NCBI RefSeq assembly: GCF_947488135.1
Contig: NZ_CANKYW010000004.1
Span: 1-64,000 of the forward strand
Direction of reading: 5' to 3'
From: an uncultured Marivita sp.
Lineage (GTDB): Bacteria; Pseudomonadota; Alphaproteobacteria; Rhodobacterales; Rhodobacteraceae
DNA: 64,000 nucleotides
The notes under the pieces are model-generated. The model did not search any database. It saw only the letters and a list, made by a program, of their open reading frames with translations, and was not told where the DNA came from. This document shows, in pieces, positions 1 to 64,000 of the stretch. Every line of letters begins with the position of its first letter. Within the stretch, counting starts at the first letter, position 1. The translations under genes were made by a program, and so were the position numbers.

Positions 1-427
1 GAAAACCTGTGCGAGCTCATCGAAATGGACCGTCAACACGCACGTTGACCTCGCTGTGGCCTACGCCGGATGCTTACGACCCATTCGTAGCGAAAGCCTA
101 ATTTCCGCCCACCGCGCGACCGCTCTTCTCTAATCAATTCCCTATCGCACTACGCCGTTGGTCTGGTTATGGTCCGGTAATCCGGCTTTAAACCGGACGA
201 AAGCCATTCGAAACCAGCCAATTCCCACTGAAAAAATAATTTTTCCTCTGGCGCTGCCCTCCGAATGCATAGCGCATCTGTAAGTATCGCGAGTGTGCGG
301 AGGGTGTGCGCTCCATGCCGATGTCGAAGAATACGGCGTTTAAAGAACTTCGCTGATGGCCATTCCAGCTTCAAATCCGGACTTCGATCCACTAACGGGA
401 ACCCCAACACGCGAGGCTGTCCCTGTG
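1..427. other. gene-free left edge, AT-richer
   Basis: I see no convincing gene here. Open frames exist on both strands, but they overlap one another, lack ribosome binding sites and show no recognisable domain. One 7-bp inverted repeat (172-178 with 192-198, arm GTCCGGT, 13-nt loop) has no following T run and is not a terminator. The base composition is visibly lower in GC than the core genes further right, like the next two genes, and fits the idea that this edge belongs to an integrated element ending at the tRNA-Val fragment at 1388-1430. Confidence 0.5.
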
Positions 428-715
428 ATGCACAACATGCTGAAGTCCACAATCCTTATGGTGATCCTCGTTGCTGGATGCAGCAACGGCACGGGTAGCC
501 GAACAACCGTCGTGGGGGCAGGCCCGGACGAGCTCTTGAAGCTGCGCGCGGGTCCTGGCCTCGGCTTTCGCGTGATCCTCGGGCTTCCCGACGGCACGCA
601 GCTAATCCGGCGGGATTGCATTACCGAAGCCAGCCAGCTCTGGTGTCGGGTGTCGCTGTTCGATGCGCCGTCTGTTTCGGGTTATGTCTCTGCCGATTAC
701 CTTTCGACGCGCTAA
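428..715 (+). CDS. small SH3-domain lipoprotein
   Basis: Predicted 95-residue envelope lipoprotein. It opens with a short hydrophobic signal and a lipobox (LVAGC, Cys18), so it should be lipidated after cleavage. Residues about 35-95 look like a bacterial SH3 (SH3_3) domain: an LRAGPGLGF turn, a central LPDGTQL strand, a Trp and the terminal GYVSADYL. Such domains usually bind peptidoglycan or peptides, but the partner is not evident. ATG 428 was chosen because it begins the signal peptide and has GAGG about 11 nt upstream; the in-frame ATG at 437 is also possible, and a longer frame from 356 lacks a signal. It lies in the lower-GC stretch bounded by the tRNA-Val fragment, so it may be acquired. 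It is followed after 17 nt by the UPF0149 gene. Confidence 0.65.
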   Translation: MHNMLKSTILMVILVAGCSNGTGSRTTVVGAGPDELLKLRAGPGLGFRVILGLPDGTQLIRRDCITEASQLWCRVSLFDAPSVSGYVSADYLSTR

Positions 716-732
716 TAGAGAGCCCCCCTAGA

Positions 733-1254
733 ATGAACGATCTAGAAGAGTTGGATGCCTACCTGTCGTCGGATGCGTCTCCTGATCACTGCATGATGCT
801 TTCCGACTTGGATGGGTTCTTGCACGGCATTGCTTGTTCTCCAGTCCCGATCCCTATCGAAGAATGGATGGCGGTAGCCGTAGGCGGTGACCCCGGAGAC
901 CTGCCGAAGTGGGTGCAGGAGGGCATTTCAGTGATCTTCTTCAGTATCATCGAGGGATTGGCCAGCGACCTGCCAGAGGTGGAGCCGATCTTCTGGGAAG
1001 CTGCCGAAGGTCACGTGATTGCCATGGATTGGTGCGAGGGCTTCATGCAGGCTGTCTCCTTGCGCCCCAAGGACTGGCTGAGGCTTACAGAGAGCGGAGT
1101 TGGCGGCCAACTGATCATTCCAATTATGGTTCACATACTCGACGAGAACGGAAATTCGGTTCTGGGCATCCCGCAAGAGGACCTGGATCAAACCCTTGGT
1201 GAGGCAGCTGAACACATCCCAAAGGCCGTGATAGCGATACATCGGTTTTGGTAA
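733..1254 (+). CDS. UPF0149 / YecA-YgfB family protein
   Basis: 173-residue protein of the YecA/YgfB family (UPF0149), recognised from the N-terminal helix-rich pattern with LDGFLHGIACSP and the EEWM motif, followed by a WCEGFMQA helix. The family is widespread in proteobacteria and poorly characterised. The C-terminal SEC-C zinc motif of longer YecA proteins is absent, so this is the short form. ATG 733 matches the usual family N-terminus; the reading frame is open further upstream to 616, but that part overlaps the preceding lipoprotein gene and does not resemble the family. Codon use is less GC-rich than in the core genes, consistent with location on the putative integrated segment. I cannot assign a molecular function. 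Confidence 0.7.
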   Translation: MNDLEELDAYLSSDASPDHCMMLSDLDGFLHGIACSPVPIPIEEWMAVAVGGDPGDLPKWVQEGISVIFFSIIEGLASDLPEVEPIFWEAAEGHVIAMDWCEGFMQAVSLRPKDWLRLTESGVGGQLIIPIMVHILDENGNSVLGIPQEDLDQTLGEAAEHIPKAVIAIHRFW

Positions 1255-1387
1255 GCGAAGCTACGAAGTGCGCTTTGGTTCGTTGAACCTGTGCCAACCG
1301 AAGTAGATTGGAAACAGGCCAATTTAGACTTTTTACGAAGGCCTCTCTTGGCCAAACATCAATAGGTTGGCCGATACTCCCTATTTT

Positions 1388-1430
1388 TACACCGAAGATG
1401 TCGGGAGTTCGAGTCTCTCATCACCCACCA
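1388..1430 (+). other. 3' half of tRNA-Val(TAC): probable attachment-site scar
   Basis: The segment reads exactly as tRNA positions 34-76: anticodon TAC (1388-1390), 3' anticodon-stem strand CGAAG, variable loop ATGTC, T-arm GGGAG/TTCGAGT/CTCTC with all five pairs possible, 3' acceptor strand ATCACCC, discriminator A and an encoded CCA (1428-1430). The 5' half (GGGTGAT acceptor strand, D-arm) is absent upstream, and the bases before 1387 cannot form the anticodon stem. An acceptor ending ATCACCC-A-CCA with anticodon TAC fits alphaproteobacterial tRNA-Val. Integrases commonly recombine within the 3' half of tRNA genes, leaving such a fragment at the far end of the insert. By orientation the intact tRNA and the inserted DNA should lie to the left. 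Confidence 0.75.
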
Positions 1431-1463
1431 TTCAGCCCGAGAAAACCGCGCCCCCTCAATGCG

Positions 1464-2234
1464 TTACTGCATTGGGTTGATGTGATTTTCGAGCCACGAC
1501 ATCACGTCATCGACCCGCGTCCGGGCGACCGGTACCTCGGTATCGTCGCGCAGGCGCAGGATTAGACGACCGTCTTTGTGCTCTGGTTTGATGCCCGCGT
1601 TTTTCGCAACCCACCATGAACGGTGCGGTTGGATGCCGTCTTCGCGTTGGGTTTGCGCCACGATGTCGCGCAACCTGGCGCGGGCGAGTGATCTTGCGTC
1701 CTCGAATGTCAGGTGCACATGGTGCTCACGCGCCTCGATATGGAGCAGTTTCGACAGGTCGATCTTTTCGCCGTCGATGACCAACTGCCGGGTCTTCTGC
1801 TCCCTTTCGATCTCTTCCTGCACACCGGGCATGATGAAGCGATAGAACACCGTTTCGAGCCCCTGCACCGAGAAGAAATAGAAGATCATCTGCTTCACGA
1901 CATCGTATGGGAAGGTTCCGTTGCTCATGATCATGACGAAAGATTCGCAGACGATAACAGTTGGAACGAGAGCGATGAAACCAAGTAACGGAGTCGGGAC
2001 CCGGAGCGATGGTATCCGGCGGATCAGAGCGGCAGCGAGCAGGAACTCCAGATGGTATAGTAACAGATAGAAGGAGAAAGCGATCGGCCACAGGATCATG
2101 CTGAACCAGAGCGGGACGTAGTTTCGCGCGCCCGACGGATCCGCTGCGAAGAATGTCAGCAAGCTCAGCGACACGAAGACGAGCGTGCGCTTGTGTTGCA
2201 GGACCCGGCCATAGGTGGCGGTGGTGAAGGCCAT
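1464..2234 (-). CDS. membrane-anchored LytTR DNA-binding regulator
   Basis: About 256 residues. The N-terminal 130 residues hold four hydrophobic segments (near 18-32, 42-62, 80-103 and 113-130). A charged linker follows (EEIEREQKTR) and then a LytTR DNA-binding domain at about 155-250, with the typical IQPHRSWWVAKNAI core. No receiver domain is present, so this is a stand-alone membrane-bound LytTR protein, a type that usually senses membrane or extracellular signals; the signal is unknown. ATG 2234 begins the protein just before the first membrane segment; the frame stays open upstream to a TTG at 2306 and the true start is uncertain. It is divergent from the pirin gene, and the shared intergenic region contains a 24-bp dyad. 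Confidence 0.8.
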   Translation of the reverse strand: MAFTTATYGRVLQHKRTLVFVSLSLLTFFAADPSGARNYVPLWFSMILWPIAFSFYLLLYHLEFLLAAALIRRIPSLRVPTPLLGFIALVPTVIVCESFVMIMSNGTFPYDVVKQMIFYFFSVQGLETVFYRFIMPGVQEEIEREQKTRQLVIDGEKIDLSKLLHIEAREHHVHLTFEDARSLARARLRDIVAQTQREDGIQPHRSWWVAKNAGIKPEHKDGRLILRLRDDTEVPVARTRVDDVMSWLENHINPMQ

Positions 2235-2386
2235 ACGGCCCCCCAGAAGGTCCCAAAACTTGATCTCGGTATTCAAAAGTCGTTTCACGACAATACGTTT
2301 GCCCAATTCATTTCAGATGCAGACATTAGAATTTTTGCAGATTCGAGCAATCGCGAGCACCCCTTCCGTTGGGTAAATATCTCGTA

Positions 2387-2410
2387 ACTGACGCTAATTC
2401 GCATCAGTTT
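2387..2410. promoter_or_regulatory. 24-bp dyad in LytTR/pirin intergenic region
   Basis: Arms AACTGACGC (2387-2395) and GCATCAGTT (2402-2410) are complementary except for one position, around a TAATTC centre. The element sits between the divergent LytTR regulator and the pirin gene, where an operator would be expected. Its right half, GCTAATTCGCATCAGTT, recurs with two changes at 23113-23129, in another regulator's upstream region. Whether a protein binds it is inference. Confidence 0.3.
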
Positions 2411-2510
2411 TTTGTGATGTGCAAAAACGCGCAGAAAATGTCCGATTGTTCTATCTGTCCAATTATTGCGCACATAGTTATCTTGTTGCGTGTCACAGGA
2501 GGCCATTGCC

Positions 2511-3449
2511 ATGAGTTGGAACCCCGCACTCGATCCACATTGTCCGACCGGAGACGACGTCGATCTGATCGACACGGTCATCATTCCGCGCGCCCGCGAT
2601 CTGGGCGGATTTGAGGTGCGCCGCGCGTTGCCGGCACCGCGACGCCAAATGGTCGGACCATTCATCTTCTTTGATCAGATGGGTCCGGCCGAATTCCTGC
2701 CGTCACGGAGTCTTGATGTTCGGCCGCATCCGCATATCGGGCTCGCGACGATCAGCTATCTGTATCGCGGGCGGATGCATCATCGTGACAGCCTTGGCAC
2801 GGATCAGTGGATCGAACCCGGTGCTGTGAACTGGATGGTGGCGGGGCACGGGATCACGCATTCGGAGCGGACGGATGACGAAACGCAGCGTGATCCAATG
2901 CCGTTCTTCGGCATTCAAACCTGGGTGGCTTTGCCAAAAGACCATGAGGACCGCGCGCCGGAGTTCATCCACGCAGCGCCGTCCGATCTGCCGATGATGA
3001 CCGGTGAGGGCAAAGACGTGCGGCTCATCCTGGGGTCTGCCTATGGAGAAACGGCGCCGGTCCAGACAGCGTCCGAGATGTTCTACGCAGATGCGGTCTT
3101 GCAGCCCGGCGCGGCGATTCCGCTGCCGGACAACCATGAAGATCGGGGTGTCTACGTTGTCGACGGCTCTGTTACCGTAGCGGGCGACACATACGACGCA
3201 GGCCAGATGATGGTATTTCGTCCCGGTGACGGGGTGTCGCTCAAGGCCGGGGAACGGGGCGCGCGGTTGATGCTTCTTGGCGGTGAGACGCTGGAAGGGC
3301 CACGGTATATCTGGTGGAACTTCGTGGCCTCGTCGAAAGAGCGGATTGATGAGGCGAAAGAGGCGTGGCGCCGAGAGGATTGGGCAGAGGGCCGGTTTCA
3401 GTTGCCACCGGGCGATGATGCGGAATTCATCCCCTTGCCGGACAAATGA
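2511..3449 (+). CDS. pirin family protein
   Basis: 312-residue bicupin protein of the pirin family. The N-terminal cupin carries the metal-binding pattern RPHPHIGLATISYLYRG followed by MHHRDSLG and the family signature VNWMVAGHGITHSER. The C-terminal pirin_C half covers roughly residues 170-280. Bacterial pirins include quercetinases and proteins that modulate metabolic enzymes; the substrate cannot be told from sequence. ATG 2511 is preceded by a strong AGGAGG at 2497-2502 (8-nt spacing), which decides the start over the upstream GTG at 2490. It is transcribed away from the LytTR gene, so the two may be functionally linked, though this is only suggested by position. Confidence 0.9.
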   Translation: MSWNPALDPHCPTGDDVDLIDTVIIPRARDLGGFEVRRALPAPRRQMVGPFIFFDQMGPAEFLPSRSLDVRPHPHIGLATISYLYRGRMHHRDSLGTDQWIEPGAVNWMVAGHGITHSERTDDETQRDPMPFFGIQTWVALPKDHEDRAPEFIHAAPSDLPMMTGEGKDVRLILGSAYGETAPVQTASEMFYADAVLQPGAAIPLPDNHEDRGVYVVDGSVTVAGDTYDAGQMMVFRPGDGVSLKAGERGARLMLLGGETLEGPRYIWWNFVASSKERIDEAKEAWRREDWAEGRFQLPPGDDAEFIPLPDK

Positions 3450-3532
3450 CGTCTTTATCGGCCTGTGCGATGCGCGATTTGTGCTGCACGGGACGTCCGT
3501 CATTTTTGCTTCAGAAAACCGCGTGAAAGCGC

Positions 3533-3560
3533 TTGACGGGGCAGGGCACTGACCATAGAA
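3533..3560 (+). promoter_or_regulatory. candidate promoter of the tRNA-Asp pair
   Basis: A TTGACG -35 hexamer (3533-3538) is followed after 16 bp by an ATAGAA-type -10 (3555-3560), ending 33 bp before the first tRNA-Asp. Nothing else in the 3450-3592 gap looks like a gene. The assignment rests on consensus match and position only. Confidence 0.4.
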
Positions 3561-3592
3561 CCCGCGTCACGCCCAGATGCGGGCGGCAGTGA

Positions 3593-3669
3593 GCGGTTGT
3601 AGCTCAGTTGGTTAGAGTACCGGCCTGTCACGCCGGGGGTCGCGGGTTCGAGCCCCGTCAACCGCGCCA
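3593..3669 (+). tRNA. tRNA-Asp(GTC), copy 1
   Basis: 77-nt cloverleaf: acceptor GCGGTTG/CAACCGC, D-arm TAGCTCAGTTGGTTAGAG, anticodon loop containing GTC, T-arm CGCGGGTTCGAGCCCCG, discriminator G and encoded CCA. The GTC anticodon reads GAC/GAT (Asp). Confidence 0.97.
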
Positions 3670-3698
3670 CCACTGCCAAACGGATCAGCGTGAAATGC

Positions 3699-3775
3699 GC
3701 GGTTGTAGCTCAGTTGGTTAGAGTACCGGCCTGTCACGCCGGGGGTCGCGGGTTCGAGCCCCGTCAACCGCGCCA
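3699..3775 (+). tRNA. tRNA-Asp(GTC), copy 2
   Basis: Second 77-nt copy, identical to the first over its whole length, 29 nt downstream and probably co-transcribed with it. A short T run (3776-3780) follows the CCA. Two identical adjacent copies point to gene amplification kept uniform by recombination. Confidence 0.97.
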
Positions 3776-3790
3776 TTTTTCACCCGAAGG

Positions 3791-4651
3791 TCAGAGCGAT
3801 GCGAGAAATGCCTTCAGGGCGTCCGCCGTGGCTTTTGGCGATTGGTCCGGGAAGAAATGTCCTCCCTGAATGGCGGCATGTTGCATATCGGCCAGCCTAT
3901 CGCTCCATGTCGCCGGCACATCCATAAGCCGCGCCATCGCGCCATCCTGTCCATAGAGGACGAGCGACGGGCATGTGACCTTGCGCTGCAAATCTTGTCG
4001 GTCATGGTCCCAGTCGACGTGAATCGCGGCGCGGTAGTCGTGGCACATGGAACGGATACAGTCCGGATCACGCCAGCTTTTCCGGTATAGCTCCAAAAGT
4101 TCGGGGTCGAAATCCGCAAGCGTCGCTTTGCCGAATCCCAGTAGACAGCGTTCGAAATAAGCATCGGGATCGTGACCGATCATCGTTTCGGGGAACGGAT
4201 ATGGTTGGGCCAGGAAGAACCAGTGATAATAGGCGTTGGCAATCTCGGTTGTCATATGCGTCAGGAGGTGCTCGGTCGGCACAATATCCATGACGGTCAG
4301 GCTGAGCAGGCGGTCCGGGTGATCAAGCGCCATGCGGTGTGCGGTGCGTCCGCCGCGATCATGTCCGGCGACGTGGAATTTTTGAAAACCCAACGAGGCC
4401 ATTGAGGCGACCATGTCCTGCGCCATGCAGCGAAAGCTCATCTCGGGCATGTCGGCAGGCTTGCTGCTGTCGCCGTATCCACGCAGGTCGGCCGTGACGA
4501 TTGTGTGGCTTTCCGAGAGCGCGGGCAGAAGGGGGCGCCACATCGCACGGGTTTGGGGAAAGCCGTGCAACAGCAAAAGAGGCGGCCCATTTCCGGCCAC
4601 CTCGTACGCGATGATCTGGTTGTCCGTTTCGAAGCGGTGATGCGTCGTCAT
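3791..4651 (-). CDS. alpha/beta hydrolase, fluoroacetate-dehalogenase type
   Basis: 286-residue alpha/beta hydrolase carrying the full set of residues known for fluoroacetate dehalogenases: nucleophile Asp98 in GHDRGGR, carboxylate-binding Arg99 and Arg102, acid Asp122 (MDIV), halide-pocket His143-Trp144 (YYHWFFLAQP) and Tyr207 (HDYRAAI), and base His266 (GGHFFPDQ). Their spacing parallels Rhodopseudomonas RPA1163 almost residue for residue, with a constant offset of 12 up to Tyr207. An Asp rather than Ser nucleophile excludes ordinary esterases; an epoxide hydrolase is less likely given the His-Trp pocket. The ATG overlaps the stop of the upstream membrane protein by 4 bp and lacks a good ribosome site, implying translational coupling. 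The physiological substrate is probably a 2-haloacid, which is inference. Confidence 0.85.
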   Translation of the reverse strand: MTTHHRFETDNQIIAYEVAGNGPPLLLLHGFPQTRAMWRPLLPALSESHTIVTADLRGYGDSSKPADMPEMSFRCMAQDMVASMASLGFQKFHVAGHDRGGRTAHRMALDHPDRLLSLTVMDIVPTEHLLTHMTTEIANAYYHWFFLAQPYPFPETMIGHDPDAYFERCLLGFGKATLADFDPELLELYRKSWRDPDCIRSMCHDYRAAIHVDWDHDRQDLQRKVTCPSLVLYGQDGAMARLMDVPATWSDRLADMQHAAIQGGHFFPDQSPKATADALKAFLASL

Positions 4652-5223
4652 TTCGGTGACGAGGAAACCATCACAACGCTTGCCCAGTCAACATTTGTCA
4701 GGCTGGCCGTGCGCGCCTGCGCCATTGTCAATAGTTCGGCCGTGTTCTCGATCCCGGCATATTGCAGACCGGCGTTAATATGGGACGGATCGACAGAGCT
4801 GACACCGATGGCCGCGATCGCGCCCGCGACAAGACCGGCAGCGTTCCAGCGACCGGACGCGCGCGGGTTGATGATGCGGACGACGTTGACGAGATAGAAG
4901 ATGATAAGGCCGATGATAAGGATCGAGACGCCGTTCATGCCGTAGCTGATGAACTGCGCGGGCCATCCCGACTGCAACAGCAGGTCCTGCGTTCTGTCCG
5001 GGTCGTTCGCCACGAACAGGGCACCCATGGCGAGTGCGAACCCGATGCAACCGGTCAAGATCGGACTGTCCGACTTGCGCGAGGCGTTGCCGAATTCCCA
5101 AGGCTTGCGTTCGTCACGTGCGGTCGCTGGCGTGCTCGCAAATGCAGGATCGAGCCGTTCGATGCGGCTGATGAAATCGTTGCGATCCTGTTTTCTCAAT
5201 ACTCGTGTCATGGCGTTAAGCAT
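4648..5223 (-). CDS. hypothetical membrane protein
   Basis: 191 residues, not recognised. The N-terminal 50 residues are charged and probably cytoplasmic. Hydrophobic segments follow at about 54-72 (ILTGCIGFALAMGALFVA), 93-115 (a strongly hydrophobic ILIIGLIIFYLV stretch) and 127-145 (AAGLVAGAIAAIGV), and the C-terminus is polar. ATG 5223 is the first start; ATG 5211 is also possible and neither has a good ribosome binding site. The 3' end overlaps the dehalogenase-like gene by 4 bp, so the two form one unit. No transport or enzymatic motif is visible. Confidence 0.65.
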   Translation of the reverse strand: MLNAMTRVLRKQDRNDFISRIERLDPAFASTPATARDERKPWEFGNASRKSDSPILTGCIGFALAMGALFVANDPDRTQDLLLQSGWPAQFISYGMNGVSILIIGLIIFYLVNVVRIINPRASGRWNAAGLVAGAIAAIGVSSVDPSHINAGLQYAGIENTAELLTMAQARTASLTNVDWASVVMVSSSPK

Positions 5224-5326
5224 TCGCCAGAAAATGTGTTCAGAATTGGAACCCGCTGCGGCTTATGTGCGGAACTTCCAGTCGGTTTTAGGCAAGTTCC
5301 CTAACGTCAGATGCCACAATTGGGCG

Positions 5327-6703
5327 TTAAGACTTGCTCAAAGCCTCCAGAATGCGGGCCCAGCTTCTTGTGCCCTTGTGAAAGCTCTCGACGTCATATT
5401 TCTCGTTCGGGCTGTGAATCTGGTCGTCATCCTTGCCAAAGCCGATCAGCATCGACTCGGTGTCGAGCAGGGATTGGAAATATCCCGCAACCGGGATCGA
5501 GCCGCCGCTGCCGATGAATGCCGCCTCGTCGGGCCATTCGTCGCTCAGTGCTTTGCGGGCCAACTCGAAAGCGGGGTTGTCGATCGACATCACCGATGCC
5601 GGGGCGGCACCATCGCTGTTGAAGGTCACCTCGCAATCGGCGGGAAGCATGGCGCGGACCATGTCGCGAAAGCTTTTGTCGATGGCCTGCGGATCTTGGG
5701 TGCCGACCAGTCGGAAACTGATCTTGGCATGCGCTTTGGACGGCAGGACCGTCTTGAAGCCCGCGCCCTGGTATCCGCCACCAATGCCGTTCACTTCGCA
5801 GGTCGGCCGGGCCCAGATCATCTCGAGCGCGCTGCGCCCGGCTTCGCCCGCCAGTTCCGACAGGCCGACATCCTTGAGGAACGCCTTGTGATCGAACCCG
5901 AGCGCGTCCCATTGTTCACGCATGTCATCCGGAATTTCCGACACGCCGTCGTAGAAGCCGGGAACGGTGACTTTTCCTTCATCGTTATGCAGCGCGGCGA
6001 TGATCTTGGCCAACACGCGGATCGGATTTATCGCGGCTCCGCCATACATTCCTGAATGCAGGTCGCGGCTGGGTCCAGTAATGGTGATTTCTTCCTTGAG
6101 CATTCCGCGCAGCATGGTGGTGATGGCAGGTACCCGGCTGTCATAGAGACCGGTGTCGCAGATCAGCGCAATGTCCGCTTTCAGCTCGTCCGCGTTTTCC
6201 TTCAGAAACGGAACAAGGGACGGGGACCCCGATTCTTCTTCGCCCTCGAAGAAGAAGGTGATCTTGCAGGGCAGGGACCCGTGAACCGCCTTCCAGGCAC
6301 GGCAGGCTTCGACAAACGTCATCAGCTGACCCTTGTCGTCCGACGTCCCGCGTCCGCGAATGACCTTGCCTTTCGGGGTGTCCTCGATCTGCGGATCGAA
6401 CGGATCATTCTCCCATAAGTCCAGCGGATCCACGGGTTGCACATCATAATGGCCGTAGAAAAGGAGATGCGGGCCCGGCCCATCGACATGACCCACCACC
6501 ATCGGGTGGCCGGGTGTTGGCCGCTTCTCCGCGTCGATGCCGATGGATTTCAGGTCCTCGACCAGCCAATCCGCCGCCTGATCGCACTCTGCCTTGAAGG
6601 CGGGATCGGTCGAGATCGACGGGATGCGCAGGAACGCCTTGAGCCGGTCTAGGCTGTCCGGCAGGTCAGAATCGATACGGTTCAGGACAGAGTCGAGAGA
6701 CAT
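5327..6703 (-). CDS. M20 family dipeptidase
   Basis: 458-residue zinc peptidase of the M20/ArgE/DapE family. Visible metal and catalytic residues are His85/Asp87 (FYGHYDVQP), Asp122 (RGTSDDKG), the Glu cluster at 153-157 (FEGEEESGS), Asp183 (ICDTG) and a C-terminal His in SFHKG. A dimerisation domain occupies roughly 200-350. The closest described group hydrolyses dipeptides (peptidase M20A/F, carnosinase-like); the exact substrate is undetermined. ATG 6703 has AAGGAG 8-9 nt upstream and is preferred to the upstream extension to 6742. It is divergent from hemA. Confidence 0.9.
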   Translation of the reverse strand: MSLDSVLNRIDSDLPDSLDRLKAFLRIPSISTDPAFKAECDQAADWLVEDLKSIGIDAEKRPTPGHPMVVGHVDGPGPHLLFYGHYDVQPVDPLDLWENDPFDPQIEDTPKGKVIRGRGTSDDKGQLMTFVEACRAWKAVHGSLPCKITFFFEGEEESGSPSLVPFLKENADELKADIALICDTGLYDSRVPAITTMLRGMLKEEITITGPSRDLHSGMYGGAAINPIRVLAKIIAALHNDEGKVTVPGFYDGVSEIPDDMREQWDALGFDHKAFLKDVGLSELAGEAGRSALEMIWARPTCEVNGIGGGYQGAGFKTVLPSKAHAKISFRLVGTQDPQAIDKSFRDMVRAMLPADCEVTFNSDGAAPASVMSIDNPAFELARKALSDEWPDEAAFIGSGGSIPVAGYFQSLLDTESMLIGFGKDDDQIHSPNEKYDVESFHKGTRSWARILEALSKS

Positions 6704-6845
6704 GAGCGCGCTCCTTTGAATGGTCTGCGCGGACCCTACCACTGCGCCAAGTACTGTCCAGAGCGCGGCGCGGTCTGATCCGGTCAGGAATGATGTAGAA
6801 AAAATGTAGATTTTTCGTGGCGAATTCGCCTTTGGCTTTGATTGG

Positions 6846-6859
6846 TTGACTCAGATCAA
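6846..6859. promoter_or_regulatory. FNR/FnrL-type binding site upstream of hemA
   Basis: TTGAC-TCAG-ATCAA matches the FNR consensus TTGAT-N4-ATCAA at nine of ten specific positions. It lies about 143 bp before the hemA start. A TATATC hexamer (6912-6917) with TTGTCA (6891-6896) may be the promoter, which would place the site near -71, an FNR class I distance. In Rhodobacter sphaeroides hemA is under FnrL control; application here is by homology. Confidence 0.75.
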
Positions 6860-6988
6860 GGCTGCGACGGTTCGTCGTTCCTTAGAAACATTGTCATGAG
6901 GACACGCGATCTATATCCATTCTAAAACGTGAATGCGACGCGGGATGACGAAAACGACCGCACAGATCGCAGGCTGAAGGAGACGCCG

Positions 6989-8212
6989 GTGCATTACGCA
7001 GATAAACTTGACGCAGCCCTGAACCGCTTGCACGAAGAGGGGCGGTATCGGACCTTTATCGACATCGAGCGTCAAAACGGCCAGTTTCCGCACGCGGTCT
7101 GGCGCAAGCCCGATGGAACAGAGCAAGACATCACCGTCTGGTGCGGTAATGATTACCTTGGCATGGGGCAACACCCGGCCGTTCTCGACGCCATGCATGA
7201 AGCGCTGGATGCCACGGGCGCAGGGTCGGGCGGGACGCGGAATATTTCCGGCACCACGGTCTATCACAAGCGTCTCGAGGCCGAACTGGCTGACCTGCAC
7301 CAGAAGGAAGCGGCGCTTCTTTTTACATCGGCCTACATCGCGAATGACGCGACGCTGTCGACACTTCCCAAGCTTTTTCCCGGCTTGATCATCTATTCCG
7401 ATGCACTGAACCACGCGTCGATGATCGAAGGTGTGCGTCGCAACGGTGGCGCCAAGCGGATCTTCCGGCACAATGACGTCGAACACCTGCGCGAACTGCT
7501 CGCCGCCGATAATCCGGATGCGCCGAAACTGATCGCCTTCGAATCAATCTATTCGATGGATGGCGATTTCGGCCCGATCGAGGCGATCTGCGATCTGGCC
7601 GATGAATTCGGTGCCTTGACCTATATCGACGAAGTGCACGCCGTCGGCATGTACGGCCCCCGCGGCGCGGGCGTGGCCGAACGGGACGGTCTGATGGACC
7701 GGATCGACATCATCAACGGCACGCTGGCCAAAGCCTATGGCGTGATGGGTGGTTACATCGCGTCCTCGGCAAAAATGTGTGACGCCATCCGGTCTTACGC
7801 GCCGGGCTTCATCTTCACCACATCGCTTCCGCCAGCCGTCGCTGCGGGGGCTGCTGCCTCGGTGGCGCATCTCAAGACGGATCAAAGCCTGCGCGATCAA
7901 CACCAGCTTCAGGCCAAGATCCTCAAGATGCGTCTGAAAGGCCTTGGCCTTCCGATCGTAGATCACGGCAGCCATATCATCCCCGTGATCGTCGGCGATC
8001 CGGTCCACACGAAGCAGATGTCCGACATGATGCTTGAGCGTTTCGGCATTTACGTACAGCCGATCAACTATCCGACGGTGCCGCGCGGAACCGAGCGTCT
8101 TCGCTTCACGCCATCGCCGGTTCATGGGCCGAAGGAAATCGACAAACTTGTCCGCGCGATGGATGAACTCTGGGCACATTGTGCGCTAAATCGCGCCGAA
8201 CTCAGCGCTTAA
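6989..8212 (+). CDS. hemA: 5-aminolevulinate synthase
   Basis: 407-residue PLP enzyme condensing glycine and succinyl-CoA to 5-aminolevulinate, the first step of tetrapyrrole synthesis by the C4 route used by alphaproteobacteria. Hallmarks include [13 protein letters not shown], the [14 protein letters not shown] glycine-rich stretch, [10 protein letters not shown], the PLP lysine in GTLAKAYG, and the C-terminal [10 protein letters not shown]. The start is GTG 6989: it has AAGGAG at 6977-6982 with 6-nt spacing and gives exactly the 407-residue length and N-terminus of Rhodobacter HemA. A GTG at 6929 in the same frame has no ribosome site. Upstream lies an FNR-type site, so oxygen-responsive expression is likely. 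It is monocistronic by appearance. Confidence 0.97.
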
Positions 8213-8340
8213 TGCGTGGAATCAGTGCAATGAACCTTGCCGTATGTTAGCGTTGAAGTAATAAAACGCGCGACTCGACTCACCTGGTACGCGCGACGCA
8301 GGCAGCGTAGAGACGGTACGAACGGCAAGGGGCAGCGAGT

Positions 8341-9930
8341 ATGATTGGGCGTAAACCCCAAAAATCATCGCAAGACACGACTGAATCCAAACCGCGAGGG
8401 TTCGATGATTTCGAACTCAGGCTTGGCGATGTCATGCGTGGGGAACGCGCCACATTGGGCAAATCTCTTCTGGATGTGCAGCGCGAGCTGCGGATCAAGG
8501 CGAGCTATATCGCGGCCATCGAAAACTGTGACCCGACAGCTTTCGACACCCCCGGATTTATCGCGGGCTATGTCAGGTCCTATGCGCGGTATCTGGGCAT
8601 GGACCCGGATGACACCTATTCTGTGTTCTGCGCTGAAAGCGGCTTTGAGACCGCACATGGCATGTCGGATGCCGCGTCCTCGCGGAAAAAGGCGGACGCG
8701 ATCAAGGCAGCGGGGCCCGTTGGCCCGCGCGATCCGTTCTCTCACCCCGCATTGCCCTTCGCTCCCAGCAGCGATTCCTTTCTGTCCCGCATCGAACCGG
8801 GGGCCATCGGATCCACGCTCGTTCTGGTCGTTCTCTTGGGCGGGCTTGGGTTTGGCGGCTATTCGGTCCTGAAAGAAGTGCAGCGTGTGCAATTGGCGCC
8901 CGTGGATCAGACGCCCGTCGTTCTATCCGATCTCGATCCGCTGCAAACCTCGATCCAGTCGGTTGAGACGACTGATCCACTGGAAAATACCGATACGGCG
9001 GCTGGCGTGTTCACACCGCCGGCCAACACGGAATCCTTCGATCGGCTTTACCGTCCTCAGGCCTTGGACGTGCCGGTCCTTGTCGCGCGGGACGCGCCGA
9101 TCTCGACGCTTGATCCGAACAGCGTCGGGGCCTTTGCGCAAATCGCAAACCAGAACCTCCCCTCTGTCGATCTCGAACCGGCAACGAATGAGCGGTCTGG
9201 CTTTGCCACGGCTGCGCTGTCGCAGGATGGCGTGACTCTGATTGCGGCGCGTCCGGCATGGGTGCGCGTGCGCGGCGACGATCGGTCGGTCATCTTCGAA
9301 AAGGTCATGGCGGCGGGCGACACGTGGACCGTTCCGGCCTCTGAAACCGATGCGCTATTGAATGTTGGCGAAAGTGGGGCGCTGTATGTGTCGGTCAATG
9401 GTCAGACCATAGGTCCGGTCGGTGCTGCGGGAACCGTGACGTCGGATATGCCGTTGGATGGCGCGACCTTGGCGGCCGTTCTCGAACCGGCCAACCCGCA
9501 AACCGACGGGGATCTGTCTCGCGTGTTGGCTGAACTGGGCACGGATACAACTCAGCCGATCATCGGCCAGCCCAAGATCCTCGAAGACAGCGCGCCGGGT
9601 GTAACGCTCGTCGCGGTGCGCCCCGCCTGGATCCGCGTCCGTGCGGCGGATGGTACTGTGATATTCGAGACCATCATGAACGCCGGGGACACTTACGAGG
9701 TGCCGGCAACCGAAGAACCGCCGACACTGCGCGTCGGCGAATCCGGTGCGATCTATTTCGCGATGAACGGTCAGACCTATGGTCCGGCCGGTCCGCGGGG
9801 TGCCGTGACCTCCAACCTAGCCCTCTCGGTCGACGAACTGAGCCAGACCTATTCCGTTGCGTCCATCGAGGCCGACAGCGATCTGGCGCGTATCGTGGCG
9901 GAGCTCGCCGTGCCTCAGCCCGCCGACTAA
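8341..9930 (+). CDS. RodZ-like helix-turn-helix membrane protein with duplicated C-terminal domain
   Basis: 529 residues. A HTH_25-type helix-turn-helix (about 27-90, GKSLLDVQRELRIKASYIAAIE and PGFIAGYVRSYARYLG) is followed by a linker, one transmembrane helix (about 156-178) and a long periplasmic part. The periplasmic part contains two copies of a DUF4115-like module, about residues 297-372 and 420-495, each with V-RPAW-RVR, VIFE, AGD, VGESGA and the terminal GPVG/GPAG-VTS. This is the architecture of RodZ, the cytoskeletal adaptor of rod-shape synthesis, but RodZ normally has a single C-terminal module. AAGGGG lies 8 nt before ATG 8341. It is followed by ispG after 108 nt, an order also common in relatives. 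Confidence 0.85.
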   Translation: MIGRKPQKSSQDTTESKPRGFDDFELRLGDVMRGERATLGKSLLDVQRELRIKASYIAAIENCDPTAFDTPGFIAGYVRSYARYLGMDPDDTYSVFCAESGFETAHGMSDAASSRKKADAIKAAGPVGPRDPFSHPALPFAPSSDSFLSRIEPGAIGSTLVLVVLLGGLGFGGYSVLKEVQRVQLAPVDQTPVVLSDLDPLQTSIQSVETTDPLENTDTAAGVFTPPANTESFDRLYRPQALDVPVLVARDAPISTLDPNSVGAFAQIANQNLPSVDLEPATNERSGFATAALSQDGVTLIAARPAWVRVRGDDRSVIFEKVMAAGDTWTVPASETDALLNVGESGALYVSVNGQTIGPVGAAGTVTSDMPLDGATLAAVLEPANPQTDGDLSRVLAELGTDTTQPIIGQPKILEDSAPGVTLVAVRPAWIRVRAADGTVIFETIMNAGDTYEVPATEEPPTLRVGESGAIYFAMNGQTYGPAGPRGAVTSNLALSVDELSQTYSVASIEADSDLARIVAELAVPQPAD

Positions 9931-10038
9931 GCGTCGCATCCTATTCGCGACCGCTTGATCCGCCTGTTCACCGGGCCTAGCTATCCTGCTTAAACAACTG
10001 TACCGTTTGGTTGACACTTGCCGTCGAAGGAGGGCTGC

Positions 10039-11166
10039 ATGAGCCTCAATCACATTCGCCCGTGGCGCAACATCTATCGCCGCAAATCGCGCCAGATCAT
10101 GGTGGGGAATGTGCCGGTCGGAGGCGACGCCCCGATCACCGTTCAGACGATGACCAACACGCTGACCCCCGACGTCAAGGCAACCATCGCGCAGGTTCAG
10201 GCAGCGGCGGACGCGGGTGCGGATATCGTGCGCATCTCGGTGCCTGACGAAGACAGCTCGCGCGCGCTTAAACAAATCGTGCGCGAAAGCCCCGTGCCGA
10301 TCGTGGCGGATATCCATTTCCACTACAAACGCGGCATCGAAGCGGCCGAGGCGGGGGCGGCCTGTCTGAGGATCAATCCCGGAAATATCGGGTCCGAGGC
10401 GCGGGTGAAGGAAGTCATCAAGGCCGCGCGCGACCACAATTGTTCCATCCGCATCGGCGTGAATGCCGGGTCGTTGGAAAAGCACCTGCTCGACAAATAC
10501 GGAGAGCCCTGTCCCGACGCGATGGTCGAATCCGGTCTGGATCACATCAAGATCCTTCAGGACAACGACTTTCACGAGTTCAAGATCAGCTGCAAGGCGT
10601 CCGACGTATTCATGGCTGCCGCCGCCTATCAGCAGCTTGCAGAGGCCACCGATGCGCCGATCCACCTTGGCATCACCGAGGCAGGTGGCCTCATGACCGG
10701 CACGATCAAATCCGCCATCGGCTTGGGCAATCTGCTGTGGATGGGCATTGGCGACACGATCCGCGTTTCCCTGTCCGCCGATCCGGTGGAAGAGGTCAAG
10801 GTTGGCTACGAAATCCTCAAATCCCTGGGCCTGCGCCATCGCGGCGTGAACATCATTTCCTGCCCCAGCTGCGCGCGTCAGGGGTTCGACGTGATCAAGA
10901 CGGTTGAGACGCTGGAAAAGCGACTGGAACACATCAAGACGCCGATGAGCCTATCTATCATTGGATGCGTCGTGAACGGCCCCGGCGAGGCGCTGATGAC
11001 CGATGTCGGCTTCACCGGCGGCGGCAACGGATCGGGTATGGTCTATTTGGCAGGCAAGCAGAGCCACAAGATGTCGAACGACCAGATGATCGAGCACATC
11101 GTCGAGGAAGTGGAAAAGAAAGCCGCAGCCTTGGAAGCCGAAGGTGCGCAGGAAGCGGCGGAGTAG
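10039..11166 (+). CDS. ispG: 4-hydroxy-3-methylbut-2-enyl diphosphate synthase
   Basis: 375-residue IspG/GcpE, the penultimate enzyme of the MEP isoprenoid pathway, reducing MEcPP to HMBPP through a [4Fe-4S] cluster. The N-terminal TIM barrel contains [23 protein letters not shown] and RINPGNIG. The C-terminal cluster domain holds the ligands in [10 protein letters not shown] and [13 protein letters not shown] 10039 is preceded by AAGGAGGG and matches the family N-terminus. It is convergent with the dsbA-like gene. Confidence 0.97.
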
Positions 11167-11187
11167 GGCGCCGGACAGGTAGTATGT

Positions 11188-11217
11188 GGCACAAGGCAGA
11201 TTACGCCGCCTCGTGCC
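11188..11217. terminator. hairpin between convergent ispG and dsbA-like genes
   Basis: GGCACAAGGC (11188-11197) pairs with GCCTCGTGCC (11208-11217) with one mismatch and a 10-nt loop. There is no T run, so it is at best a weak or Rho-assisted terminator for the two converging genes. Confidence 0.35.
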
Positions 11218-11232
11218 GCATCAGATCGTCAA

Positions 11233-11991
11233 TCAGCTGGCGTCGCGGATGTCTTCCACGATTTCCTGCATCGCTTCGAGCGGCACATAACCGCGGATCA
11301 GTTGGTCTCCCATCACGAATGACGGCGTGCCGTTGATCTGAAGCGCCTGCGCCAACTCGCGGGTCGTCGCGAGTTGCTCGGTGATGCTTTCGTTATCCAT
11401 CGCCGCCAACACGGCGTCCGTATTAAGGCCGAGTGTGTCCGACAGACGCCGCAAGGCGGTGTCGTCCAGATCGCCGTTCAGGGTGATCAAAGCTTCCTTG
11501 GCGGCTTCGTACGCTTCGTCCCCCCCGACTTCGCGGGCGGCCAACGCAAAGCGGGACGAGATCACGGAGTTTTCCCCGAGGATCGGGAACTCCTTGGCGA
11601 CGTAGCGGATGTTACCATCAAGTTCGAGCAGTTGCGCGACCTCCGGATGGGCGCGGCGGCAGAAGCCACAGCGATAATCGAAGAATTCCACGATCGTGAC
11701 GTCGCCTTCGGGGTTTCCGCCAACCCAGGAATAGCCGTCGTTGAAAATCGCCTCGGCGTTGTTCTCGACAAGGGCCACATCTCCCTGCGCCTGTTCGGCG
11801 GCCTGGCGTTGTTCCAGTACCTGAACGGCCTCCATGATGACTTCCGGGTTCTCGAGAAGGTAGGCCCGGACCTGTTCGCCAAAGGCGGCACGGTCGGCGT
11901 CCGACATATTTTCGAGATCGAGATCGGCGGCTTGAACACCGGTGGCCAGCGTCAGAGCCAGGACAGAGGAAGCGATGCGGGTTTTCAACAT
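11233..11991 (-). CDS. DsbA-family periplasmic thiol-disulfide protein
   Basis: 252 residues with a cleavable signal peptide (residues 1-21, ending GVQA). A short helical N-terminal domain (about 25-80) precedes the thioredoxin fold with the CGFC active site (Cys108-Cys111, in FFDYRCGFCRRAHPEV) and a cis-Pro loop (NGTPSFV). This layout resembles Com1/ScsC-like DsbA proteins, which oxidise or isomerise disulfides in the periplasm; which direction it works cannot be told from sequence. It begins 26 nt after the BepA-like gene on the same strand, so the two are likely co-transcribed as envelope quality-control genes. Confidence 0.9.
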   Translation of the reverse strand: MLKTRIASSVLALTLATGVQAADLDLENMSDADRAAFGEQVRAYLLENPEVIMEAVQVLEQRQAAEQAQGDVALVENNAEAIFNDGYSWVGGNPEGDVTIVEFFDYRCGFCRRAHPEVAQLLELDGNIRYVAKEFPILGENSVISSRFALAAREVGGDEAYEAAKEALITLNGDLDDTALRRLSDTLGLNTDAVLAAMDNESITEQLATTRELAQALQINGTPSFVMGDQLIRGYVPLEAMQEIVEDIRDAS

Positions 11992-12017
11992 GATACGTCT
12001 TTCTTTGGATATCGGGA

Positions 12018-13355
12018 TCAGCGTCGTTGCGCGCGTTGGGCTGCACTTAGCACATCCTGTGCGCGTTGCCACGGGCCTGATCCGCGTGGCAGGGCGCCTT
12101 CGGCCCGTTTCGCGTGGATGGCGGCGTCTTTCAGTCGGCCTTGCACTGCATAGCGTTCTGCGGTGACGAGCGATGCCATCGCGTCCTGTCCGGTCTTGGC
12201 ATAGGCCACGGCCAGATCGCGCAGGATACGGGTGTCGCTGAAGTCACGACCGCGCGCCGCTTCGAGCGTGCGCAGGGCGTCCTGCGGATTGCCCGCCGCC
12301 AGTTGCGCACGTCCGAGACCTCCGAGGATCAAGGGTTCGCGGGGTGCGAGGTTCGCCGCGGCGGAATAGACGCGAACGGCATCGTCGGCGCGTCGCGATT
12401 CAAGCAGGATCTGCCCCTTTAGCTCGCGCAGGAAGGGGTCGTTCGGACGCGATGCGATGGCAGCGTCGATATTGCTGAGCGCGCGGCCCAGGTCGCTTTG
12501 CCGGTGGTAGGCCACGGCTTTGCGCATTTGCGCGATGTCGGGCGTGCCGCTGCCGTCGGCGCGGCGCAGCGTCCAGCTTGGGGCACGGGTGAAGGCTGTC
12601 AGCTTACCCTTGGCGCGCGCGAACCAGTACGCGGCGGCGGGGTCGGGTGCGGTCTGGGCCGACGCACCGGCCACCAGCCCATTGAGCGCGCGCAGGCGAT
12701 CGCGGGTCAGGGGATGCGAGCGCATATAGGGATCCTGTCTGCTTTCCGAGAGAGCTTCCTGACCGCGAAAGAGGTCCTGCACCTCGATTGCGCCTTGCGG
12801 GTCGACGCCCGCGCGCACGAGATACCGGATCGAGCTGATATCGGCGGATGCCTCTTCCGCGCGGGAATGGGCCAGAAGGCTGCGCAGGGCCGAGGATTGG
12901 ATGCCAATGCCCAAGCCAACGGCGGCCTGACCATTCCCTCCGGCGGCCGCGGCGGCGGCGAGCACCATGCCAAGACCGGCGGCCGTTCGGGCGGTCTGCA
13001 TGTTGCCCAGGCGGCGCGAGATGTGACCATTGGCGATATGCGCTGCCTCGTGGGCGATCACGGCCTGGAGTTGTGGCGCAGTTTCAAGTTTGGTCAGAAG
13101 GCCGGAATGGATGAAGATGTGCTGCGTGTCGACGATGAAGGCATTGAGCGTCGAGTCGTTGATTAACAGGATGCGGACCTGGTTGGGGTTCAGCCCGGCG
13201 GCTCGCAGGATCGGCGCGCCAAGTTGCTTGAGCGCGTATTCGATATCGGCATCGCGCAGCAATTGCGCGGCGCGTGCAGGGGCCGCGCCGATCATCGCGG
13301 TCAGGCTCAGCACCAGGACCGTCATCCGTACAAGACGGCGTGTCGCTCTATACAT
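12018..13355 (-). CDS. M48 metalloprotease with C-terminal TPR region (BepA/YfgC-like)
   Basis: 445 residues: a signal peptide (about 1-29), then a zinc protease domain with HEAAH (His102, Glu103, His106) and a downstream EEASAD zinc-ligand motif. From about residue 270 there are TPR-like helical repeats (alternating A/L/G/Y positions to the C-terminus). The layout matches BepA/YfgC, a periplasmic protease-chaperone that repairs or degrades stalled outer-membrane proteins. ATG 13355 begins the signal peptide; ATG 13325 would be a shorter alternative. It shares a divergent promoter region of about 55 bp with the aminotransferase gene and leads the operon with the DsbA-like gene. Confidence 0.9.
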   Translation of the reverse strand: MYRATRRLVRMTVLVLSLTAMIGAAPARAAQLLRDADIEYALKQLGAPILRAAGLNPNQVRILLINDSTLNAFIVDTQHIFIHSGLLTKLETAPQLQAVIAHEAAHIANGHISRRLGNMQTARTAAGLGMVLAAAAAAGGNGQAAVGLGIGIQSSALRSLLAHSRAEEASADISSIRYLVRAGVDPQGAIEVQDLFRGQEALSESRQDPYMRSHPLTRDRLRALNGLVAGASAQTAPDPAAAYWFARAKGKLTAFTRAPSWTLRRADGSGTPDIAQMRKAVAYHRQSDLGRALSNIDAAIASRPNDPFLRELKGQILLESRRADDAVRVYSAAANLAPREPLILGGLGRAQLAAGNPQDALRTLEAARGRDFSDTRILRDLAVAYAKTGQDAMASLVTAERYAVQGRLKDAAIHAKRAEGALPRGSGPWQRAQDVLSAAQRAQRR

Positions 13356-13411
13356 TGACCTTGCCCTGCCTTCGCCCCTAGGTCTGCCGCACACACTGTA
13401 GGAAGAGAATG

Positions 13412-14566
13412 ATGCGGAACTCAAGCCGTGGGGCAGTTGATCCCTTTATCGTGATGGATGTAATGGAAGCGGCCCGACAAGCAGAAGACGCGGGCCATCA
13501 CATAATCCATATGGAGGTGGGCCAACCGGGCACGCCAGCGCCGGTCAAGGCACGGGACACCCTGTCGAACGCGATGCGCGACGATCCGCTTGGCTATACG
13601 GTGGCGCTGGGTCTGCCCGCGCTGCGGCGGCGCATCGCACAGCTTTACGGCGAATGGTACAACGTCGATCTTGATCCCGCGCGGGTGATCGTGACGCCGG
13701 GGTCGTCCGGCGGGTTCATCCTTGCCTTTACGGCGCTCTTTGACGCGGGCGACCGGATCGCGTTAGGGGCACCGGGCTATCCGTCCTATCGCCAGATCAT
13801 GAAATCGCTCGATCTTGTCCCGGTCGAGATTCAGACCCGTCCCGAGGCGCGCTATCAGATGGAGCCTCGCGATCTCGATGGCGTGGAGTACCAGGGCATG
13901 ATGGTGGCCTCACCGGCCAACCCGACCGGGACGATGCTGGGCCGTGAGCCGTTGAAAGCGCTGATCGACGCGGCACAGGCCAAAGGGGCCGCGTTTCTGT
14001 CGGACGAGATTTACCACGGTATCGAGTACGAGAAGAAGGCCGTGACCGCGCTCGAGATCAGCGACGATGTCTGCGTCATCAATTCGTTCTCCAAGTATTT
14101 CAGCATGACCGGCTGGCGCGTTGGTTGGCTTGTGTTGCCCGAGGCCAATGTGCGTCAGGTCGAACGGCTGGCGCAAAACATGTTCATCTGTGCGCCCCAT
14201 GCGGCACAGGTCGCGGCCCTGGCGGCGATGGATGCCGGGGACGAGCTTGACGCGAATATGGAGGTATATCGCGAAAACCGCCGCCTGATGATCGAAGGTC
14301 TGCCGAAGTCCGGGTTCGACCGCATCGCGCCGCCGGATGGCGCCTTTTACGTCTATGCGGATATCTCTCATATCACAAAGGACAGTCGTGCCTTTGCCAA
14401 GCAGATTCTGGACGAAGCGCGGGTGGCCGTCACGCCGGGGCTGGACTTTGATCCCGAACGCGGGGGCGGCACGCTGCGGTTCTCTTACGCTCGGTCGACG
14501 GATGACATTGTCGAGGGGCTTGATCGGTTGCAAAGTTTCATGCGTCACCATGGGCATGTCGACTGA
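13412..14566 (+). CDS. class I/II pyridoxal-phosphate aminotransferase
   Basis: 384-residue fold-type I aminotransferase. Seen are GQPGTPAP near the N-terminus, the PLP-contact segment SPANPTGT, DEIYHGIEY, the Schiff-base lysine in NSFSKYFSMTGWRVGW, and the substrate-carboxylate Arg in LRFSYAR. The substrate is not determined by these motifs; close relatives are annotated as aspartate or general aromatic/branched-chain transaminases. There are adjacent ATG codons at 13409 and 13412; AGGAAG at 13400-13405 gives better spacing to 13412. Confidence 0.88.
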   Translation: MRNSSRGAVDPFIVMDVMEAARQAEDAGHHIIHMEVGQPGTPAPVKARDTLSNAMRDDPLGYTVALGLPALRRRIAQLYGEWYNVDLDPARVIVTPGSSGGFILAFTALFDAGDRIALGAPGYPSYRQIMKSLDLVPVEIQTRPEARYQMEPRDLDGVEYQGMMVASPANPTGTMLGREPLKALIDAAQAKGAAFLSDEIYHGIEYEKKAVTALEISDDVCVINSFSKYFSMTGWRVGWLVLPEANVRQVERLAQNMFICAPHAAQVAALAAMDAGDELDANMEVYRENRRLMIEGLPKSGFDRIAPPDGAFYVYADISHITKDSRAFAKQILDEARVAVTPGLDFDPERGGGTLRFSYARSTDDIVEGLDRLQSFMRHHGHVD

Positions 14567-14642
14567 AACATCAGCCCTGTCCCGACATGCGCGAATCCGT
14601 TAAACTGCGTCGCAAGGCCCGATGAGAGGCCAAGGTGAGTCA

Positions 14643-15860
14643 ATGAGCGGTGTTCTGAAACGATTTTGCGCGGTCGTTCTGTCGGTATTTCTGGCAGCGC
14701 CTGCGCTTGCGCAGGACCTTGGCGCGTTGGCGCGCTTTCAGGACGGTAAGGTCGAAGACACATGGGCCGGTGCGCAACTGCGGCTTGAATTGAGCCAGGG
14801 TGTGCCGTGGCGCGTGTTCACGCTGACGCAACCCAACCGCCTGATCATGGATTTCCATGAAGTCGTCTGGGGCGATACCGATCCGCAGGCGTTGATCGAC
14901 AGTGATCGCGTGCGCACGCTGCGTGTCGGCAGCTATCGTCCCGGTTGGTCACGCCTGGTGGCCGAACTTGCAGAGCCCATGGTCATCGACACAGCAGAAC
15001 TCGTGACCGACGAGACCACCAGCGCAGCGACGATCTCGGTCTTGCTCGATGTCGCCGATCAGGCTGCGTTCGACCTCGCGGCAGGTGCACCGCGCGACGC
15101 GGGGTGGGATTTGCCGGAACCGGCGAAGATCACAGCACTGCCGCGGCGTGATCCCAATCGGCTGATGGTCGTGATCGACCCCGGTCATGGGGGGATCGAT
15201 CCAGGCGCCGAGCGGGGCGATGTGCGAGAGGCCGACCTGATGCTCACCTTCGGGCGTGAGTTGCAGGAGGTGCTGCGCCGGGCCGGTGGATTTGACGTCA
15301 TCCTCACCCGCGAAGGCGACTATTTCGTCTCGCTCGAAGCGCGGGTGGCACTGGCGCGTGATGCTGGTGCCGATGTGTTCATGTCGCTTCACGCCGATGC
15401 GCTGGCCGAAGGAGAGGCGCGCGGCGCGGCGATATATACGCTGTCTGACGAGGCATCGGATGCCGCCTCTGCGGCGTTGGCCGAGCGGCACAACCGCGAT
15501 GACCTCTTGGCCGGGATCGACCTGAGCCAATCCGACGACCGTGTCGCCAACGTCTTGATGAGCCTCGCACGGCTCGACAATGCGCCGCGCAGCGAAGCCT
15601 TGGCGCGGCATATGCTTGACGGAATCCGTAACGCGGTTGGGCGCGTGCACAAACGCCCGCTGCGCAGTGCCGGGTTCTCGGTTCTCAAGGCGGCGGATAT
15701 CCCGTCGGTGTTGCTCGAAGTGGGGTTTCTGTCCACCGACGAAGACCTCAAGAACCTCAGCGATCCGATCTGGCGTCAGGGCATGGCTGCCGGAATTCGG
15801 GACGGCCTGATCGCGTGGCGCGCCGAAGACGCGGCACTGGCACCGCTGCGACGGAACTGA
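14643..15860 (+). CDS. amiC: N-acetylmuramoyl-L-alanine amidase with AMIN domain
   Basis: 405-residue periplasmic amidase that cleaves the amide bond between MurNAc and the stem peptide during cell separation. A signal peptide (about 1-23, ending ALAQ) precedes an AMIN domain (about 30-140, septal-targeting type). The Amidase_3 catalytic domain (about 170-395) carries the zinc ligands in DPGHGG, READLML and SLHAD and the catalytic Glu in LLEVGFLS. ATG 14643 has AAGGTGAG upstream. It precedes the class A PBP gene, so two peptidoglycan enzymes sit together. The gene symbol is by family resemblance (AmiA/B/C class). Confidence 0.92.
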   Translation: MSGVLKRFCAVVLSVFLAAPALAQDLGALARFQDGKVEDTWAGAQLRLELSQGVPWRVFTLTQPNRLIMDFHEVVWGDTDPQALIDSDRVRTLRVGSYRPGWSRLVAELAEPMVIDTAELVTDETTSAATISVLLDVADQAAFDLAAGAPRDAGWDLPEPAKITALPRRDPNRLMVVIDPGHGGIDPGAERGDVREADLMLTFGRELQEVLRRAGGFDVILTREGDYFVSLEARVALARDAGADVFMSLHADALAEGEARGAAIYTLSDEASDAASAALAERHNRDDLLAGIDLSQSDDRVANVLMSLARLDNAPRSEALARHMLDGIRNAVGRVHKRPLRSAGFSVLKAADIPSVLLEVGFLSTDEDLKNLSDPIWRQGMAAGIRDGLIAWRAEDAALAPLRRN

Positions 15861-15973
15861 AACGCCCGAGTGACCTTGCGTCATAGGCAATCGAACGCCG
15901 CTGTGAACGGCAATGTGTTTTGACCATACGCGTCTGATTTTGTAGGGGTAGACAACTGAAACAGGGGCACGTT

Positions 15974-18526
15974 GTGACCAGATTCATCCTGTCATTCTTT
16001 GGGGCGATCTTCACCCTCATCACCATGGGCATCATGATGGTGGCCTTGGGCGTTGGCGGTGTCTTCTGGATGTACGGCCGCGATCTGCCCAGCCACGAAA
16101 GTCTGGCGCAGTACACGCCGCCGACGATCAGCCGGATTTATTCGGTCGAAGGCAAGATCATCGACGAATTCGCGCAGGAACGCCGCCTGTTCACTCCCGC
16201 GAACGAGATCCCCGATCTGGTCAAACAGGCTTTCATTTCGGCGGAAGACAAGAATTTCTACACCCATGACGGCTACGACCTGCGCGGTATCGCGGCAGCG
16301 GCCATCGATGCCGTGGCGTCGGGCGGTCAGGACGTGCGCGGGGCCTCCACGATCACGCAGCAGGTCATGAAGAACTTTCTGCTCTCGGGCGACCGCCGTG
16401 TCGAACGCAAGATCAAGGAGATCATCCTCGCCTCCCGGATCGAGGACACGCTGTCGAAAGACAAGATCCTTGAGCTTTATATGAACGAGATTTTCCTGGG
16501 TCAGAACTCATACGGTGTGACGGCGGCGGCGCAGACCTATTTCAACAAATCCCTGGTCGAACTGGCCCCGCACGAAGCGGCAACGCTGGCGTCGATGCCC
16601 AAGGCGCCGTCGGAATACCATCCCGTGCGCCGCAAGGACCGCCTCTTGGCGCGCCGGAACTTCGTCCTGAGGGAAATGTTCGAGAACGGCTATCTTGACG
16701 AACAAACCTATGAGACCGAAGTCGCGATGCCGCTCAGATCCGTGCAGAACGGCGACTTTGACGCCTTCCGCGAAGCGCTGCCGCCGCGCAATTATTTCAC
16801 CGATGAAATCCGTCGCCAGCTAAGCGTTGATTTCGGAGAGGGCGAGTTTTTCTCGGGCGGGTTTAGTGTCCGTGCAACTCTCGATCCGGAATTGCAAGTC
16901 GAGGCCGAGGTTGCTTTGCAACGCGCGCTGGAACTCTACGACCGCTCGCAAGGCGTGTGGCGTGGAACCGGCAAAAAGATCCCTGCCGAACAACTGAGCG
17001 ACGCTGCGACTTGGCGCGAGGCGTTGTCGACTGTCGCGGTTGCCAGGGATATCCGCTTGGAAAACCCGTGGTATCCGGCTGTGGTTCTGGAAGTCGGTAC
17101 AAACGACGCCCGCATTGGGATCGAAGGCGTCGCGGATGACGAAGACGGGCACTGGATCCCGGCCAATGACGTTCAGTGGGCCCGCAAGCGCAACAGCGAT
17201 GGGTCTCTGGGACCGAGAGGTCAGGTCGCAGGAGACCTGCTCGAAGTCGGCGATGTCGTGCATGTGCGCCGCATGACGTCGGACAGTGACGGAAGCTTTA
17301 TCCGCTGGACGCTTCGGCAGGTGCCGCAGGTTCAGGGCGCGTTCATGGCGATGGACGTGAACACCGGTCGCGTGCTCGCCATGCAGGGCGGGTTCAGCTA
17401 CCAGCATTCGGTGTTCAACCGCGCCACACAGGCACAGCGTCAGCCCGGGTCGAGCTTCAAGCCCTTCGTCTACGCGGCAGCACTGGACAGCGGCTATTCC
17501 CCGGCGACGATCGTTGTGGACGCCCCGATCGAGATCAACACGCCGCAAGGCGTTTGGCGGCCGAAAAATGCGTCCAACCGGTTCTACGGCCCGACGCCGC
17601 TGCGCACCGGGATTGAACAGTCGCGGAACCTGATGACCATTCGTCTCGCGCAGGAAGTCGGCATGGACACGGTCGCGCGCTATGCCGAGAAATTCGGTGT
17701 CTACGACAACATGGGTCGGGTTCTGGCCAACGCGCTGGGGGCCGATGAAACCACGCTTTACAAAATGGTCGCCGCTTACGCGATGTTCGCCAACGGTGGC
17801 GAACGGGTGGAGCCGACCCTGGTGGACCGCGTTCAGGACCGCTACGGCAACACCGTCTACAAGCACGATCAGCGAGTCTGTGAGGACTGCACCCTGGCCA
17901 GCCTTCAACCGGGGCAGGGACCGACCGTGCGCAGTGACCGGGAACGCGTGATGAATGCGGTGACCGCCTATCAACTGACCTCGATGATGCAGGGTGTCGT
18001 CGAACGCGGCACGGCGCGCAGCGCAGTGAACCTGCCGGTGCCGACCGCTGGCAAGACGGGCACGACCAACGACTCCAAGGACGTTTGGTTCGTCGGCTTC
18101 ACCTCGAATATCGTGGCGGGATGCTATATCGGGTTCGACCAGCCCCGCAGCCTTGGCAGCGGTGCCTCCGGCGGGGGCATGTGCGGACCGGTCTTCAATG
18201 CGTTCATGCAGAAAGCCGTCGCAAAATTCGGTGGCAGCGCCTTCCAGCCGCCTGAAAGCTGTCAGTTCATCAAGATTGACCGCAACACCGGTGCACGTCT
18301 TTCGGATGGCGCCAGTGGTGACAATGTGGTGGCGGAATGCTTCCGCGAAGGCGAAGAGCCGATCTTTGGCATCCAGTTCGATGGTGGTTTTGCGATGGGG
18401 TCCAATTTCGAGCTCTACAGCTCGAGCTCGCAGCCGTCCAAGCAAGTTACGACGTCGACGGGCGGAACGGCCACCGTCGGTCCGAAAGCGTCTTTCGGCA
18501 CTTTGAGCTCGGGCGGCCTTTACTAA
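15974..18526 (+). CDS. penicillin-binding protein 1A (bifunctional class A PBP)
   Basis: 850 residues. An N-terminal membrane anchor (about 5-33) is followed by the GT51 transglycosylase domain with catalytic Glu91 (SAEDKNFYTHDG), the STITQQ motif and GQNSYGV. An OB-like insertion follows. The transpeptidase domain has SxxK at Ser493-Lys496 (QPGSSFKPF), SxN (SRNLM) and KTG at Lys694 (AGKTGTTND). It polymerises and crosslinks peptidoglycan at the inner membrane. The start is GTG 15974 with AGGGG 6 nt upstream. The C-terminal 30 residues are a low-complexity Ser/Thr tail. Confidence 0.96.
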   Translation: MTRFILSFFGAIFTLITMGIMMVALGVGGVFWMYGRDLPSHESLAQYTPPTISRIYSVEGKIIDEFAQERRLFTPANEIPDLVKQAFISAEDKNFYTHDGYDLRGIAAAAIDAVASGGQDVRGASTITQQVMKNFLLSGDRRVERKIKEIILASRIEDTLSKDKILELYMNEIFLGQNSYGVTAAAQTYFNKSLVELAPHEAATLASMPKAPSEYHPVRRKDRLLARRNFVLREMFENGYLDEQTYETEVAMPLRSVQNGDFDAFREALPPRNYFTDEIRRQLSVDFGEGEFFSGGFSVRATLDPELQVEAEVALQRALELYDRSQGVWRGTGKKIPAEQLSDAATWREALSTVAVARDIRLENPWYPAVVLEVGTNDARIGIEGVADDEDGHWIPANDVQWARKRNSDGSLGPRGQVAGDLLEVGDVVHVRRMTSDSDGSFIRWTLRQVPQVQGAFMAMDVNTGRVLAMQGGFSYQHSVFNRATQAQRQPGSSFKPFVYAAALDSGYSPATIVVDAPIEINTPQGVWRPKNASNRFYGPTPLRTGIEQSRNLMTIRLAQEVGMDTVARYAEKFGVYDNMGRVLANALGADETTLYKMVAAYAMFANGGERVEPTLVDRVQDRYGNTVYKHDQRVCEDCTLASLQPGQGPTVRSDRERVMNAVTAYQLTSMMQGVVERGTARSAVNLPVPTAGKTGTTNDSKDVWFVGFTSNIVAGCYIGFDQPRSLGSGASGGGMCGPVFNAFMQKAVAKFGGSAFQPPESCQFIKIDRNTGARLSDGASGDNVVAECFREGEEPIFGIQFDGGFAMGSNFELYSSSSQPSKQVTTSTGGTATVGPKASFGTLSSGGLY

Positions 18527-18547
18527 ACCGCGACAGGTTTCCGACAG

Positions 18548-18574
18548 GCCGCGCCGCCTTGAAGGGGGCGCGGC
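18548..18574 (+). terminator. GC hairpin after the PBP1A gene
   Basis: GCCGCGCC (18548-18555) pairs perfectly with GGCGCGGC (18567-18574) around an 11-nt loop. It lies between the PBP1A stop and prfB. There is no T run, so intrinsic termination is doubtful. Confidence 0.35.
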
Positions 18575-18623
18575 GCTGGTCTATCACCGTGGCTGACCAA
18601 CGTCCGAGCAAACAGGATCGCCA

Positions 18624-19748
18624 ATGCGCGCTGAAATCCAGAACATCGTTGAACAGATTGAGAAATCCGTGAACCTGCTTGGGCAGCGTCTCGATTGGGA
18701 TACGGCGCAGCATCGGCTCGAAGAATTCAACGCGCGCGTGGAGGACCCGAACCTTTGGGATGATCCCGCAGCGGCACAAAAGCTCATGCGTGACCGGCAG
18801 ATGTTGGTCGACGCGATCGAGACCTACACTTCGATCAAACAGGATCTGAGCGACAACGTCGAGATGATCGAGCTGGGCGAGATGGAGGACGACCAGGAGG
18901 TCGTCACCGACGCTGAAAACGCGCTGAAGGCGCTTGCTGACAAGGCTGCGAAGAAAGAACTCGAAGCGCTGTTGGACGGTGAAGCCGATGGCAACGACAC
19001 GTTTCTCGAAATCAACTCCGGGGCAGGTGGGACAGAAAGCTGTGACTGGGCCAACATGCTGGCACGTATGTATGTCCGTTGGGCCGAACAGCACGGGTAC
19101 GAGGTTGAGCTTCAGTCTGAAACGCCGGGGGAAGAGGCGGGGATCAAATCCGCCGCCTACAAGATCTCGGGCCCCAACGCCTATGGCTGGCTGAAATCGG
19201 AATCCGGCGTACACCGCCTTGTGCGCATTTCGCCCTTCGACAGCGCCGCCAAGCGGCATACCTCGTTTTGCTCGGTCTGGGTGTATCCGGTGGTCGACGA
19301 CAATATCGAGATCGAAGTGAACCCGGCGGATATCCGCATCGACACATACCGATCTTCGGGTGCGGGCGGTCAGCACGTGAACACGACGGATTCGGCCGTT
19401 CGGATCACGCACATGCCCACTGGCATCGTCGTGACCAGTTCCGAGAAATCTCAGCACCAGAACCGCGACATCGCGATGAAGGCGCTCAAGTCGCGCCTGT
19501 ACCAGATGGAATTGGACCGCCGGAACGAGGCGATCAACGCGGCTCATGAGGCCAAGGGCGACGCAGGCTGGGGCAACCAGATCCGATCCTACGTGCTTCA
19601 GCCGTACCAGATGGTCAAAGACCTGCGCACCGGGCACGAGACCTCAGACACCAAGGGCGTTCTCGACGGCGACCTCGATCCGTTCATGGCTGCCACCCTG
19701 GCGCAGAATGTGTCTGGCAAATCCCGTGCCGAGGCGCGCGCCGACTAG
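18624..19748 (+). CDS. prfB: peptide chain release factor 2
   Basis: 374-residue RF2, which reads UGA and UAA. The stop-recognition tripeptide SPF (203-205, [11 protein letters not shown]) identifies RF2 rather than RF1, and the catalytic GGQ is at 248-250 ([15 protein letters not shown]). The coding sequence is a single uninterrupted frame: the in-frame UGA and programmed +1 frameshift known from E. coli prfB is absent, as is common in alphaproteobacteria. AGGA lies before ATG 18624. Confidence 0.97.
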
Positions 19749-19873
19749 TCACTCATACCCCGAAAAGCGTGTAATATCTGCGCTTAAGCGATCCTTTGCA
19801 TCAGTTCCGGTTGCCAAGACCGCCGCAAGCGGGTTTCATGCGCATGCGCGAACGTCATGCTTTGGAGGATGGC

Positions 19874-20653
19874 ATGAGGGAAACCCCTGAACACGGTGTC
19901 CCGACACTCGGAGACGTGTCGGTGCAAACCTTACGGACTGCCTTGCAACGCGGTTGGCAGGACCTGGTCCGCGCACCGGGCTACGCGGTTTTGTTCGCCG
20001 GGTTCTACGTTCTGGCCGGGTGGTTCATTTCCTGGATCACCGTTTGGACCGGAACGACGTTCTGGCTCGTCCTCGCGGCCATCGGGTTTCCGTTGCTCGG
20101 TCCTTTCGCGGCCGTCGGGTTCTACGAGATCAGCCGAAGGCTCGAACGGGGCGATCCGCTCAATGCGTCCGAGATCATGGGCGTCGTCCTGCACCAGTCC
20201 CGTCGCCAATTGCCGTCGATCTGCGCGATCATCATCATGGTCTTTTTGTTCTGGTTCTTCCTCGCACATATGATTTTCGCCTTGTTTCTGGGGCTCAGCA
20301 CGATGACCAATGTCTCAACCTCGTTCGACGTCTATCTGTCACCCAATGGATTGATGATGCTGACGGTCGGCAGCATCGTCGGCGGCTTGTTCGCGATCCT
20401 GCTCTACAACATCACCGTGATCGCCTTGCCGCTCCTTCTGGACCGGGAAGTCGATTTCGTCACCGCCATGATCACGTCATTTCAATACGTGATGGCCCAT
20501 CCGGTCGTCATGTTGGGGTGGGGCCTGTTCATCGCGGTGGTGACATTCCTCGCGCTGATCCCGGGATTTCTGGGCCTGTTCGTCGCGCTTCCGCTTTTGG
20601 GGCACGCGACATGGCACCTCTACGATCAGGTGCGTACACCGCCGATGGTTTGA
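19874..20653 (+). CDS. DUF2189 domain membrane protein
   Basis: 259 residues with about six hydrophobic segments (near 37-55, 60-85, 112-140, 165-185, 190-205 and 215-245), typical of the DUF2189 family of inner-membrane proteins. These are often found near respiratory or cytochrome genes, but their function is unknown. ATG 19874 is preceded by GGAGG with 5-nt spacing, which decides the start over the longer frame from 19796. Its 3' end overlaps the end of the converging 95-residue gene by 28 bp. Confidence 0.85.
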
Positions 20654-20913
20654 CAGTTTGAAAAGGCGTCAGACGATTTCTCGACCGACGTAACGTCCGC
20701 GCGTTCTCGCCCCATCGAGACCAGTTCCTGCCGTATCGACGCAGCGCGCCGATCTCCGCGTTCCAAGGCAAAGACATAGGCGTGGGTCAGGAAAAAGGCT
20801 TTCTGGTCGTCCGAGTCAGCCTCTTTTGCGGCCTGTTGGTAGAGGCCGATCAGCGCGTCGACATCATCGGCCAGATGCGCCGAGATCAGCGCCTGATCCA
20901 GTGATGCCGTCAT
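20626..20913 (-). CDS. small hypothetical protein downstream of the Rieske oxygenase
   Basis: 95 residues, acidic N-terminal half, predicted to be mostly helical: two helices around residues 4-30 and 36-70, resembling a single helical-hairpin repeat ([17 protein letters not shown] ... [15 protein letters not shown]). The ATG overlaps the stop of the oxygenase gene by 4 bp, so it is translationally coupled. No domain is recognised with certainty. Its conserved position behind an oxygenase suggests an accessory role, which is inference. It overlaps the DUF2189 gene by 28 bp at the 3' ends. Confidence 0.65.
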
Positions 20914-22058
20914 CTGGCCGTGCGGTGTTGCGTGATACGATCTGCGGCCCAGCGATGAAAACAATGCGTCGGACCGTCCATCACTGGTGAAAACCGTCCA
21001 CCGTCGAATCCGGGCGCACGGCGCCCGCGCTGCATTCCTTCGACAACAAAGATGTCTTCTTCGAAGACGACCTTCCACTGTTCGGCATTACGCTTGCGCA
21101 GCGCATCATCTGTGCCGGGCGTCGCGTAATACAGATGCACATGCTCGTGCGTACGTCCGGGGCCGTCGGGATGCAGGATGATGGCAAAGCTGTGATCGCG
21201 ATGCACGCCCAACATGACATTTGGGTAGATAGACAAATATTCCGCGCCCGCCTCCCATTTGGCATCGAGATGGGCGAAATCGGCGAAACAGGAGCCGGAG
21301 CCGTCCTTGAGTTGCCGATAGACCAGGGTGCCCTGACCCGAGGCCAGGCCTTCGTGTTCGATATTGTAGTGGTCTTCCAAACGGGAATAGCTGTTCAGCC
21401 CAGGATGCACCCAAGGCAAATGATAGCTTTCGCAGTAGTTTTCGATGGCGAGTTTCCAGTTCCCGTCGACCGTCAGTGTGAAGCGACTGTCGGAACCTCC
21501 GTGAAACTGTGGTTGCTCGAAATCGGACCAGCGGGCGATGATGTCTGACATGACCTCTTCAAAGGGGTCAGCCGTCCCTGACAGGTTGATCCAGACAACA
21601 TCCCGCCAGATGTGACTGCGTACCTCGATCAGGCCCAACGTCTCGCGATCTATCTCTGCGTGCGCGTTGAAGCCCGGCCCGCCGACATGCGGTGTCGCCA
21701 CCAGTTCTCCTGTCGTGCTGTAGCACCAGGAATGGTAGGGGCAGCGGATCGCGCCTTCTATCTTGCGCGGTTCGTCCACCAGGATCATGCCGCGATGCCG
21801 ACAGATATTCTGGAACACCCGCACGAGTCCGTCCCTCCCGCGGATCAGAAGCAGCGGGATGTCGAGAAAACTGATCGGCAGGGCGTCGCCGGTTTCGGGA
21901 ACATCCGCGGTCACGGCAAGCCCTGCCCATCCGGCCCCGAACAGGACATCGCGTTCTTCGGCGAACTTCGCGGGATCGGTGTAATGCGCGTTGGGCAGAC
22001 CCCGTGCCTGCGCGGTCGGTTTCTGCACATCGGCGAGGATGGGATCAATCGCTGTCAT
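20910..22058 (-). CDS. Rieske-type ring-hydroxylating oxygenase alpha subunit
   Basis: 382-residue Rieske non-heme iron oxygenase. The [2Fe-2S] ligands are Cys86-His88 (CRHRG) and Cys106-His109 (CPYHSWCY). The mononuclear iron site is in NYCESYHLPWVHPG (His213, His218). Sequence layout is closer to the choline monooxygenase/glycine-betaine and stachydrine demethylase group than to classic aromatic dioxygenases, so the substrate may be a methylated amine; this is inference. No reductase or ferredoxin gene is adjacent. GGAGG precedes ATG 22058. A helix-turn-helix regulator is encoded just upstream on the same strand. Confidence 0.88.
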   Translation of the reverse strand: MTAIDPILADVQKPTAQARGLPNAHYTDPAKFAEERDVLFGAGWAGLAVTADVPETGDALPISFLDIPLLLIRGRDGLVRVFQNICRHRGMILVDEPRKIEGAIRCPYHSWCYSTTGELVATPHVGGPGFNAHAEIDRETLGLIEVRSHIWRDVVWINLSGTADPFEEVMSDIIARWSDFEQPQFHGGSDSRFTLTVDGNWKLAIENYCESYHLPWVHPGLNSYSRLEDHYNIEHEGLASGQGTLVYRQLKDGSGSCFADFAHLDAKWEAGAEYLSIYPNVMLGVHRDHSFAIILHPDGPGRTHEHVHLYYATPGTDDALRKRNAEQWKVVFEEDIFVVEGMQRGRRAPGFDGGRFSPVMDGPTHCFHRWAADRITQHRTAR

Positions 22059-22168
22059 CGCGGCCTCCGATCAGATGTTGGCCTGAACGGTGCCGTCTTG
22101 CCCAGAAAGGGTCGCGTCAAATCACGACATTCCCTGCCGCGCACCGACCACTGCGCTGTCGGCGTGGG

Positions 22169-22963
22169 TCAGTAAAACGGCTCGTCGACGCGCAACTGCG
22201 ACCGCAGGTAAGGGACCAACTCGTCTGCCGAATAGAATCCGGCAGACCGCGCCGCACCTCGCACTTTGGGGCCATCATGTCCGAGATATTCGTAGACAAG
22301 TCGCGCCACGCGCGTTCCCGTCGTGCTCTCGCGGACCGTTCGGGCGGTGTAGCCGACCCAGAGGTTGTTTTCGAAAGACGGAACCTGGGCCAGAAAGTTG
22401 AAGGAATTGGTCAGGGAATTCCGCCGGCTCACGAGACCCGCGATGCCGCCTTCCTGCGCGAGCAACAGTCCCCTGTATTCCCGGCTCTGTGGATCGGTCG
22501 GCAAGCCCTGCTGTTTCATGGCCTCTTTCGGATCGAACCCTCGCAGGAATGTCGCGTCATCCTTGCGATACACGTAGACAAGCCCCTGGATGAACTGCGT
22601 GTCATCCATGAAGCTGCGTCGCGCGAATTTATAGAAGCCGCTCGGGAAGATGGTTTCGCGCAATTGGGCAACGCCACTGGACAGAAAGTCCCTGATCTCT
22701 GAGTGGCCGAGCAACGATCTCGATTCCGAACCGATTTCCGCCAAGGGTTCGAGGATGATCCGGGCGTCGACATCAAAATGCTGACAAATCCGGAAAAGAA
22801 CATCCGGCCGCGGAAAGCTTTCGCCGGAGAGATAGCGGTTGAACTGGGTGCGGTTGATTCCAAGCTCGCGGCAAAGCGCGGAGATAGAGTCTGATGTCTT
22901 TGCAAGTTCTCGCAGGTTCGCACCCAAAGTGTTGCGCAATTGGGAGGGGCTTGGGGGTGTCAC
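22169..22963 (-). CDS. XRE-type helix-turn-helix regulator
   Basis: About 264 residues. The N-terminal 65 residues are a lambda-repressor-like HTH (SISALCRELGINRTQFNRYLSG), and the remaining 200 residues match no ligand domain I recognise. The start is probably GTG 22963 (AAGAAGG with 8-nt spacing); TTG 22966 is adjacent. It is transcribed in the same direction as the Rieske oxygenase, 110 nt ahead of it, and divergent from the 124-residue gene, so it is a candidate regulator of the oxygenase. The ligand is unknown. Confidence 0.8.
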   Translation of the reverse strand: MTPPSPSQLRNTLGANLRELAKTSDSISALCRELGINRTQFNRYLSGESFPRPDVLFRICQHFDVDARIILEPLAEIGSESRSLLGHSEIRDFLSSGVAQLRETIFPSGFYKFARRSFMDDTQFIQGLVYVYRKDDATFLRGFDPKEAMKQQGLPTDPQSREYRGLLLAQEGGIAGLVSRRNSLTNSFNFLAQVPSFENNLWVGYTARTVRESTTGTRVARLVYEYLGHDGPKVRGAARSAGFYSADELVPYLRSQLRVDEPFY

Positions 22964-23233
22964 CAAATGGGCCTTCTTGTTTCATGTCGATTGACGTGCC
23001 AGTCACACCATTCACAGAACCACTCGAATTGAAAACCATCGTAACGAGAGTAGTACCAAGACCGAACTTGCATTCTCTATCCGATATGGTGCTGGTTAGT
23101 GTCAATGGTGATGCTGATTCGCGTCAGTTGCAGGCTCAAGTGACACAAATTTCATGCAACCGACGCGGAGTTCAGGATGTTGTGTTACGGAAAAAATTAA
23201 GACATTGGACTCCTAAGATGGGGAACCAACATT

Positions 23234-23608
23234 ATGAAACTGCAGAATATGTTCGGTGTCGTGCTGTGGTCAGATGCAGCCGCACAGAAAGCCGTGATCT
23301 GGTGTGAGGATCAAGGAGAGCTTGCCTTCTACACTCCGGAAGACGGCAGCATCCACGGCGCACCTGCGCTCGACGCAGGCGATCTCATCCAATTCGATGT
23401 TTCGGTTCAGCAGAATATGAGAAAAGCGAGCAATCCTCAGGTGCTGATGCAGTCGCATTCGCCCGATCTGCCGGAAAAGCTTCGCGCAGGGCAACCCAAG
23501 GTCAGCGCCGATCCCGCGCCGGTGAGGAACGATCCCTCTCGAAAGGTGATCGACCTCGCGCAGTATTTCGATCTTTCCCCAAATCAGAGATTTGCCTGCT
23601 CGGGCTAG
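23234..23608 (+). CDS. hypothetical protein, possibly OB-fold
   Basis: 124 residues, not assigned to a family. The first 65 residues (FGVVLWSD, AVIWCEDQGELAFYTP, LDAGDLIQFDVSV, RKASNPQVL) have the strand pattern and some spacing of a cold-shock-type OB fold, but the RNA-binding RNP motifs are not evident. The C-terminal 55 residues are polar and end in IDLAQYFDLS. The upstream GGGGAA is a fair ribosome site. It diverges from the HTH regulator and faces ilvH, with a strong hairpin between the two ends. Confidence 0.65.
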   Translation: MKLQNMFGVVLWSDAAAQKAVIWCEDQGELAFYTPEDGSIHGAPALDAGDLIQFDVSVQQNMRKASNPQVLMQSHSPDLPEKLRAGQPKVSADPAPVRNDPSRKVIDLAQYFDLSPNQRFACSG

Positions 23609-23613
23609 ACCGC

Positions 23614-23649
23614 ATCTTCGGAAAGGCTGGGTCTGCCTTTCCGAAAGAT
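23614..23649. terminator. strong hairpin between converging hypothetical gene and ilvH
   Basis: TTCGGAAAGGC and GCCTTTCCGAA form an 11-bp perfect stem, extended outward as ATC/GAT with one bulge, around a 7-nt loop. It is well placed to end both converging transcripts, although a T run is missing on either strand. Confidence 0.5.
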
Positions 23650-23660
23650 CAAATGCTCCC

Positions 23661-24221
23661 TTAGACTCCCCGTGAGAGTGCGGCAACTCCGGTGCGCGCG
23701 ACTTCCACGAGGCCAAGCGGACGCATCAGGTCAATGAACGCATCGACCTTTTCCGGCGTACCTGTGATCTGAAATACAAAACTTTCCAGCGTGCTGTCGA
23801 CGACCTGAGCCCGGAAGATATCTGCCAGTCGAAGCGCCTCGACCCGCTTGTCGCCGGCACCCTCGACCTTGATCAGCGACAGCTCGCGCTCCACCGATCC
23901 GCCCTCGACGGTGAGGTCATGCACCTCATGGACTGGAACGATCCGACCAAGCTGCGCCTTGATCTGTTCGATCACCTGCGGCGTGCCGGTGGTGACGATG
24001 GTGATGCGGCTGGTGTGACCTTCATGGTCGACTTCCGCGACGGTCAGGCTGTCGATATTGTACCCACGCCCCGAGAAAAGCCCGATCACCCGTGCCAGCA
24101 CACCCGGTTCGTTGTCCACCAGGACCGCAAGCGTGTGTGTTTCCTGAACATCCGAAAAGGTCGGGCGCAGATTGTAGGCCGAATGTTTGGTCGAGCCTTT
24201 CTTGATATTGAGTGGAGACAT
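23661..24221 (-). CDS. ilvH: acetolactate synthase, regulatory small subunit
   Basis: 186-residue small subunit of acetohydroxyacid synthase. The N-terminal ACT domain (about 25-100) carries HTLAVLVDNEPGVLARVIGLFSGRGYNI-type residues that bind valine for feedback control; the C-terminal half is the ALS_ss_C domain (about 105-180). ATG 24221 matches the family start after the AGAAGA-type ribosome site, which lies inside a dispersed repeat (24225-24263). It is the second gene of the ilvI-ilvH operon, separated by 120 nt from ilvI. Confidence 0.95.
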   Translation of the reverse strand: MSPLNIKKGSTKHSAYNLRPTFSDVQETHTLAVLVDNEPGVLARVIGLFSGRGYNIDSLTVAEVDHEGHTSRITIVTTGTPQVIEQIKAQLGRIVPVHEVHDLTVEGGSVERELSLIKVEGAGDKRVEALRLADIFRAQVVDSTLESFVFQITGTPEKVDAFIDLMRPLGLVEVARTGVAALSRGV

Positions 24222-24224
24222 GAT

Positions 24225-24263
24225 CTTCTTCTTTTTCCAAATATGCCGGGGGGAGCGGGGGGC
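24225..24263 (+). repeat. dispersed intergenic repeat, copy 1
   Basis: Contains CTTCTTTTTCCAAATATGCC followed by two G-rich runs. The same layout (CTTC-T-rich, CCA-A/T-rich, CCGGGG run, then a GGGGC arm) is found at 36354-36401 and, on the minus strand, at 57303-57350. This copy occupies the ilvI-ilvH spacer immediately before the ilvH start and supplies its ribosome binding region. The hairpin half seen in the other copies is incomplete here. Confidence 0.5.
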
Positions 24264-24341
24264 ATCGTCCATTGGGCTTGATCCAACGGCGCTCAATCGA
24301 CGACCCCCGCCGATCGGACTGAATTCAGCCGGTCCGATGCA

Positions 24342-26096
24342 TCAGACCATCACCGCGCCTTTCGACCCGATGGCGTCCTTGGTGCTGGCTTCTCCCAGCA
24401 GCATCTTGTTGTGCGGCTCGCCCGACGGGATCATCGGGAAACAATTCTCGTGCTTCTCGACCAGGCAGTCGAAGATCACCGGACCGTCATAGTCCAGCAT
24501 CTCCATGATCGCGTCGTCGAGATCGGCGGGATCCTTGCAGAGGATACCCTTGCAGCCGAACGCCTCGGCGAGCTTCACGAAATCGGGCAGGGCTTCGGAC
24601 CAGCTGTGCGAATACCGTTCACCGTGCAACAATTCCTGCCACTGACGCACCATGCCCAAGCGTTCGTTGTTCATGATGAATTGCTTGACCGGCAGGCGGT
24701 ACTGCACTGCGGTACCCATTTCCTGCATGTTCATCAGCCACGACGCTTCACCGGCCACGTTGATCACCAACGCGTCAGGATGTGCGACCTGCACACCGAT
24801 GGAGGCAGGGGTGCCGTAGCCCATCGTGCCGAGACCACCCGACGTCATCCAGCGGTTCGGATCCTCGAACCCAAGATACTGCGCCGCCCACATCTGGTGC
24901 TGACCGACTTCGGTCGTGATGTAGCGGTCGCGCCCCTTGGTCAGTTGCTCGAGCCGGTCCAGCGCGTATTGCGGACGGATCGTCTTTTCCGACGGCTTGT
25001 ACTTGAGGCAATCGACCGCGCGCCACTTCTCGATCTGGCTCCACCACTTCTGCAAAGCTTCCTTGTTGACCTTGCGGCCGCGGGCCTTCCAGACCTTCAG
25101 GATATCTTCCAGAACATGGCCGACATCCCCGATAATCGGCATGTCGGTTTTGATCACCTTGTTGATCGAGCTGGGATCGATGTCGATATGCGCTTTCTTG
25201 GATTTCGGGCTGAATGCATCGAGCCGCCCGGTGATGCGGTCGTCAAACCGCGCCCCGACGTTGATCATGAGATCGCAGCCATGCATGGCGAGGTTCGCCT
25301 CGTAGAGACCGTGCATCCCCAACATGCCGAGCCAGTGCTTGCCGGAGGCCGGGTACGCGCCAAGCCCCATGAGGGTCGAGGTGATCGGGATGCCCGTCGC
25401 TTCGACAAGCTCGCGCAGCAACTGGCTGGCGGCGGGGCCGGAATTGATCACGCCACCGCCGGTGTAGAAAACCGGACGCTCGGCGGTTTCGATGGCTTCG
25501 ACAAGCTGCGTGATGGTCTCCATATCGCCTTTGACTTGCGGCTGGTAATGGCTGACCTTCGTTTTCGCCTTTTCCGTGTAGGTGCCGGTGGCGAATTGCA
25601 CATCCTTGGGGATGTCCACGAGAACGGGGCCGGGTCGACCAGTCGTGGCGACGTGGAACGCCTCATGCAGAACGCCCGACAGCTTGTCGGTGTCCTTCAC
25701 AAGCCAGTTATGCTTGGTGCAGGGGCGGGTGATGCCCACCGTGTCCGCTTCCTGAAACGCGTCCGAGCCGATCATGAAGGTCGGCACCTGGCCGGTCAGC
25801 ACCACAATCGGGATGCTGTCCATCAGCGCATCGGTCAGACCGGTCACGGCGTTGGTCGCACCGGGGCCCGAGGTCACGAGCACGACACCGGGCTTGCCGG
25901 TTGCACGGGCATAGCCCTCGGCCGCGTGAACCGCGCCTTGCTCATGGCGCACGAGGTAGTGGCGAATGCCGTTCTGCTGAAAAATCTCGTCGTAAATCGG
26001 TAGCACAGCGCCACCGGGATACCCGAATACTGTGTCCACACCCTGATCCTTCAGGGCCTGAACCACCATTTTCGCTCCGGTCATCTGACGTGTCAT
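24342..26096 (-). CDS. ilvI: acetolactate synthase, catalytic large subunit
   Basis: 584-residue ThDP-dependent enzyme starting branched-chain amino acid synthesis (2 pyruvate to 2-acetolactate, or with 2-oxobutyrate to acetohydroxybutyrate). It shows the N-terminal pyrimidine-binding domain with catalytic Glu in RHEQGAVHAAEGYARATG, the central domain, and the C-terminal ThDP/Mg motif beginning GEASWLMNMQE. CGGAG precedes ATG 26096. A 15-codon leader peptide rich in Val/Leu/Ile codons and an intrinsic terminator lie upstream, so expression is probably controlled by attenuation. Either ilvB or ilvI could be used as symbol; the ilvIH order suggests ilvI. Confidence 0.97.
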   Translation of the reverse strand: MTRQMTGAKMVVQALKDQGVDTVFGYPGGAVLPIYDEIFQQNGIRHYLVRHEQGAVHAAEGYARATGKPGVVLVTSGPGATNAVTGLTDALMDSIPIVVLTGQVPTFMIGSDAFQEADTVGITRPCTKHNWLVKDTDKLSGVLHEAFHVATTGRPGPVLVDIPKDVQFATGTYTEKAKTKVSHYQPQVKGDMETITQLVEAIETAERPVFYTGGGVINSGPAASQLLRELVEATGIPITSTLMGLGAYPASGKHWLGMLGMHGLYEANLAMHGCDLMINVGARFDDRITGRLDAFSPKSKKAHIDIDPSSINKVIKTDMPIIGDVGHVLEDILKVWKARGRKVNKEALQKWWSQIEKWRAVDCLKYKPSEKTIRPQYALDRLEQLTKGRDRYITTEVGQHQMWAAQYLGFEDPNRWMTSGGLGTMGYGTPASIGVQVAHPDALVINVAGEASWLMNMQEMGTAVQYRLPVKQFIMNNERLGMVRQWQELLHGERYSHSWSEALPDFVKLAEAFGCKGILCKDPADLDDAIMEMLDYDGPVIFDCLVEKHENCFPMIPSGEPHNKMLLGEASTKDAIGSKGAVMV

Positions 26097-26135
26097 CGCT
26101 TTGCTCCGTTTACAGACACTTCTGTTCGTTACGCG

Positions 26136-26164
26136 AAAAAAAACCCCCGCTTTTCAGTCGGGGG
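26136..26164 (-). terminator. ilv leader attenuator
   Basis: Read on the minus strand: CCCCCG and CGGGGG form a 6-bp GC stem with a 9-nt loop, directly followed by eight T residues. It lies between the leader peptide and ilvI, 40 nt before the ilvI start, so it must be a conditional terminator. A separate 9-bp perfect pairing links 26197-26205 (end of the leader ORF) with 26164-26172 (just before the terminator stem), providing a candidate alternative structure. Confidence 0.85.
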
Positions 26165-26189
26165 CGCATGGGGTCCTATTCAGGTTCCG

Positions 26190-26237
26190 TTACCGGCCCA
26201 TGCGCGTTTCTTCTACAATGACTAGCACTCGTGCCAT
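26190..26237 (-). CDS. ilv operon leader peptide
   Basis: A 15-residue open frame reading MARVLVIVEETRMGR, with AAGGAG at 26243-26248, 5 nt before its ATG. Residues 4-8 are Val-Leu-Val-Ile-Val, the end products of the pathway encoded downstream. Together with the terminator at 26136-26164 this is the classic design of ribosome-mediated attenuation: shortage of charged tRNA for these residues stalls the ribosome and alters folding of the leader RNA. The peptide itself need have no function. Confidence 0.85.
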   Translation of the reverse strand: MARVLVIVEETRMGR

Positions 26238-26263
26238 GTCGGCTCCTTTTCGCGTGGACGGAC

Positions 26264-26290
26264 ATTATGGTGCGGCTCTGGGAGCGTCAA
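26264..26290 (-). promoter_or_regulatory. candidate promoter of the ilv leader
   Basis: On the minus strand a TTGACG (26285-26290) and a CATAAT (26264-26269) are separated by 15 bp, shorter than the usual 17. Transcription would start about 20 nt before the leader peptide. This is a consensus match only. Confidence 0.4.
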
Positions 26291-26529
26291 CATCGAAAAC
26301 CAAGAAAAAAGTACCCGAGAGGCAGAAAAAATTGCCGTTTATTGCCGCAGCCTGCGGTCTGTTTGTAATTTTGTGAAATCGGCCGCAGAAAAACTGCGCT
26401 TTTATGCTGAGTCGCCGTGAAGAGGGCACAAGAGATGTGCAGCCACGCGCGAAGATGTGAATTGCGCGTGACAAGATCAGGTCTTTAAAGTGAACCGTAT
26501 AGTTCAGTTCCCGAGGTTCGGAGGATCCC

Positions 26530-26817
26530 ATGCTGAGAAAACGAAATAGCAGAGTGCAGGCTTTCTCGACCTGTCACGCGGCGCTTCTGGCGGCCTTCAT
26601 CGTCCTGGCGCAAATCATGGGACTGGGATCGGCGCACAAGGAGGCGCGATACTCGGATCGTGACACGATCACTCCGTCGGCAATACTGCCTTACGTACAG
26701 TGTTCCGAAATTGCCGAAACTGCGGACAATGGCGCCTGCGGGGTAATCATCAGGGCCAAGCACGATGTGAACGATCACAGCGGTGTTGTCATGTGGCGTT
26801 TCGGAGTGCGTCTTTGA
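26530..26817 (+). CDS. small exported or membrane hypothetical protein
   Basis: 95 residues, no recognised family. A basic N-terminus (MLRKRNSRVQ) and a hydrophobic stretch at about 15-33 look like a signal anchor or signal peptide. The rest is polar with two Cys (CSEIAETADNGAC). GGAGGA lies 5-6 nt before the ATG, which supports translation. It stands alone between the ilv leader, from which it diverges, and the TRAP operon. Coding status is plausible but not certain. Confidence 0.5.
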   Translation: MLRKRNSRVQAFSTCHAALLAAFIVLAQIMGLGSAHKEARYSDRDTITPSAILPYVQCSEIAETADNGACGVIIRAKHDVNDHSGVVMWRFGVRL

Positions 26818-27109
26818 ACTGACAGGCCCGCGCCTTACCTAAGGTTACTCAACGTGCGGCGGGTGACACCAAAGCAAAGCGTTGATGTGTGTTCTGGTGG
26901 CCGCGCCAACGATGTTTGGGTTTGCACACATATAAGGTGCAGGAAAAACACAGGAAATTCTGTCACTTGTGCCTAAAATTTATACAATTGTAAGCGCAGT
27001 TAATTATTTGCATTCGGATTTTTTTCTGATTACCGTCCGCCCCACTAAATGATCCGCGCAAACAGCGGGCAAGCTGTTTTGTGCTTACAAAACTCAGGGG
27101 AGGAAATAC
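26818..27109 (+). promoter_or_regulatory. AT-rich upstream region of the TRAP operon
   Basis: No gene is seen in these 292 bp. The middle is markedly AT-rich. A perfect 10-bp palindrome, TACAATTGTA (26983-26992), is a possible operator. Nearer the gene, AAACAGC (27060-27066) and GCTGTTT (27073-27079) form a 7-bp hairpin in the leader of the binding-protein mRNA, upstream of the GGGGAGGA ribosome site. Confidence 0.3.
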
Positions 27110-28195
27110 ATGGATCGTCGTTCATTCTTGCGGACGTCTGCTGTTGGGGCAGGGGCCGCGGCAGCAACAACGTTGGCCGCGCCGGCTATCGCGCAAGGCA
27201 ATCGCACACTTACGATGGTGACATCGGTTCCGGACGGCTTTGCCGTTTTCGATGACGCAGCACAGCTTGCCATCGACTACATCACCGCGATGTCGGACGG
27301 TCAGTTGACCATCAATAAGATGCCCGCAGGCTCGCTCGTCGGTGCGTTCGAAGTGTTCGACGCCGTGTCCTCCGGTCAGGCCGACATCTATCACTCGGCG
27401 GAATACTACTTCCTGAACCAGCACCCCGCGCTGGCATTCATGACGTCGGTGCCCTTCGGCATGACCTCGCAGGAAATGGCGAACTGGTATTATCGCCGTG
27501 GCGGTCAGGAACTGCACGACAACCTGTCGTCGCTGTTCAACCTCAAGCCGCTGATGTGCGGCATGACGGCGATGCAGCCCGGTGGCTGGTTCACCAAGGA
27601 AATCAACTCGGCCGACGATCTTCAGGGTCTGCGCTTCCGCATGCCCGGCCAGGGTGGACAGGTGCTGGGTCGTCTCGGCGCATCGGTGCAGAACATCCCG
27701 GGTGGCGAGATCTACCAGGCGCTCGCGTCCGGCCAGATCGACGGCGCGGAATGGATCGGCCCCTATGCCGACGAACGCCTCGGCTTCCAGGAAGTTACGA
27801 AGCTGTACTACACCGCCGGCTTCCATGAGCCGGGTTCGGCGCTGCACATGGCGTTCAACCTCGAAGTCTGGGAATCGCTGACACCGCAGCAGCAGATGAT
27901 CGTCAAGGTCGCATGCGAGGCATCGCACGCGCAGAACACCGCTCTGTCCCTGGCAGAAAACGGCGCCGCGCTGGCCCGCCTGCGCTCGGCCGGTGTCCAG
28001 ACCCGCGAATTCCCCGACGACGTCTGGGAAGCCTTCGGTCGCGCCTCGGCCGAGGTTCGCGAAGAGAACATGGGCGATCCGCTCTACGCCGAGATTGCCG
28101 ACAGCTACTTCGCGTCGATGGACGAAAGCTCGGCATGGTACGAAATCGGTGATGGCGAATACATGCGCCAGCGGAACCGCGTGAACGCAGGCTAA
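27110..28195 (+). CDS. TRAP transporter periplasmic substrate-binding protein (DctP family)
   Basis: 361 residues. The N-terminus RRSFLRTS followed by a hydrophobic segment and an AIAQ cleavage site is a Tat-type signal, so the protein is probably folded before export. The mature part has DctP features including the GLRFRMPGQGG carboxylate-binding arginine segment and GEIYQALASGQIDGAEWIGP. The W-I-G-P and Tat leader resemble the TakP subgroup that binds 2-oxo acids, but the ligand is not certain. A strong GGGGAGGA precedes the ATG. It is the first gene of a P-Q-M operon and is followed by a terminator that should raise its mRNA above that of the permease genes. Confidence 0.93.
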   Translation: MDRRSFLRTSAVGAGAAAATTLAAPAIAQGNRTLTMVTSVPDGFAVFDDAAQLAIDYITAMSDGQLTINKMPAGSLVGAFEVFDAVSSGQADIYHSAEYYFLNQHPALAFMTSVPFGMTSQEMANWYYRRGGQELHDNLSSLFNLKPLMCGMTAMQPGGWFTKEINSADDLQGLRFRMPGQGGQVLGRLGASVQNIPGGEIYQALASGQIDGAEWIGPYADERLGFQEVTKLYYTAGFHEPGSALHMAFNLEVWESLTPQQQMIVKVACEASHAQNTALSLAENGAALARLRSAGVQTREFPDDVWEAFGRASAEVREENMGDPLYAEIADSYFASMDESSAWYEIGDGEYMRQRNRVNAG

Positions 28196-28210
28196 GCGCC
28201 GCAAAACCAC

Positions 28211-28246
28211 AGCCCCGTCCGACCGTGAAGGTCGGACGGGGCTTTT
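28211..28246 (+). terminator. intra-operon terminator after the TRAP binding protein
   Basis: AGCCCCGTCCGACC and GGTCGGACGGGGCT form a perfect 14-bp stem with a GTGAA loop and a TTTT tail. It stands between the binding protein and the permease genes. Partial read-through would give many binding proteins per permease. A second short hairpin (GCCCCG/CGGGGC, 28271-28286) follows without a T tail. Confidence 0.85.
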
Positions 28247-28303
28247 CGCCGCTTATCAACCAGATATGAGGCCCCGCAGACGGGGCGTTTAGAGGGGCAT
28301 GGT

Positions 28304-29215
28304 ATGGTCGACTTCATCCTTTGGGTGCTTCAGAACATTGTATTGGCTCCGTATCATCTTTTGATGGCGGTCTTTAATCCGGGGTCATGGCTCAATTGGG
28401 CGAACCCCGAAGCCGTGATGCGCTTCATCTACTACGGTGCATCGGTCGAATTGTTCTTTGTCGTCTTCACGACATTCCTCGTTCTCACCGTGCTCGGCCT
28501 TGCCTGGAAGCGCGAAATCCTTTGGGGATGCGTTCGGGGTCTTGAGGGCATGGCCAACACGATTGGACGGATCGCCGCCTGGGCCGGTCTTCTGATGGTA
28601 CTTCAACAGGTTATGATCGTTTTCCTGCAACGGATTTTCCGCGTGGCCGAGATTGAACTCGGCCCGCTCGGGACGGCCTTTGCGCAGGACCTGAGCTGGT
28701 GGGCGGAAGAGCTCAAGCTTTATAACGCGATGGTCGTGGCGCTCTGTGTCACATACACCTTCGTGCAGGGCGGCCACGTGCGGGTCGACCTGTTCTACTC
28801 GAAGGTGAAATACGGCACCAAGCGCGTGATCGATATGTTCGGCTGCATGGTCTTCATGCTTCCGGCAATCACCATCACATATCTTTACGCCTGGTTCTTC
28901 ATGTGGCGCCACCTGATGACGCCCGCTGTCACCGCGACAAGCGACCTGGACCGCATGCTGATGCAGGCGCGTATCTTCCGCTGGAACGTGGAAACCATCG
29001 GGTTCAGCCCGAACGGGTTCAACGCCTATTTCCTTTTCAAGATCCTGATCGTCGCCTTCTGCGTCCTGACGTTCCTGCACGCGCTCGCGTTCTTCTGGCG
29101 GTCGTTGCTTGAACTCCTTGAGGGCGAGGAAAGCGAAGGCAAGTATCTGGATCGGGACAGCATCGGCAACGAGTCCGAAGAGATCGAACACGCGATTCAT
29201 TCCGGGTCGACCTGA
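28304..29215 (+). CDS. TRAP transporter small permease subunit (DctQ)
   Basis: 303 residues, long for DctQ (commonly 160-220). Hydrophobic segments are near 5-25, 45-65, 88-108, 140-160, 180-200 and 245-270; the core region around GGHVRVDLFYSK is the conserved DctQ motif. The extra length lies in the N-terminal 80 residues and in the C-terminal acidic tail (EGEESEGKYLDRDS). It supports the large subunit in sodium-driven uptake. AGAGGGG precedes ATG 28304. It is followed after 62 nt by the dctM-type gene. Confidence 0.9.
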   Translation: MVDFILWVLQNIVLAPYHLLMAVFNPGSWLNWANPEAVMRFIYYGASVELFFVVFTTFLVLTVLGLAWKREILWGCVRGLEGMANTIGRIAAWAGLLMVLQQVMIVFLQRIFRVAEIELGPLGTAFAQDLSWWAEELKLYNAMVVALCVTYTFVQGGHVRVDLFYSKVKYGTKRVIDMFGCMVFMLPAITITYLYAWFFMWRHLMTPAVTATSDLDRMLMQARIFRWNVETIGFSPNGFNAYFLFKILIVAFCVLTFLHALAFFWRSLLELLEGEESEGKYLDRDSIGNESEEIEHAIHSGST

Positions 29216-29277
29216 GATTATGCAAACACAACGAACGATGACGCCGCAAACGGCGCGCTGCTGGGAGGCCGCATAAC

Positions 29278-31632
29278 ATGCTTTTCGGACTGGATGGAGT
29301 CGAGGTCGGGATCCTCATCGTCTTCCTGACGCTCTTTGCCGGGATCATGACAGGCTTCCCGGTGGCTTTCGCCATCGCGGGCGCGGGTGTGATTTCCTTC
29401 GCGATCATCGCCGCGCTGGACTCGGCGGGATTGCTGATCCACCAGGCGATCGACAAGGGGTCCCCTGAATTTGCGGCCCTTGTGGCCGAGGGGATCGCGC
29501 GCGATGCGATATCCGTGTTCCGATACCCCGACTTACCGAGGATCGAGGAACCGGTCTTCCCCGGCGGTTGGGAACAGGCGATGGAGCGCAATATCTCCTT
29601 CATCGTCAACCGGATCAACGAACGGGTGATCGCGGGTCAATCCATCGAGACGCTGCTGGCGGTTCTGATGTTCGTGATGATGGGCATCACACTTGAACGG
29701 TCACGCATCGCGGAAGACCTGCTGACATCCATGGCGCGGGTGTTCGGCCCTCTGCCAGGTGGTTTGGCCGTGTCCATCGTAATCGTGGGCGCGTTCCTCG
29801 CGGCCTCCACCGGGATCGTCGGTGCGACAGTGGTGACGATGGGTCTGCTCGCGCTGCCGACCATGCTGCGCAACAATTATTCGCCCGAACTCGCGACCGG
29901 CGTGATCGCGGCCTCCGGCACGTTGGGCCAAATCATCCCGCCCTCGATCGTGATCGTTCTCCTGGGCACCCTTGTAGGCGACCTCTACGCCACGGGGCAG
30001 GAAACCCGCGCGCAGCTTGCAGGCTGCGGGGACGCGCTGACCTTCCTTGGGGAACCGGCGGTTCTGTCGGTCGGCACGCTGTTTCAGGCGGCCTTGCTGC
30101 CCGGTTTGTTCCTTGCCTTTCTCTACGGTCTTTATGCCTTCGGCTTCGCGCTGGTGCGCCCGTCAAGTGCGCCGCCCGTGGAGATGGCCGGCGCCACCGG
30201 CGAGGTCGTGACCCGCAACGAGGCGCTGACATGGTATCTTGCGGCACCCCTGGGCTTGATCCTGGCGATTGTCATCGGGTTCAGTGCAGGCGTGATCGGC
30301 AACCAGTCGATCACCGTTTCGGACTACGCCGAGCGCGGTGAAGGCCCGAGCCTTCGGACGAACGTGTCCGAGCAATGTCAGGCGGCGATGATCGATCTGC
30401 ACGGCCAAGACGCGTGGGACGAAGCCGTGGCCGAGCGCGCGGCAATGACCGCCGCAGGCAATACCGGAGAAGTCGTCGAACTGACCGAGGAAGAGCGCGC
30501 GGCCGCACTGCTTGAGGCGCGCGAGAACGCGCCTCCGATCGGGTCGGGCGTCGCCACGGTGTTCACGCTGCTCGCTTTGGTCCTGATCCTTGCGCGGGGC
30601 GTGTCGCCATCCTCGGTTCCGCTGCCCTTGATTGTCGGCGGGCTGGGTGTGATTTTGGCCTTCCTCTTCGACGTCATGTTCATTTCGCCGCTGACGGGGG
30701 CCGGGGCGACGTTCCTCATCCTTGCGATACCCATGATCCTGACGATGTACGGGGTCTGGATCGCCATGGGGCGTCTGTCGCAGAACGAATTGTTGCGCGT
30801 GGTGTTCCCGCCGCTCGTCCTGATCGTCGCGGTGCTCGGGTCGATCCTTGGCGGTATCACCAACCCGACGCCTGCGGCCGCACTCGGCGCGGCAGGGGCG
30901 ATCATGCTGGCGGCCTATCGCAAGCTCAACGAAGAGCAGGGGGCGTCGAAGATCATTATCTGGGCCTCGCTCGCGCTGGTCATAATGATCCTGCTGGGCG
31001 TGAACTTCGACCTTCGCATCACCCGCGAAAGCGTCCCGGTCGAAGACTGGATCGCGTATGTGCTCGCACAGATCACGTACCACTTCGCATTCTTCGGGCT
31101 GCTCTATGCCTGTTGGGTTCTGTTCCGGACCAACATCCTCGGACCTGTGGTGCGCGAGACGGCAAAAGTCACGTCGATGGTCTTTACCATCCTGATCGGG
31201 TCGCAGCTCCTGAACCTCGTGCTGATCTCCTTCGGTGGTGAGCATTACATCCAGCAGTTCCTGCGGTCCTTTGACAACGAAACGATCGTCTTCCTTGTCG
31301 TGATGCTGATCCTGTTCATTCTGGGTTTCGTGCTCGACTTCCTCGAGATCATCTACATCGTGGTGCCAATCGTGGGACCGGTGATCTACGGCGGAACGCT
31401 CGATCCGGCCTGGGTAACGATCATGATCGCGATCAACCTGCAGACCTCGTTCCTCACGCCACCCTTTGGCTTTGCGCTGTTCTACCTGCGCGGTGTTGCC
31501 CCGAAAGAGGTGACGACGGGCCATATCTATCGTGGTGTCATTCCCTTCGTGGGGATCCAGGTGCTGGGGCTTGCCCTGCTCTGGTTCTTCCCCGGCATCG
31601 TGACGATCTTGCCGGACTTGATACAGAACTGA
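29278..31632 (+). CDS. TRAP transporter large permease subunit (DctM), enlarged
   Basis: 784 residues against the usual 420-450. Recognisable DctM parts are the N-terminal LFAGIMTGFPVAFAIAGAG, GITLERSRIAEDLL, the first-half motif GTLGQIIPPSIVIVLLG, the second-half motif ITNPTPAAALGAAGAIMLA (about 527-546) and the C-terminal LDFLEIIYIVVPIVGP and LQTSFLTPPFGFALFYLRG. Extra material comprises about 60 residues at 50-110 and about 190 at 305-500. The latter consists of two or more membrane segments flanking a polar stretch (about 340-420) rich in Glu/Ala. The reading frame is intact, so this is an expanded variant, not a frameshift. It is the transport channel of the TRAP system. Confidence 0.92.
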   Translation: MLFGLDGVEVGILIVFLTLFAGIMTGFPVAFAIAGAGVISFAIIAALDSAGLLIHQAIDKGSPEFAALVAEGIARDAISVFRYPDLPRIEEPVFPGGWEQAMERNISFIVNRINERVIAGQSIETLLAVLMFVMMGITLERSRIAEDLLTSMARVFGPLPGGLAVSIVIVGAFLAASTGIVGATVVTMGLLALPTMLRNNYSPELATGVIAASGTLGQIIPPSIVIVLLGTLVGDLYATGQETRAQLAGCGDALTFLGEPAVLSVGTLFQAALLPGLFLAFLYGLYAFGFALVRPSSAPPVEMAGATGEVVTRNEALTWYLAAPLGLILAIVIGFSAGVIGNQSITVSDYAERGEGPSLRTNVSEQCQAAMIDLHGQDAWDEAVAERAAMTAAGNTGEVVELTEEERAAALLEARENAPPIGSGVATVFTLLALVLILARGVSPSSVPLPLIVGGLGVILAFLFDVMFISPLTGAGATFLILAIPMILTMYGVWIAMGRLSQNELLRVVFPPLVLIVAVLGSILGGITNPTPAAALGAAGAIMLAAYRKLNEEQGASKIIIWASLALVIMILLGVNFDLRITRESVPVEDWIAYVLAQITYHFAFFGLLYACWVLFRTNILGPVVRETAKVTSMVFTILIGSQLLNLVLISFGGEHYIQQFLRSFDNETIVFLVVMLILFILGFVLDFLEIIYIVVPIVGPVIYGGTLDPAWVTIMIAINLQTSFLTPPFGFALFYLRGVAPKEVTTGHIYRGVIPFVGIQVLGLALLWFFPGIVTILPDLIQN

Positions 31633-31653
31633 CCTGAGTACAGTTATAACGGC

Positions 31654-31683
31654 AAAGGCCGCCCTGATCAGGGGCGGCCTTTT
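31654..31683 (+). terminator. terminator of the TRAP operon
   Basis: AAAGGCCGCCC (31654-31664) pairs with GGGCGGCCTTT (31672-31682) and is followed by T residues. The A run on the other side makes it usable in both directions, ending also the converging cupin gene. Confidence 0.85.
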
Positions 31684-31703
31684 CTATTCACGCTCGGATC
31701 GTA

Positions 31704-32090
31704 TCAATCTTCGTTCGGATCCGCTTCGGCATCCGACTTGGTGTCGTGCTCGGTGCCCGGTTCATGCTCGGGCGGGGAGTATGTCGTGTAGAGCCGCAGC
31801 ATACCCGTGCCGACATTCTTGAAGTTGTGAAACTTGCCGGACGGGACAATCGCCACATCGCCCGCCGAGATGTCCATCTCGGTGTCGCCGATCTTGGCTT
31901 TGCCCATACCGTCGATGAAATAGAGCAGCTGGTCGTGACCCTCATGGGTTTCGCCACCGATTTCACCGCCTTCGGGGATTGCCATGAGGACAAGCTGCGA
32001 GTTGTCGCCCGTCCAGATCACTTCCCGGAACTTGTCGTTGTCTCGCGCCAATTTGGCGATGGGTAATACCAGTTTGTCTTTCTCAGCCAT
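31704..32090 (-). CDS. cupin domain protein
   Basis: 128 residues with one cupin_2 barrel: motif 1 G-THEGHDQLLYFIDGMG and motif 2 GDVAIVPSGKFHNFKN provide the His/Glu metal ligands. The C-terminal 25 residues are acidic and low in complexity (EHDTKSDAEADPNED). Small cupins of this type can be isomerases, epimerases or mannose-6-phosphate-isomerase-like; function is not assignable. AAGGAG precedes the ATG. Confidence 0.85.
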   Translation of the reverse strand: MAEKDKLVLPIAKLARDNDKFREVIWTGDNSQLVLMAIPEGGEIGGETHEGHDQLLYFIDGMGKAKIGDTEMDISAGDVAIVPSGKFHNFKNVGTGMLRLYTTYSPPEHEPGTEHDTKSDAEADPNED

Positions 32091-32205
32091 GAGGTTCGCT
32101 CCTTCGTTCTTACGATCAAGGGAACGCGCGGTAACGACTTCCGTTCCGAGCGGATGACGATTTGAGTGTCGGAAAATGAAAGTGCCGTACCCGACGGCCT
32201 CCGGC

Positions 32206-33018
32206 CTATCCGCGCAGATCGGGCAACGAGATATTGGCGACCTGTTCCGCGATCGGGTCCGTCGACATCGGATGCGTGTCCGCCGTGTAGGCGTCGGCCT
32301 TCTGGAAGGGCTCCCAATGGCCGTGCCGGTAAAGCTCCAGCCCCGAGAAAGACGCCTTGTACCCCATCTTCGGGCTGCCCGGCACCCAGTAGCCCAGATA
32401 GACGTAAGGAAGACCCGCCTCGCGTGCGATTTCGACGTGATCCAGGATCATGTAGGTTCCAAGGCTCTGCGCCGGCACGTCGGGGCTGTAGAAAGAGTAG
32501 ACCATGCTCAACCCGTCATCGAGCACATCGGTGAGACACACCGCCGTCAGGTCTCGTGTCTCGGAGTCAGTGTATTCGATCACCCGAGACCGGATCGGCG
32601 TTTCCTCGACCATCGCAGCGAAGTCGAACACGTCCATGTCGGCCATGCCACCATCCGCGTGGCGGACATCCAGATAGGTGCGGAACAGCTCGTACTGGTC
32701 CTCGGTAGCCCAGGCGCTTGTCGCGCGACGCCGCAAGTGGGCATTGCGGTTGAGCGTCCGGCGCTGGCTGCGCGAAGGGCGGAAGTCTTCGACCGAGATC
32801 CGCGCAGACAGGCACGCTGCGCAATCCGAACAGGAGGGCCGGTAGAGCACGTTCTGCGACCGGCGGAACCCCTGTTTTGACAGGCTGTTGTTCAGCTTGT
32901 CCGCAGCGTCGCCCTGCAACGCGGTGAACAGTTTGCGCTCCATCCGGCCCGGCAGATAGGGGCAGGGCTGGGGCGCAGTCACGTAGAACTGCGGCGCAAG
33001 TGGCAGCGAGTGGCGCAT
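32206..33018 (-). CDS. bpt: aspartate/glutamate leucyltransferase (Bpt)
   Basis: 270-residue aminoacyl-tRNA-protein transferase of the ATE1/Bpt family. N-terminal [12 protein letters not shown] and the Cys motif [12 protein letters not shown], and the C-terminal acyltransferase core with [16 protein letters not shown], are diagnostic. Bacterial Bpt attaches leucine to N-terminal Asp or Glu, creating degrons for ClpAP. No clpS or clpA is in the window. Confidence 0.93.
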
Positions 33019-33094
33019 CGTCTTCTCTTCGTCGATATGGCCCGACCGTAGCCCAAGCCTTTGAAACAGCCAACCCCCCAGAAATGGGGGAAGG

Positions 33095-33676
33095 TCAGCG
33101 CTCCAGAATCAGTCTTCCGTTGCTCATTTCCATGCGCTGAAAGCGGTTGAGATAATCCATACCCAGAAGCGATTTGGTCATTTCGCCTTCGTTCACGAAC
33201 GCCCTGACGTTCTGGTCATGAAAGGGGCCCAGCGCCACATCGGCAAGCCGCACCGGCGCGGTGCGAACCGGGCCGTTTGCCGTCATCGCTTCGGTATAGA
33301 AGATCACGTCTTCCTCGTTCAGACCGATGCGTGCGGCGTCCTCCTGGGTCAGCACCATGCTGGTTGCGCCGGTGTCGACGACGAAGTTCACGGGCACATC
33401 GTTGACACCAAGCGTCAGGTAATAATGCCCGTCCGGTCCGCGCGGCACCTCGATCCGACCGGCGTCTGTCATCACCAATTGCTGCGGCTGCACCGTCTGA
33501 CGAATGTCGCCCCACAGCCCGACGGCGGCGATCACACCCAGAAAGATCAACCCCCAGGCCGCGGCCTGCTGCAACGTCTTGTTCAGGCTTTGCCGGTTCT
33601 GGATGAAGTACCAGAAGACAAGAACCGCCCCAAGCAGCACCAGATAGGCCAGGTTGCCGTAGTCCATGCTGGACAT
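33095..33676 (-). CDS. membrane-anchored retropepsin-like aspartic protease (TIGR02281 family)
   Basis: 193 residues. Two hydrophobic helices (about 8-25 and 38-55) anchor an aspartic-protease half-domain with the active-site motif [10 protein letters not shown] (about 100-109) and a second [10 protein letters not shown] strand. The single DTGA motif implies a homodimer, as in retropepsins. Substrates are unknown. ATG 33676 is used, with GGGG 8-9 nt upstream; an in-frame ATG follows three codons later. Confidence 0.88.
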
Positions 33677-33747
33677 CGCTTACCCCACATCATTCCCACA
33701 GGACAAATGTAGGTCGGCGCCCAGCGGTTTTGTAGAGTGAATAACGC

Positions 33748-34371
33748 TCAGCTGCCCAGGGCGAGGCCGAAGCCCCGGATCCCGTCTAGCACGAATTGCA
33801 CCGAAAGCGCGGCCAGCAGCATCCCCAAAAGCCGAGTGACCACGACGATTCCCGTTTTGCCCAGCGCGCGTTCGATCAGGCTGGCGCTCAGGAACATCAG
33901 GAAGACCAACGCCAGAACCAGGACCATGACTCCCAGCACCGATGCCATGCCGACAGCGCCCTCGGCCGATCCGGTCAACAGGATGATCGAGGCAATCGCA
34001 CCGGGACCGGCGATCAGCGGGATCGCGATGGGAAACACCGATGGATCGGGTGCGTCGTCCAGTTCGGCCTGGCCCTCCCGCCGCTTGGTTCTGCGTTCGA
34101 ACAGCATGTCGAGCGCGGTCAGGAACAACAGAATCCCCCCGGCGATGCGGAAGGCCGGCATCGAAATACCGATAAAGCCAAGCACTTGTTCTCCGAAGAA
34201 CGCAAAGAGGAACAGCAATCCCGCCGCGATGACCGTCGCCCGAATGGCGATAGCCAGTCGTTGCTGCGCCGTCATGCCAGGGGTCAGCGCGATAAAGACC
34301 GGGGTCAATCCGATGGGATCGATGACGACGAAAAGCGTCACGAAGGCAGAGATCAGAAAAGCGGTATCCAT
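33748..34371 (-). CDS. MarC family integral membrane protein
   Basis: 207 residues with six hydrophobic segments and the MarC signature VTLFVVIDPIGLTPVFIALTPG at the N-terminus, and IAIPLIAGPGAIASIILL at about 112-130. Despite its name, MarC is not an established multiple-antibiotic-resistance factor; the transport role is unknown. It stands 71 bp from the retropepsin gene on the same strand. Confidence 0.88.
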   Translation of the reverse strand: MDTAFLISAFVTLFVVIDPIGLTPVFIALTPGMTAQQRLAIAIRATVIAAGLLFLFAFFGEQVLGFIGISMPAFRIAGGILLFLTALDMLFERRTKRREGQAELDDAPDPSVFPIAIPLIAGPGAIASIILLTGSAEGAVGMASVLGVMVLVLALVFLMFLSASLIERALGKTGIVVVTRLLGMLLAALSVQFVLDGIRGFGLALGS

Positions 34372-34454
34372 GCGATCTGCTCAACCACGTTCGCACGCCG
34401 CGCGCAAGCGCCCTCGGCTTCAACTGGGCCGGAGCCGCCGAACGGATCGAAAGC

Positions 34455-36308
34455 CTACGCGCTTTCCGCCGTTTCCAACTTTTGCAGCGCGGCCTCCCAA
34501 AGAGCCTCGGCCCGATGCAGGCCTTCCATCACCTCGGCGTATTTCTTGTTCCAGGTCTCAAGCTCACCCTTGCGGCCGGTCTCGTACAGGGCCGGGTCGG
34601 CCAGCTTCTTGGCAAGCGTTTCTCGCATCGCCTCGATCTTCTCGACCCGCGCCTCGCATTTGCGGACCTCGGCCCGCAGCACGAGTATCGTGTCCCGGTC
34701 AGGCCGTGCAGGGCGCGCAGGTTTGGGCTTTTCCGCCTTCACAGGCTTGTCCGACGCGAGCAGCATCGCGCGGTAATCGTCGAGATCGTCCTCGTAAGGC
34801 ATGACATTGCCATCCTTCACGAGCCACAGCCGATCCGCCACCATAGACAGAAGATGCATGTCGTGGCTCACCAAAATGACCGCGCCGGAATAGGCGGTCA
34901 ACGCCTCCACCAGCGCCTCGCGGCTTTCGATGTCGAGGTGGTTCGTCGGCTCATCTAGGATCAGCAGATGCGGCGCATCGATCGTCGCCAGCAGCAGGGA
35001 CAGGCGCGCTTTCTGTCCGCCAGACAGCTTGCCGACAACCGTATCGGCCTGCGCCGCCATCAGGCCAAACCCGGCCAATCGTGCGCGGTGCCGCGTCGGC
35101 ATTTCCTGCGGGCGCACCCGGCGCAGGTGATCGAGGGGCGTCTCATCCACATGCAACTCGTCCACCTGGTGCTGGGCAAAGAACCCGATGCGCAGCTTGG
35201 AGGACCGCGTGATCCGCCCTGCCATCAGCGGCAGCCGGTCCGACAAGAGCTTGGCCAGCGTCGACTTGCCCTGACCATTCTTGCCCAGAAGCGCGATCCG
35301 GTTGTCCTGGTCGATCCGAAGATCCAGCTTGCGCAGCACTTCCGTGTCGCCATAGCCGGTCACACCGTTCTCGACCCGGATGATCGGCGGCGACAGCTCA
35401 TCGGGTTGCGGAAAGGTGAAGACCCGCTTGGCGATCTCTTCGGGCGCCGCCACCATGTCCATCCGCTCGATCATCTTGAGCCGCGATTGCGCCTGTTTGG
35501 CCTTGCTGGCCTTGGCGCGGAAACGGTCGACAAAGGATTGCAGATGCGCCACACGCGCCTGCTGCTTCTTGGCCACCGCTGCAGCTTGCGCGCGCCGTTC
35601 GGCCCGCTGCCGCGCAAACTGGTCGTACGGACCCTGGTAATAAGTCAGTTGCCGATCTTCGAGATGCAGGATCGACCCAACCGCGCGGTTGAGAAGGCCG
35701 CGATCATGGCTGATCACGATCACCGTATAGGGGTATTTCGCCAGATAGCTTTCCAGCCACAGCGCGCCTTCGAGATCGAGATAGTTGGTCGGCTCGTCGA
35801 GCAACAGAAGATCGGGCTGCGCAAAGAGCACCCCCGCCAGCGCGACGCGCATCCGCCAGCCGCCGGAAAAGGCGGAGCACGGCATCAACTGCTCGGCATC
35901 GTCAAAACCAAGCCCCTTGAGAATCGCCGCCGCCCGCGCCTCGGCGGACCAGGCGTCGATATCGGCCAGACGCGTCTGCACCTCGGCAATCCGCGCGCCA
36001 TCAGTGGCGGTCTCGGCTTCGGCTATCAGGGCTGCGCGCTCGGTATCGGCGGCCAGTACCGTGTCGAGCAGCGACACCTCCGAGCCGGGTACCTCCTGGC
36101 TCACGCCACCCACACGCGCGCCGCGCGGCACCGAAATCGTGCCGCCCTCCAGCGCCAGTTCGCCCCGGATCAAACGGAACAGCGTCGTCTTGCCCGCACC
36201 GTTGGGGCCGACAAGGCCCACCTTGTGACCATCGGGAATGACCGCGGAGGCGCCCTCGAACAGGGGGCGTCCGTCAACTGCATAGGTGATGTCTTCGATC
36301 TTCAACAT
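34455..36308 (-). CDS. ABC-F family ATPase
   Basis: 617 residues with two nucleotide-binding domains in one chain and no membrane segment. NBD1 has GPNGAGKTTLF, FSGGWRMRVAL and LLLLDEPTNYLDLE; NBD2 has GKNGQGKSTLA, LSGGQKARLS and LLILDEPTNHLDIE. The P-site tRNA-interaction linker lies between (about 230-310, rich in Arg/Lys/Gln), and a coiled-coil C-terminal tail (about 530-617) follows. The layout is that of YheS/Uup-type ABC-F proteins that act on ribosomes rather than transport. The start is ATG 36308. Confidence 0.93.
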   Translation of the reverse strand: MLKIEDITYAVDGRPLFEGASAVIPDGHKVGLVGPNGAGKTTLFRLIRGELALEGGTISVPRGARVGGVSQEVPGSEVSLLDTVLAADTERAALIAEAETATDGARIAEVQTRLADIDAWSAEARAAAILKGLGFDDAEQLMPCSAFSGGWRMRVALAGVLFAQPDLLLLDEPTNYLDLEGALWLESYLAKYPYTVIVISHDRGLLNRAVGSILHLEDRQLTYYQGPYDQFARQRAERRAQAAAVAKKQQARVAHLQSFVDRFRAKASKAKQAQSRLKMIERMDMVAAPEEIAKRVFTFPQPDELSPPIIRVENGVTGYGDTEVLRKLDLRIDQDNRIALLGKNGQGKSTLAKLLSDRLPLMAGRITRSSKLRIGFFAQHQVDELHVDETPLDHLRRVRPQEMPTRHRARLAGFGLMAAQADTVVGKLSGGQKARLSLLLATIDAPHLLILDEPTNHLDIESREALVEALTAYSGAVILVSHDMHLLSMVADRLWLVKDGNVMPYEDDLDDYRAMLLASDKPVKAEKPKPARPARPDRDTILVLRAEVRKCEARVEKIEAMRETLAKKLADPALYETGRKGELETWNKKYAEVMEGLHRAEALWEAALQKLETAESA

Positions 36309-36353
36309 GGCACGCCCTTACCAACGCTCCAGACAACACGCCAGCGCCCTTGG

Positions 36354-36401
36354 CTTCTTTGGGCCAAAATACCTCGGGAGTTTGAGGGCAGAGCCCTCAA
36401 A
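36354..36401 (+). repeat. dispersed intergenic repeat, copy 2
   Basis: CTTCTTTGGGCCAAAATACC is followed by TCGGGAG and the perfect hairpin TTTGAGGGC/GCCCTCAAA (36381-36389, 36393-36401). The order of elements matches copies at 24225-24263 and 57303-57350. It occupies the abc-f/ndk divergent region and is directly followed by two more hairpins. Confidence 0.55.
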
Positions 36402-36441
36402 TCCTTGCGCAGCAAGGATCCAAAGCCCTTCCAAGGGCTTT
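36381..36441. repeat. three consecutive perfect hairpins
   Basis: Three inverted repeats abut each other without spacers. They are TTTGAGGGC/GCCCTCAAA (36381-36401, 3-nt loop), ATCCTTGC/GCAAGGAT (36401-36419, 3-nt loop) and AAAGCCCTT/AAGGGCTTT (36422-36441, 2-nt loop). All arms pair perfectly. None is followed by a T run. They lie between the divergent ABC-F and ndk genes, in the upstream region of ndk. Confidence 0.85.
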
Positions 36442-36503
36442 CCAACGCCGGATCCCCATGCTAACGGGCGGCCCAATCGATAACTCAAACCACGGAGCGA
36501 CCA

Positions 36504-36926
36504 ATGGCCCTCGAACGCACATTCTCGATCATCAAACCCGACGCCACCCGCCGCAATCTGACCGGCAAGATCAACGCCAAATTCGAAGAAGCGGGCCTGC
36601 GCATCATCGCGCAAAAGCGCATCCACCTGACCAAGGCGCAGGCAGGCCAGTTCTACGCGGTTCACAAGGAACGCCCGTTCTACGACGAACTGTGCGAATT
36701 CATGGCCTCCGAGCCTGTCGTCGTTCAGGTGCTCGAAGGGGAAGGCGCCATCGCCAAGAACCGCGAAGTCATGGGCGCGACGAACCCCGCTGATGCGGCC
36801 CCCGGAACCATCCGCGCCGAATTCGCCGAATCCGTTGGCGAAAACTCGGTCCACGGCTCCGACGCACCGGAAACGGCTGCGGAAGAAATCGCGTTTTTCT
36901 TCTCTGGTCTCGAACTGGTCGGCTGA
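36504..36926 (+). CDS. ndk: nucleoside diphosphate kinase
   Basis: 140 residues, full length. It exchanges phosphate between nucleoside di- and triphosphates through phospho-His117 in the signature [15 protein letters not shown] and the [11 protein letters not shown] segment are also present. GGAG lies before ATG 36504. It ends at an intrinsic terminator. Confidence 0.97.
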
Positions 36927-36950
36927 TCAGAAGCGACCTGACAGACGCTC

Positions 36951-36980
36951 AGGCCGGGCTTTTGCCCGGCCTATCTTTTT
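36951..36980 (+). terminator. ndk terminator
   Basis: AGGCCGGGC/GCCCGGCCT with a TTTT loop, followed by ATCTTTTT. It overlaps the last codons of the converging TfoX-C gene (stop at 36971). Confidence 0.9.
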
Positions 36981-37309
36981 GTGCCGACGCCGATTTCGTC
37001 CAGAAAGCGCTCGATCCCGGCGGGGGCCGCGTCGGACCGGGCCGCCACCTCGGCCTTGATCGCGTCAAAGGACGCCCGCAGGGCTTTTTTCTCCGCGCCC
37101 TTGCAATCGTTCCACGGGCGCCCCTGCAACCCCATATGCAGCACGTAATAGCCGATGAAATGCGGCTGCATGCCCGACAGCAGCAGCCGCCGATAAGCCT
37201 CATCCGCACCGATCTCGCGCAGTTGCTCTGCGGATGCGATGCCCGCCTTTGCACAGGCCGCGTCCATCGCGGGCCCCAGGTTGCGGATGGATGAGACCGG
37301 TTCGGCCAT
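36971..37309 (-). CDS. TfoX C-terminal domain protein
   Basis: 112 residues corresponding to the C-terminal helical domain of TfoX/Sxy (SIRNLGPAMDAACAKAGIASAEQLREIGADEAYRRLL), a helix-hairpin-helix-like fold. The N-terminal domain of competence regulator Sxy is missing, so a role in competence should not be assumed. The ATG overlaps the aminotransferase stop by 1 bp (TGATG), implying coupling. Confidence 0.85.
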   Translation of the reverse strand: MAEPVSSIRNLGPAMDAACAKAGIASAEQLREIGADEAYRRLLLSGMQPHFIGYYVLHMGLQGRPWNDCKGAEKKALRASFDAIKAEVAARSDAAPAGIERFLDEIGVGTKR

Positions 37310-38490
37310 CACGCGGCTTCGGCACGCCCGGCGGCGAACCGACATAACGTGGCGAGCGCCGCTTCGAACCGGTCATCGTCCACGGTCATGGCAACACGCA
37401 CATGGCCCGCCGCCGATGCGCCGAAGCTTTCGCCCGGCATCACGGCGATCCCATGCGCATCAAGAAGCGCATTGGCGAACGCGTCGCCGCTCATGCCTGT
37501 ACCGCGTATGTCGAGCATCACGTACATCGCCCCCTGTGCCGGGATTGCCCGAACGACGTTCTGTCCGGCCAGGACCCGCTCCGCGATCGCGCGCCGCCGC
37601 AGGAAGGGAGCCGCAACCTTGGCCTCCAGCTCGGGACCTGCCCGCAGACCGAACAGTGCGGCGTCCTGAATGTATCCCGGCACGCCGTAGGTGGTGTTTG
37701 TCGCCAGATCGACCAATGTGGTGATCGCGTCCTCTGGACCGACGATCCAGCCGATGCGGCTGCCGGTCATCGCGTGGCTTTTCGACATCGACCCGATCAC
37801 CAGGGTCCGGTCGGCCATGCCGGGCATGGCGCGTGGACTCAGATGAGCGCCGTCCCAGATTTGGGTGTCGTAGACCTCGTCAGAGATCAGCCACATGTCC
37901 CGTACCGTGACGACATCGGCGATGTCGGACAGCGTGTCGCGTGGGTAAACGGCGCCGGTCGGATTGTTGGGCGTGTTGATGAGAAGCGATGCCGCGCCCT
38001 CACTCGCTGTCTCCAACACATTCCGCTCCGGCAGAAACCCGTGCGACGACCGTGTCGCCACCATCCGGGGAACCGCGCCCGCTGACCGAACGACGCCCGG
38101 ATAGGTCGCGTAATACGGATCCACGATCAGCGCCACGTCGCCCGGATTGCACACCGCCATATGTGCCGCGAACAGCGCGGCCTGACCGCCGGGGGTGATC
38201 AGCACGTTCTCGCGCCGCGTCGGCACGCCCGATTGGGCCTCTATCCGCTTGGCGACCTCGTCACGCAAGGCGCTGATACCGGGAACGATCGCATAGCCCG
38301 TATGTCCGCCCATCGCGCTTTCGTGCATCGCGCGCAGGATCGCGGGATCGGTGCGGATGTCGTGCTCGCCGATGGTCAGCTCTATAACGTCCGCACCGGC
38401 CTCCTTCATCGCGCGGGCGCGGTAGAACACCTCCCAACCGTCCGATCCATCCCCGTTGAGCGTGGTGATCCGTTGCGACAATTCTGGCAT
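37309..38490 (-). CDS. class I/II pyridoxal-phosphate aminotransferase
   Basis: 393 residues. Motifs are ELTIGEHDIRTDP, the PLP-binding NTPNNPTGAVYP, SDEVYDTQIW, the Schiff-base lysine in GSMSKSHAMTGSRIGW and a C-terminal HVRVAMTVDD arginine. It is a second, diverged relative of the enzyme at 13412-14566; the substrate is undetermined. ATG 38490 has GGGAGG 5-6 nt upstream and is preferred to the longer frame to 38586, which overlaps the divergent CDF promoter. Confidence 0.88.
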   Translation of the reverse strand: MPELSQRITTLNGDGSDGWEVFYRARAMKEAGADVIELTIGEHDIRTDPAILRAMHESAMGGHTGYAIVPGISALRDEVAKRIEAQSGVPTRRENVLITPGGQAALFAAHMAVCNPGDVALIVDPYYATYPGVVRSAGAVPRMVATRSSHGFLPERNVLETASEGAASLLINTPNNPTGAVYPRDTLSDIADVVTVRDMWLISDEVYDTQIWDGAHLSPRAMPGMADRTLVIGSMSKSHAMTGSRIGWIVGPEDAITTLVDLATNTTYGVPGYIQDAALFGLRAGPELEAKVAAPFLRRRAIAERVLAGQNVVRAIPAQGAMYVMLDIRGTGMSGDAFANALLDAHGIAVMPGESFGASAAGHVRVAMTVDDDRFEAALATLCRFAAGRAEAA

Positions 38491-38627
38491 GAGGGCCTCC
38501 CGGACTAGATTTTTTCCCTTCTGCCTCACCGACCGGGCAAAGGTCCAGTGCCAGCAGCCCTTGATCCTTGTCCGGTGAAGGTCCACACCAAGGCGGTCGC
38601 CCGGATCATTGGAAAGGATCCCTCACC

Positions 38628-39536
38628 ATGCCGCACGATCACCATCAGCATGTCGGTGCCGAGACCGGAGATACTCGGCTTCTCTGGGCGGTGATCGTCA
38701 ATCTGGGCCTGAGCGTGGCGCAGATCATCGGCGGGATCCTGTCTGGATCGCTCGCGTTGATCGCCGACGCGCTGCACAATCTGTCCGATGCCGCGGCCTT
38801 GGTCATCGCCTTTGCCGCGCGCAAGATCGCCCGGAAGTCGGCAACGGCGAACATGACCTTCGGCTACGGTCGGGCCGAGGTCGTGGCGGCGCTCATCAAT
38901 TACACGACGCTGATCCTGCTCGGGATCTACTTGATCTACGAAGCGGTCCTGCGCCTTTTCGATCCTGAAGGGGTGGACGGCTGGCTCGTGGTGATCATCG
39001 CGGGCATTGCCTTGGTGATCGATCTGGTCACGGCCGCGCTGACCTGGGCGATGTCGAAGGACAGCCTGAACATCCGCGCGGCGTTTCTTCACAATCTCGC
39101 CGACGCTTTGGGCTCGGTGGCCGTGATCGTGGCAGGCACGCTGATCCTGCTGTTCGATTGGCAGATCATCGACCCATTGGTGACGTTCGGCATCGCCGGG
39201 TACATCCTCTGGATGTCGTTTTCCGAAATCGGTGGGGTGATCCGTATTCTGATGCTGGGCAGTCCTGTTGGGGTCGACACGGACGATATCCTCGAAAAGC
39301 TGCGCGCGGTGGACGGGGTGGACGACATTCACCATCTGCACCTGTGGCAGATGCAGGAACACGAAGCCGCGCTCGAGGCGCATGTCGTCGTGTCGGAGGG
39401 ACGCTGGACCGACGCGGACGAGATCAAGGCGCGTCTCAAGAAAACGCTGGTCGATGCCGGGATCGGCCATTCCACGCTGGAGCTGGAATGCGCGCGTCAC
39501 GCCTGTCTGGACACCCAGAGCATCGGTCATGCTTGA
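38628..39536 (+). CDS. cation diffusion facilitator (CDF) transporter
   Basis: 302 residues with six transmembrane helices and a cytoplasmic C-terminal domain. A His-rich N-terminus (MPHDHHQHVG) and the metal-site residues in TM2 (ALIADALHNLSDA) and TM5 (AAFLHNLADALGS) fit Zn2+/H+ antiport of the CzcD/ZitB type. The HNLSD/HNLAD pairs favour zinc over manganese. AAAGGA precedes ATG 38628. Confidence 0.93.
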   Translation: MPHDHHQHVGAETGDTRLLWAVIVNLGLSVAQIIGGILSGSLALIADALHNLSDAAALVIAFAARKIARKSATANMTFGYGRAEVVAALINYTTLILLGIYLIYEAVLRLFDPEGVDGWLVVIIAGIALVIDLVTAALTWAMSKDSLNIRAAFLHNLADALGSVAVIVAGTLILLFDWQIIDPLVTFGIAGYILWMSFSEIGGVIRILMLGSPVGVDTDDILEKLRAVDGVDDIHHLHLWQMQEHEAALEAHVVVSEGRWTDADEIKARLKKTLVDAGIGHSTLELECARHACLDTQSIGHA

Positions 39537-39618
39537 CGCAACGGGGGTCTGGAGGCTATGCCAGTTTCATGACCCGCACCGCAACAGACATGTGCTGCAT
39601 TATCCGCTAATCCATTTG

Positions 39619-39682
39619 GCGGGCCGGTCTTCTATTCCCATCTCGAAGTGAAGTTGCTACTCCCGCCGCGAACCCGGCCCGC
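39619..39682 (+). promoter_or_regulatory. long-range stem next to the cysS ribosome binding site
   Basis: GCGGGCCGG (39619-39627) is perfectly complementary to CCGGCCCGC (39674-39682), which directly abuts the GAGGAG ribosome site (39683-39688) of cysS. The 46-nt loop may fold further. Formation of the stem could limit ribosome access; no conserved riboswitch class is recognised. Confidence 0.3.
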
Positions 39683-39693
39683 GAGGAGCATCC

Positions 39694-41115
39694 ATGACGA
39701 TCTGGCTGACCAACACCGCCACCCGCAAGAAAGAGGAGTTCATTCCTCTCGATCCGAAGAACGTGCGGATGTATGTCTGCGGCCCGACCGTTTACGACCG
39801 CGCGCATATCGGCAATGCGCGCCCGGTGATCGTGTTCGATGTGCTGTTCCGGCTCTTGCACCATGTGTATGGCGCGGATCACGTCACCTATGTACGAAAT
39901 TTCACCGACGTGGACGACAAGATCAACGCCCGCGCCGCCGAGTCCGGGCGTTCCATCGGCGACATCGCCGAGGAAACGACCCGCTGGTATCTCGAGGACA
40001 TGGCCGCCATCGGCGCGCTGGAACCCACCCATATGCCGCGTGCGACCGCCTACATCGCCGAGATGATCGCGATGATCGAGGACCTGATCGCGAAGGGTCA
40101 CGCTTACGAGGCCGAGGGCCATGTGCTCTTCGCCGTCGACTCATGGAAAGAGGGGTACGGCAAGCTGTCGGGCCGGTCGGTGGATGACATGATCGCCGGT
40201 GCCCGTGTCGAGGTCGCGCCCTACAAGCGCAATCCGATGGATTTCGTTATGTGGAAGCCGTCCACGGACGATCTGCCCGGATGGGACAGCCCCTGGGGCC
40301 GGGGGCGCCCGGGCTGGCATATCGAATGCTCGGCCATGGCCTATGACCTGTTGGGGGACGAGTTCGACATCCACGGCGGCGGCAACGACCTGATGTTCCC
40401 GCACCACGAGAACGAGATCGCGCAGAGCAAATGCGCAGGTCATGGCTTTGCGCGCTACTGGCTGCACAACGAGATGTTGCAGGTCGAGGGCAAGAAGATG
40501 TCCAAATCGCTAGGCAATTTCTTCACCGTGCGGGATTTGTTGGACCAGGGCGTGCCGGGCGAGGTGATCCGGTTTGTGTTTTTGAGCACGCACTACCGGA
40601 AGCCGATGGATTGGACGGCTGAGAAGGCGAATGAAGCTACTTCGACGTTGCGAAAGTGGCGGTCTATCTCGAATTCTGCGGAGCCGGGCGGCAGGATCTA
40701 CGACTCCATAACTGAGTTGGTATCGGATGATCTGAATACCGCTGGTGCATTGAATGAACTCCGCCAGGCTGGAAAAGACATACTCTCAAGGCAGTCGCAC
40801 GATGTAACGCAAGGCGAGATAAATGATTTCGCAGCTTCGGCCCGTCTTCTCGGGCTCTTGGAAGACGATGCCAATATGGGCGCATGGGTGTTCGACGGGG
40901 TAGCCGAAGAATTGGCAGCCAAGTCACTCCTGGAACCCTATGCAAACCGATTGGTCGCGCTCCGCGAAACCGCAATGCAAACCAAGGATTTCGCCGCTGT
41001 CGATGCGATGAAGTTCGCTCTGACCGAGGCAGGTGTGGAGGTGCGCATGTCCAAGGCCGGTGTGGAACTCGTGCCGAGCGCAGGTTTCAATGCGTCGAAG
41101 CTGGAGGGCGTATAA
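39694..41115 (+). CDS. cysS: cysteinyl-tRNA synthetase
   Basis: 473-residue class I synthetase. The zinc ligand Cys in YVCGPTVYD, the HIGN motif (AHIGNARP), the zinc-site [10 protein letters not shown] and [19 protein letters not shown], and the KMSKS motif ([15 protein letters not shown]) are all intact. The anticodon-binding helical domain occupies the C-terminal third. From about 40,600 to 40,950 codon choice becomes clearly less GC-rich (ATA, ACT, TCT, AAT, TTG codons), in contrast to the N-terminal two thirds and the neighbours. This suggests a recombined segment, though the protein remains full length. Confidence 0.96.
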
Positions 41116-41176
41116 TGGTCCTCCGCTCGAGCCGCATCGCCCGGCGGCACGCCGGGCAGACCCCGACCGCCCCCCA

Positions 41177-41199
41177 GGGCGGGGGCTACTCCCCCGCCC
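41177..41199. repeat. GC-only hairpin before cimA
   Basis: GGGCGGGGG (41177-41185) pairs perfectly with CCCCCGCCC (41191-41199) around CTACT. The surrounding 41130-41220 is almost purely G/C with GGGGGCTAC occurring twice. It lies between cysS and cimA and lacks a T run. Confidence 0.6.
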
Positions 41200-41236
41200 G
41201 CGGCCGGGGGCTACCCTCTGATTCCATGATGACCCG

Positions 41237-42856
41237 ATGACCAAACAACACCTCACCCTCTACGACACCACCCTGCGCGATGGACAGCAAACCCAGGGTG
41301 TGCAGTTCTCGACCCCCGAAAAACACCGGATCGTCGCTGCGCTGGACGCGCTTGGGATCGACTATATCGAAGGCGGCTGGCCGGGCGCGAACCCAACCGA
41401 CAGCGCGTTTTTCGATGAGGTCGGACACACCCGCGCCACCGTAACCGCCTTCGGCATGACCAAACGCGTGGGCCGGTCGGCGGAAAACGACGACGTGCTT
41501 GCCGCGGTGATGAATGCGGGCACCAAATCGGTCTGCCTCGTCGGCAAGACCCATGATTTCCACGTGACCGAAGCGCTCGGCATCTCGCTCGACGAGAATG
41601 TCGAGAACATCCGCGCCTCCATCGCGCATATCGTGGCACAAGGGCGCGAGGCGCTGTTCGACGCCGAACATTTCTTCGATGGCTACGCCGCCAATCCCGA
41701 CTACGCGCTCACCTGCGCCAAGGCCGCGTATGACGCGGGCGCACGTTGGGTCGTGCTCTGCGATACCAATGGCGGCACGCTGCCCTCGGACGTGGCCCGC
41801 ATCACCGAAGCCGTCATCGCCGCGGGTATCCCCGGCGACCATGTGGGCATCCACACCCACAACGACACCGAAATGGCCGTCGCCGCGACTTTGGCTGCCG
41901 TGGATGCGGGCGCGCGCCAAATACAAGGCACGCTCAACGGGCTGGGAGAACGCTGCGGCAACGCGAACCTGACCGCGCTGATCCCGACGCTGCTGCTCAA
42001 GGAGCCGTACGCCAGCACCTATGACACCGGCGTGACGCCCGAGGCGCTCGAAGGCATGACCCGGATCAGCCGGATGCTCGACGAAATCCTCAACCGCGTG
42101 CCGCTGAAACAGTCGGCCTATGTGGGGTCGTCGGCCTTTGCCCATAAGGCCGGGCTCCACGCCAGCGCGATCCTCAAGAACCCCACGACCTACGAACATA
42201 TCGACCCCGCGCAGGTGGGCAACCGCCGGGTGATCCCGATGTCGAACCAAGCCGGGCAGTCGAACCTGCGCCGTCGTCTGGCCGAGGCCGGGATCGAGGT
42301 GCCGGACAAGGACCCGGCGTTGGCCCGTATCCTTGATCGGATCAAGGCACGCGAGGCCGAGGGCTACTCCTACGACACAGCGCAGGCCAGTTTCGAGCTG
42401 CTGGCCCGCGACGAGCTGGGGCAGTTGCCCGAGTTTTTCGAAGTGAAACGCTACCGGGTGACGGTGGAGCGGCGCAAGAACAAGTATAACAAGATGATCT
42501 CGCATTCCGAGGCGGTGGTCGTGGTCAAGGTGGATGGTGAGAAAAAACTGTCCGTCAGTGAATCTATGGACGAGCAGGGCAATGACCGGGGCCCGGTGAA
42601 CGCGCTCTCCAAGGCGTTGGCCAAGGATCTGGGCCCTTATCAGGACATGATCGACGACATGCGTTTGGTGGACTTTAAAGTGCGCATCACCCAGGGCGGG
42701 ACCGAGGCCGTGACCCGCGTCATCATCGACAGCGAAGACGGCCAGGGCCGTCGTTGGTCCACCGTGGGGGTCAGCGCCAATATCATCGACGCTTCATTCG
42801 AGGCGCTCTTGGATGCGGTGCGGTGGAAGCTGGTGCGGGATGTCGGCGCGGCATGA
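41237..42856 (+). CDS. cimA: citramalate synthase
   Basis: 539-residue member of the isopropylmalate/homocitrate/citramalate synthase family. The catalytic barrel begins LYDTTLRDGQQTQGV, with the metal site in GIHTHNDTEMAVA and the GTLNGLGERCGNANL signature. The C-terminal LeuA-dimer domain (about 400-530) is the regulatory part. Length and the ERCGNANL form match the CimA clade rather than LeuA, so it likely condenses pyruvate and acetyl-CoA to citramalate for a threonine-independent isoleucine route. The stop overlaps the next gene by 4 bp. Confidence 0.92.
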   Translation: MTKQHLTLYDTTLRDGQQTQGVQFSTPEKHRIVAALDALGIDYIEGGWPGANPTDSAFFDEVGHTRATVTAFGMTKRVGRSAENDDVLAAVMNAGTKSVCLVGKTHDFHVTEALGISLDENVENIRASIAHIVAQGREALFDAEHFFDGYAANPDYALTCAKAAYDAGARWVVLCDTNGGTLPSDVARITEAVIAAGIPGDHVGIHTHNDTEMAVAATLAAVDAGARQIQGTLNGLGERCGNANLTALIPTLLLKEPYASTYDTGVTPEALEGMTRISRMLDEILNRVPLKQSAYVGSSAFAHKAGLHASAILKNPTTYEHIDPAQVGNRRVIPMSNQAGQSNLRRRLAEAGIEVPDKDPALARILDRIKAREAEGYSYDTAQASFELLARDELGQLPEFFEVKRYRVTVERRKNKYNKMISHSEAVVVVKVDGEKKLSVSESMDEQGNDRGPVNALSKALAKDLGPYQDMIDDMRLVDFKVRITQGGTEAVTRVIIDSEDGQGRRWSTVGVSANIIDASFEALLDAVRWKLVRDVGAA

Positions 42857-43629
42857 GCTTTGACGCCGATCTGACCGCCTGCGCGCAACTGGTCGAACGC
42901 GGTGATCCCGACAGGTTTGCTGCCACGATGGCGGCACCCGTGGCGGTGCGTAAGGTGCTGTTTCCGATCTATGCCTTCAACGTCGAAGTCTCCCGCGCGC
43001 CCTGGGTCACGAAAGAGGCGATCATTGCCGAGATGCGGCTGCAATGGTGGACCGATGCGCTGGAGGAGATCGCGTCGGGCGGCCTCGTTCGGCGGCACGA
43101 GGTTGTGACGTCACTGGCCCATGTGCTGGACGCTGAGGCCGCGCGGGTTTTGCAGCGCGCGGTTCAGGCGCGCCTTTGGGATATTTATCGTGATCCATTT
43201 GAAAATGAGGCGGCATTTTCAAAATATATCGAAGATACGGCAGCCTCGCTCCTGCTGGCGGCGGCGCAATCCTTGACGGGCCAGAGGCCCTCGGCATTGA
43301 CCGATCTGGGCTATGCGATGGGCCTCGCGCAGTTCCTGCGCGCCGTGCCGGAATTGGAACGTCAGGGCCGTCGCCCCTTGGTGGATGGCCGGCCCGACGC
43401 CGTTCGCGATTTGGCGCAGAGTGGGTTGGCGCGTTTGGAGGCAGCGCGACGTGAAAAAGGCACCCTGCCGTCAGAAGCGCGACCTATCGCTCTGGCCGCC
43501 TGGCAGGCGGAACCTATCCTGAAACAAGCCAAGGCTGATCCCCGTTGTGTGGCGGACGGGACGCTGGGCACATCGGAGGCTGCCAAGAAAGCGCGACTGA
43601 TGTGGCAAGCTGCGACAGGACGGTGGTAG
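42853..43629 (+). CDS. squalene/phytoene synthase family protein
   Basis: 258 residues. The head-to-head prenyl synthase fold is suggested by the N-terminal LFPIYAFNVEVSRAPWVTKE and EMRLQWWTDALEEI, equivalent to the first Asp-rich helix region; the canonical DxxxD pairs are not intact (EMRLQWW). It therefore more closely resembles the non-catalytic NDUFAF6-like branch, which in mitochondria assists complex I assembly, than a true phytoene synthase. No carotenoid gene is nearby. The ATG overlaps cimA by 4 bp. Confidence 0.8.
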   Translation: MSFDADLTACAQLVERGDPDRFAATMAAPVAVRKVLFPIYAFNVEVSRAPWVTKEAIIAEMRLQWWTDALEEIASGGLVRRHEVVTSLAHVLDAEAARVLQRAVQARLWDIYRDPFENEAAFSKYIEDTAASLLLAAAQSLTGQRPSALTDLGYAMGLAQFLRAVPELERQGRRPLVDGRPDAVRDLAQSGLARLEAARREKGTLPSEARPIALAAWQAEPILKQAKADPRCVADGTLGTSEAAKKARLMWQAATGRW

Positions 43630-43630
43630 T

Positions 43631-43879
43631 CTAGAACGCCAGCGCCACGCTGCATCCCAGCCCGGTGGCGATGACATCCGCCGGATCGCCCACATCATCC
43701 ACCAATTCCTTGAGAACTCCGACCCCGATAGCGGCGAGACAACCCGCAGTCGGATTGCCGGTTTCCTGCGTCACGACATGCGACACGGCGGCCCCGGCCG
43801 CAAAGTGTGCAGCCTTGTCGTAGTGCTGGCAGGCGGTGAGCAGGGAAAGAGCGAGAGCAAGGGAGAGATTTCGGAGCAT
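43631..43879 (-). CDS. small lipoprotein
   Basis: 82 residues. A signal peptide with lipobox LLTAC (Cys about 17) is followed by HYDKAAHFAAGAAVSHVVTQ and a Gly/Ala-rich hydrophobic segment (GCLAAIGVGVLKELVDDVG). The layout resembles YfiM-type small lipoproteins. ATG 43879 is chosen since it begins the signal; a GTG at 43888 is in frame. It ends 1 bp from the converging phytoene-synthase-like gene. Confidence 0.7.
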   Translation of the reverse strand: MLRNLSLALALSLLTACQHYDKAAHFAAGAAVSHVVTQETGNPTAGCLAAIGVGVLKELVDDVGDPADVIATGLGCSVALAF

Positions 43880-43977
43880 GGCAGACACCGTTCTGGTTCA
43901 CGTTGCCCGTCTTGATGGGGCAGAAACGTGAACGGTGCTTTACGAGCCGTGGTGCAAACTGTGTAGAGTTTTACGGA

Positions 43978-45216
43978 TCAGACGGTCTCTTCCTTGGGCC
44001 GAAGCATCAACCAGATCAGTGCGCCACCGGCCAGCATCAGGAACGGCGCCATCGCCATGTTCACCGCGCTCCACCCTTCGACAGGGGTGCCGCCCGAGCA
44101 ATTCAGCAACCCGCCCGAGGCCAGTGAAGCCACCGTGACGCCGCCAAAGACCAGCACGTCGTTCATGCCCTGCACACGGCCCCGCTCGTGTGGTTCATGC
44201 GCGGCGGTCAGCATCGCCGTGGCGCCGATGAAGCCGAAATTCCAGCCGAGGCCAAGCAGGATCAGAGCAATGTAGAAGTTAGCGATATCCACACCTTGCA
44301 GGGCCACCGCGCCTGCCGCGGCAAGAATGACGAGACCGGTGGCGACGATCTTCTCCACCCCGAAGCGCACGATCAGATGCCCTGTGAAGAAAGACGGCGC
44401 GAACATCGCCAGCACATGCGCCGACACGATGTCGGCGGCGTTTCCGGCGGTGTAGCCGCAGCCGACCACGGCCAGAGGCGTCGATGTCATGACGAGGTTC
44501 ATCAGCGCATAGGTGACCATCGCGCAGATGATCGCGACCGCGATGCGCGGGGTCTTCAAAAGCTCCATGCGCGTGCGGCCCTTGGGATCATCCGCATGGG
44601 GGGCTTTGGGTTTGGGAATGTCGAGGAAGAGGAAAAGCGCCGATCCGACCACGTTCAATACGATGACCGCGAAATAGGTGCCGAGGAACGGTACGACATA
44701 CCAGTCCGCTGTGGCCTTGACCAGCTGCGGACCAATCACCGCCGCGGCCAGACCGCCCGCCATGACGTAGGAAATCGCCTTGGGACGAAACGCATCCGTC
44801 GCGGTGTCCGCTGCGGCAAACCGGTAAAAACCTTGCGCAGACATGTAGATGCCGGTCAGGAAGCTGCCGATCAGAAAGACCGGGAAAGACGCGATATAAA
44901 GCCCATAGGCCCCGATCGCACCGCCCAGAGCGCCGCCCATCGCGCCGACGGCGAACCCGGCGCGGCGTCCGAATTTCTGCATGAAGGCGGAAATCGGTGT
45001 TGCCGTCGTCATGGAACCGAGGACGATGAGGGAAATCGGCAGGGTCGCAAAACAGATGTTCGACGCCAGCGATTGCCCCGCCAAACCACCCACGGTGAAC
45101 AACATCGGCATCTGCGCGCCGAGGATGGCTTGCGCCAATACAAGGACGAAAACGTTGCGCTTCGCGCGCCGGTTTTCTGTGGCGTCGTCGGGTGTGGCGT
45201 GGTCAACTGTGCTCAT
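43978..45216 (-). CDS. major facilitator superfamily transporter
   Basis: 412 residues with about twelve transmembrane segments and a central cytoplasmic loop (DIPKPKAPHADDPKGRTRMELL, about 190-215). The motif-A-like region (MQKFGRRAGFAVGAMGGALGG) after TM2 is present. The substrate cannot be inferred. ATG 45216 begins a polar N-terminus before TM1; the longer frame to 45318 would overlap the divergent gene. Confidence 0.85.
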   Translation of the reverse strand: MSTVDHATPDDATENRRAKRNVFVLVLAQAILGAQMPMLFTVGGLAGQSLASNICFATLPISLIVLGSMTTATPISAFMQKFGRRAGFAVGAMGGALGGAIGAYGLYIASFPVFLIGSFLTGIYMSAQGFYRFAAADTATDAFRPKAISYVMAGGLAAAVIGPQLVKATADWYVVPFLGTYFAVIVLNVVGSALFLFLDIPKPKAPHADDPKGRTRMELLKTPRIAVAIICAMVTYALMNLVMTSTPLAVVGCGYTAGNAADIVSAHVLAMFAPSFFTGHLIVRFGVEKIVATGLVILAAAGAVALQGVDIANFYIALILLGLGWNFGFIGATAMLTAAHEPHERGRVQGMNDVLVFGGVTVASLASGGLLNCSGGTPVEGWSAVNMAMAPFLMLAGGALIWLMLRPKEETV

Positions 45217-45305
45217 GAGAGCAGCCGTAGGTCCAAATTCAAAATCCTGCAAGTATGACAGCGCATCCGTGGCGCTTTGCCTCGCGACTTCGTAAGCGTG
45301 CGACG

Positions 45306-46046
45306 ATGAAGGATTCAACCGGAGCAGGGGCGGCGGAACATGCGCCGATCGCCATCCTCGGCGGCTCGGCAGAGGCTCGGGTGCTCGCCGAGCGGCTCGG
45401 GAACCGCGCGCGCCTGTGGTTGCCTCGAACGGACCGGGTTTCGGGGCAGCGGGCGTCGCGGTTGCGCGATGTCAGGGACCTATTGACGGGCGCCTCGGCA
45501 ATCATCATCGCGCCGCATCCCTGTGACGTGGACACGCTGCGCCTCGGTGCACAGTTGGCGAAGCTTTCCGATCTGCCCAAGCTGACGCTCTCGCGCCCCG
45601 CATGGCGTCCGACGCGGCTGGATCGTTGGGTCACTGTGCGGTCTGCCAAGGAGGCGGCGGCGGTCATCCCTGCGGGCGCGCGCGTGCTGGTGACGCTTGG
45701 CCGTCCGGCGTTGCGAGATCTCCGAGCGATGCGTAACGCGCATCTTTTCGTGCGGCAACTGAACATCCATTCGGAGGCCTTTTCGCTCAAACACGGTCGC
45801 TACCTGCATGGCGTCGCGCCCTTTACCATTGCGCAGGAAATCGCGCTGATGCGCACGTTTCGGATCGACGCGGTGCTGACCCGCAATGCAGGAGGGCCGG
45901 GCGGCTGGCCCAAGATCGCCGCCGCGCGGGCATTGGGGCTGCCGGTTTACATGGTGGCGCGTCCGCGCGTTGACACGGGGCCCGTGGCGACCTCTGTCGA
46001 GGCTGCGCTGGACTGGTTGGAGGCAAGAACGTGGTTGGACGCCTGA
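45306..46046 (+). CDS. precorrin-6A reductase-like protein (CobK family)
   Basis: About 246 residues. The N-terminal NAD(P)-binding part (PIAILGGSAEARVLAERL) and the C-terminal RNAGGPGGWPKIAAARALGLPVYMVARP are the two ends of the CobK/CbiJ fold, which reduces precorrin-6A in corrin synthesis. No other cobalamin gene is in the window, and the family signature is partial, so a different reductase role is possible. The start is uncertain: ATG 45306 or 45255, both without a good ribosome site. The end overlaps the glycosylase gene by 16 bp. Confidence 0.72.
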   Translation: MKDSTGAGAAEHAPIAILGGSAEARVLAERLGNRARLWLPRTDRVSGQRASRLRDVRDLLTGASAIIIAPHPCDVDTLRLGAQLAKLSDLPKLTLSRPAWRPTRLDRWVTVRSAKEAAAVIPAGARVLVTLGRPALRDLRAMRNAHLFVRQLNIHSEAFSLKHGRYLHGVAPFTIAQEIALMRTFRIDAVLTRNAGGPGGWPKIAAARALGLPVYMVARPRVDTGPVATSVEAALDWLEARTWLDA

Positions 46047-46660
46047 TCGAAACGGATGCCTGCGTGGCCGAAGGCGCGGCGTGGTTGGCCAAGGCGGAGC
46101 CGCGCTTTGCCCGTGCGCTGGAACAGACGGGCGATCTTCCGCTGCGCCGGCGGCCCGACGGGTTCGCGCAGCTCCTTAGCGCTATCGTCAGCCAGCAGGT
46201 CAGTGTCGCATCGGCCCGCGCGATCTGGGCCAAGCTGGAAGCGGCGGGGGCGGTGACACCGGACGCGGTGTTGCGCTTTGATCAGGACGGGTTGCGCGAT
46301 CTGGGCCTCAGCCGTCAGAAAGCCCGCTACGCCTGTGCCCTGGCCCAGGCGGGAATCGATTACGAGGCGCTTCGCCAAGCGCCGAACGACGAGGTCATCA
46401 AGACGCTGACGGGTGTGACCGGCATCGGCGTGTGGACCGCAGAGATCTACGCGATGTTCTCGCTTGGTCGCGCCGATGTCTTCGCGCCCGGCGATCTGGC
46501 TTTGCAGGAAAGCGCCCGGATGCTCTTTGACCTGCCCGAACGTCCGAAAGAAAAGCCGCTGCGCCAGATGGCCGAAGCCTGGAGCCCATGGAGATCGGTT
46601 GCGGCGCGCGCGCTCTGGGCCTACTACCACGTGGCAAAAGATCGAGAGGGGATCGCATGA
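46031..46660 (+). CDS. DNA-3-methyladenine glycosylase II (AlkA-like)
   Basis: 209-residue HhH-GPD protein of base excision repair. The helix-hairpin-helix with the GVTGIGVWTAEIYAMFSLG glycine loop and the catalytic Asp in DVFAPGDLALQES are clear; LLSAIVSQQVSVASARAIW begins the domain. The N-terminal beta domain of E. coli AlkA is missing, as in short AlkA-type enzymes. The start is GTG 46031 with GGAGG and 7-nt spacing, inside the end of the upstream gene. The stop overlaps the carboxylesterase ATG by 4 bp. Confidence 0.9.
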   Translation: MVGRLIETDACVAEGAAWLAKAEPRFARALEQTGDLPLRRRPDGFAQLLSAIVSQQVSVASARAIWAKLEAAGAVTPDAVLRFDQDGLRDLGLSRQKARYACALAQAGIDYEALRQAPNDEVIKTLTGVTGIGVWTAEIYAMFSLGRADVFAPGDLALQESARMLFDLPERPKEKPLRQMAEAWSPWRSVAARALWAYYHVAKDREGIA

Positions 46661-47322
46661 CACGGGTGTTGAACGCAGGTCGCAAGGAACCGGTCTCGGG
46701 CGAGATCCGATCCGCCGTGGTGTTTCTGCATGGCTACGGGGCGAATGGCGCGGACCTCTTGGGGCTCGCCGATCCGCTGGGCGAGCACCTTCCCGATACG
46801 CTTTTCGTCGCCCCGGATGCGCCCGAGGCCTGTGCCGGGGCACCTTTCGGGTTTCAGTGGTTCCCGATCCCGTGGATCGACGGGTCCTCGGAAGAGGAAT
46901 CGATGGCCGGCATGGCCCGTGCGGTGGACGACCTGAATGCGTTTCTCGACGCGCTGATGGTCGATGAGGATTTGCTGCCGGAACAGGTGGTCCTGTTCGG
47001 CTTCAGCCAAGGCACGATGATGGGGCTGCACGTTGCCCCGCGCCGCGAGGATCCGATTGCCGGAATGGTCGCCTTGTCCGGGCGCCTGCTGGCGCCGGAA
47101 CTGCTGGCGGACGAGGTGGTCAGCCGGTTCCCCATCCTGCTGGTGCATGGCGATCAGGATGATGTGGTCCCGCCGCAATCCTTGCCGGAGGCGGCGGACG
47201 CGTTGCAAAAGGCCGGGTGGGAAGATGTCTACGCCCATATCATGAAGGGCACCGCGCACGGGATTGCGCCGGATGGGTTGCAGGTCGCGCTGGCCTTCAT
47301 GCGGGACAAGTGCAACCTCTGA
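46657..47322 (+). CDS. phospholipase/carboxylesterase family hydrolase
   Basis: 221-residue alpha/beta hydrolase of the Abhydrolase_2 (carboxylesterase/acyl-protein thioesterase-like) family. It has the oxyanion region FLHGYGANGADLLGL, nucleophile Ser in GFSQGTMMGL, acid Asp in VHGDQDDVVP and base His in KGTAHGI. The substrate is unknown. It is coupled by an ATGA overlap to the AlkA-like gene. Confidence 0.9.
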   Translation: MTRVLNAGRKEPVSGEIRSAVVFLHGYGANGADLLGLADPLGEHLPDTLFVAPDAPEACAGAPFGFQWFPIPWIDGSSEEESMAGMARAVDDLNAFLDALMVDEDLLPEQVVLFGFSQGTMMGLHVAPRREDPIAGMVALSGRLLAPELLADEVVSRFPILLVHGDQDDVVPPQSLPEAADALQKAGWEDVYAHIMKGTAHGIAPDGLQVALAFMRDKCNL

Positions 47323-47347
47323 CCTTTAGTCTACCAGTGTCCGGCGG

Positions 47348-49150
47348 TCAGTCCCGTCCGAGAGGCGCATCGGCCAGTTCGAGGAATCCGGGATGGCGGG
47401 CAATGAGCCGCGCGTGATCCTGCGGGAACCGCCGGTCCAGATGTGCAAGATGGCTTCCGCACTCGGCAAGACGCCCCAGACGGCGGCTGATCCAGATACA
47501 GCGCATGATCGGCCGCGGATCGTTTGGGAGAAGCGCCAGCTTTTGCTGAAACGCGTCGTACATCCCGCCCAGATCGCGCCGGTCTTCGCACAGCTGCGCG
47601 TACAGGTCGAGCAGGCGCGACTGCTGTCGCAGGGGCGCTGTGGTTAAGGCCGATTTGACCTCCTCGACCATATCCGGTGCCGTGATGTCGAAAACAAACC
47701 CGCGACCTTCGAGGTCATCGATCAGCGCGCGATACCGTTTCTTGTAGGCGTCGAACCCGTAGCTTTGTACCGAAGCCTCGCACCGTGCCGCATAATGTGC
47801 GTGATGTGTGTACAGCTTCACGATGGCCTGCGCCAGCGCGTCAATATCGCCCGGTGGAACAAGCTCTCCGTTTTGCGCGGTCTTGATCAATTCGCGCGGT
47901 CCGTAATCCACGTCATAGCTGATCACGGGACAGCCGCAGGTCAGCGACTCCAGCAAGGACAGGCCGAACCCTTCGCCCGTTGTGGGCGCCAATGAAAAAA
48001 GCGCGCCGCTAAAGACTGACGCGGGATCGGAGGTGGGGCCCTTGAGGATCACGCGATCGGCGCAGCCATGGTGGCGGATCAGTTGCTCCAGCCGCACTTG
48101 CCCCAACCCGCCGCCGTAGATTTCATAGGTGCAGTCAGGGATGAGATGCATGACGCGGATGAACGCCTCGATACAGTGGTGGATCGGTTTTGCCCCCAGA
48201 TCCAGACGCGACACCGTGCAGATGTTGCGGCGCGGCCCGCGATCTTGCCGCGTCATCGTCGTATAATGCGGGATCACCCGGATCGGCGCGGCGTGACGCG
48301 TGTCTGCGTGTAGCCGCAGTTTGTGCACATGGGTGGCGGTCACGATCGCATCGCCGTCGAACGCGTCGATCCGCGCGCGCGACCTTTGCAAGACGCTGCC
48401 ATCCGGCCGTCGGTGATCGGCGTGCAGGAACAAGACCTTCGGTCTGCGAATGGCTGGCGACAGATACGACACAGTGATCCCGTCGATGAAGACAATGCAG
48501 TCGTCCGGCAGAAACCGCTCGAACAAGGCGCGGTGATGATCGGCTTCGTCGTCGAACGTCTGACCCAGCCCGAAATCCTCCACATGGCGCACATGCTGGC
48601 CCTCAAGCCGCGACTGGCTCAGCAAATGTCCCTCGACGAAGGCCAGCTGCTCTGTGGTCATGTCCTGTCGTTTGACCCGACCCTCGACAAGATCACCGTT
48701 CAGGTATTTCAGTCGCACGTCACGGTTGGGATCAGTCAGGATGCGCCGCGTGACCAGAGGACCAACCGGCGTATGTTCGGTCGCGTCGCGCATGACCAGC
48801 GTTTTTCCGAGGAAGTACGACGTCCTTTCCTTGGCCCCAATCCGGGTCTTTTTCGAATCCCACTCCGGCAGGACAAAACCCGGTTCCACGTTTCCGAGGT
48901 CAGAGGGGCGGCACAACTCGCCAAGCGACAGATGCGTGATACGGCGATCCAATAGGCCCTGCGCTTGCAGAGACGCGAAGGCCAGCTTCTGCTTGCAACT
49001 GTGGTCCAGCGTGAGAAGAACGATCTCAGTGTCCGGCCGATCTGCCAGCAGGTTCATCCGCTGGAACATCGCGTTGATCTTGCCACCGCCCACCTGAGCG
49101 CCAAGCCGTGGCTGGATCGAGATGATGCGGGTCGTCTCCGCGTCGGCCAT
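47348..49150 (-). CDS. glycosyltransferase family 4 protein, 600 residues
   Basis: 600 residues. The C-terminal GT-B domain with VSRLDLGAKPIHHCIEAF, EIYGGG and the GT4 donor site (TTGEGFGLSLLESLTCGCPVISYDV, about 405-430) is diagnostic. The N-terminal 280 residues resemble the acceptor half of TagE-type poly(glycerol-phosphate) glucosyltransferases. About 120 extra helical residues follow the catalytic domain. No other polysaccharide gene lies near. Its acceptor is unknown. GAGG precedes ATG 49150. Confidence 0.82.
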   Translation of the reverse strand: MADAETTRIISIQPRLGAQVGGGKINAMFQRMNLLADRPDTEIVLLTLDHSCKQKLAFASLQAQGLLDRRITHLSLGELCRPSDLGNVEPGFVLPEWDSKKTRIGAKERTSYFLGKTLVMRDATEHTPVGPLVTRRILTDPNRDVRLKYLNGDLVEGRVKRQDMTTEQLAFVEGHLLSQSRLEGQHVRHVEDFGLGQTFDDEADHHRALFERFLPDDCIVFIDGITVSYLSPAIRRPKVLFLHADHRRPDGSVLQRSRARIDAFDGDAIVTATHVHKLRLHADTRHAAPIRVIPHYTTMTRQDRGPRRNICTVSRLDLGAKPIHHCIEAFIRVMHLIPDCTYEIYGGGLGQVRLEQLIRHHGCADRVILKGPTSDPASVFSGALFSLAPTTGEGFGLSLLESLTCGCPVISYDVDYGPRELIKTAQNGELVPPGDIDALAQAIVKLYTHHAHYAARCEASVQSYGFDAYKKRYRALIDDLEGRGFVFDITAPDMVEEVKSALTTAPLRQQSRLLDLYAQLCEDRRDLGGMYDAFQQKLALLPNDPRPIMRCIWISRRLGRLAECGSHLAHLDRRFPQDHARLIARHPGFLELADAPLGRD

Positions 49151-49214
49151 GAACGGGCGTCCTCGTTGCGTGTGGCACAGGGTGCTCAATGGTGCCCGCG
49201 AACGCAATGCCGGA

Positions 49215-50357
49215 TCAATTCCCGCGCCAGATCCAGCCGCCGCCCAGAATGCGCGTGCCTTCGGTCTCGTAGAACACGCAGGCCTGTCCCGGGGACACGC
49301 CTTCCTCGGGGCTGAGCAATTCGACCTCGGCTTCGGTGGCCGAAAGCGGACGGATGATCGCCGCGCGGGGCGGGCGGGTGGAGCGGACCTTCACCGAGAC
49401 GTGCCATTCGGATTGACTGGTGAACGGCGCATCGCCCAGCCAGTTGATCTCGCGCACAGGGATGGTGCGGGTGGACAGCATCTCTTTCGGGCCGACGATC
49501 ACCTGTTTGGCGTCGACATCCAGCTTGACCACGTAAAGCGGTTCTTCCAGCCCGCCGATGCCCAGACCACGGCGCTGACCGATGGTGTAATGGATGACAC
49601 CATTGTGCTGGCCCAGAACGCGGCCATCGGCGTGCACAATCTCACCGGGTTCCGCCGCACCGGGGCGCAGTTTCTCGATCACCTGCGCGTAATTCCCGTT
49701 GGGCACGAAGCAGATGTCCTGACTGTCGGGCTTGTCCGCCACTTGCAGGCCATACCGTGCAGCCAGCGCGCGGGTGGCATCCTTGGAGGGCAGGTGGCCC
49801 AGCGGGAAACGCAGGTAGTCGAGTTGTTCCGGGGTTGTCGAGAACAGGAAATAGCTCTGGTCGCGATTGGCATCCTCAGCGCTGTGAAGCTCCGGGCCAT
49901 GGGCGCCCATCTTGCGCTGGATGTAGTGGCCTGTCGCCATGCAATCGGCATCCAGATCGCGGGCGGTTTCCAGCAGATCCTTGAACTTTACCCGTTCGTT
50001 GCAACGGATGCAGGGCACGGGCGTGGCGCCCGCCAGATAGCTGTCGGCGAATTCGTCGATCACCGCATCCTTGAAGATGTTTTCGTAATCCAGAACGTAA
50101 TGCGGGAACCCCATATCCTCGGCCACGCGGCGCGCATCGTGGATGTCGATGCCTGCACAGCACGCGCCTTTCTTGGCCAGGGCCGCACCGTGATCGTAAA
50201 GCTGAAGCGTGACGCCCACAACGTCATAGCCTTCCTCGGCCAGTTGGGCTGCGACGACCGAACTGTCCACGCCCCCCGACATCGCCACGACGACGCGGGT
50301 TTCCGCAGGCGGCTTGGCAAATCCAAGCGAATTGAGCTTTGGCGCATCGAGGGCCAT
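49215..50357 (-). CDS. mnmA: tRNA 2-thiouridylase MnmA
   Basis: 380 residues. It adenylates and thiolates U34 of tRNA-Lys/Glu/Gln. The PP-loop [12 protein letters not shown], the first catalytic Cys in [13 protein letters not shown] and the second in DSQDICFVP are present, with the C-terminal beta-barrel. It diverges from sciP with a 145-bp shared upstream region. Confidence 0.96.
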
Positions 50358-50502
50358 CGGGCGAGTCTCCGGTCGGGTGGGCTGATCGCGCGAAATATAG
50401 GTAAATCCTACATACTCTCAACCCTTGGCTTCACGTCACATTAAGGCTGGCCGGTCAAAGCTGCCCGAAAGCAGGATTTCAGGGCTTGGAAAGGGCCGGG
50501 AC

Positions 50503-50805
50503 ATGTATCTCAAAAAAGCGAACGGGCCGCGCACCGTGACCCTGTCAAACGGAACCATCCTCTCGCAGGCGGATCTGCCTCCGCCCAACACTTATCGTTG
50601 GGTCGCCTCGCGCAAGGCCGTGGTGGTCGAAGCCGTGATGCATCATCTCATTTCGAAACAGGAGGCGCTTGAACGGTACGATCTCAGCGAAGAGGAACTG
50701 GACGCCTGGATCGCCGCGGCTGCACGGCACGGGCGTGAAGCGCTCAAGGCGACCGCCGTGCAACGCTTTCGGCAATCGCAAGGCAGCAATACAATCCAAG
50801 GTTGA
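50503..50805 (+). CDS. sciP: SciP-family regulator (DUF1153), CtrA inhibitor
   Basis: 100 residues. The helix-turn-helix core YRWVASRKAVVVEAVMHHLISKQEALERYDLSEEELDAW is the DUF1153/SciP signature. In Caulobacter SciP binds CtrA and DNA and blocks transcription of CtrA-activated genes in G1 cells. GGAAAGGG precedes ATG 50503; the frame extends to 50425 without a ribosome site. It is followed on the same strand by ctrA after 86 nt, which places the regulator and its partner together. Confidence 0.92.
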   Translation: MYLKKANGPRTVTLSNGTILSQADLPPPNTYRWVASRKAVVVEAVMHHLISKQEALERYDLSEEELDAWIAAAARHGREALKATAVQRFRQSQGSNTIQG

Positions 50806-50824
50806 TTGAAATGGTTCTGTCGTG

Positions 50825-50839
50825 CTAACCCTAAGTTAA
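50825..50839. promoter_or_regulatory. candidate CtrA box upstream of ctrA
   Basis: CTAA-N7-TTAA (50825-50828 and 50836-50839) differs by one base from the CtrA consensus TTAA-N7-TTAA and lies 52 bp before the ctrA start, between sciP and ctrA. Autoregulation through such a box is known for Caulobacter ctrA. No GANTC methylation site is seen between 50780 and 50892. Confidence 0.6.
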
Positions 50840-50891
50840 CCTTTTCTGGTCAGTGTGCCGATGCCGGACGTTGACATTGCGGAGAAACCAG

Positions 50892-51602
50892 ATGCGCGTA
50901 CTCTTGGTCGAAGACGACCCGACGACTTCGAAAAGCATCGAATTGATGTTGGGCAATGCCAATCTGAACGTCTATTCCACCGATCTGGGGGAAGAAGGTG
51001 TCGATCTGGCCAAGCTGTATGACTACGATTTGATCCTGCTCGATCTCAACCTGCCCGACATGAACGGGTTTGAAGTTTTGCGGCAGCTGCGGCTGGCACG
51101 GATCGAAACGCCGATCCTGATCCTGTCCGGCAACGACGCCAGCGAAGACAAGATCAAGGGATTTGGCTTCGGGGCCGATGATTACCTGACCAAACCGTTC
51201 CACCGCGACGAATTGATCGCCCGGATCCATGCCATCATCCGGCGGTCCAAGGGACATTCGCAATCCATCATCCGCACCGGCAAGGTCGAGGTGAACCTCG
51301 ATGCCAAGACGGTACAGGTCGACGGGAACACCGTGCATCTGACGGGCAAGGAATACCAGATGCTCGAACTGCTCAGCCTGCGAAAGGGCACCACCCTGAC
51401 GAAAGAGATGTTCCTGAACCATCTCTACGGTGGGATGGACGAACCCGAACTCAAGATCATCGACGTGTTCATCTGCAAGCTGCGCAAGAAACTGTCGGAA
51501 GCAACCGGTGACGGCAGCCACATCGAAACGGTTTGGGGGCGTGGATATGTCCTGCGCGACCCTGAAATCGAAGAAAACGGCCGCATCGCGGTTGGTGCGT
51601 GA
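50892..51602 (+). CDS. ctrA: cell-cycle response regulator CtrA
   Basis: 236 residues. The receiver domain (about 1-120) has the acidic pair in EDDP and the phospho-acceptor Asp51 (LLDLNLPD), and the KPF lysine (LTKPFHRDE). The OmpR-type winged helix (about 130-225) ends [13 protein letters not shown] and [11 protein letters not shown]. This length and sequence are characteristic of CtrA. In Rhodobacterales CtrA commonly controls motility, gene transfer agents and quorum-linked traits rather than being essential for the cell cycle. GGAG precedes ATG 50892. Confidence 0.97.
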
Positions 51603-51613
51603 CGTTTTGAAAC

Positions 51614-51636
51614 GGCGGCGATCCGTTATCGCCGCC
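51614..51636 (+). terminator. hairpin after ctrA
   Basis: GGCGGCGAT (51614-51622) and ATCGCCGCC (51628-51636) form a perfect 9-bp stem with a CCGTT loop, 11 nt after the ctrA stop. It has no T run, so termination may be incomplete. The remaining 51637-51792 shows no gene. Confidence 0.5.
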
Positions 51637-51729
51637 GGTCATCCATCCGTGATGAACATGCGCGCGAAGTCTCGGATGTCTTTCGACCCTGTTTGAACGC
51701 TCCGACAACTTATCGAAATCGGCGTTTAG

Positions 51730-56003
<4,274 letters not shown>

Positions 56004-56021
56004 CCGCTTTTGTTCTCAAAT

Positions 56022-56036
56022 GTTCTCAAAAAGTTC
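56022..56036. promoter_or_regulatory. LexA (SOS) box, alphaproteobacterial type
   Basis: GTTC (56022-56025), seven bases, GTTC (56033-56036) is a perfect match to the alphaproteobacterial LexA operator GTTC-N7-GTTC. A further GTTC at 56012-56015 lies six bases before it. The third GTTC also begins a dyad, GTTCT-TTAC-AGAAC (56033-56046). The box is 54 bp before the 44-residue ORF and 19 bp after the recG stop, so it can only serve the small gene. Confidence 0.85.
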
Positions 56037-56089
56037 TTTACAGAACGTTTCCGATATGAGAACAAAGTAGCAACAAGGAGGACATCACC

Positions 56090-56224
56090 ATGATGCAGCG
56101 GATCAAAACAACGCTTCACGCGGCCAAGGCCCAGACCAACACGGCGCTTCTTCAGGATGCGCTTGGGGCCATGTCATTGATCGTGATGCTTTTCGCGGCG
56201 CTGCACCTGCCGGTGCTTGTCTGA
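56090..56224 (+). CDS. 44-residue SOS-controlled small membrane protein
   Basis: This short ORF starts MMQRIKTTLHAAKAQTNTAL and ends with a single hydrophobic helix (about residues 26-44, AMSLIVMLFAALHLPVLV) at the very C-terminus. A strong AAGGAGG lies 8 nt before the first ATG. The amphipathic, basic N-terminal half and C-terminal membrane helix suggest a cytoplasm-facing small inner-membrane protein. The perfect LexA box upstream and the terminator downstream make a complete isolated SOS transcription unit. In Caulobacter, the LexA-controlled 29-residue membrane protein SidA blocks division by acting on FtsW; a comparable role is possible but not shown, and there is no clear sequence similarity I can assert. 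Confidence 0.8.
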   Translation: MMQRIKTTLHAAKAQTNTALLQDALGAMSLIVMLFAALHLPVLV

Positions 56225-56353
56225 CCTCGTTGCCTTTTTCTGCCTGCGTGTTTCGCCTGATTGCTCATCCGCATCCTGTCCCAACTGATGCACCTGTCCC
56301 AGAAGGTTGCCTGCCTTCAGAGCATTGACGGCCCTTAACGAACACGTCACTTT

Positions 56354-56391
56354 CTGCCGCCTTCGGACTCCGAAGTGCGGCGGTTTTTTTT
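56354..56391 (+). terminator. intrinsic terminator of the small SOS gene
   Basis: An outer stem (CTGCCGC with GCGGCGG, one bulged T) continues into CTTCGG-ACT-CCGAAG and is followed by eight T residues (56384-56391). It ends the transcript of the 44-residue gene; 56225-56353 shows no further ORF. Confidence 0.9.
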
Positions 56392-56416
56392 ATCGGATGG
56401 TAAAATTTTGGCGGGA

Positions 56417-56869
56417 TCAGGCCGATTGCGTCTCGGCCAGTTGCGCCGCCGCTTCGGACGCCGCTTCGAGCGTCAGCAGGATCGATGCGTGGCGGTTTTT
56501 GAACGCCACCGCAGGTCGCAACACTTCAAGCCCGTCGAAGGGCGCCGATGGTGTCGGACCGTCTTCCTTGAGCATCACGCGCAATTCATCGCGGGCTTGG
56601 GTGATCTGATCGCGCGTACACCCGAGGATCGCGCCGCCCACGACCGAGGCCGCCGCCTGACCCAGCGCGCAGGCTTTGACATCCTGCCCGAACGCGGCGA
56701 CCCTGCCGTCTTCCATCGTCAGATCGACCGTGACGGTGGACCCGCACAAGGGCGACCGTTTCTTGACCGTGGCGCCGGGGGCCTCCAACCGGCCGTGATG
56801 CGGAATGTCCGCCGCAAGTTCCAGAATGCGGGCGGAGTAGAGTTTGATCAGATCGGTGTCGCCGGACAT
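56417..56869 (-). CDS. NifU-like iron-sulfur scaffold domain protein
   Basis: 150 residues of the IscU/NifU N-terminal type. The expected Cys positions are represented by SPLCGSTVTVDL, the DVKACALGQAAASVV motif, and an ILGCTRDQI Cys. The third ligand region differs from canonical IscU, as in the short alphaproteobacterial branch. ATG 56869 begins the family-like sequence, with AAGGG upstream. It diverges from hisI. Its exact role relative to Suf/Isc is not clear. Confidence 0.85.
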   Translation of the reverse strand: MSGDTDLIKLYSARILELAADIPHHGRLEAPGATVKKRSPLCGSTVTVDLTMEDGRVAAFGQDVKACALGQAAASVVGGAILGCTRDQITQARDELRVMLKEDGPTPSAPFDGLEVLRPAVAFKNRHASILLTLEAASEAAAQLAETQSA

Positions 56870-56937
56870 GGCTTTCCCTTTCGCCGTTCCCCTCATAGAT
56901 AGGGGAGCCAACGGTGGATGCAAAAAGGTTTTTCCCC

Positions 56938-57300
56938 ATGCGCTTTGATCCTGCGACTTTGGTCTATAACGATGCGGGGCTGATCCCGGCAATTGCGCAG
57001 GAGGCCGCCACGGGTGAGGTCCTGATGATGGCTTGGATGAATGCCGAAGCGGTGGCGCGCACGCTGGAGACGGGCCGCGTCACCTACTGGTCGCGGTCGC
57101 GACAGGCGTTCTGGGTGAAGGGCGAAAGCTCGGGTCATGTGCAGAAGCTGGTGGCGTTTCGTGTCGATTGTGACCGGGATTGTGTGCTTGTGACGGTCAA
57201 CCAGACCGGTCCGGCCTGCCACACGAACCGGCGGTCGTGTTTTTACACCGAAGTCGAAGGCGGCGCGGAAGTGGAGATCATGGCGCCTGTGGAGGCGTAG
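56938..57300 (+). CDS. hisI: phosphoribosyl-AMP cyclohydrolase
   Basis: 120 residues. It opens the purine ring of PR-AMP in histidine synthesis. The metal ligands in [12 protein letters not shown] and [11 protein letters not shown], and the [19 protein letters not shown] segment, are complete. ATG 56938 gives the family N-terminus ([12 protein letters not shown]) with AAAAAGG upstream; the in-frame GTG at 56914 is less likely. The HisE domain found fused in enterobacteria is absent. Confidence 0.95.
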
Positions 57301-57302
57301 GA

Positions 57303-57350
57303 GTGGGGGCGCGGCCCCCACACCCCCGGAGTTTATCTGGCAAGATGAAG
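57303..57350 (-). repeat. dispersed intergenic repeat, copy 3
   Basis: On the minus strand: CTTCATCTTGCCAGATAAAC, then TCCGGGGGT, then the perfect hairpin GTGGGGGC/GCCCCCAC with a 3-nt loop. It is equivalent in layout to the copies at 24225-24263 and 36354-36401, and lies between the converging hisI and gluQRS genes. Confidence 0.5.
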
Positions 57351-57351
57351 A

Positions 57352-58206
57352 TCAGGCGGCGGGAAGGCCGACCATATCGCGGATGTCCTGCGGGGTGGCC
57401 CCTTCGGCGCGGTAGAGCGCAATGGCGCGGGCATCGTCGCGTTTGGCAAGGCGCTTGCCTGCGTCGTCACGGATCAGGCGGTGGTGGTGGTAGATGGGTG
57501 TAGGCAGTCCCAGCAGCGCTTGCAGCAGCACATGGATCGGCGTGGCCGGGGCCAGGTCTTCGCCCCGGATCACGTGGGTGATGCCCTGCGCCGCATCGTC
57601 GACCACGACGCTCAGGTGATAGGCGGCGGCCCCGGTGTCGCGGCGGGCAAGGACCACATCTCCGACCTCGTGCACGAGATGGTCGCGCGTTAAGCTTAAC
57701 GCCGGATGAACGCCTGTCTCGGTGTAGTATGGCAGGTCGGGCAGGTGGTCCACCGCCCGTTCCATGTGCAGGCGCATGGCGTCGGTGTCGGTCCGGTCCT
57801 CCCACGCGCGGTGGCGGCATGTCCCGGGATAGATCAGCCCGTCGGGTCCAAGCAGCGGAGCGCCTTCCTGCGGGGCTGAGGCGGCGCGGCGGATGTCGCC
57901 CCGTGTGCAGGAACACGGGTAGAGCAGGCCCATATCGCCTAGTTGCGCGATCGCCACATCATAAGCAGGGGTATTGTCCGACTGGCGCAGGACCGGCGTT
58001 TCCCAAGTCAGTCCGAGCCACGCCAGATCGTCGTAGATCTGCGTTTCGAATTCCGGGGTGCAGCGCGCGGTGTCGGTATCTTCGATCCGCAGCAGGAAGC
58101 GGCCATCGGCGGCCTTCGCCATGTCATGCGCCAGAAGCGCCGAATAGGCATGGCCCAAGTGCAGCTGGCCGGTTGGGCTCGGCGCGAAGCGGGTGACAAA
58201 GTGCAT
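57352..58206 (-). CDS. gluQ: glutamyl-Q tRNA(Asp) synthetase
   Basis: 284 residues: a catalytic-domain-only glutamyl-tRNA-synthetase paralogue that attaches glutamate to queuosine in tRNA-Asp. The HIGH-type motif HLGHAYS, the zinc ligands CSCTRGDI with YPGTC, and the KMSKS-like KRLAKRD are visible; the anticodon-binding domain is missing, as expected. Its substrate tRNA-Asp(GTC) is encoded twice at 3593-3775. ATG 58206 matches the family start. Confidence 0.93.
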   Translation of the reverse strand: MHFVTRFAPSPTGQLHLGHAYSALLAHDMAKAADGRFLLRIEDTDTARCTPEFETQIYDDLAWLGLTWETPVLRQSDNTPAYDVAIAQLGDMGLLYPCSCTRGDIRRAASAPQEGAPLLGPDGLIYPGTCRHRAWEDRTDTDAMRLHMERAVDHLPDLPYYTETGVHPALSLTRDHLVHEVGDVVLARRDTGAAAYHLSVVVDDAAQGITHVIRGEDLAPATPIHVLLQALLGLPTPIYHHHRLIRDDAGKRLAKRDDARAIALYRAEGATPQDIRDMVGLPAA

Positions 58207-58214
58207 CGCCGGGG

Positions 58215-58430
58215 TCAGTCCTTGTCGGGGCGTCCATAGCGGCGCGCCCGGCGGTCTTCGGCGCTTTGGTAGATCAGCACCCATGCCAGGAGAATGAACA
58301 TCGGATGGGTCAGTCCGCCCGAAAAGATCAGAGCCGGGATCCAGATGATCAGCACGATGAGAGCCGTGAAAATGCGTCCGGTCAGCAAGATCGAGAGGGG
58401 CGGCAGGAGGAGGGCGAGAACGTAATTCAT
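58215..58430 (-). CDS. Pmp3/YqaE-like small membrane protein
   Basis: 71 residues with two transmembrane helices (about 3-21 and 24-55) and a basic C-terminus ([14 protein letters not shown]). The first helix [16 protein letters not shown] matches the Pmp3/YqaE signature, a family linked to membrane potential and salt stress. ATG 58430 overlaps the trmFO stop by 4 bp, and the stop is 8 nt before gluQ, so the three genes form one unit. Confidence 0.75.
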
Positions 58431-59779
58431 GCGAATTCGCGCTGTTCCATCAGCCATTTGGACCACGCGGCCTTGGCGCGGTCGGTATAGGCTTTGTAAC
58501 GGTCTTTTCGACCGCGTCGCCCGCCCTTGAGGCCGTCTACAGGGCGGAAGAGACCGAAATTGACGTTCATCGGCTGGAACGTCTTGGCCTCGGCCCCGCC
58601 GGTGATGTGGTGGATCAGGGCACCGTGTGCGCTGTCCTGCGGGACGGTCGGGATCGGCTGGAGCGTGATCTCTGCCGCGGCCATGCGTCCGGCCAGAAGG
58701 CCCATGGCCGAGGATTCGACATAGCCTTCGACGCCCGTGACCTGACCGGCAAATCGGATGTTGGGCTTCGTGCGCAGGCGCATCTGGTCATCGAGCAGCG
58801 TCGGGCTGTTGAGGAAGGTGTTGCGGTGGATGCCGCCCAGACGCGCGAAACTTGCGTTCTCCAAACCGGGAATCATCCTGAAAACATCGGCTTGCGCGCC
58901 ATACTTCATCTTTGTCTGGAAGCCGACGATATTGTAGAGCGTCCCCAGAGCATTGTCGCGGCGCAGTTGCACCACGGCCCAGGGCTTGATGTCCGGCTGG
59001 TGCGGGTTCGTAAGACCCACAGGCTTCATCGGTCCGTGGCGCAGAGTTTCGCGGCCCCGTTCAGCCATCACTTCGATGGGAAGACAGCCGTCGAAATAGC
59101 CTGCGGTTTCGCCTTCGTGGAATTCGGTCTTGTCGGCAGCCAGAAGAGCGTCGATGAACGCCTCGTACTGCGCCTTGTCCATCGGACAGTTGATATAGGC
59201 GCGCTGTTCTTCTTCGGTCTCGCCCTTGTCATAGCGCGATTGCAGCCATGCTTTGCTCATATCGATGCTGTCGAAATAGACGATTGGGGCGATGGCATCG
59301 AAAAAGGCCAGACGATCGGTGCCGGTCTCGGCCTGGATGGCCGCGCCCAGGGCGGCGCTGGTCAGCGGGCCGGTGGCGAAAATCCAGTTGCCGGTATCTG
59401 GCAATTCCGTTATTTCTTCGTGGCTTACGCGGACATTTGGATGTGCGTGCAGGCGGCGGGTGATCTCTGCGCTGAAGGCGTCGCGATCCACGGCCAGCGC
59501 ACCACCGGCAGGCAGACGATGCCTATGCGCCGTGTCGATGATGAGCCCGCCAGCCTCGCGCATTTCCCAATGCAGCAGGCCCACGGCGTTCTGTTCATGA
59601 TCGTCCGAGCGGAAGGAGTTGGAGCATACCATTTCGCCCAGATCGCCGGTCTTGTGGGCGAAGGTTTCGACCTTGGGGCGCATCTCGTGGATCACGACCT
59701 GCACGCCGCGATGCGCGGCCTGCCAGGCGGCTTCGGAGCCGGCCATGCCGCCGCCAACGATGTGGAGTTCTTGTGTCAT
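58427..59779 (-). CDS. trmFO: tRNA (uracil-5-)-methyltransferase TrmFO
   Basis: 450 residues. The folate- and FAD-dependent enzyme makes T54 in tRNA. The FAD motif [13 protein letters not shown] is at the N-terminus; the catalytic Cys pair is in [11 protein letters not shown] and [15 protein letters not shown]. It belongs to the same minus-strand run as the Pmp3-like gene and gluQ, so three of four genes here concern tRNA modification or membrane. Confidence 0.96.
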
Positions 59780-59815
59780 GACGCGGATGTAGTCTGTTGC
59801 GCGGGGTTTGTCACG

Positions 59816-60433
59816 TCACTGATCGGGTGCGATCAGGCCCAATCCGCGCAGGTAAATTCCGATCCCGGATTCCAAAAGCTCTTCCGGCGGAAAGGGCGAT
59901 TTGGTGCCGGGTGAATTCCGCGCGAACAATTCGACAACGCCATGGCTCAACGCCCAGATATGGGCCGAAAACATTGACGCGGGCGGGCGCTTTTCCGGTG
60001 GGATGTGTTTCGACAATTCTTCGGCCGCCCGTTCCAGCACGGCGCGTGCCCGGCCCGAGGCCGCGGCGAGGTCCGGGGTGCGGTTGACCGAGATGCCACT
60101 TTCAAACATTGCGATATAATGGCCGGGGTATTTTCGCGCAAAAGCTAAATATGCGCGTCCCGTCGCCTCGAACGCGGCGAGGGCTGAGGGTTGGCCGCTG
60201 TCATAAGCGTATTGCATCACGTCCGAGAAAATCTCGTAGCCCTGAAGCGCGGCTTCGGCGATCAGGTCTTCGCGGCCTTCGAAATGGCGGTACACGGCGG
60301 CGGGCGTGACGCCGGCCTGTTTGGCGGCCTCGGACAGGGTAAAGCCCGTCGGGCCCTTTTCGGTGATCAGCTCGAGAGCCGCATCGACCAGGGCCTGCCG
60401 CAGATTGCCGTGATGGTAGCCGCGTTTACCCAT
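59816..60433 (-). CDS. TetR/AcrR family regulator
   Basis: 205 residues. The N-terminal TetR helix-turn-helix (about 10-58, [17 protein letters not shown] ... [32 protein letters not shown]) is followed by a WHG-type ligand domain. The ATG lies 8 bp inside the end of ppk2, which is upstream, so it is translationally coupled to polyphosphate kinase. The target and ligand are unknown. Confidence 0.92.
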
Positions 60434-61295
60434 CCCAGATGTCCGGCCCGCCGCAGACCTTCGGGTCGATCCTGCCCAGAGCTTTCACGTCCTTCCTTGC
60501 GTAGTCGAGATGGGTCAACACGCTGCGGATGGCGTTGATCCGGGCGCGGCGTTTGTCATCGGAGCGCACGATGGTCCAAGGCGCGTGATCGGTATGGGTT
60601 TGGGCGAAGGTCTCTTGGATAGCGGCGCTGTAGGCATCCCATTTCTTGAGGCCCTCAACGTCGATCCATGAAAGTTTCCATTGTTTTAACGGGTCTTCTT
60701 CACGTTCGAGAAAGCGGCGCAATTGTTCGGCGCGGCCGACATTGAGCCAGATTTTGAAGAGATGGATACCATCATCGACGATCATCTTTTCGAAATCAGG
60801 AACTTGCCGGAAGAAATGCATGCGCTGTTCGGGCGTGCAGAAGCCGAAGACATGCTCGACCACGGCGCGGTTGTACCAGCTGCGGTCGAAGAAGGTGATC
60901 TCTCCGGCGGCGGGCAGATGGTCGATGTAGCGTTGGAAATACCACTGGGAGGCTTCAGTGTCCGAGGGTTTGGAAAGGGCGACGACACGTGCGTTTCGTG
61001 GATTAAGGTTTTCTCGGAAGCGCTTGATCGTGCCGCCTTTTCCTGCCGCGTCGCGCCCTTCGAAGACAATCGCGACACGGGCGCCGGTTTGCTTGACCCA
61101 AGACAGCATCTTGACCAGTTCGATCTGAAGCGCATCGAGGTCTTTTTCGTAGGCCTTGCGCGGCATGCGTTCCGAATAGGGATAGTCAGGGTTGATGATG
61201 TCTCCTTTTTCCGCGCGCTTTATGGCGTGGCGCACGTCATCTGGGGCATCATTCTGGAAAAACGCTCTGATCGCGCCATCAAAGGGCAGGTCCAT
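60426..61295 (-). CDS. ppk2: polyphosphate kinase 2
   Basis: 289 residues of the PPK2 family, which transfers phosphate between polyphosphate and nucleotides. The Walker [16 protein letters not shown], the [17 protein letters not shown] Walker B region and the [12 protein letters not shown] lid are complete; one-domain length fits class I. ATG 61295 begins the family sequence. Overlap with tetR is 8 bp. Confidence 0.94.
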
Positions 61296-61347
61296 TCTAG
61301 ACCCCTTCTGTCGTCTGCTCTGATCTGAATATGGGATGTTAATGCGA

Positions 61348-62301
61348 TTAACGCAAACCCGCACGTCGGGCGGCGCGGTCGATTGCGGCGATGACCTCGG
61401 GTTCGGCGGCGTGGTGCGGCATGTGGCCGATGCCTTCGAGTACGGTCAGATTGGCGCCATCGATCTGCTTTGACAGCGGGATCGAATGGATCGACAGGCC
61501 CACGGTCGTGTCCGCATCGCCGTGGATGATCTCGGTCGGCACGTCGATTTCGCCGTAGCGGGTGTGCAGCTCTTCGATCTCGCCCAGCAGGTTCGCGCGC
61601 TGCATGGCGTTGGCGCGCATGGACACGCGGCGCAGTGTCAGGGGGGCGCCGATATAGTCGCCGTAGCCTTCGGGTGCCGATTGCGGGCGGAACACGCCGT
61701 CGATGGCGTCTTCGACAATGCTGCTCGGTGTGAATGCCGTGATCGCGGGCACGACGGTTGCGCTGCCCAGATCGCTGGACGTCACCTGATAGAACGTGCT
61801 GAGGCCGGTGTCCCACGGGTTCGACGCGGCGGCGGTCAGGACAAGGGCCGAGAGGTCATCGGGGCGATGTACCGCCCAGGCCAGCGCGACAGCGCCACCG
61901 TAGGACTGGCCCATGACGATCGGTTTGCGAAGGCCAAGCTGTTCGGAGGCGTCCGCCAGCAGGTTGGCCTGTTCGGTGATCGAGGTGCCGTTCGGGTTCA
62001 CGCGCTCGGTATAGCCCAGGCCGGGCCGGTCGAACGCGGTCACGCGGTAGCGATCCGCCAGCTTGTCGACCAGCGAAAAGGTGAAATCGCGCAGGTTGCC
62101 CGAGGCGCCGTGGATCAGCACGATGTCGGGACCGGCGCCCTTGCTCACGTAATGGACTTGCGTGCCGTTCACGTCGAGAAACCGGCCGATGGGCGGAAAC
62201 TCCTCTTCCGCCTTGGCTTCGCGATAGGTCGCGGTGCAGGCCGTGGTCAATGTCATCACCGCCGCGCAGCCGATCAGCAATCCCAGAGTTCTCAACGCCA
62301 A
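61348..62301 (-). CDS. lipoprotein alpha/beta hydrolase
   Basis: 317 residues. A signal peptide with lipobox LTTAC (Cys22) would anchor the protein. The hydrolase fold has [14 protein letters not shown], nucleophile Ser in [11 protein letters not shown], acid Asp in IHGDADTTV and base His in GIGHMPHH. The start appears to be TTG 62301, preceded by AGGAG at a good distance; no ATG fits the signal peptide. It follows metA by 9 nt. The substrate is unknown. Confidence 0.88.
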
Positions 62302-62310
62302 ACCGGTCTC

Positions 62311-63255
62311 CTACCTGTTGCGCAGATCCGTGCTGGACGCACCGATCTGATCTATGTCGAACGGAGTTGTTAGGTAGATCTCCGACACCCAGTTGCCATA
62401 GAGAAGATGCGCGTGGCTGCGCCAGCGGTTCTGGGGCGTCTGGCTTGGGTCGTCGTTGGGGTAGTAATTGGCGGGCACGTTGATCGGCGTGCCGTTGGCG
62501 ACATCACGTTCGTATTCTTCCTTGAGCGTGCCGCTGTCGTATTCAAAATGGTTGAAGACATAGAGCGCGCGATGGGCCGGATCCTCGACCAGGCAGGGGC
62601 CGGTTTCGGCACTGTCGATCAGGATTGGAAGGCCTGCGTTCTGCACGTCTTCGCGGCGAATTTCCGTCCAGCGGCTGACCGGGATGACCATATCGTCGGA
62701 AAAGCCGCGCAGATACGGCGAGGCGGGCGCGAGATTGCGATGCCGCACGCAGCCGAAGGCCTTGTGTGGCAGGTCAATCTTGGGCACGCCGTGGAAGTGA
62801 TGGATCATCGCCATCCCGCCCCAGCAAACGCCGAAGGTGGAGTGCACATTGGTCTGGGTCCAGTTCATCACTTGCGTGAGCTCATCCCAGTAAGTCACCT
62901 CTTCGTATGGCAAATGTTCGATCGGCGCACCGGTGATGATCAGCCCATCGAACTTTTCTCCGCTGTAGGCAACCTCGGCAAAGGGGCGATAGAAGCTCTC
63001 CATGTGTTCGGCTGCGGTGTTGCGGGTCTGGTGTTCGGACATGCGGATCAGGTTGAATTCGATCTGCAACGGCGTTGCACCGATCAACCGGGCGAACTGA
63101 TTCTCGGTCTGGATCTTCTTCGGCATCAGGTTGAGCAGCGCGATGCGCAGCGGGCGGATGTCCTGCTGGCTGGCCAGTTCATCGGGAATCACCATCACGC
63201 CTTCGCGCTTGAGCACGTCATAGGCGGGCAGGTTGTTGGGCAGTTTGATAGGCAT
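62311..63255 (-). CDS. metA: homoserine O-acyltransferase MetA (acetyl type)
   Basis: 314 residues. Catalytic Cys144 is in FGVCWGGM; His236 and Glu238 are in [10 protein letters not shown]. The residue discriminating acyl donors is Glu113 in TGAPIEHLP, equivalent to Glu111 of the Bacillus cereus enzyme, which favours acetyl-CoA over succinyl-CoA. It makes O-acetylhomoserine for methionine synthesis. It begins 3 nt after the upstream gene, leaving no room for a SAM riboswitch. Confidence 0.94.
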
Positions 63256-63258
63256 GGC

Positions 63259-64000
63259 TTACGGTTTTCTCTCGTCCAGAGCGTCTGCGATCAGCGCATC
63301 GAAGGTCTGTGGTGTCGGATCGGCGATCAGGTCGGCGGCGTCGATGGTGATGCCCCAGCGATCGGCCATCATCTGGTAACGCGGCTGGCGATGCGCAAGC
63401 GCCTGTGCATAGGTCCAGCGGATGAAGGCATGAGGATCAACGTCGCCTTCTTTGACGTTGTTCTTGCTGAGATAATCCGCCCAGACGCGGCTCAGGAATT
63501 CGGGTTGGTAGGCCATCGGTTTCGGCGCCTTGTCAAAGCGCCGGATCAGGTCCTGAGTGTGTGCCTCGTCGCCCTTGATCCAGACCAGAAGCGCATGCTT
63601 TGACAGTTCCGCCATGATCGGGTCGTTGGGATCGGTCGGGTCGACCCATTCGCAGATCGACCCGCCTGTGTCGCAGACGAAATGCGGGTAGCCGTAGAGG
63701 TCGATGGCGCGGTCGATGAAATAACCGGTGTCGAGAAGCGCCGCCATTTCCGCGCGGCGAAACTGATCCTGCCGCTTGCGGTATTCGTCGATCGGCACGC
63801 CTCCGCGTGCGGGATCGCCCGGTTTGCCGAGATAGGCGGCGACGGGTGCGAGATTGTCGAAGGTCAGGTTCGAGCCGATATAAATCGAATCCGACATTAG
63901 CAGATCGCGCAGGAACGGCACTTTCATGGCTTCGCGCTTGGCATTGTCGGCGATGTATTCGCCCATGTAGCGGGTGCCGATGCGGTAATCGACGGAATAG
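63259..64000 (-). CDS. conserved hypothetical protein (ATPase-like), 5' end beyond the window
   Basis: The frame stays open to the window edge, so the N-terminus is missing; an internal ATG at 63966 is probably not the start. The visible 246 residues contain DTGGSICEWVDPTDP and ALLVWIKGDEAHTQDLIRRF, which resemble the C-terminal part of a P-loop nucleotide kinase-like ATPase, but the Walker motifs would lie outside. Relatives occur in Rhodobacteraceae next to metA. Function unassigned. Confidence 0.7.
   Translation of the reverse strand, partial: YSVDYRIGTRYMGEYIADNAKREAMKVPFLRDLLMSDSIYIGSNLTFDNLAPVAAYLGKPGDPARGGVPIDEYRKRQDQFRRAEMAALLDTGYFIDRAIDLYGYPHFVCDTGGSICEWVDPTDPNDPIMAELSKHALLVWIKGDEAHTQDLIRRFDKAPKPMAYQPEFLSRVWADYLSKNNVKEGDVDPHAFIRWTYAQALAHRQPRYQMMADRWGITIDAADLIADPTPQTFDALIADALDERKP

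What the first reader, a model, noticed from the sequence alone, without database searches (positions are those of the whole stretch)
56012..56224. Unannotated SOS unit: LexA box plus a 44-residue membrane protein behind recG
Seen: a perfect GTTC-N7-GTTC with an extra GTTC before it, then AAGGAGG, a 44-codon ORF ending in a single hydrophobic helix, and an intrinsic terminator. The box belongs to this gene alone because recG ends just before it. Known: the alphaproteobacterial LexA operator is GTTC-N7-GTTC, and Caulobacter SidA is a LexA-controlled 29-residue membrane protein that inhibits division. Inference: this is a new SOS checkpoint or membrane-acting small protein. It is easily missed by gene callers because of its length.
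Basis: partly seen in the sequence, partly recalled or inferred. Interest (0 to 1): 0.8.

Follow-up and report, generated by a model that had tools for sequence, protein, structure and literature searches.

The report
SOS-box membrane peptide with structured RNA
Just after the DNA-repair gene recG, most sampled genera of one bacterial family carry a short gene that looks switched on by DNA damage and whose single message seems to hold both a tiny membrane protein and a folded RNA, a candidate brake for cells with damaged DNA.

Summary
The 44-codon ORF (56090-56224) is under protein-level selection: present in 17 of 17 same-genus genomes, median dN/dS 0.13. In a recG-anchored survey 132 of 144 family genomes have it; 5 more are borderline and 7 lack it behind recG. 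The box alone is not significant, but 125 of 132 homologues keep GTTC-N7-GTTC, most with a second box, GAAC-N7-(C/G)AAC, 38 nt on, a layout like that of the organism's recA promoter. In two genera the gene lies away from recG and keeps its boxes. No Pfam, NCBIfam or Rfam family fits. Best reading: a LexA-controlled protein-plus-RNA unit that restrains division. LexA control, protein and RNA rest on comparison; function is inference. A possible ftsZ target is conserved in sequence but untested.

The parts
56012..56036 (+). LexA operator 1: GTTC-N6-GTTC-N7-GTTC; strict GTTC-N7-GTTC at 56022-56036
   Evidence: strict box in 125 of 132 homologous promoters, 79 of 79 named relatives examined of 80 fetched, 17 of 17 in the genus
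56037..56042 (+). TTTACA, putative -35 element (TTTACA or TTGACA-like in relatives)
   Evidence: not found by the simple sigma-70 scan, so inferred from conservation
56060..56074 (+). LexA-type operator 2: GAAC-N7-CAAC, with an extended -10 like TGAGAACAA across it; strict GAAC-N7-GAAC in 17 of 132 homologues
   Evidence: 112 of 132 homologues have GAAC-N7-(G/C)AAC; offset from box 1 is 38 nt in 97 of the 107 with both; 15 of 17 in the genus
56075..56081 (+). Shine-Dalgarno AAGGAGG
56090..56224 (+). 44-aa ORF, predicted single-helix membrane protein (homologues about 40 aa, core D-A-x-G-A-x-x-L-x-V-x-L-x3-L-H-L-P)
56237..56356 (+). conserved structured RNA in the 3' UTR: closing stem (about 56246-56253 with 56340-56347), hairpin GCATC-CUGUCCCAACU-GATGC (56271-56291), hairpin GAAGG-UUGCCUG-CCUUC (56302-56318)
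56355..56391 (+). intrinsic terminator: GC-rich stem-loop with a bulge, then T8
   Evidence: fold; GCGGTTTTTT in 65 of 131 loci; not listed by the simple scan

Best explanation
This is a LexA-repressed single-gene SOS unit of Rhodobacteraceae. After DNA damage LexA leaves two operators that flank or overlap the promoter, and one transcript of about 320 nt is made (start site inferred). It is translated into a ~40-residue inner-membrane protein, and its 3' half is a conserved folded RNA with exposed CUGCCUG and CUGUCCC loops that ends in an intrinsic terminator. Most likely both products slow division while DNA is repaired: the protein by lateral contact with a membrane component (probably of the divisome, as SidA does), the RNA by base-pairing with mRNAs, with the ribosome-binding site of ftsZ as the best candidate. 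Supported here by comparison: gene, operators, RNA structure. Inferred: LexA binding, membrane insertion, division role. Speculative: ftsZ pairing. My odds: LexA control 0.93; selected membrane protein 0.95; functional structured RNA 0.9; division brake 0.45; ftsZ as direct target 0.25.
For: Protein: homologue in 96 of 149 family genomes by single query, 132 of 144 after a recG-anchored profile search; 17 of 17 in the genus, own included; dN/dS median 0.13 over 120 pairs of 16 sequences, variable sites by codon position 19/11/37 of 44 each. Operators; 7 of 7 genomes without the ORF also lack the boxes within 400 nt behind recG; own lexA and recA promoters carry the same box types. Unit: in G143 and G108 the gene lies away from recG and keeps both boxes; both 3' UTRs match the RNA model, G108 well and G143 weakly. 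RNA: motifs in 117 of 131 loci against 11.8 expected from mononucleotide shuffles and 1 of 131 each on the other strand; 120 of 132 UTR bodies (those of fitting length), terminator cut off, fold with mean z -2.0 and the motifs are unpaired (0.76, 0.69 against 0.38); 16 of 24 pairs with double changes against 7.9 in shuffles, 86% of cells paired against 32-49% when slid; model R1 has one match at E<=1 in the own genome, at 56237-56356, E 1.3e-4 (150 of 1676 first-look candidates were scored). ftsZ: CAGGCGG before the start in 30 of 30 genomes against 2 of 386 background starts; lexA 0 of 30.
Against: No expression, induction or phenotype data. The RNA motifs are absent in 14 of 131 loci that keep the ORF, and model R1 reaches E<=0.01 in only 66 of the 147 family loci (42 of 100, 24 of 47; at least four of the latter are the same records as model members), so the RNA is less universal than the protein. 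RNAalifold on 37 sequences gave only the closing stem; hairpins 1 and 3 have 78% and 74% of cells paired. The accessibility figure has no composition control. Long-duplex energies did not single out ftsZ across genomes (mean z -1.0 in 27 genomes against -0.3 for control starts; in the own genome 2 of 49 background starts did as well, but in most others more than 20 did); ftsZ differences do not obviously track loop differences; its RBS may be conserved for its own reasons. ftsZ itself was not among the 386 background starts (the fetched piece ends inside it). The -10 element is poor and no sigma-70 site was found.
Confidence: 0.5

Rival explanations
1. A TisB/DinQ-like damage-induced membrane peptide that depolarises the membrane and promotes dormancy; the structured RNA controls its own translation or decay.
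For: Small single-helix peptide under LexA-type boxes. E. coli DinQ is likewise LexA-controlled, with two operators overlapping its promoter, and is a 27-aa single-transmembrane toxic peptide that depolarises the membrane (PMC3567139, passages).
Against: Found in 132 of 144 genomes, mostly behind recG, under purifying selection, with near-invariant D23, G26 and L38: this suggests a specific partner rather than a pore. No plasmid or phage copies at E<=0.05 with one 39-aa query. An antisense RNA gene was not searched for, so its absence is not shown.
Confidence: 0.25
2. The protein is the only effector; the folded 3' UTR only stabilises or localises the mRNA.
For: The protein outlasts the RNA: 14 of 131 loci keep the ORF without the motifs.
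Against: Specific repeated motifs, predicted unpaired, are conserved across genera, more than a stabiliser would need.
Confidence: 0.2
3. Box and ORF are chance, or another regulator uses the GTTC repeats.
For: The bare box is hardly more common in the genome than its control, 146 against 131.
Against: Boxes held in 125 of 132 homologues, mostly at one spacing, while the stretch between the putative -35 and -10 drifts within the genus; same element types at own lexA and recA.
Confidence: 0.03

Closest known systems
Caulobacter SidA (29 aa, LexA-controlled, inner membrane, binds FtsW)
   Same: Small single-helix membrane protein behind alphaproteobacterial LexA boxes (SidA facts from PMC4211646, passages).
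   Different: About 40 aa, and no kinship detected: the profile had no convincing match outside the own family in a draw of 289 unnamed class genomes. SidA's own sequence and gene place were not compared. A conserved 3' UTR RNA is present here.
Klebsiella DinR, sRNA from the 3' end of LexA-controlled dinI mRNA, pairs with the ftsZ ribosome-binding site
   Same: LexA-controlled message of a small protein whose 3' part is the RNA; ftsZ RBS as target, here only predicted (PMC10907235, passages).
   Different: No shared sequence expected (not aligned); DinI modulates RecA filaments and is soluble (recalled), not a membrane peptide; the DinR stretch that pairs is specific to Klebsiella, whereas this RNA is found across many genera.
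E. coli DinQ / TisB
   Same: LexA-controlled small transmembrane peptides; DinQ has two operators (PMC3567139, passages).
   Different: Type I toxins with antisense RNAs; antisense genes were not searched for here; sequence kinship was not tested beyond Pfam and NCBIfam.
E. coli DicB/DicF
   Same: Small protein and sRNA from one operon, both acting on division (PMC10448788, start of abstract in a listing).
   Different: A cryptic-prophage operon with a separate sRNA; no homologue of this protein was found in phages.

Membership tests
LexA (SOS) regulon of Alphaproteobacteria | GTTC-N7-GTTC operator at the promoter, conserved | tested here: met
   same element types at own lexA and recA
LexA (SOS) regulon of Alphaproteobacteria | LexA binding and damage induction | not testable with these tools
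   needs experiment
SidA-type SOS division inhibitor | small single-pass membrane protein | tested here: met
   prediction only:
SidA-type SOS division inhibitor | sequence kinship with SidA | tested here: inconclusive
   A1 profile: no convincing match outside the family in a draw of 289 class genomes; genomes unnamed and SidA itself not compared
SidA-type SOS division inhibitor | binds FtsW/FtsN and blocks constriction | not testable with these tools
   needs two-hybrid and microscopy
3'-UTR-derived sRNA of an SOS mRNA (DinR-like) | conserved structured 3' UTR ending in an intrinsic terminator | tested here: met
   terminator not listed by the simple scan
3'-UTR-derived sRNA of an SOS mRNA (DinR-like) | complementarity to the ftsZ RBS, conserved | tested here: inconclusive
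   seed complement in 30 of 30 genomes, 27 of 30 within the best 5% of 386 own-genome background starts; long-duplex test did not single out ftsZ
3'-UTR-derived sRNA of an SOS mRNA (DinR-like) | a stable short RNA, Hfq binding | not testable with these tools
   needs northern blot, RIL-seq
Type I toxin-antitoxin (TisB/DinQ) | antisense RNA antitoxin | not tested
   no search for an antisense gene was made beyond the ORF list and the Rfam scan
Pfam / NCBIfam families | match to a described family | tested here: not met
   window protein: only DUF334, 12.4 bits against a cut-off of 30, none in NCBIfam; 133 homologues: no family is matched by more than 3 members at E<=0.1, best E 0.0063 (cut-offs not shown there)
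Rfam families | match over the gathering score | tested here: not met
   window 55900-56500 only: best 17.5 bits against gathering 64, on the other strand

The most novel reading that the evidence does not exclude
A two-armed SOS division brake made from one short message, found in 132 of 144 sampled genera of one large bacterial family: a new family of ~40-aa divisome-binding membrane proteins, and a new structured RNA whose loops CUGCCUG and CUGUCC pair with CAGGCGG and GGACAG, the two overlapping halves of the ftsZ ribosome-binding site, so that one derepression event stops division at both the protein and the mRNA level.
Probability: 0.18. Interest if true: 0.92.

Novelty: new variant of a known kind. 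Interest (0 to 1): 0.74.

Why it matters
I found no SOS division inhibitor described for Rhodobacteraceae in my searches (listings, most papers not opened). This unit is a widespread candidate and can be tested in culturable species: named relatives here include Ruegeria pomeroyi, Phaeobacter and Sulfitobacter. If the RNA half works, it would be a conserved case of one SOS message acting both as protein and as RNA, independent of Klebsiella DinR. It also offers a protein family and an RNA family that Pfam, NCBIfam and Rfam did not show.

Tried and rejected
Chance box: rejected through conservation. ORF as chance: rejected. lexA as an RNA target: in the own genome lexA ranked third of 386 starts, but its complement AGGCAGA is present in only 2 of 30 genomes and only 2 of 30 lexA starts lie in the best 5%, so I treat it as a chance hit and as a useful negative control. 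Intramolecular pairing of the loops with the ORF's own Shine-Dalgarno: looked at by eye, not conserved. A global MAFFT alignment of 96 UTRs was too gapped to fold (only the terminator); narrower sets were used. The same-genus UTR alignment is too similar for covariation (1 of 33 pairs). Long duplex energies gave no clear ftsZ signal. Plasmid and phage copies: no match at E<=0.05 with one 39-aa query. Fold searches were not run: a single helix is uninformative. Papers: PMC545464 (Erill 2004) and JB.00839-15 (Kuchinski 2016) are not held, so an earlier mention of this gene there cannot be excluded; a term search of PMC6473078 (Dinoroseobacter LexA sites) found no 'recG' in its main text, and likewise PMC4809877 and PMC5107571 (sRNA surveys). 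Supplements were not searched.

Rows dropped: G095 (weak recG match) was not fetched and four genomes had no recG match, so the survey covers 144 of 149 genomes. One of 80 named loci (L282) was dropped because its ORF runs off the contig. UTR counts use 131 of 132 loci (one too short). Start codons were chosen by a score that favours about 41 codons, so the uniform length of 40 is partly by construction. The HMM was iterated on the same loci that it counts. Background starts come from crude gene calls in one genome, and ftsZ was added from its own locus.

Full report
Check of the observation. The sequence is as described: recG stops at 56003, GTTC at 56012, a strict GTTC-N7-GTTC at 56022-56036, AAGGAGG at 56075-56081, a 44-codon ORF at 56090-56224. 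The box alone proves nothing: 3 in the window with 2.09 expected, 146 in the genome with 131 for the control pattern.

Is the ORF a gene? A single-query search found it in 96 of 149 genomes, one per genus, of the same family. I then located the 3' end of recG in the same draw (145 of 149), took 144 of these genomes (147 loci), and searched the oriented DNA with an iterated profile: 132 of 144 genomes have the ORF; 5 more (L146, L152, L158, L171, L173) have a borderline ORF with at least one LexA-type box; 7 (L124, L141, L145, L161, L165, L167, L169) have neither ORF nor boxes within 400 nt behind recG. In the genus 17 of 17 genomes have it, the own included. Among 16 equal-length sequences the median dN/dS is 0.13 over 120 pairs and variable sites fall 19/11/37 on codon positions 1/2/3, of 44 each. 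Near-invariant residues in 133 sequences are M1, D23, G26 and L38. In a draw of 289 genomes of the class 8 had a match: four, all of the same family, were convincing; four weak partial matches elsewhere (E 0.003-0.009) lie in long frames. So the family looks confined to this family of bacteria, as far as that draw goes. Named relatives include Ruegeria, Tritonibacter, Phaeobacter, Sulfitobacter and Rhodovulum, which makes the family Rhodobacteraceae. The protein is predicted as one helix with a hydrophobic C-terminal half; the charge around it does not settle the orientation.

The promoter. Over 132 homologues, 125 have strict GTTC-N7-GTTC within 170 nt of the start, 112 have GAAC-N7-(G/C)AAC, 107 have both, and the offset is 38 nt in 97 of those 107. 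Seventeen carry the strict GAAC-N7-GAAC form. Four (L117, L130, L140, L154) have neither strict form, with near matches by eye. In named relatives box 1 is present in 79 of 79 examined and box 2 in 78 of 79, with one fixed spacing. Within the genus box 1 is kept in 17 of 17 and box 2 in 15 of 17 while the stretch between the putative -35 and -10 drifts. The own genome has one LexA DNA-binding domain match and one RecA; the lexA promoter holds GAACAACAGTAGAAC and recA holds GAACAAGAGGTGAAC preceded by a degenerate GTTCGCGTTTTGATC, a layout like that of this unit. In G143 the unit lies about 4 kb from recG on the other strand, and in G108 on another contig; both keep the two boxes, and their 3' UTRs still match the RNA model, G108 well (E 2.1e-6) and G143 weakly (E 0.0062), while the DNA behind recG there has no box. 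G131 also has them on different contigs, but its assembly is broken there, so I do not count it. The box therefore belongs to this gene.

The 3' UTR. Reading past the stop codon showed repeated CTGCCTG and CTGTCCC: 96 and 95 of 131 loci, against 1 and 1 on the other strand; 117 of 131 have at least one, 11.8 expected from mononucleotide shuffles. The window's UTR folds at z -3.3 with its terminator and -1.4 without it. Over 120 UTR bodies without the terminator the mean z is -2.0, and the motifs are predicted unpaired (0.76 and 0.69 against 0.38 elsewhere); that accessibility comparison has no composition control. In 37 sequences from named records the closing stem has 8 of 9 pairs with compensatory changes; for the fuller 24-pair structure, 86.0% of cells pair (32-49% when slid), 16 pairs show double changes (7.9 in shuffles), and no shuffle of 500 reached any observed value (related sequences inflate this). 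A covariance model from those 37 has one match at E<=1 in the own genome: 56237-56356, E 1.3e-4, with 150 of 1676 first-look candidates scored. The model matches 66 of the 147 family loci at E<=0.01: 42 of 100, all 42 on the ORF's strand and 1-34 nt past the ORF's last sense codon, and 24 of 47, at least four of which are the same records as members of the model. Rfam has nothing for 55900-56500. Fourteen of 131 loci keep the ORF but not the motifs: the RNA is less widespread than the protein.

How it might work. The loops suggested base-pairing. Klebsiella DinR, from the 3' end of a LexA-controlled mRNA, pairs with the ftsZ ribosome-binding site (PMC10907235, passages), so I looked at ftsZ. 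In 30 of 30 genomes (27 genera) the ftsZ start is preceded by CAGGCGG, a complement of CUGCCUG with one G-U pair; in 16 of 30 it is CAGGCGGACAG, which also holds GGACAG, the complement of CUGUCC. Among 386 crudely called starts of the own genome, 2 have CAGGCGG, 5 have GGACAG and none has both. ftsZ was not itself among the 386, because the fetched piece ends inside it; it was compared from its own locus. By short-duplex energy ftsZ lies within the best 5% of those starts in 27 of 30 genomes, while lexA, which looked equally good in the own genome, does so in 2 of 30. Against this: a long-duplex comparison did not single out ftsZ across genomes, although in the own genome only 2 of 49 background starts did as well, and the ftsZ site may be conserved for other reasons. 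I hold ftsZ pairing at 0.25. For the protein, conserved single residues, purifying selection and wide retention fit a specific partner better than a pore-forming toxin, but DinQ of E. coli shows that two-operator SOS peptides can be toxins (PMC3567139, passages).

What is known. In the listings of the searches made I found no description of this gene or RNA; of the listed papers I opened only a few, as passages. Two papers most likely to mention it, on LexA regulons of Proteobacteria and of Rhodobacter capsulatus, are not held. SidA facts come from passages of PMC4211646. Verdict: a real, conserved, LexA-type protein-plus-RNA unit; apparently new protein and RNA families of known general kinds; mechanism open.

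Noticed in passing
G000:C4 about 222170-222260 (upstream of recA, locus L204): The own recA promoter shows a two-box arrangement like that of this unit (degenerate GTTC-N7-GATC, then GAACAAGAGGTGAAC), which may be a general layout of strongly repressed SOS promoters in this family.
   Followed up: partly
L287-L316, 25 nt before the ftsZ start: The ftsZ ribosome-binding site in the 30 genomes looked at is unusually fixed as CAGGCGG (30 of 30), often CAGGCGGACAG (16 of 30), whatever the reason.
   Followed up: partly
L174 (G143) and L175 (G108): The whole unit sits away from recG in two genera, suggesting it can move as a cassette; what moved it was not examined.
   Followed up: partly
L124, L141, L145, L161, L165, L167, L169: Seven genera lack the unit behind recG; whether they are special in lifestyle or SOS make-up was not examined.
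   Followed up: no
window 17330-17344 (+) and 17615-17629 (-): Two further GTTC-N7-GTTC matches in the window, not distinguishable from chance.
   Followed up: no
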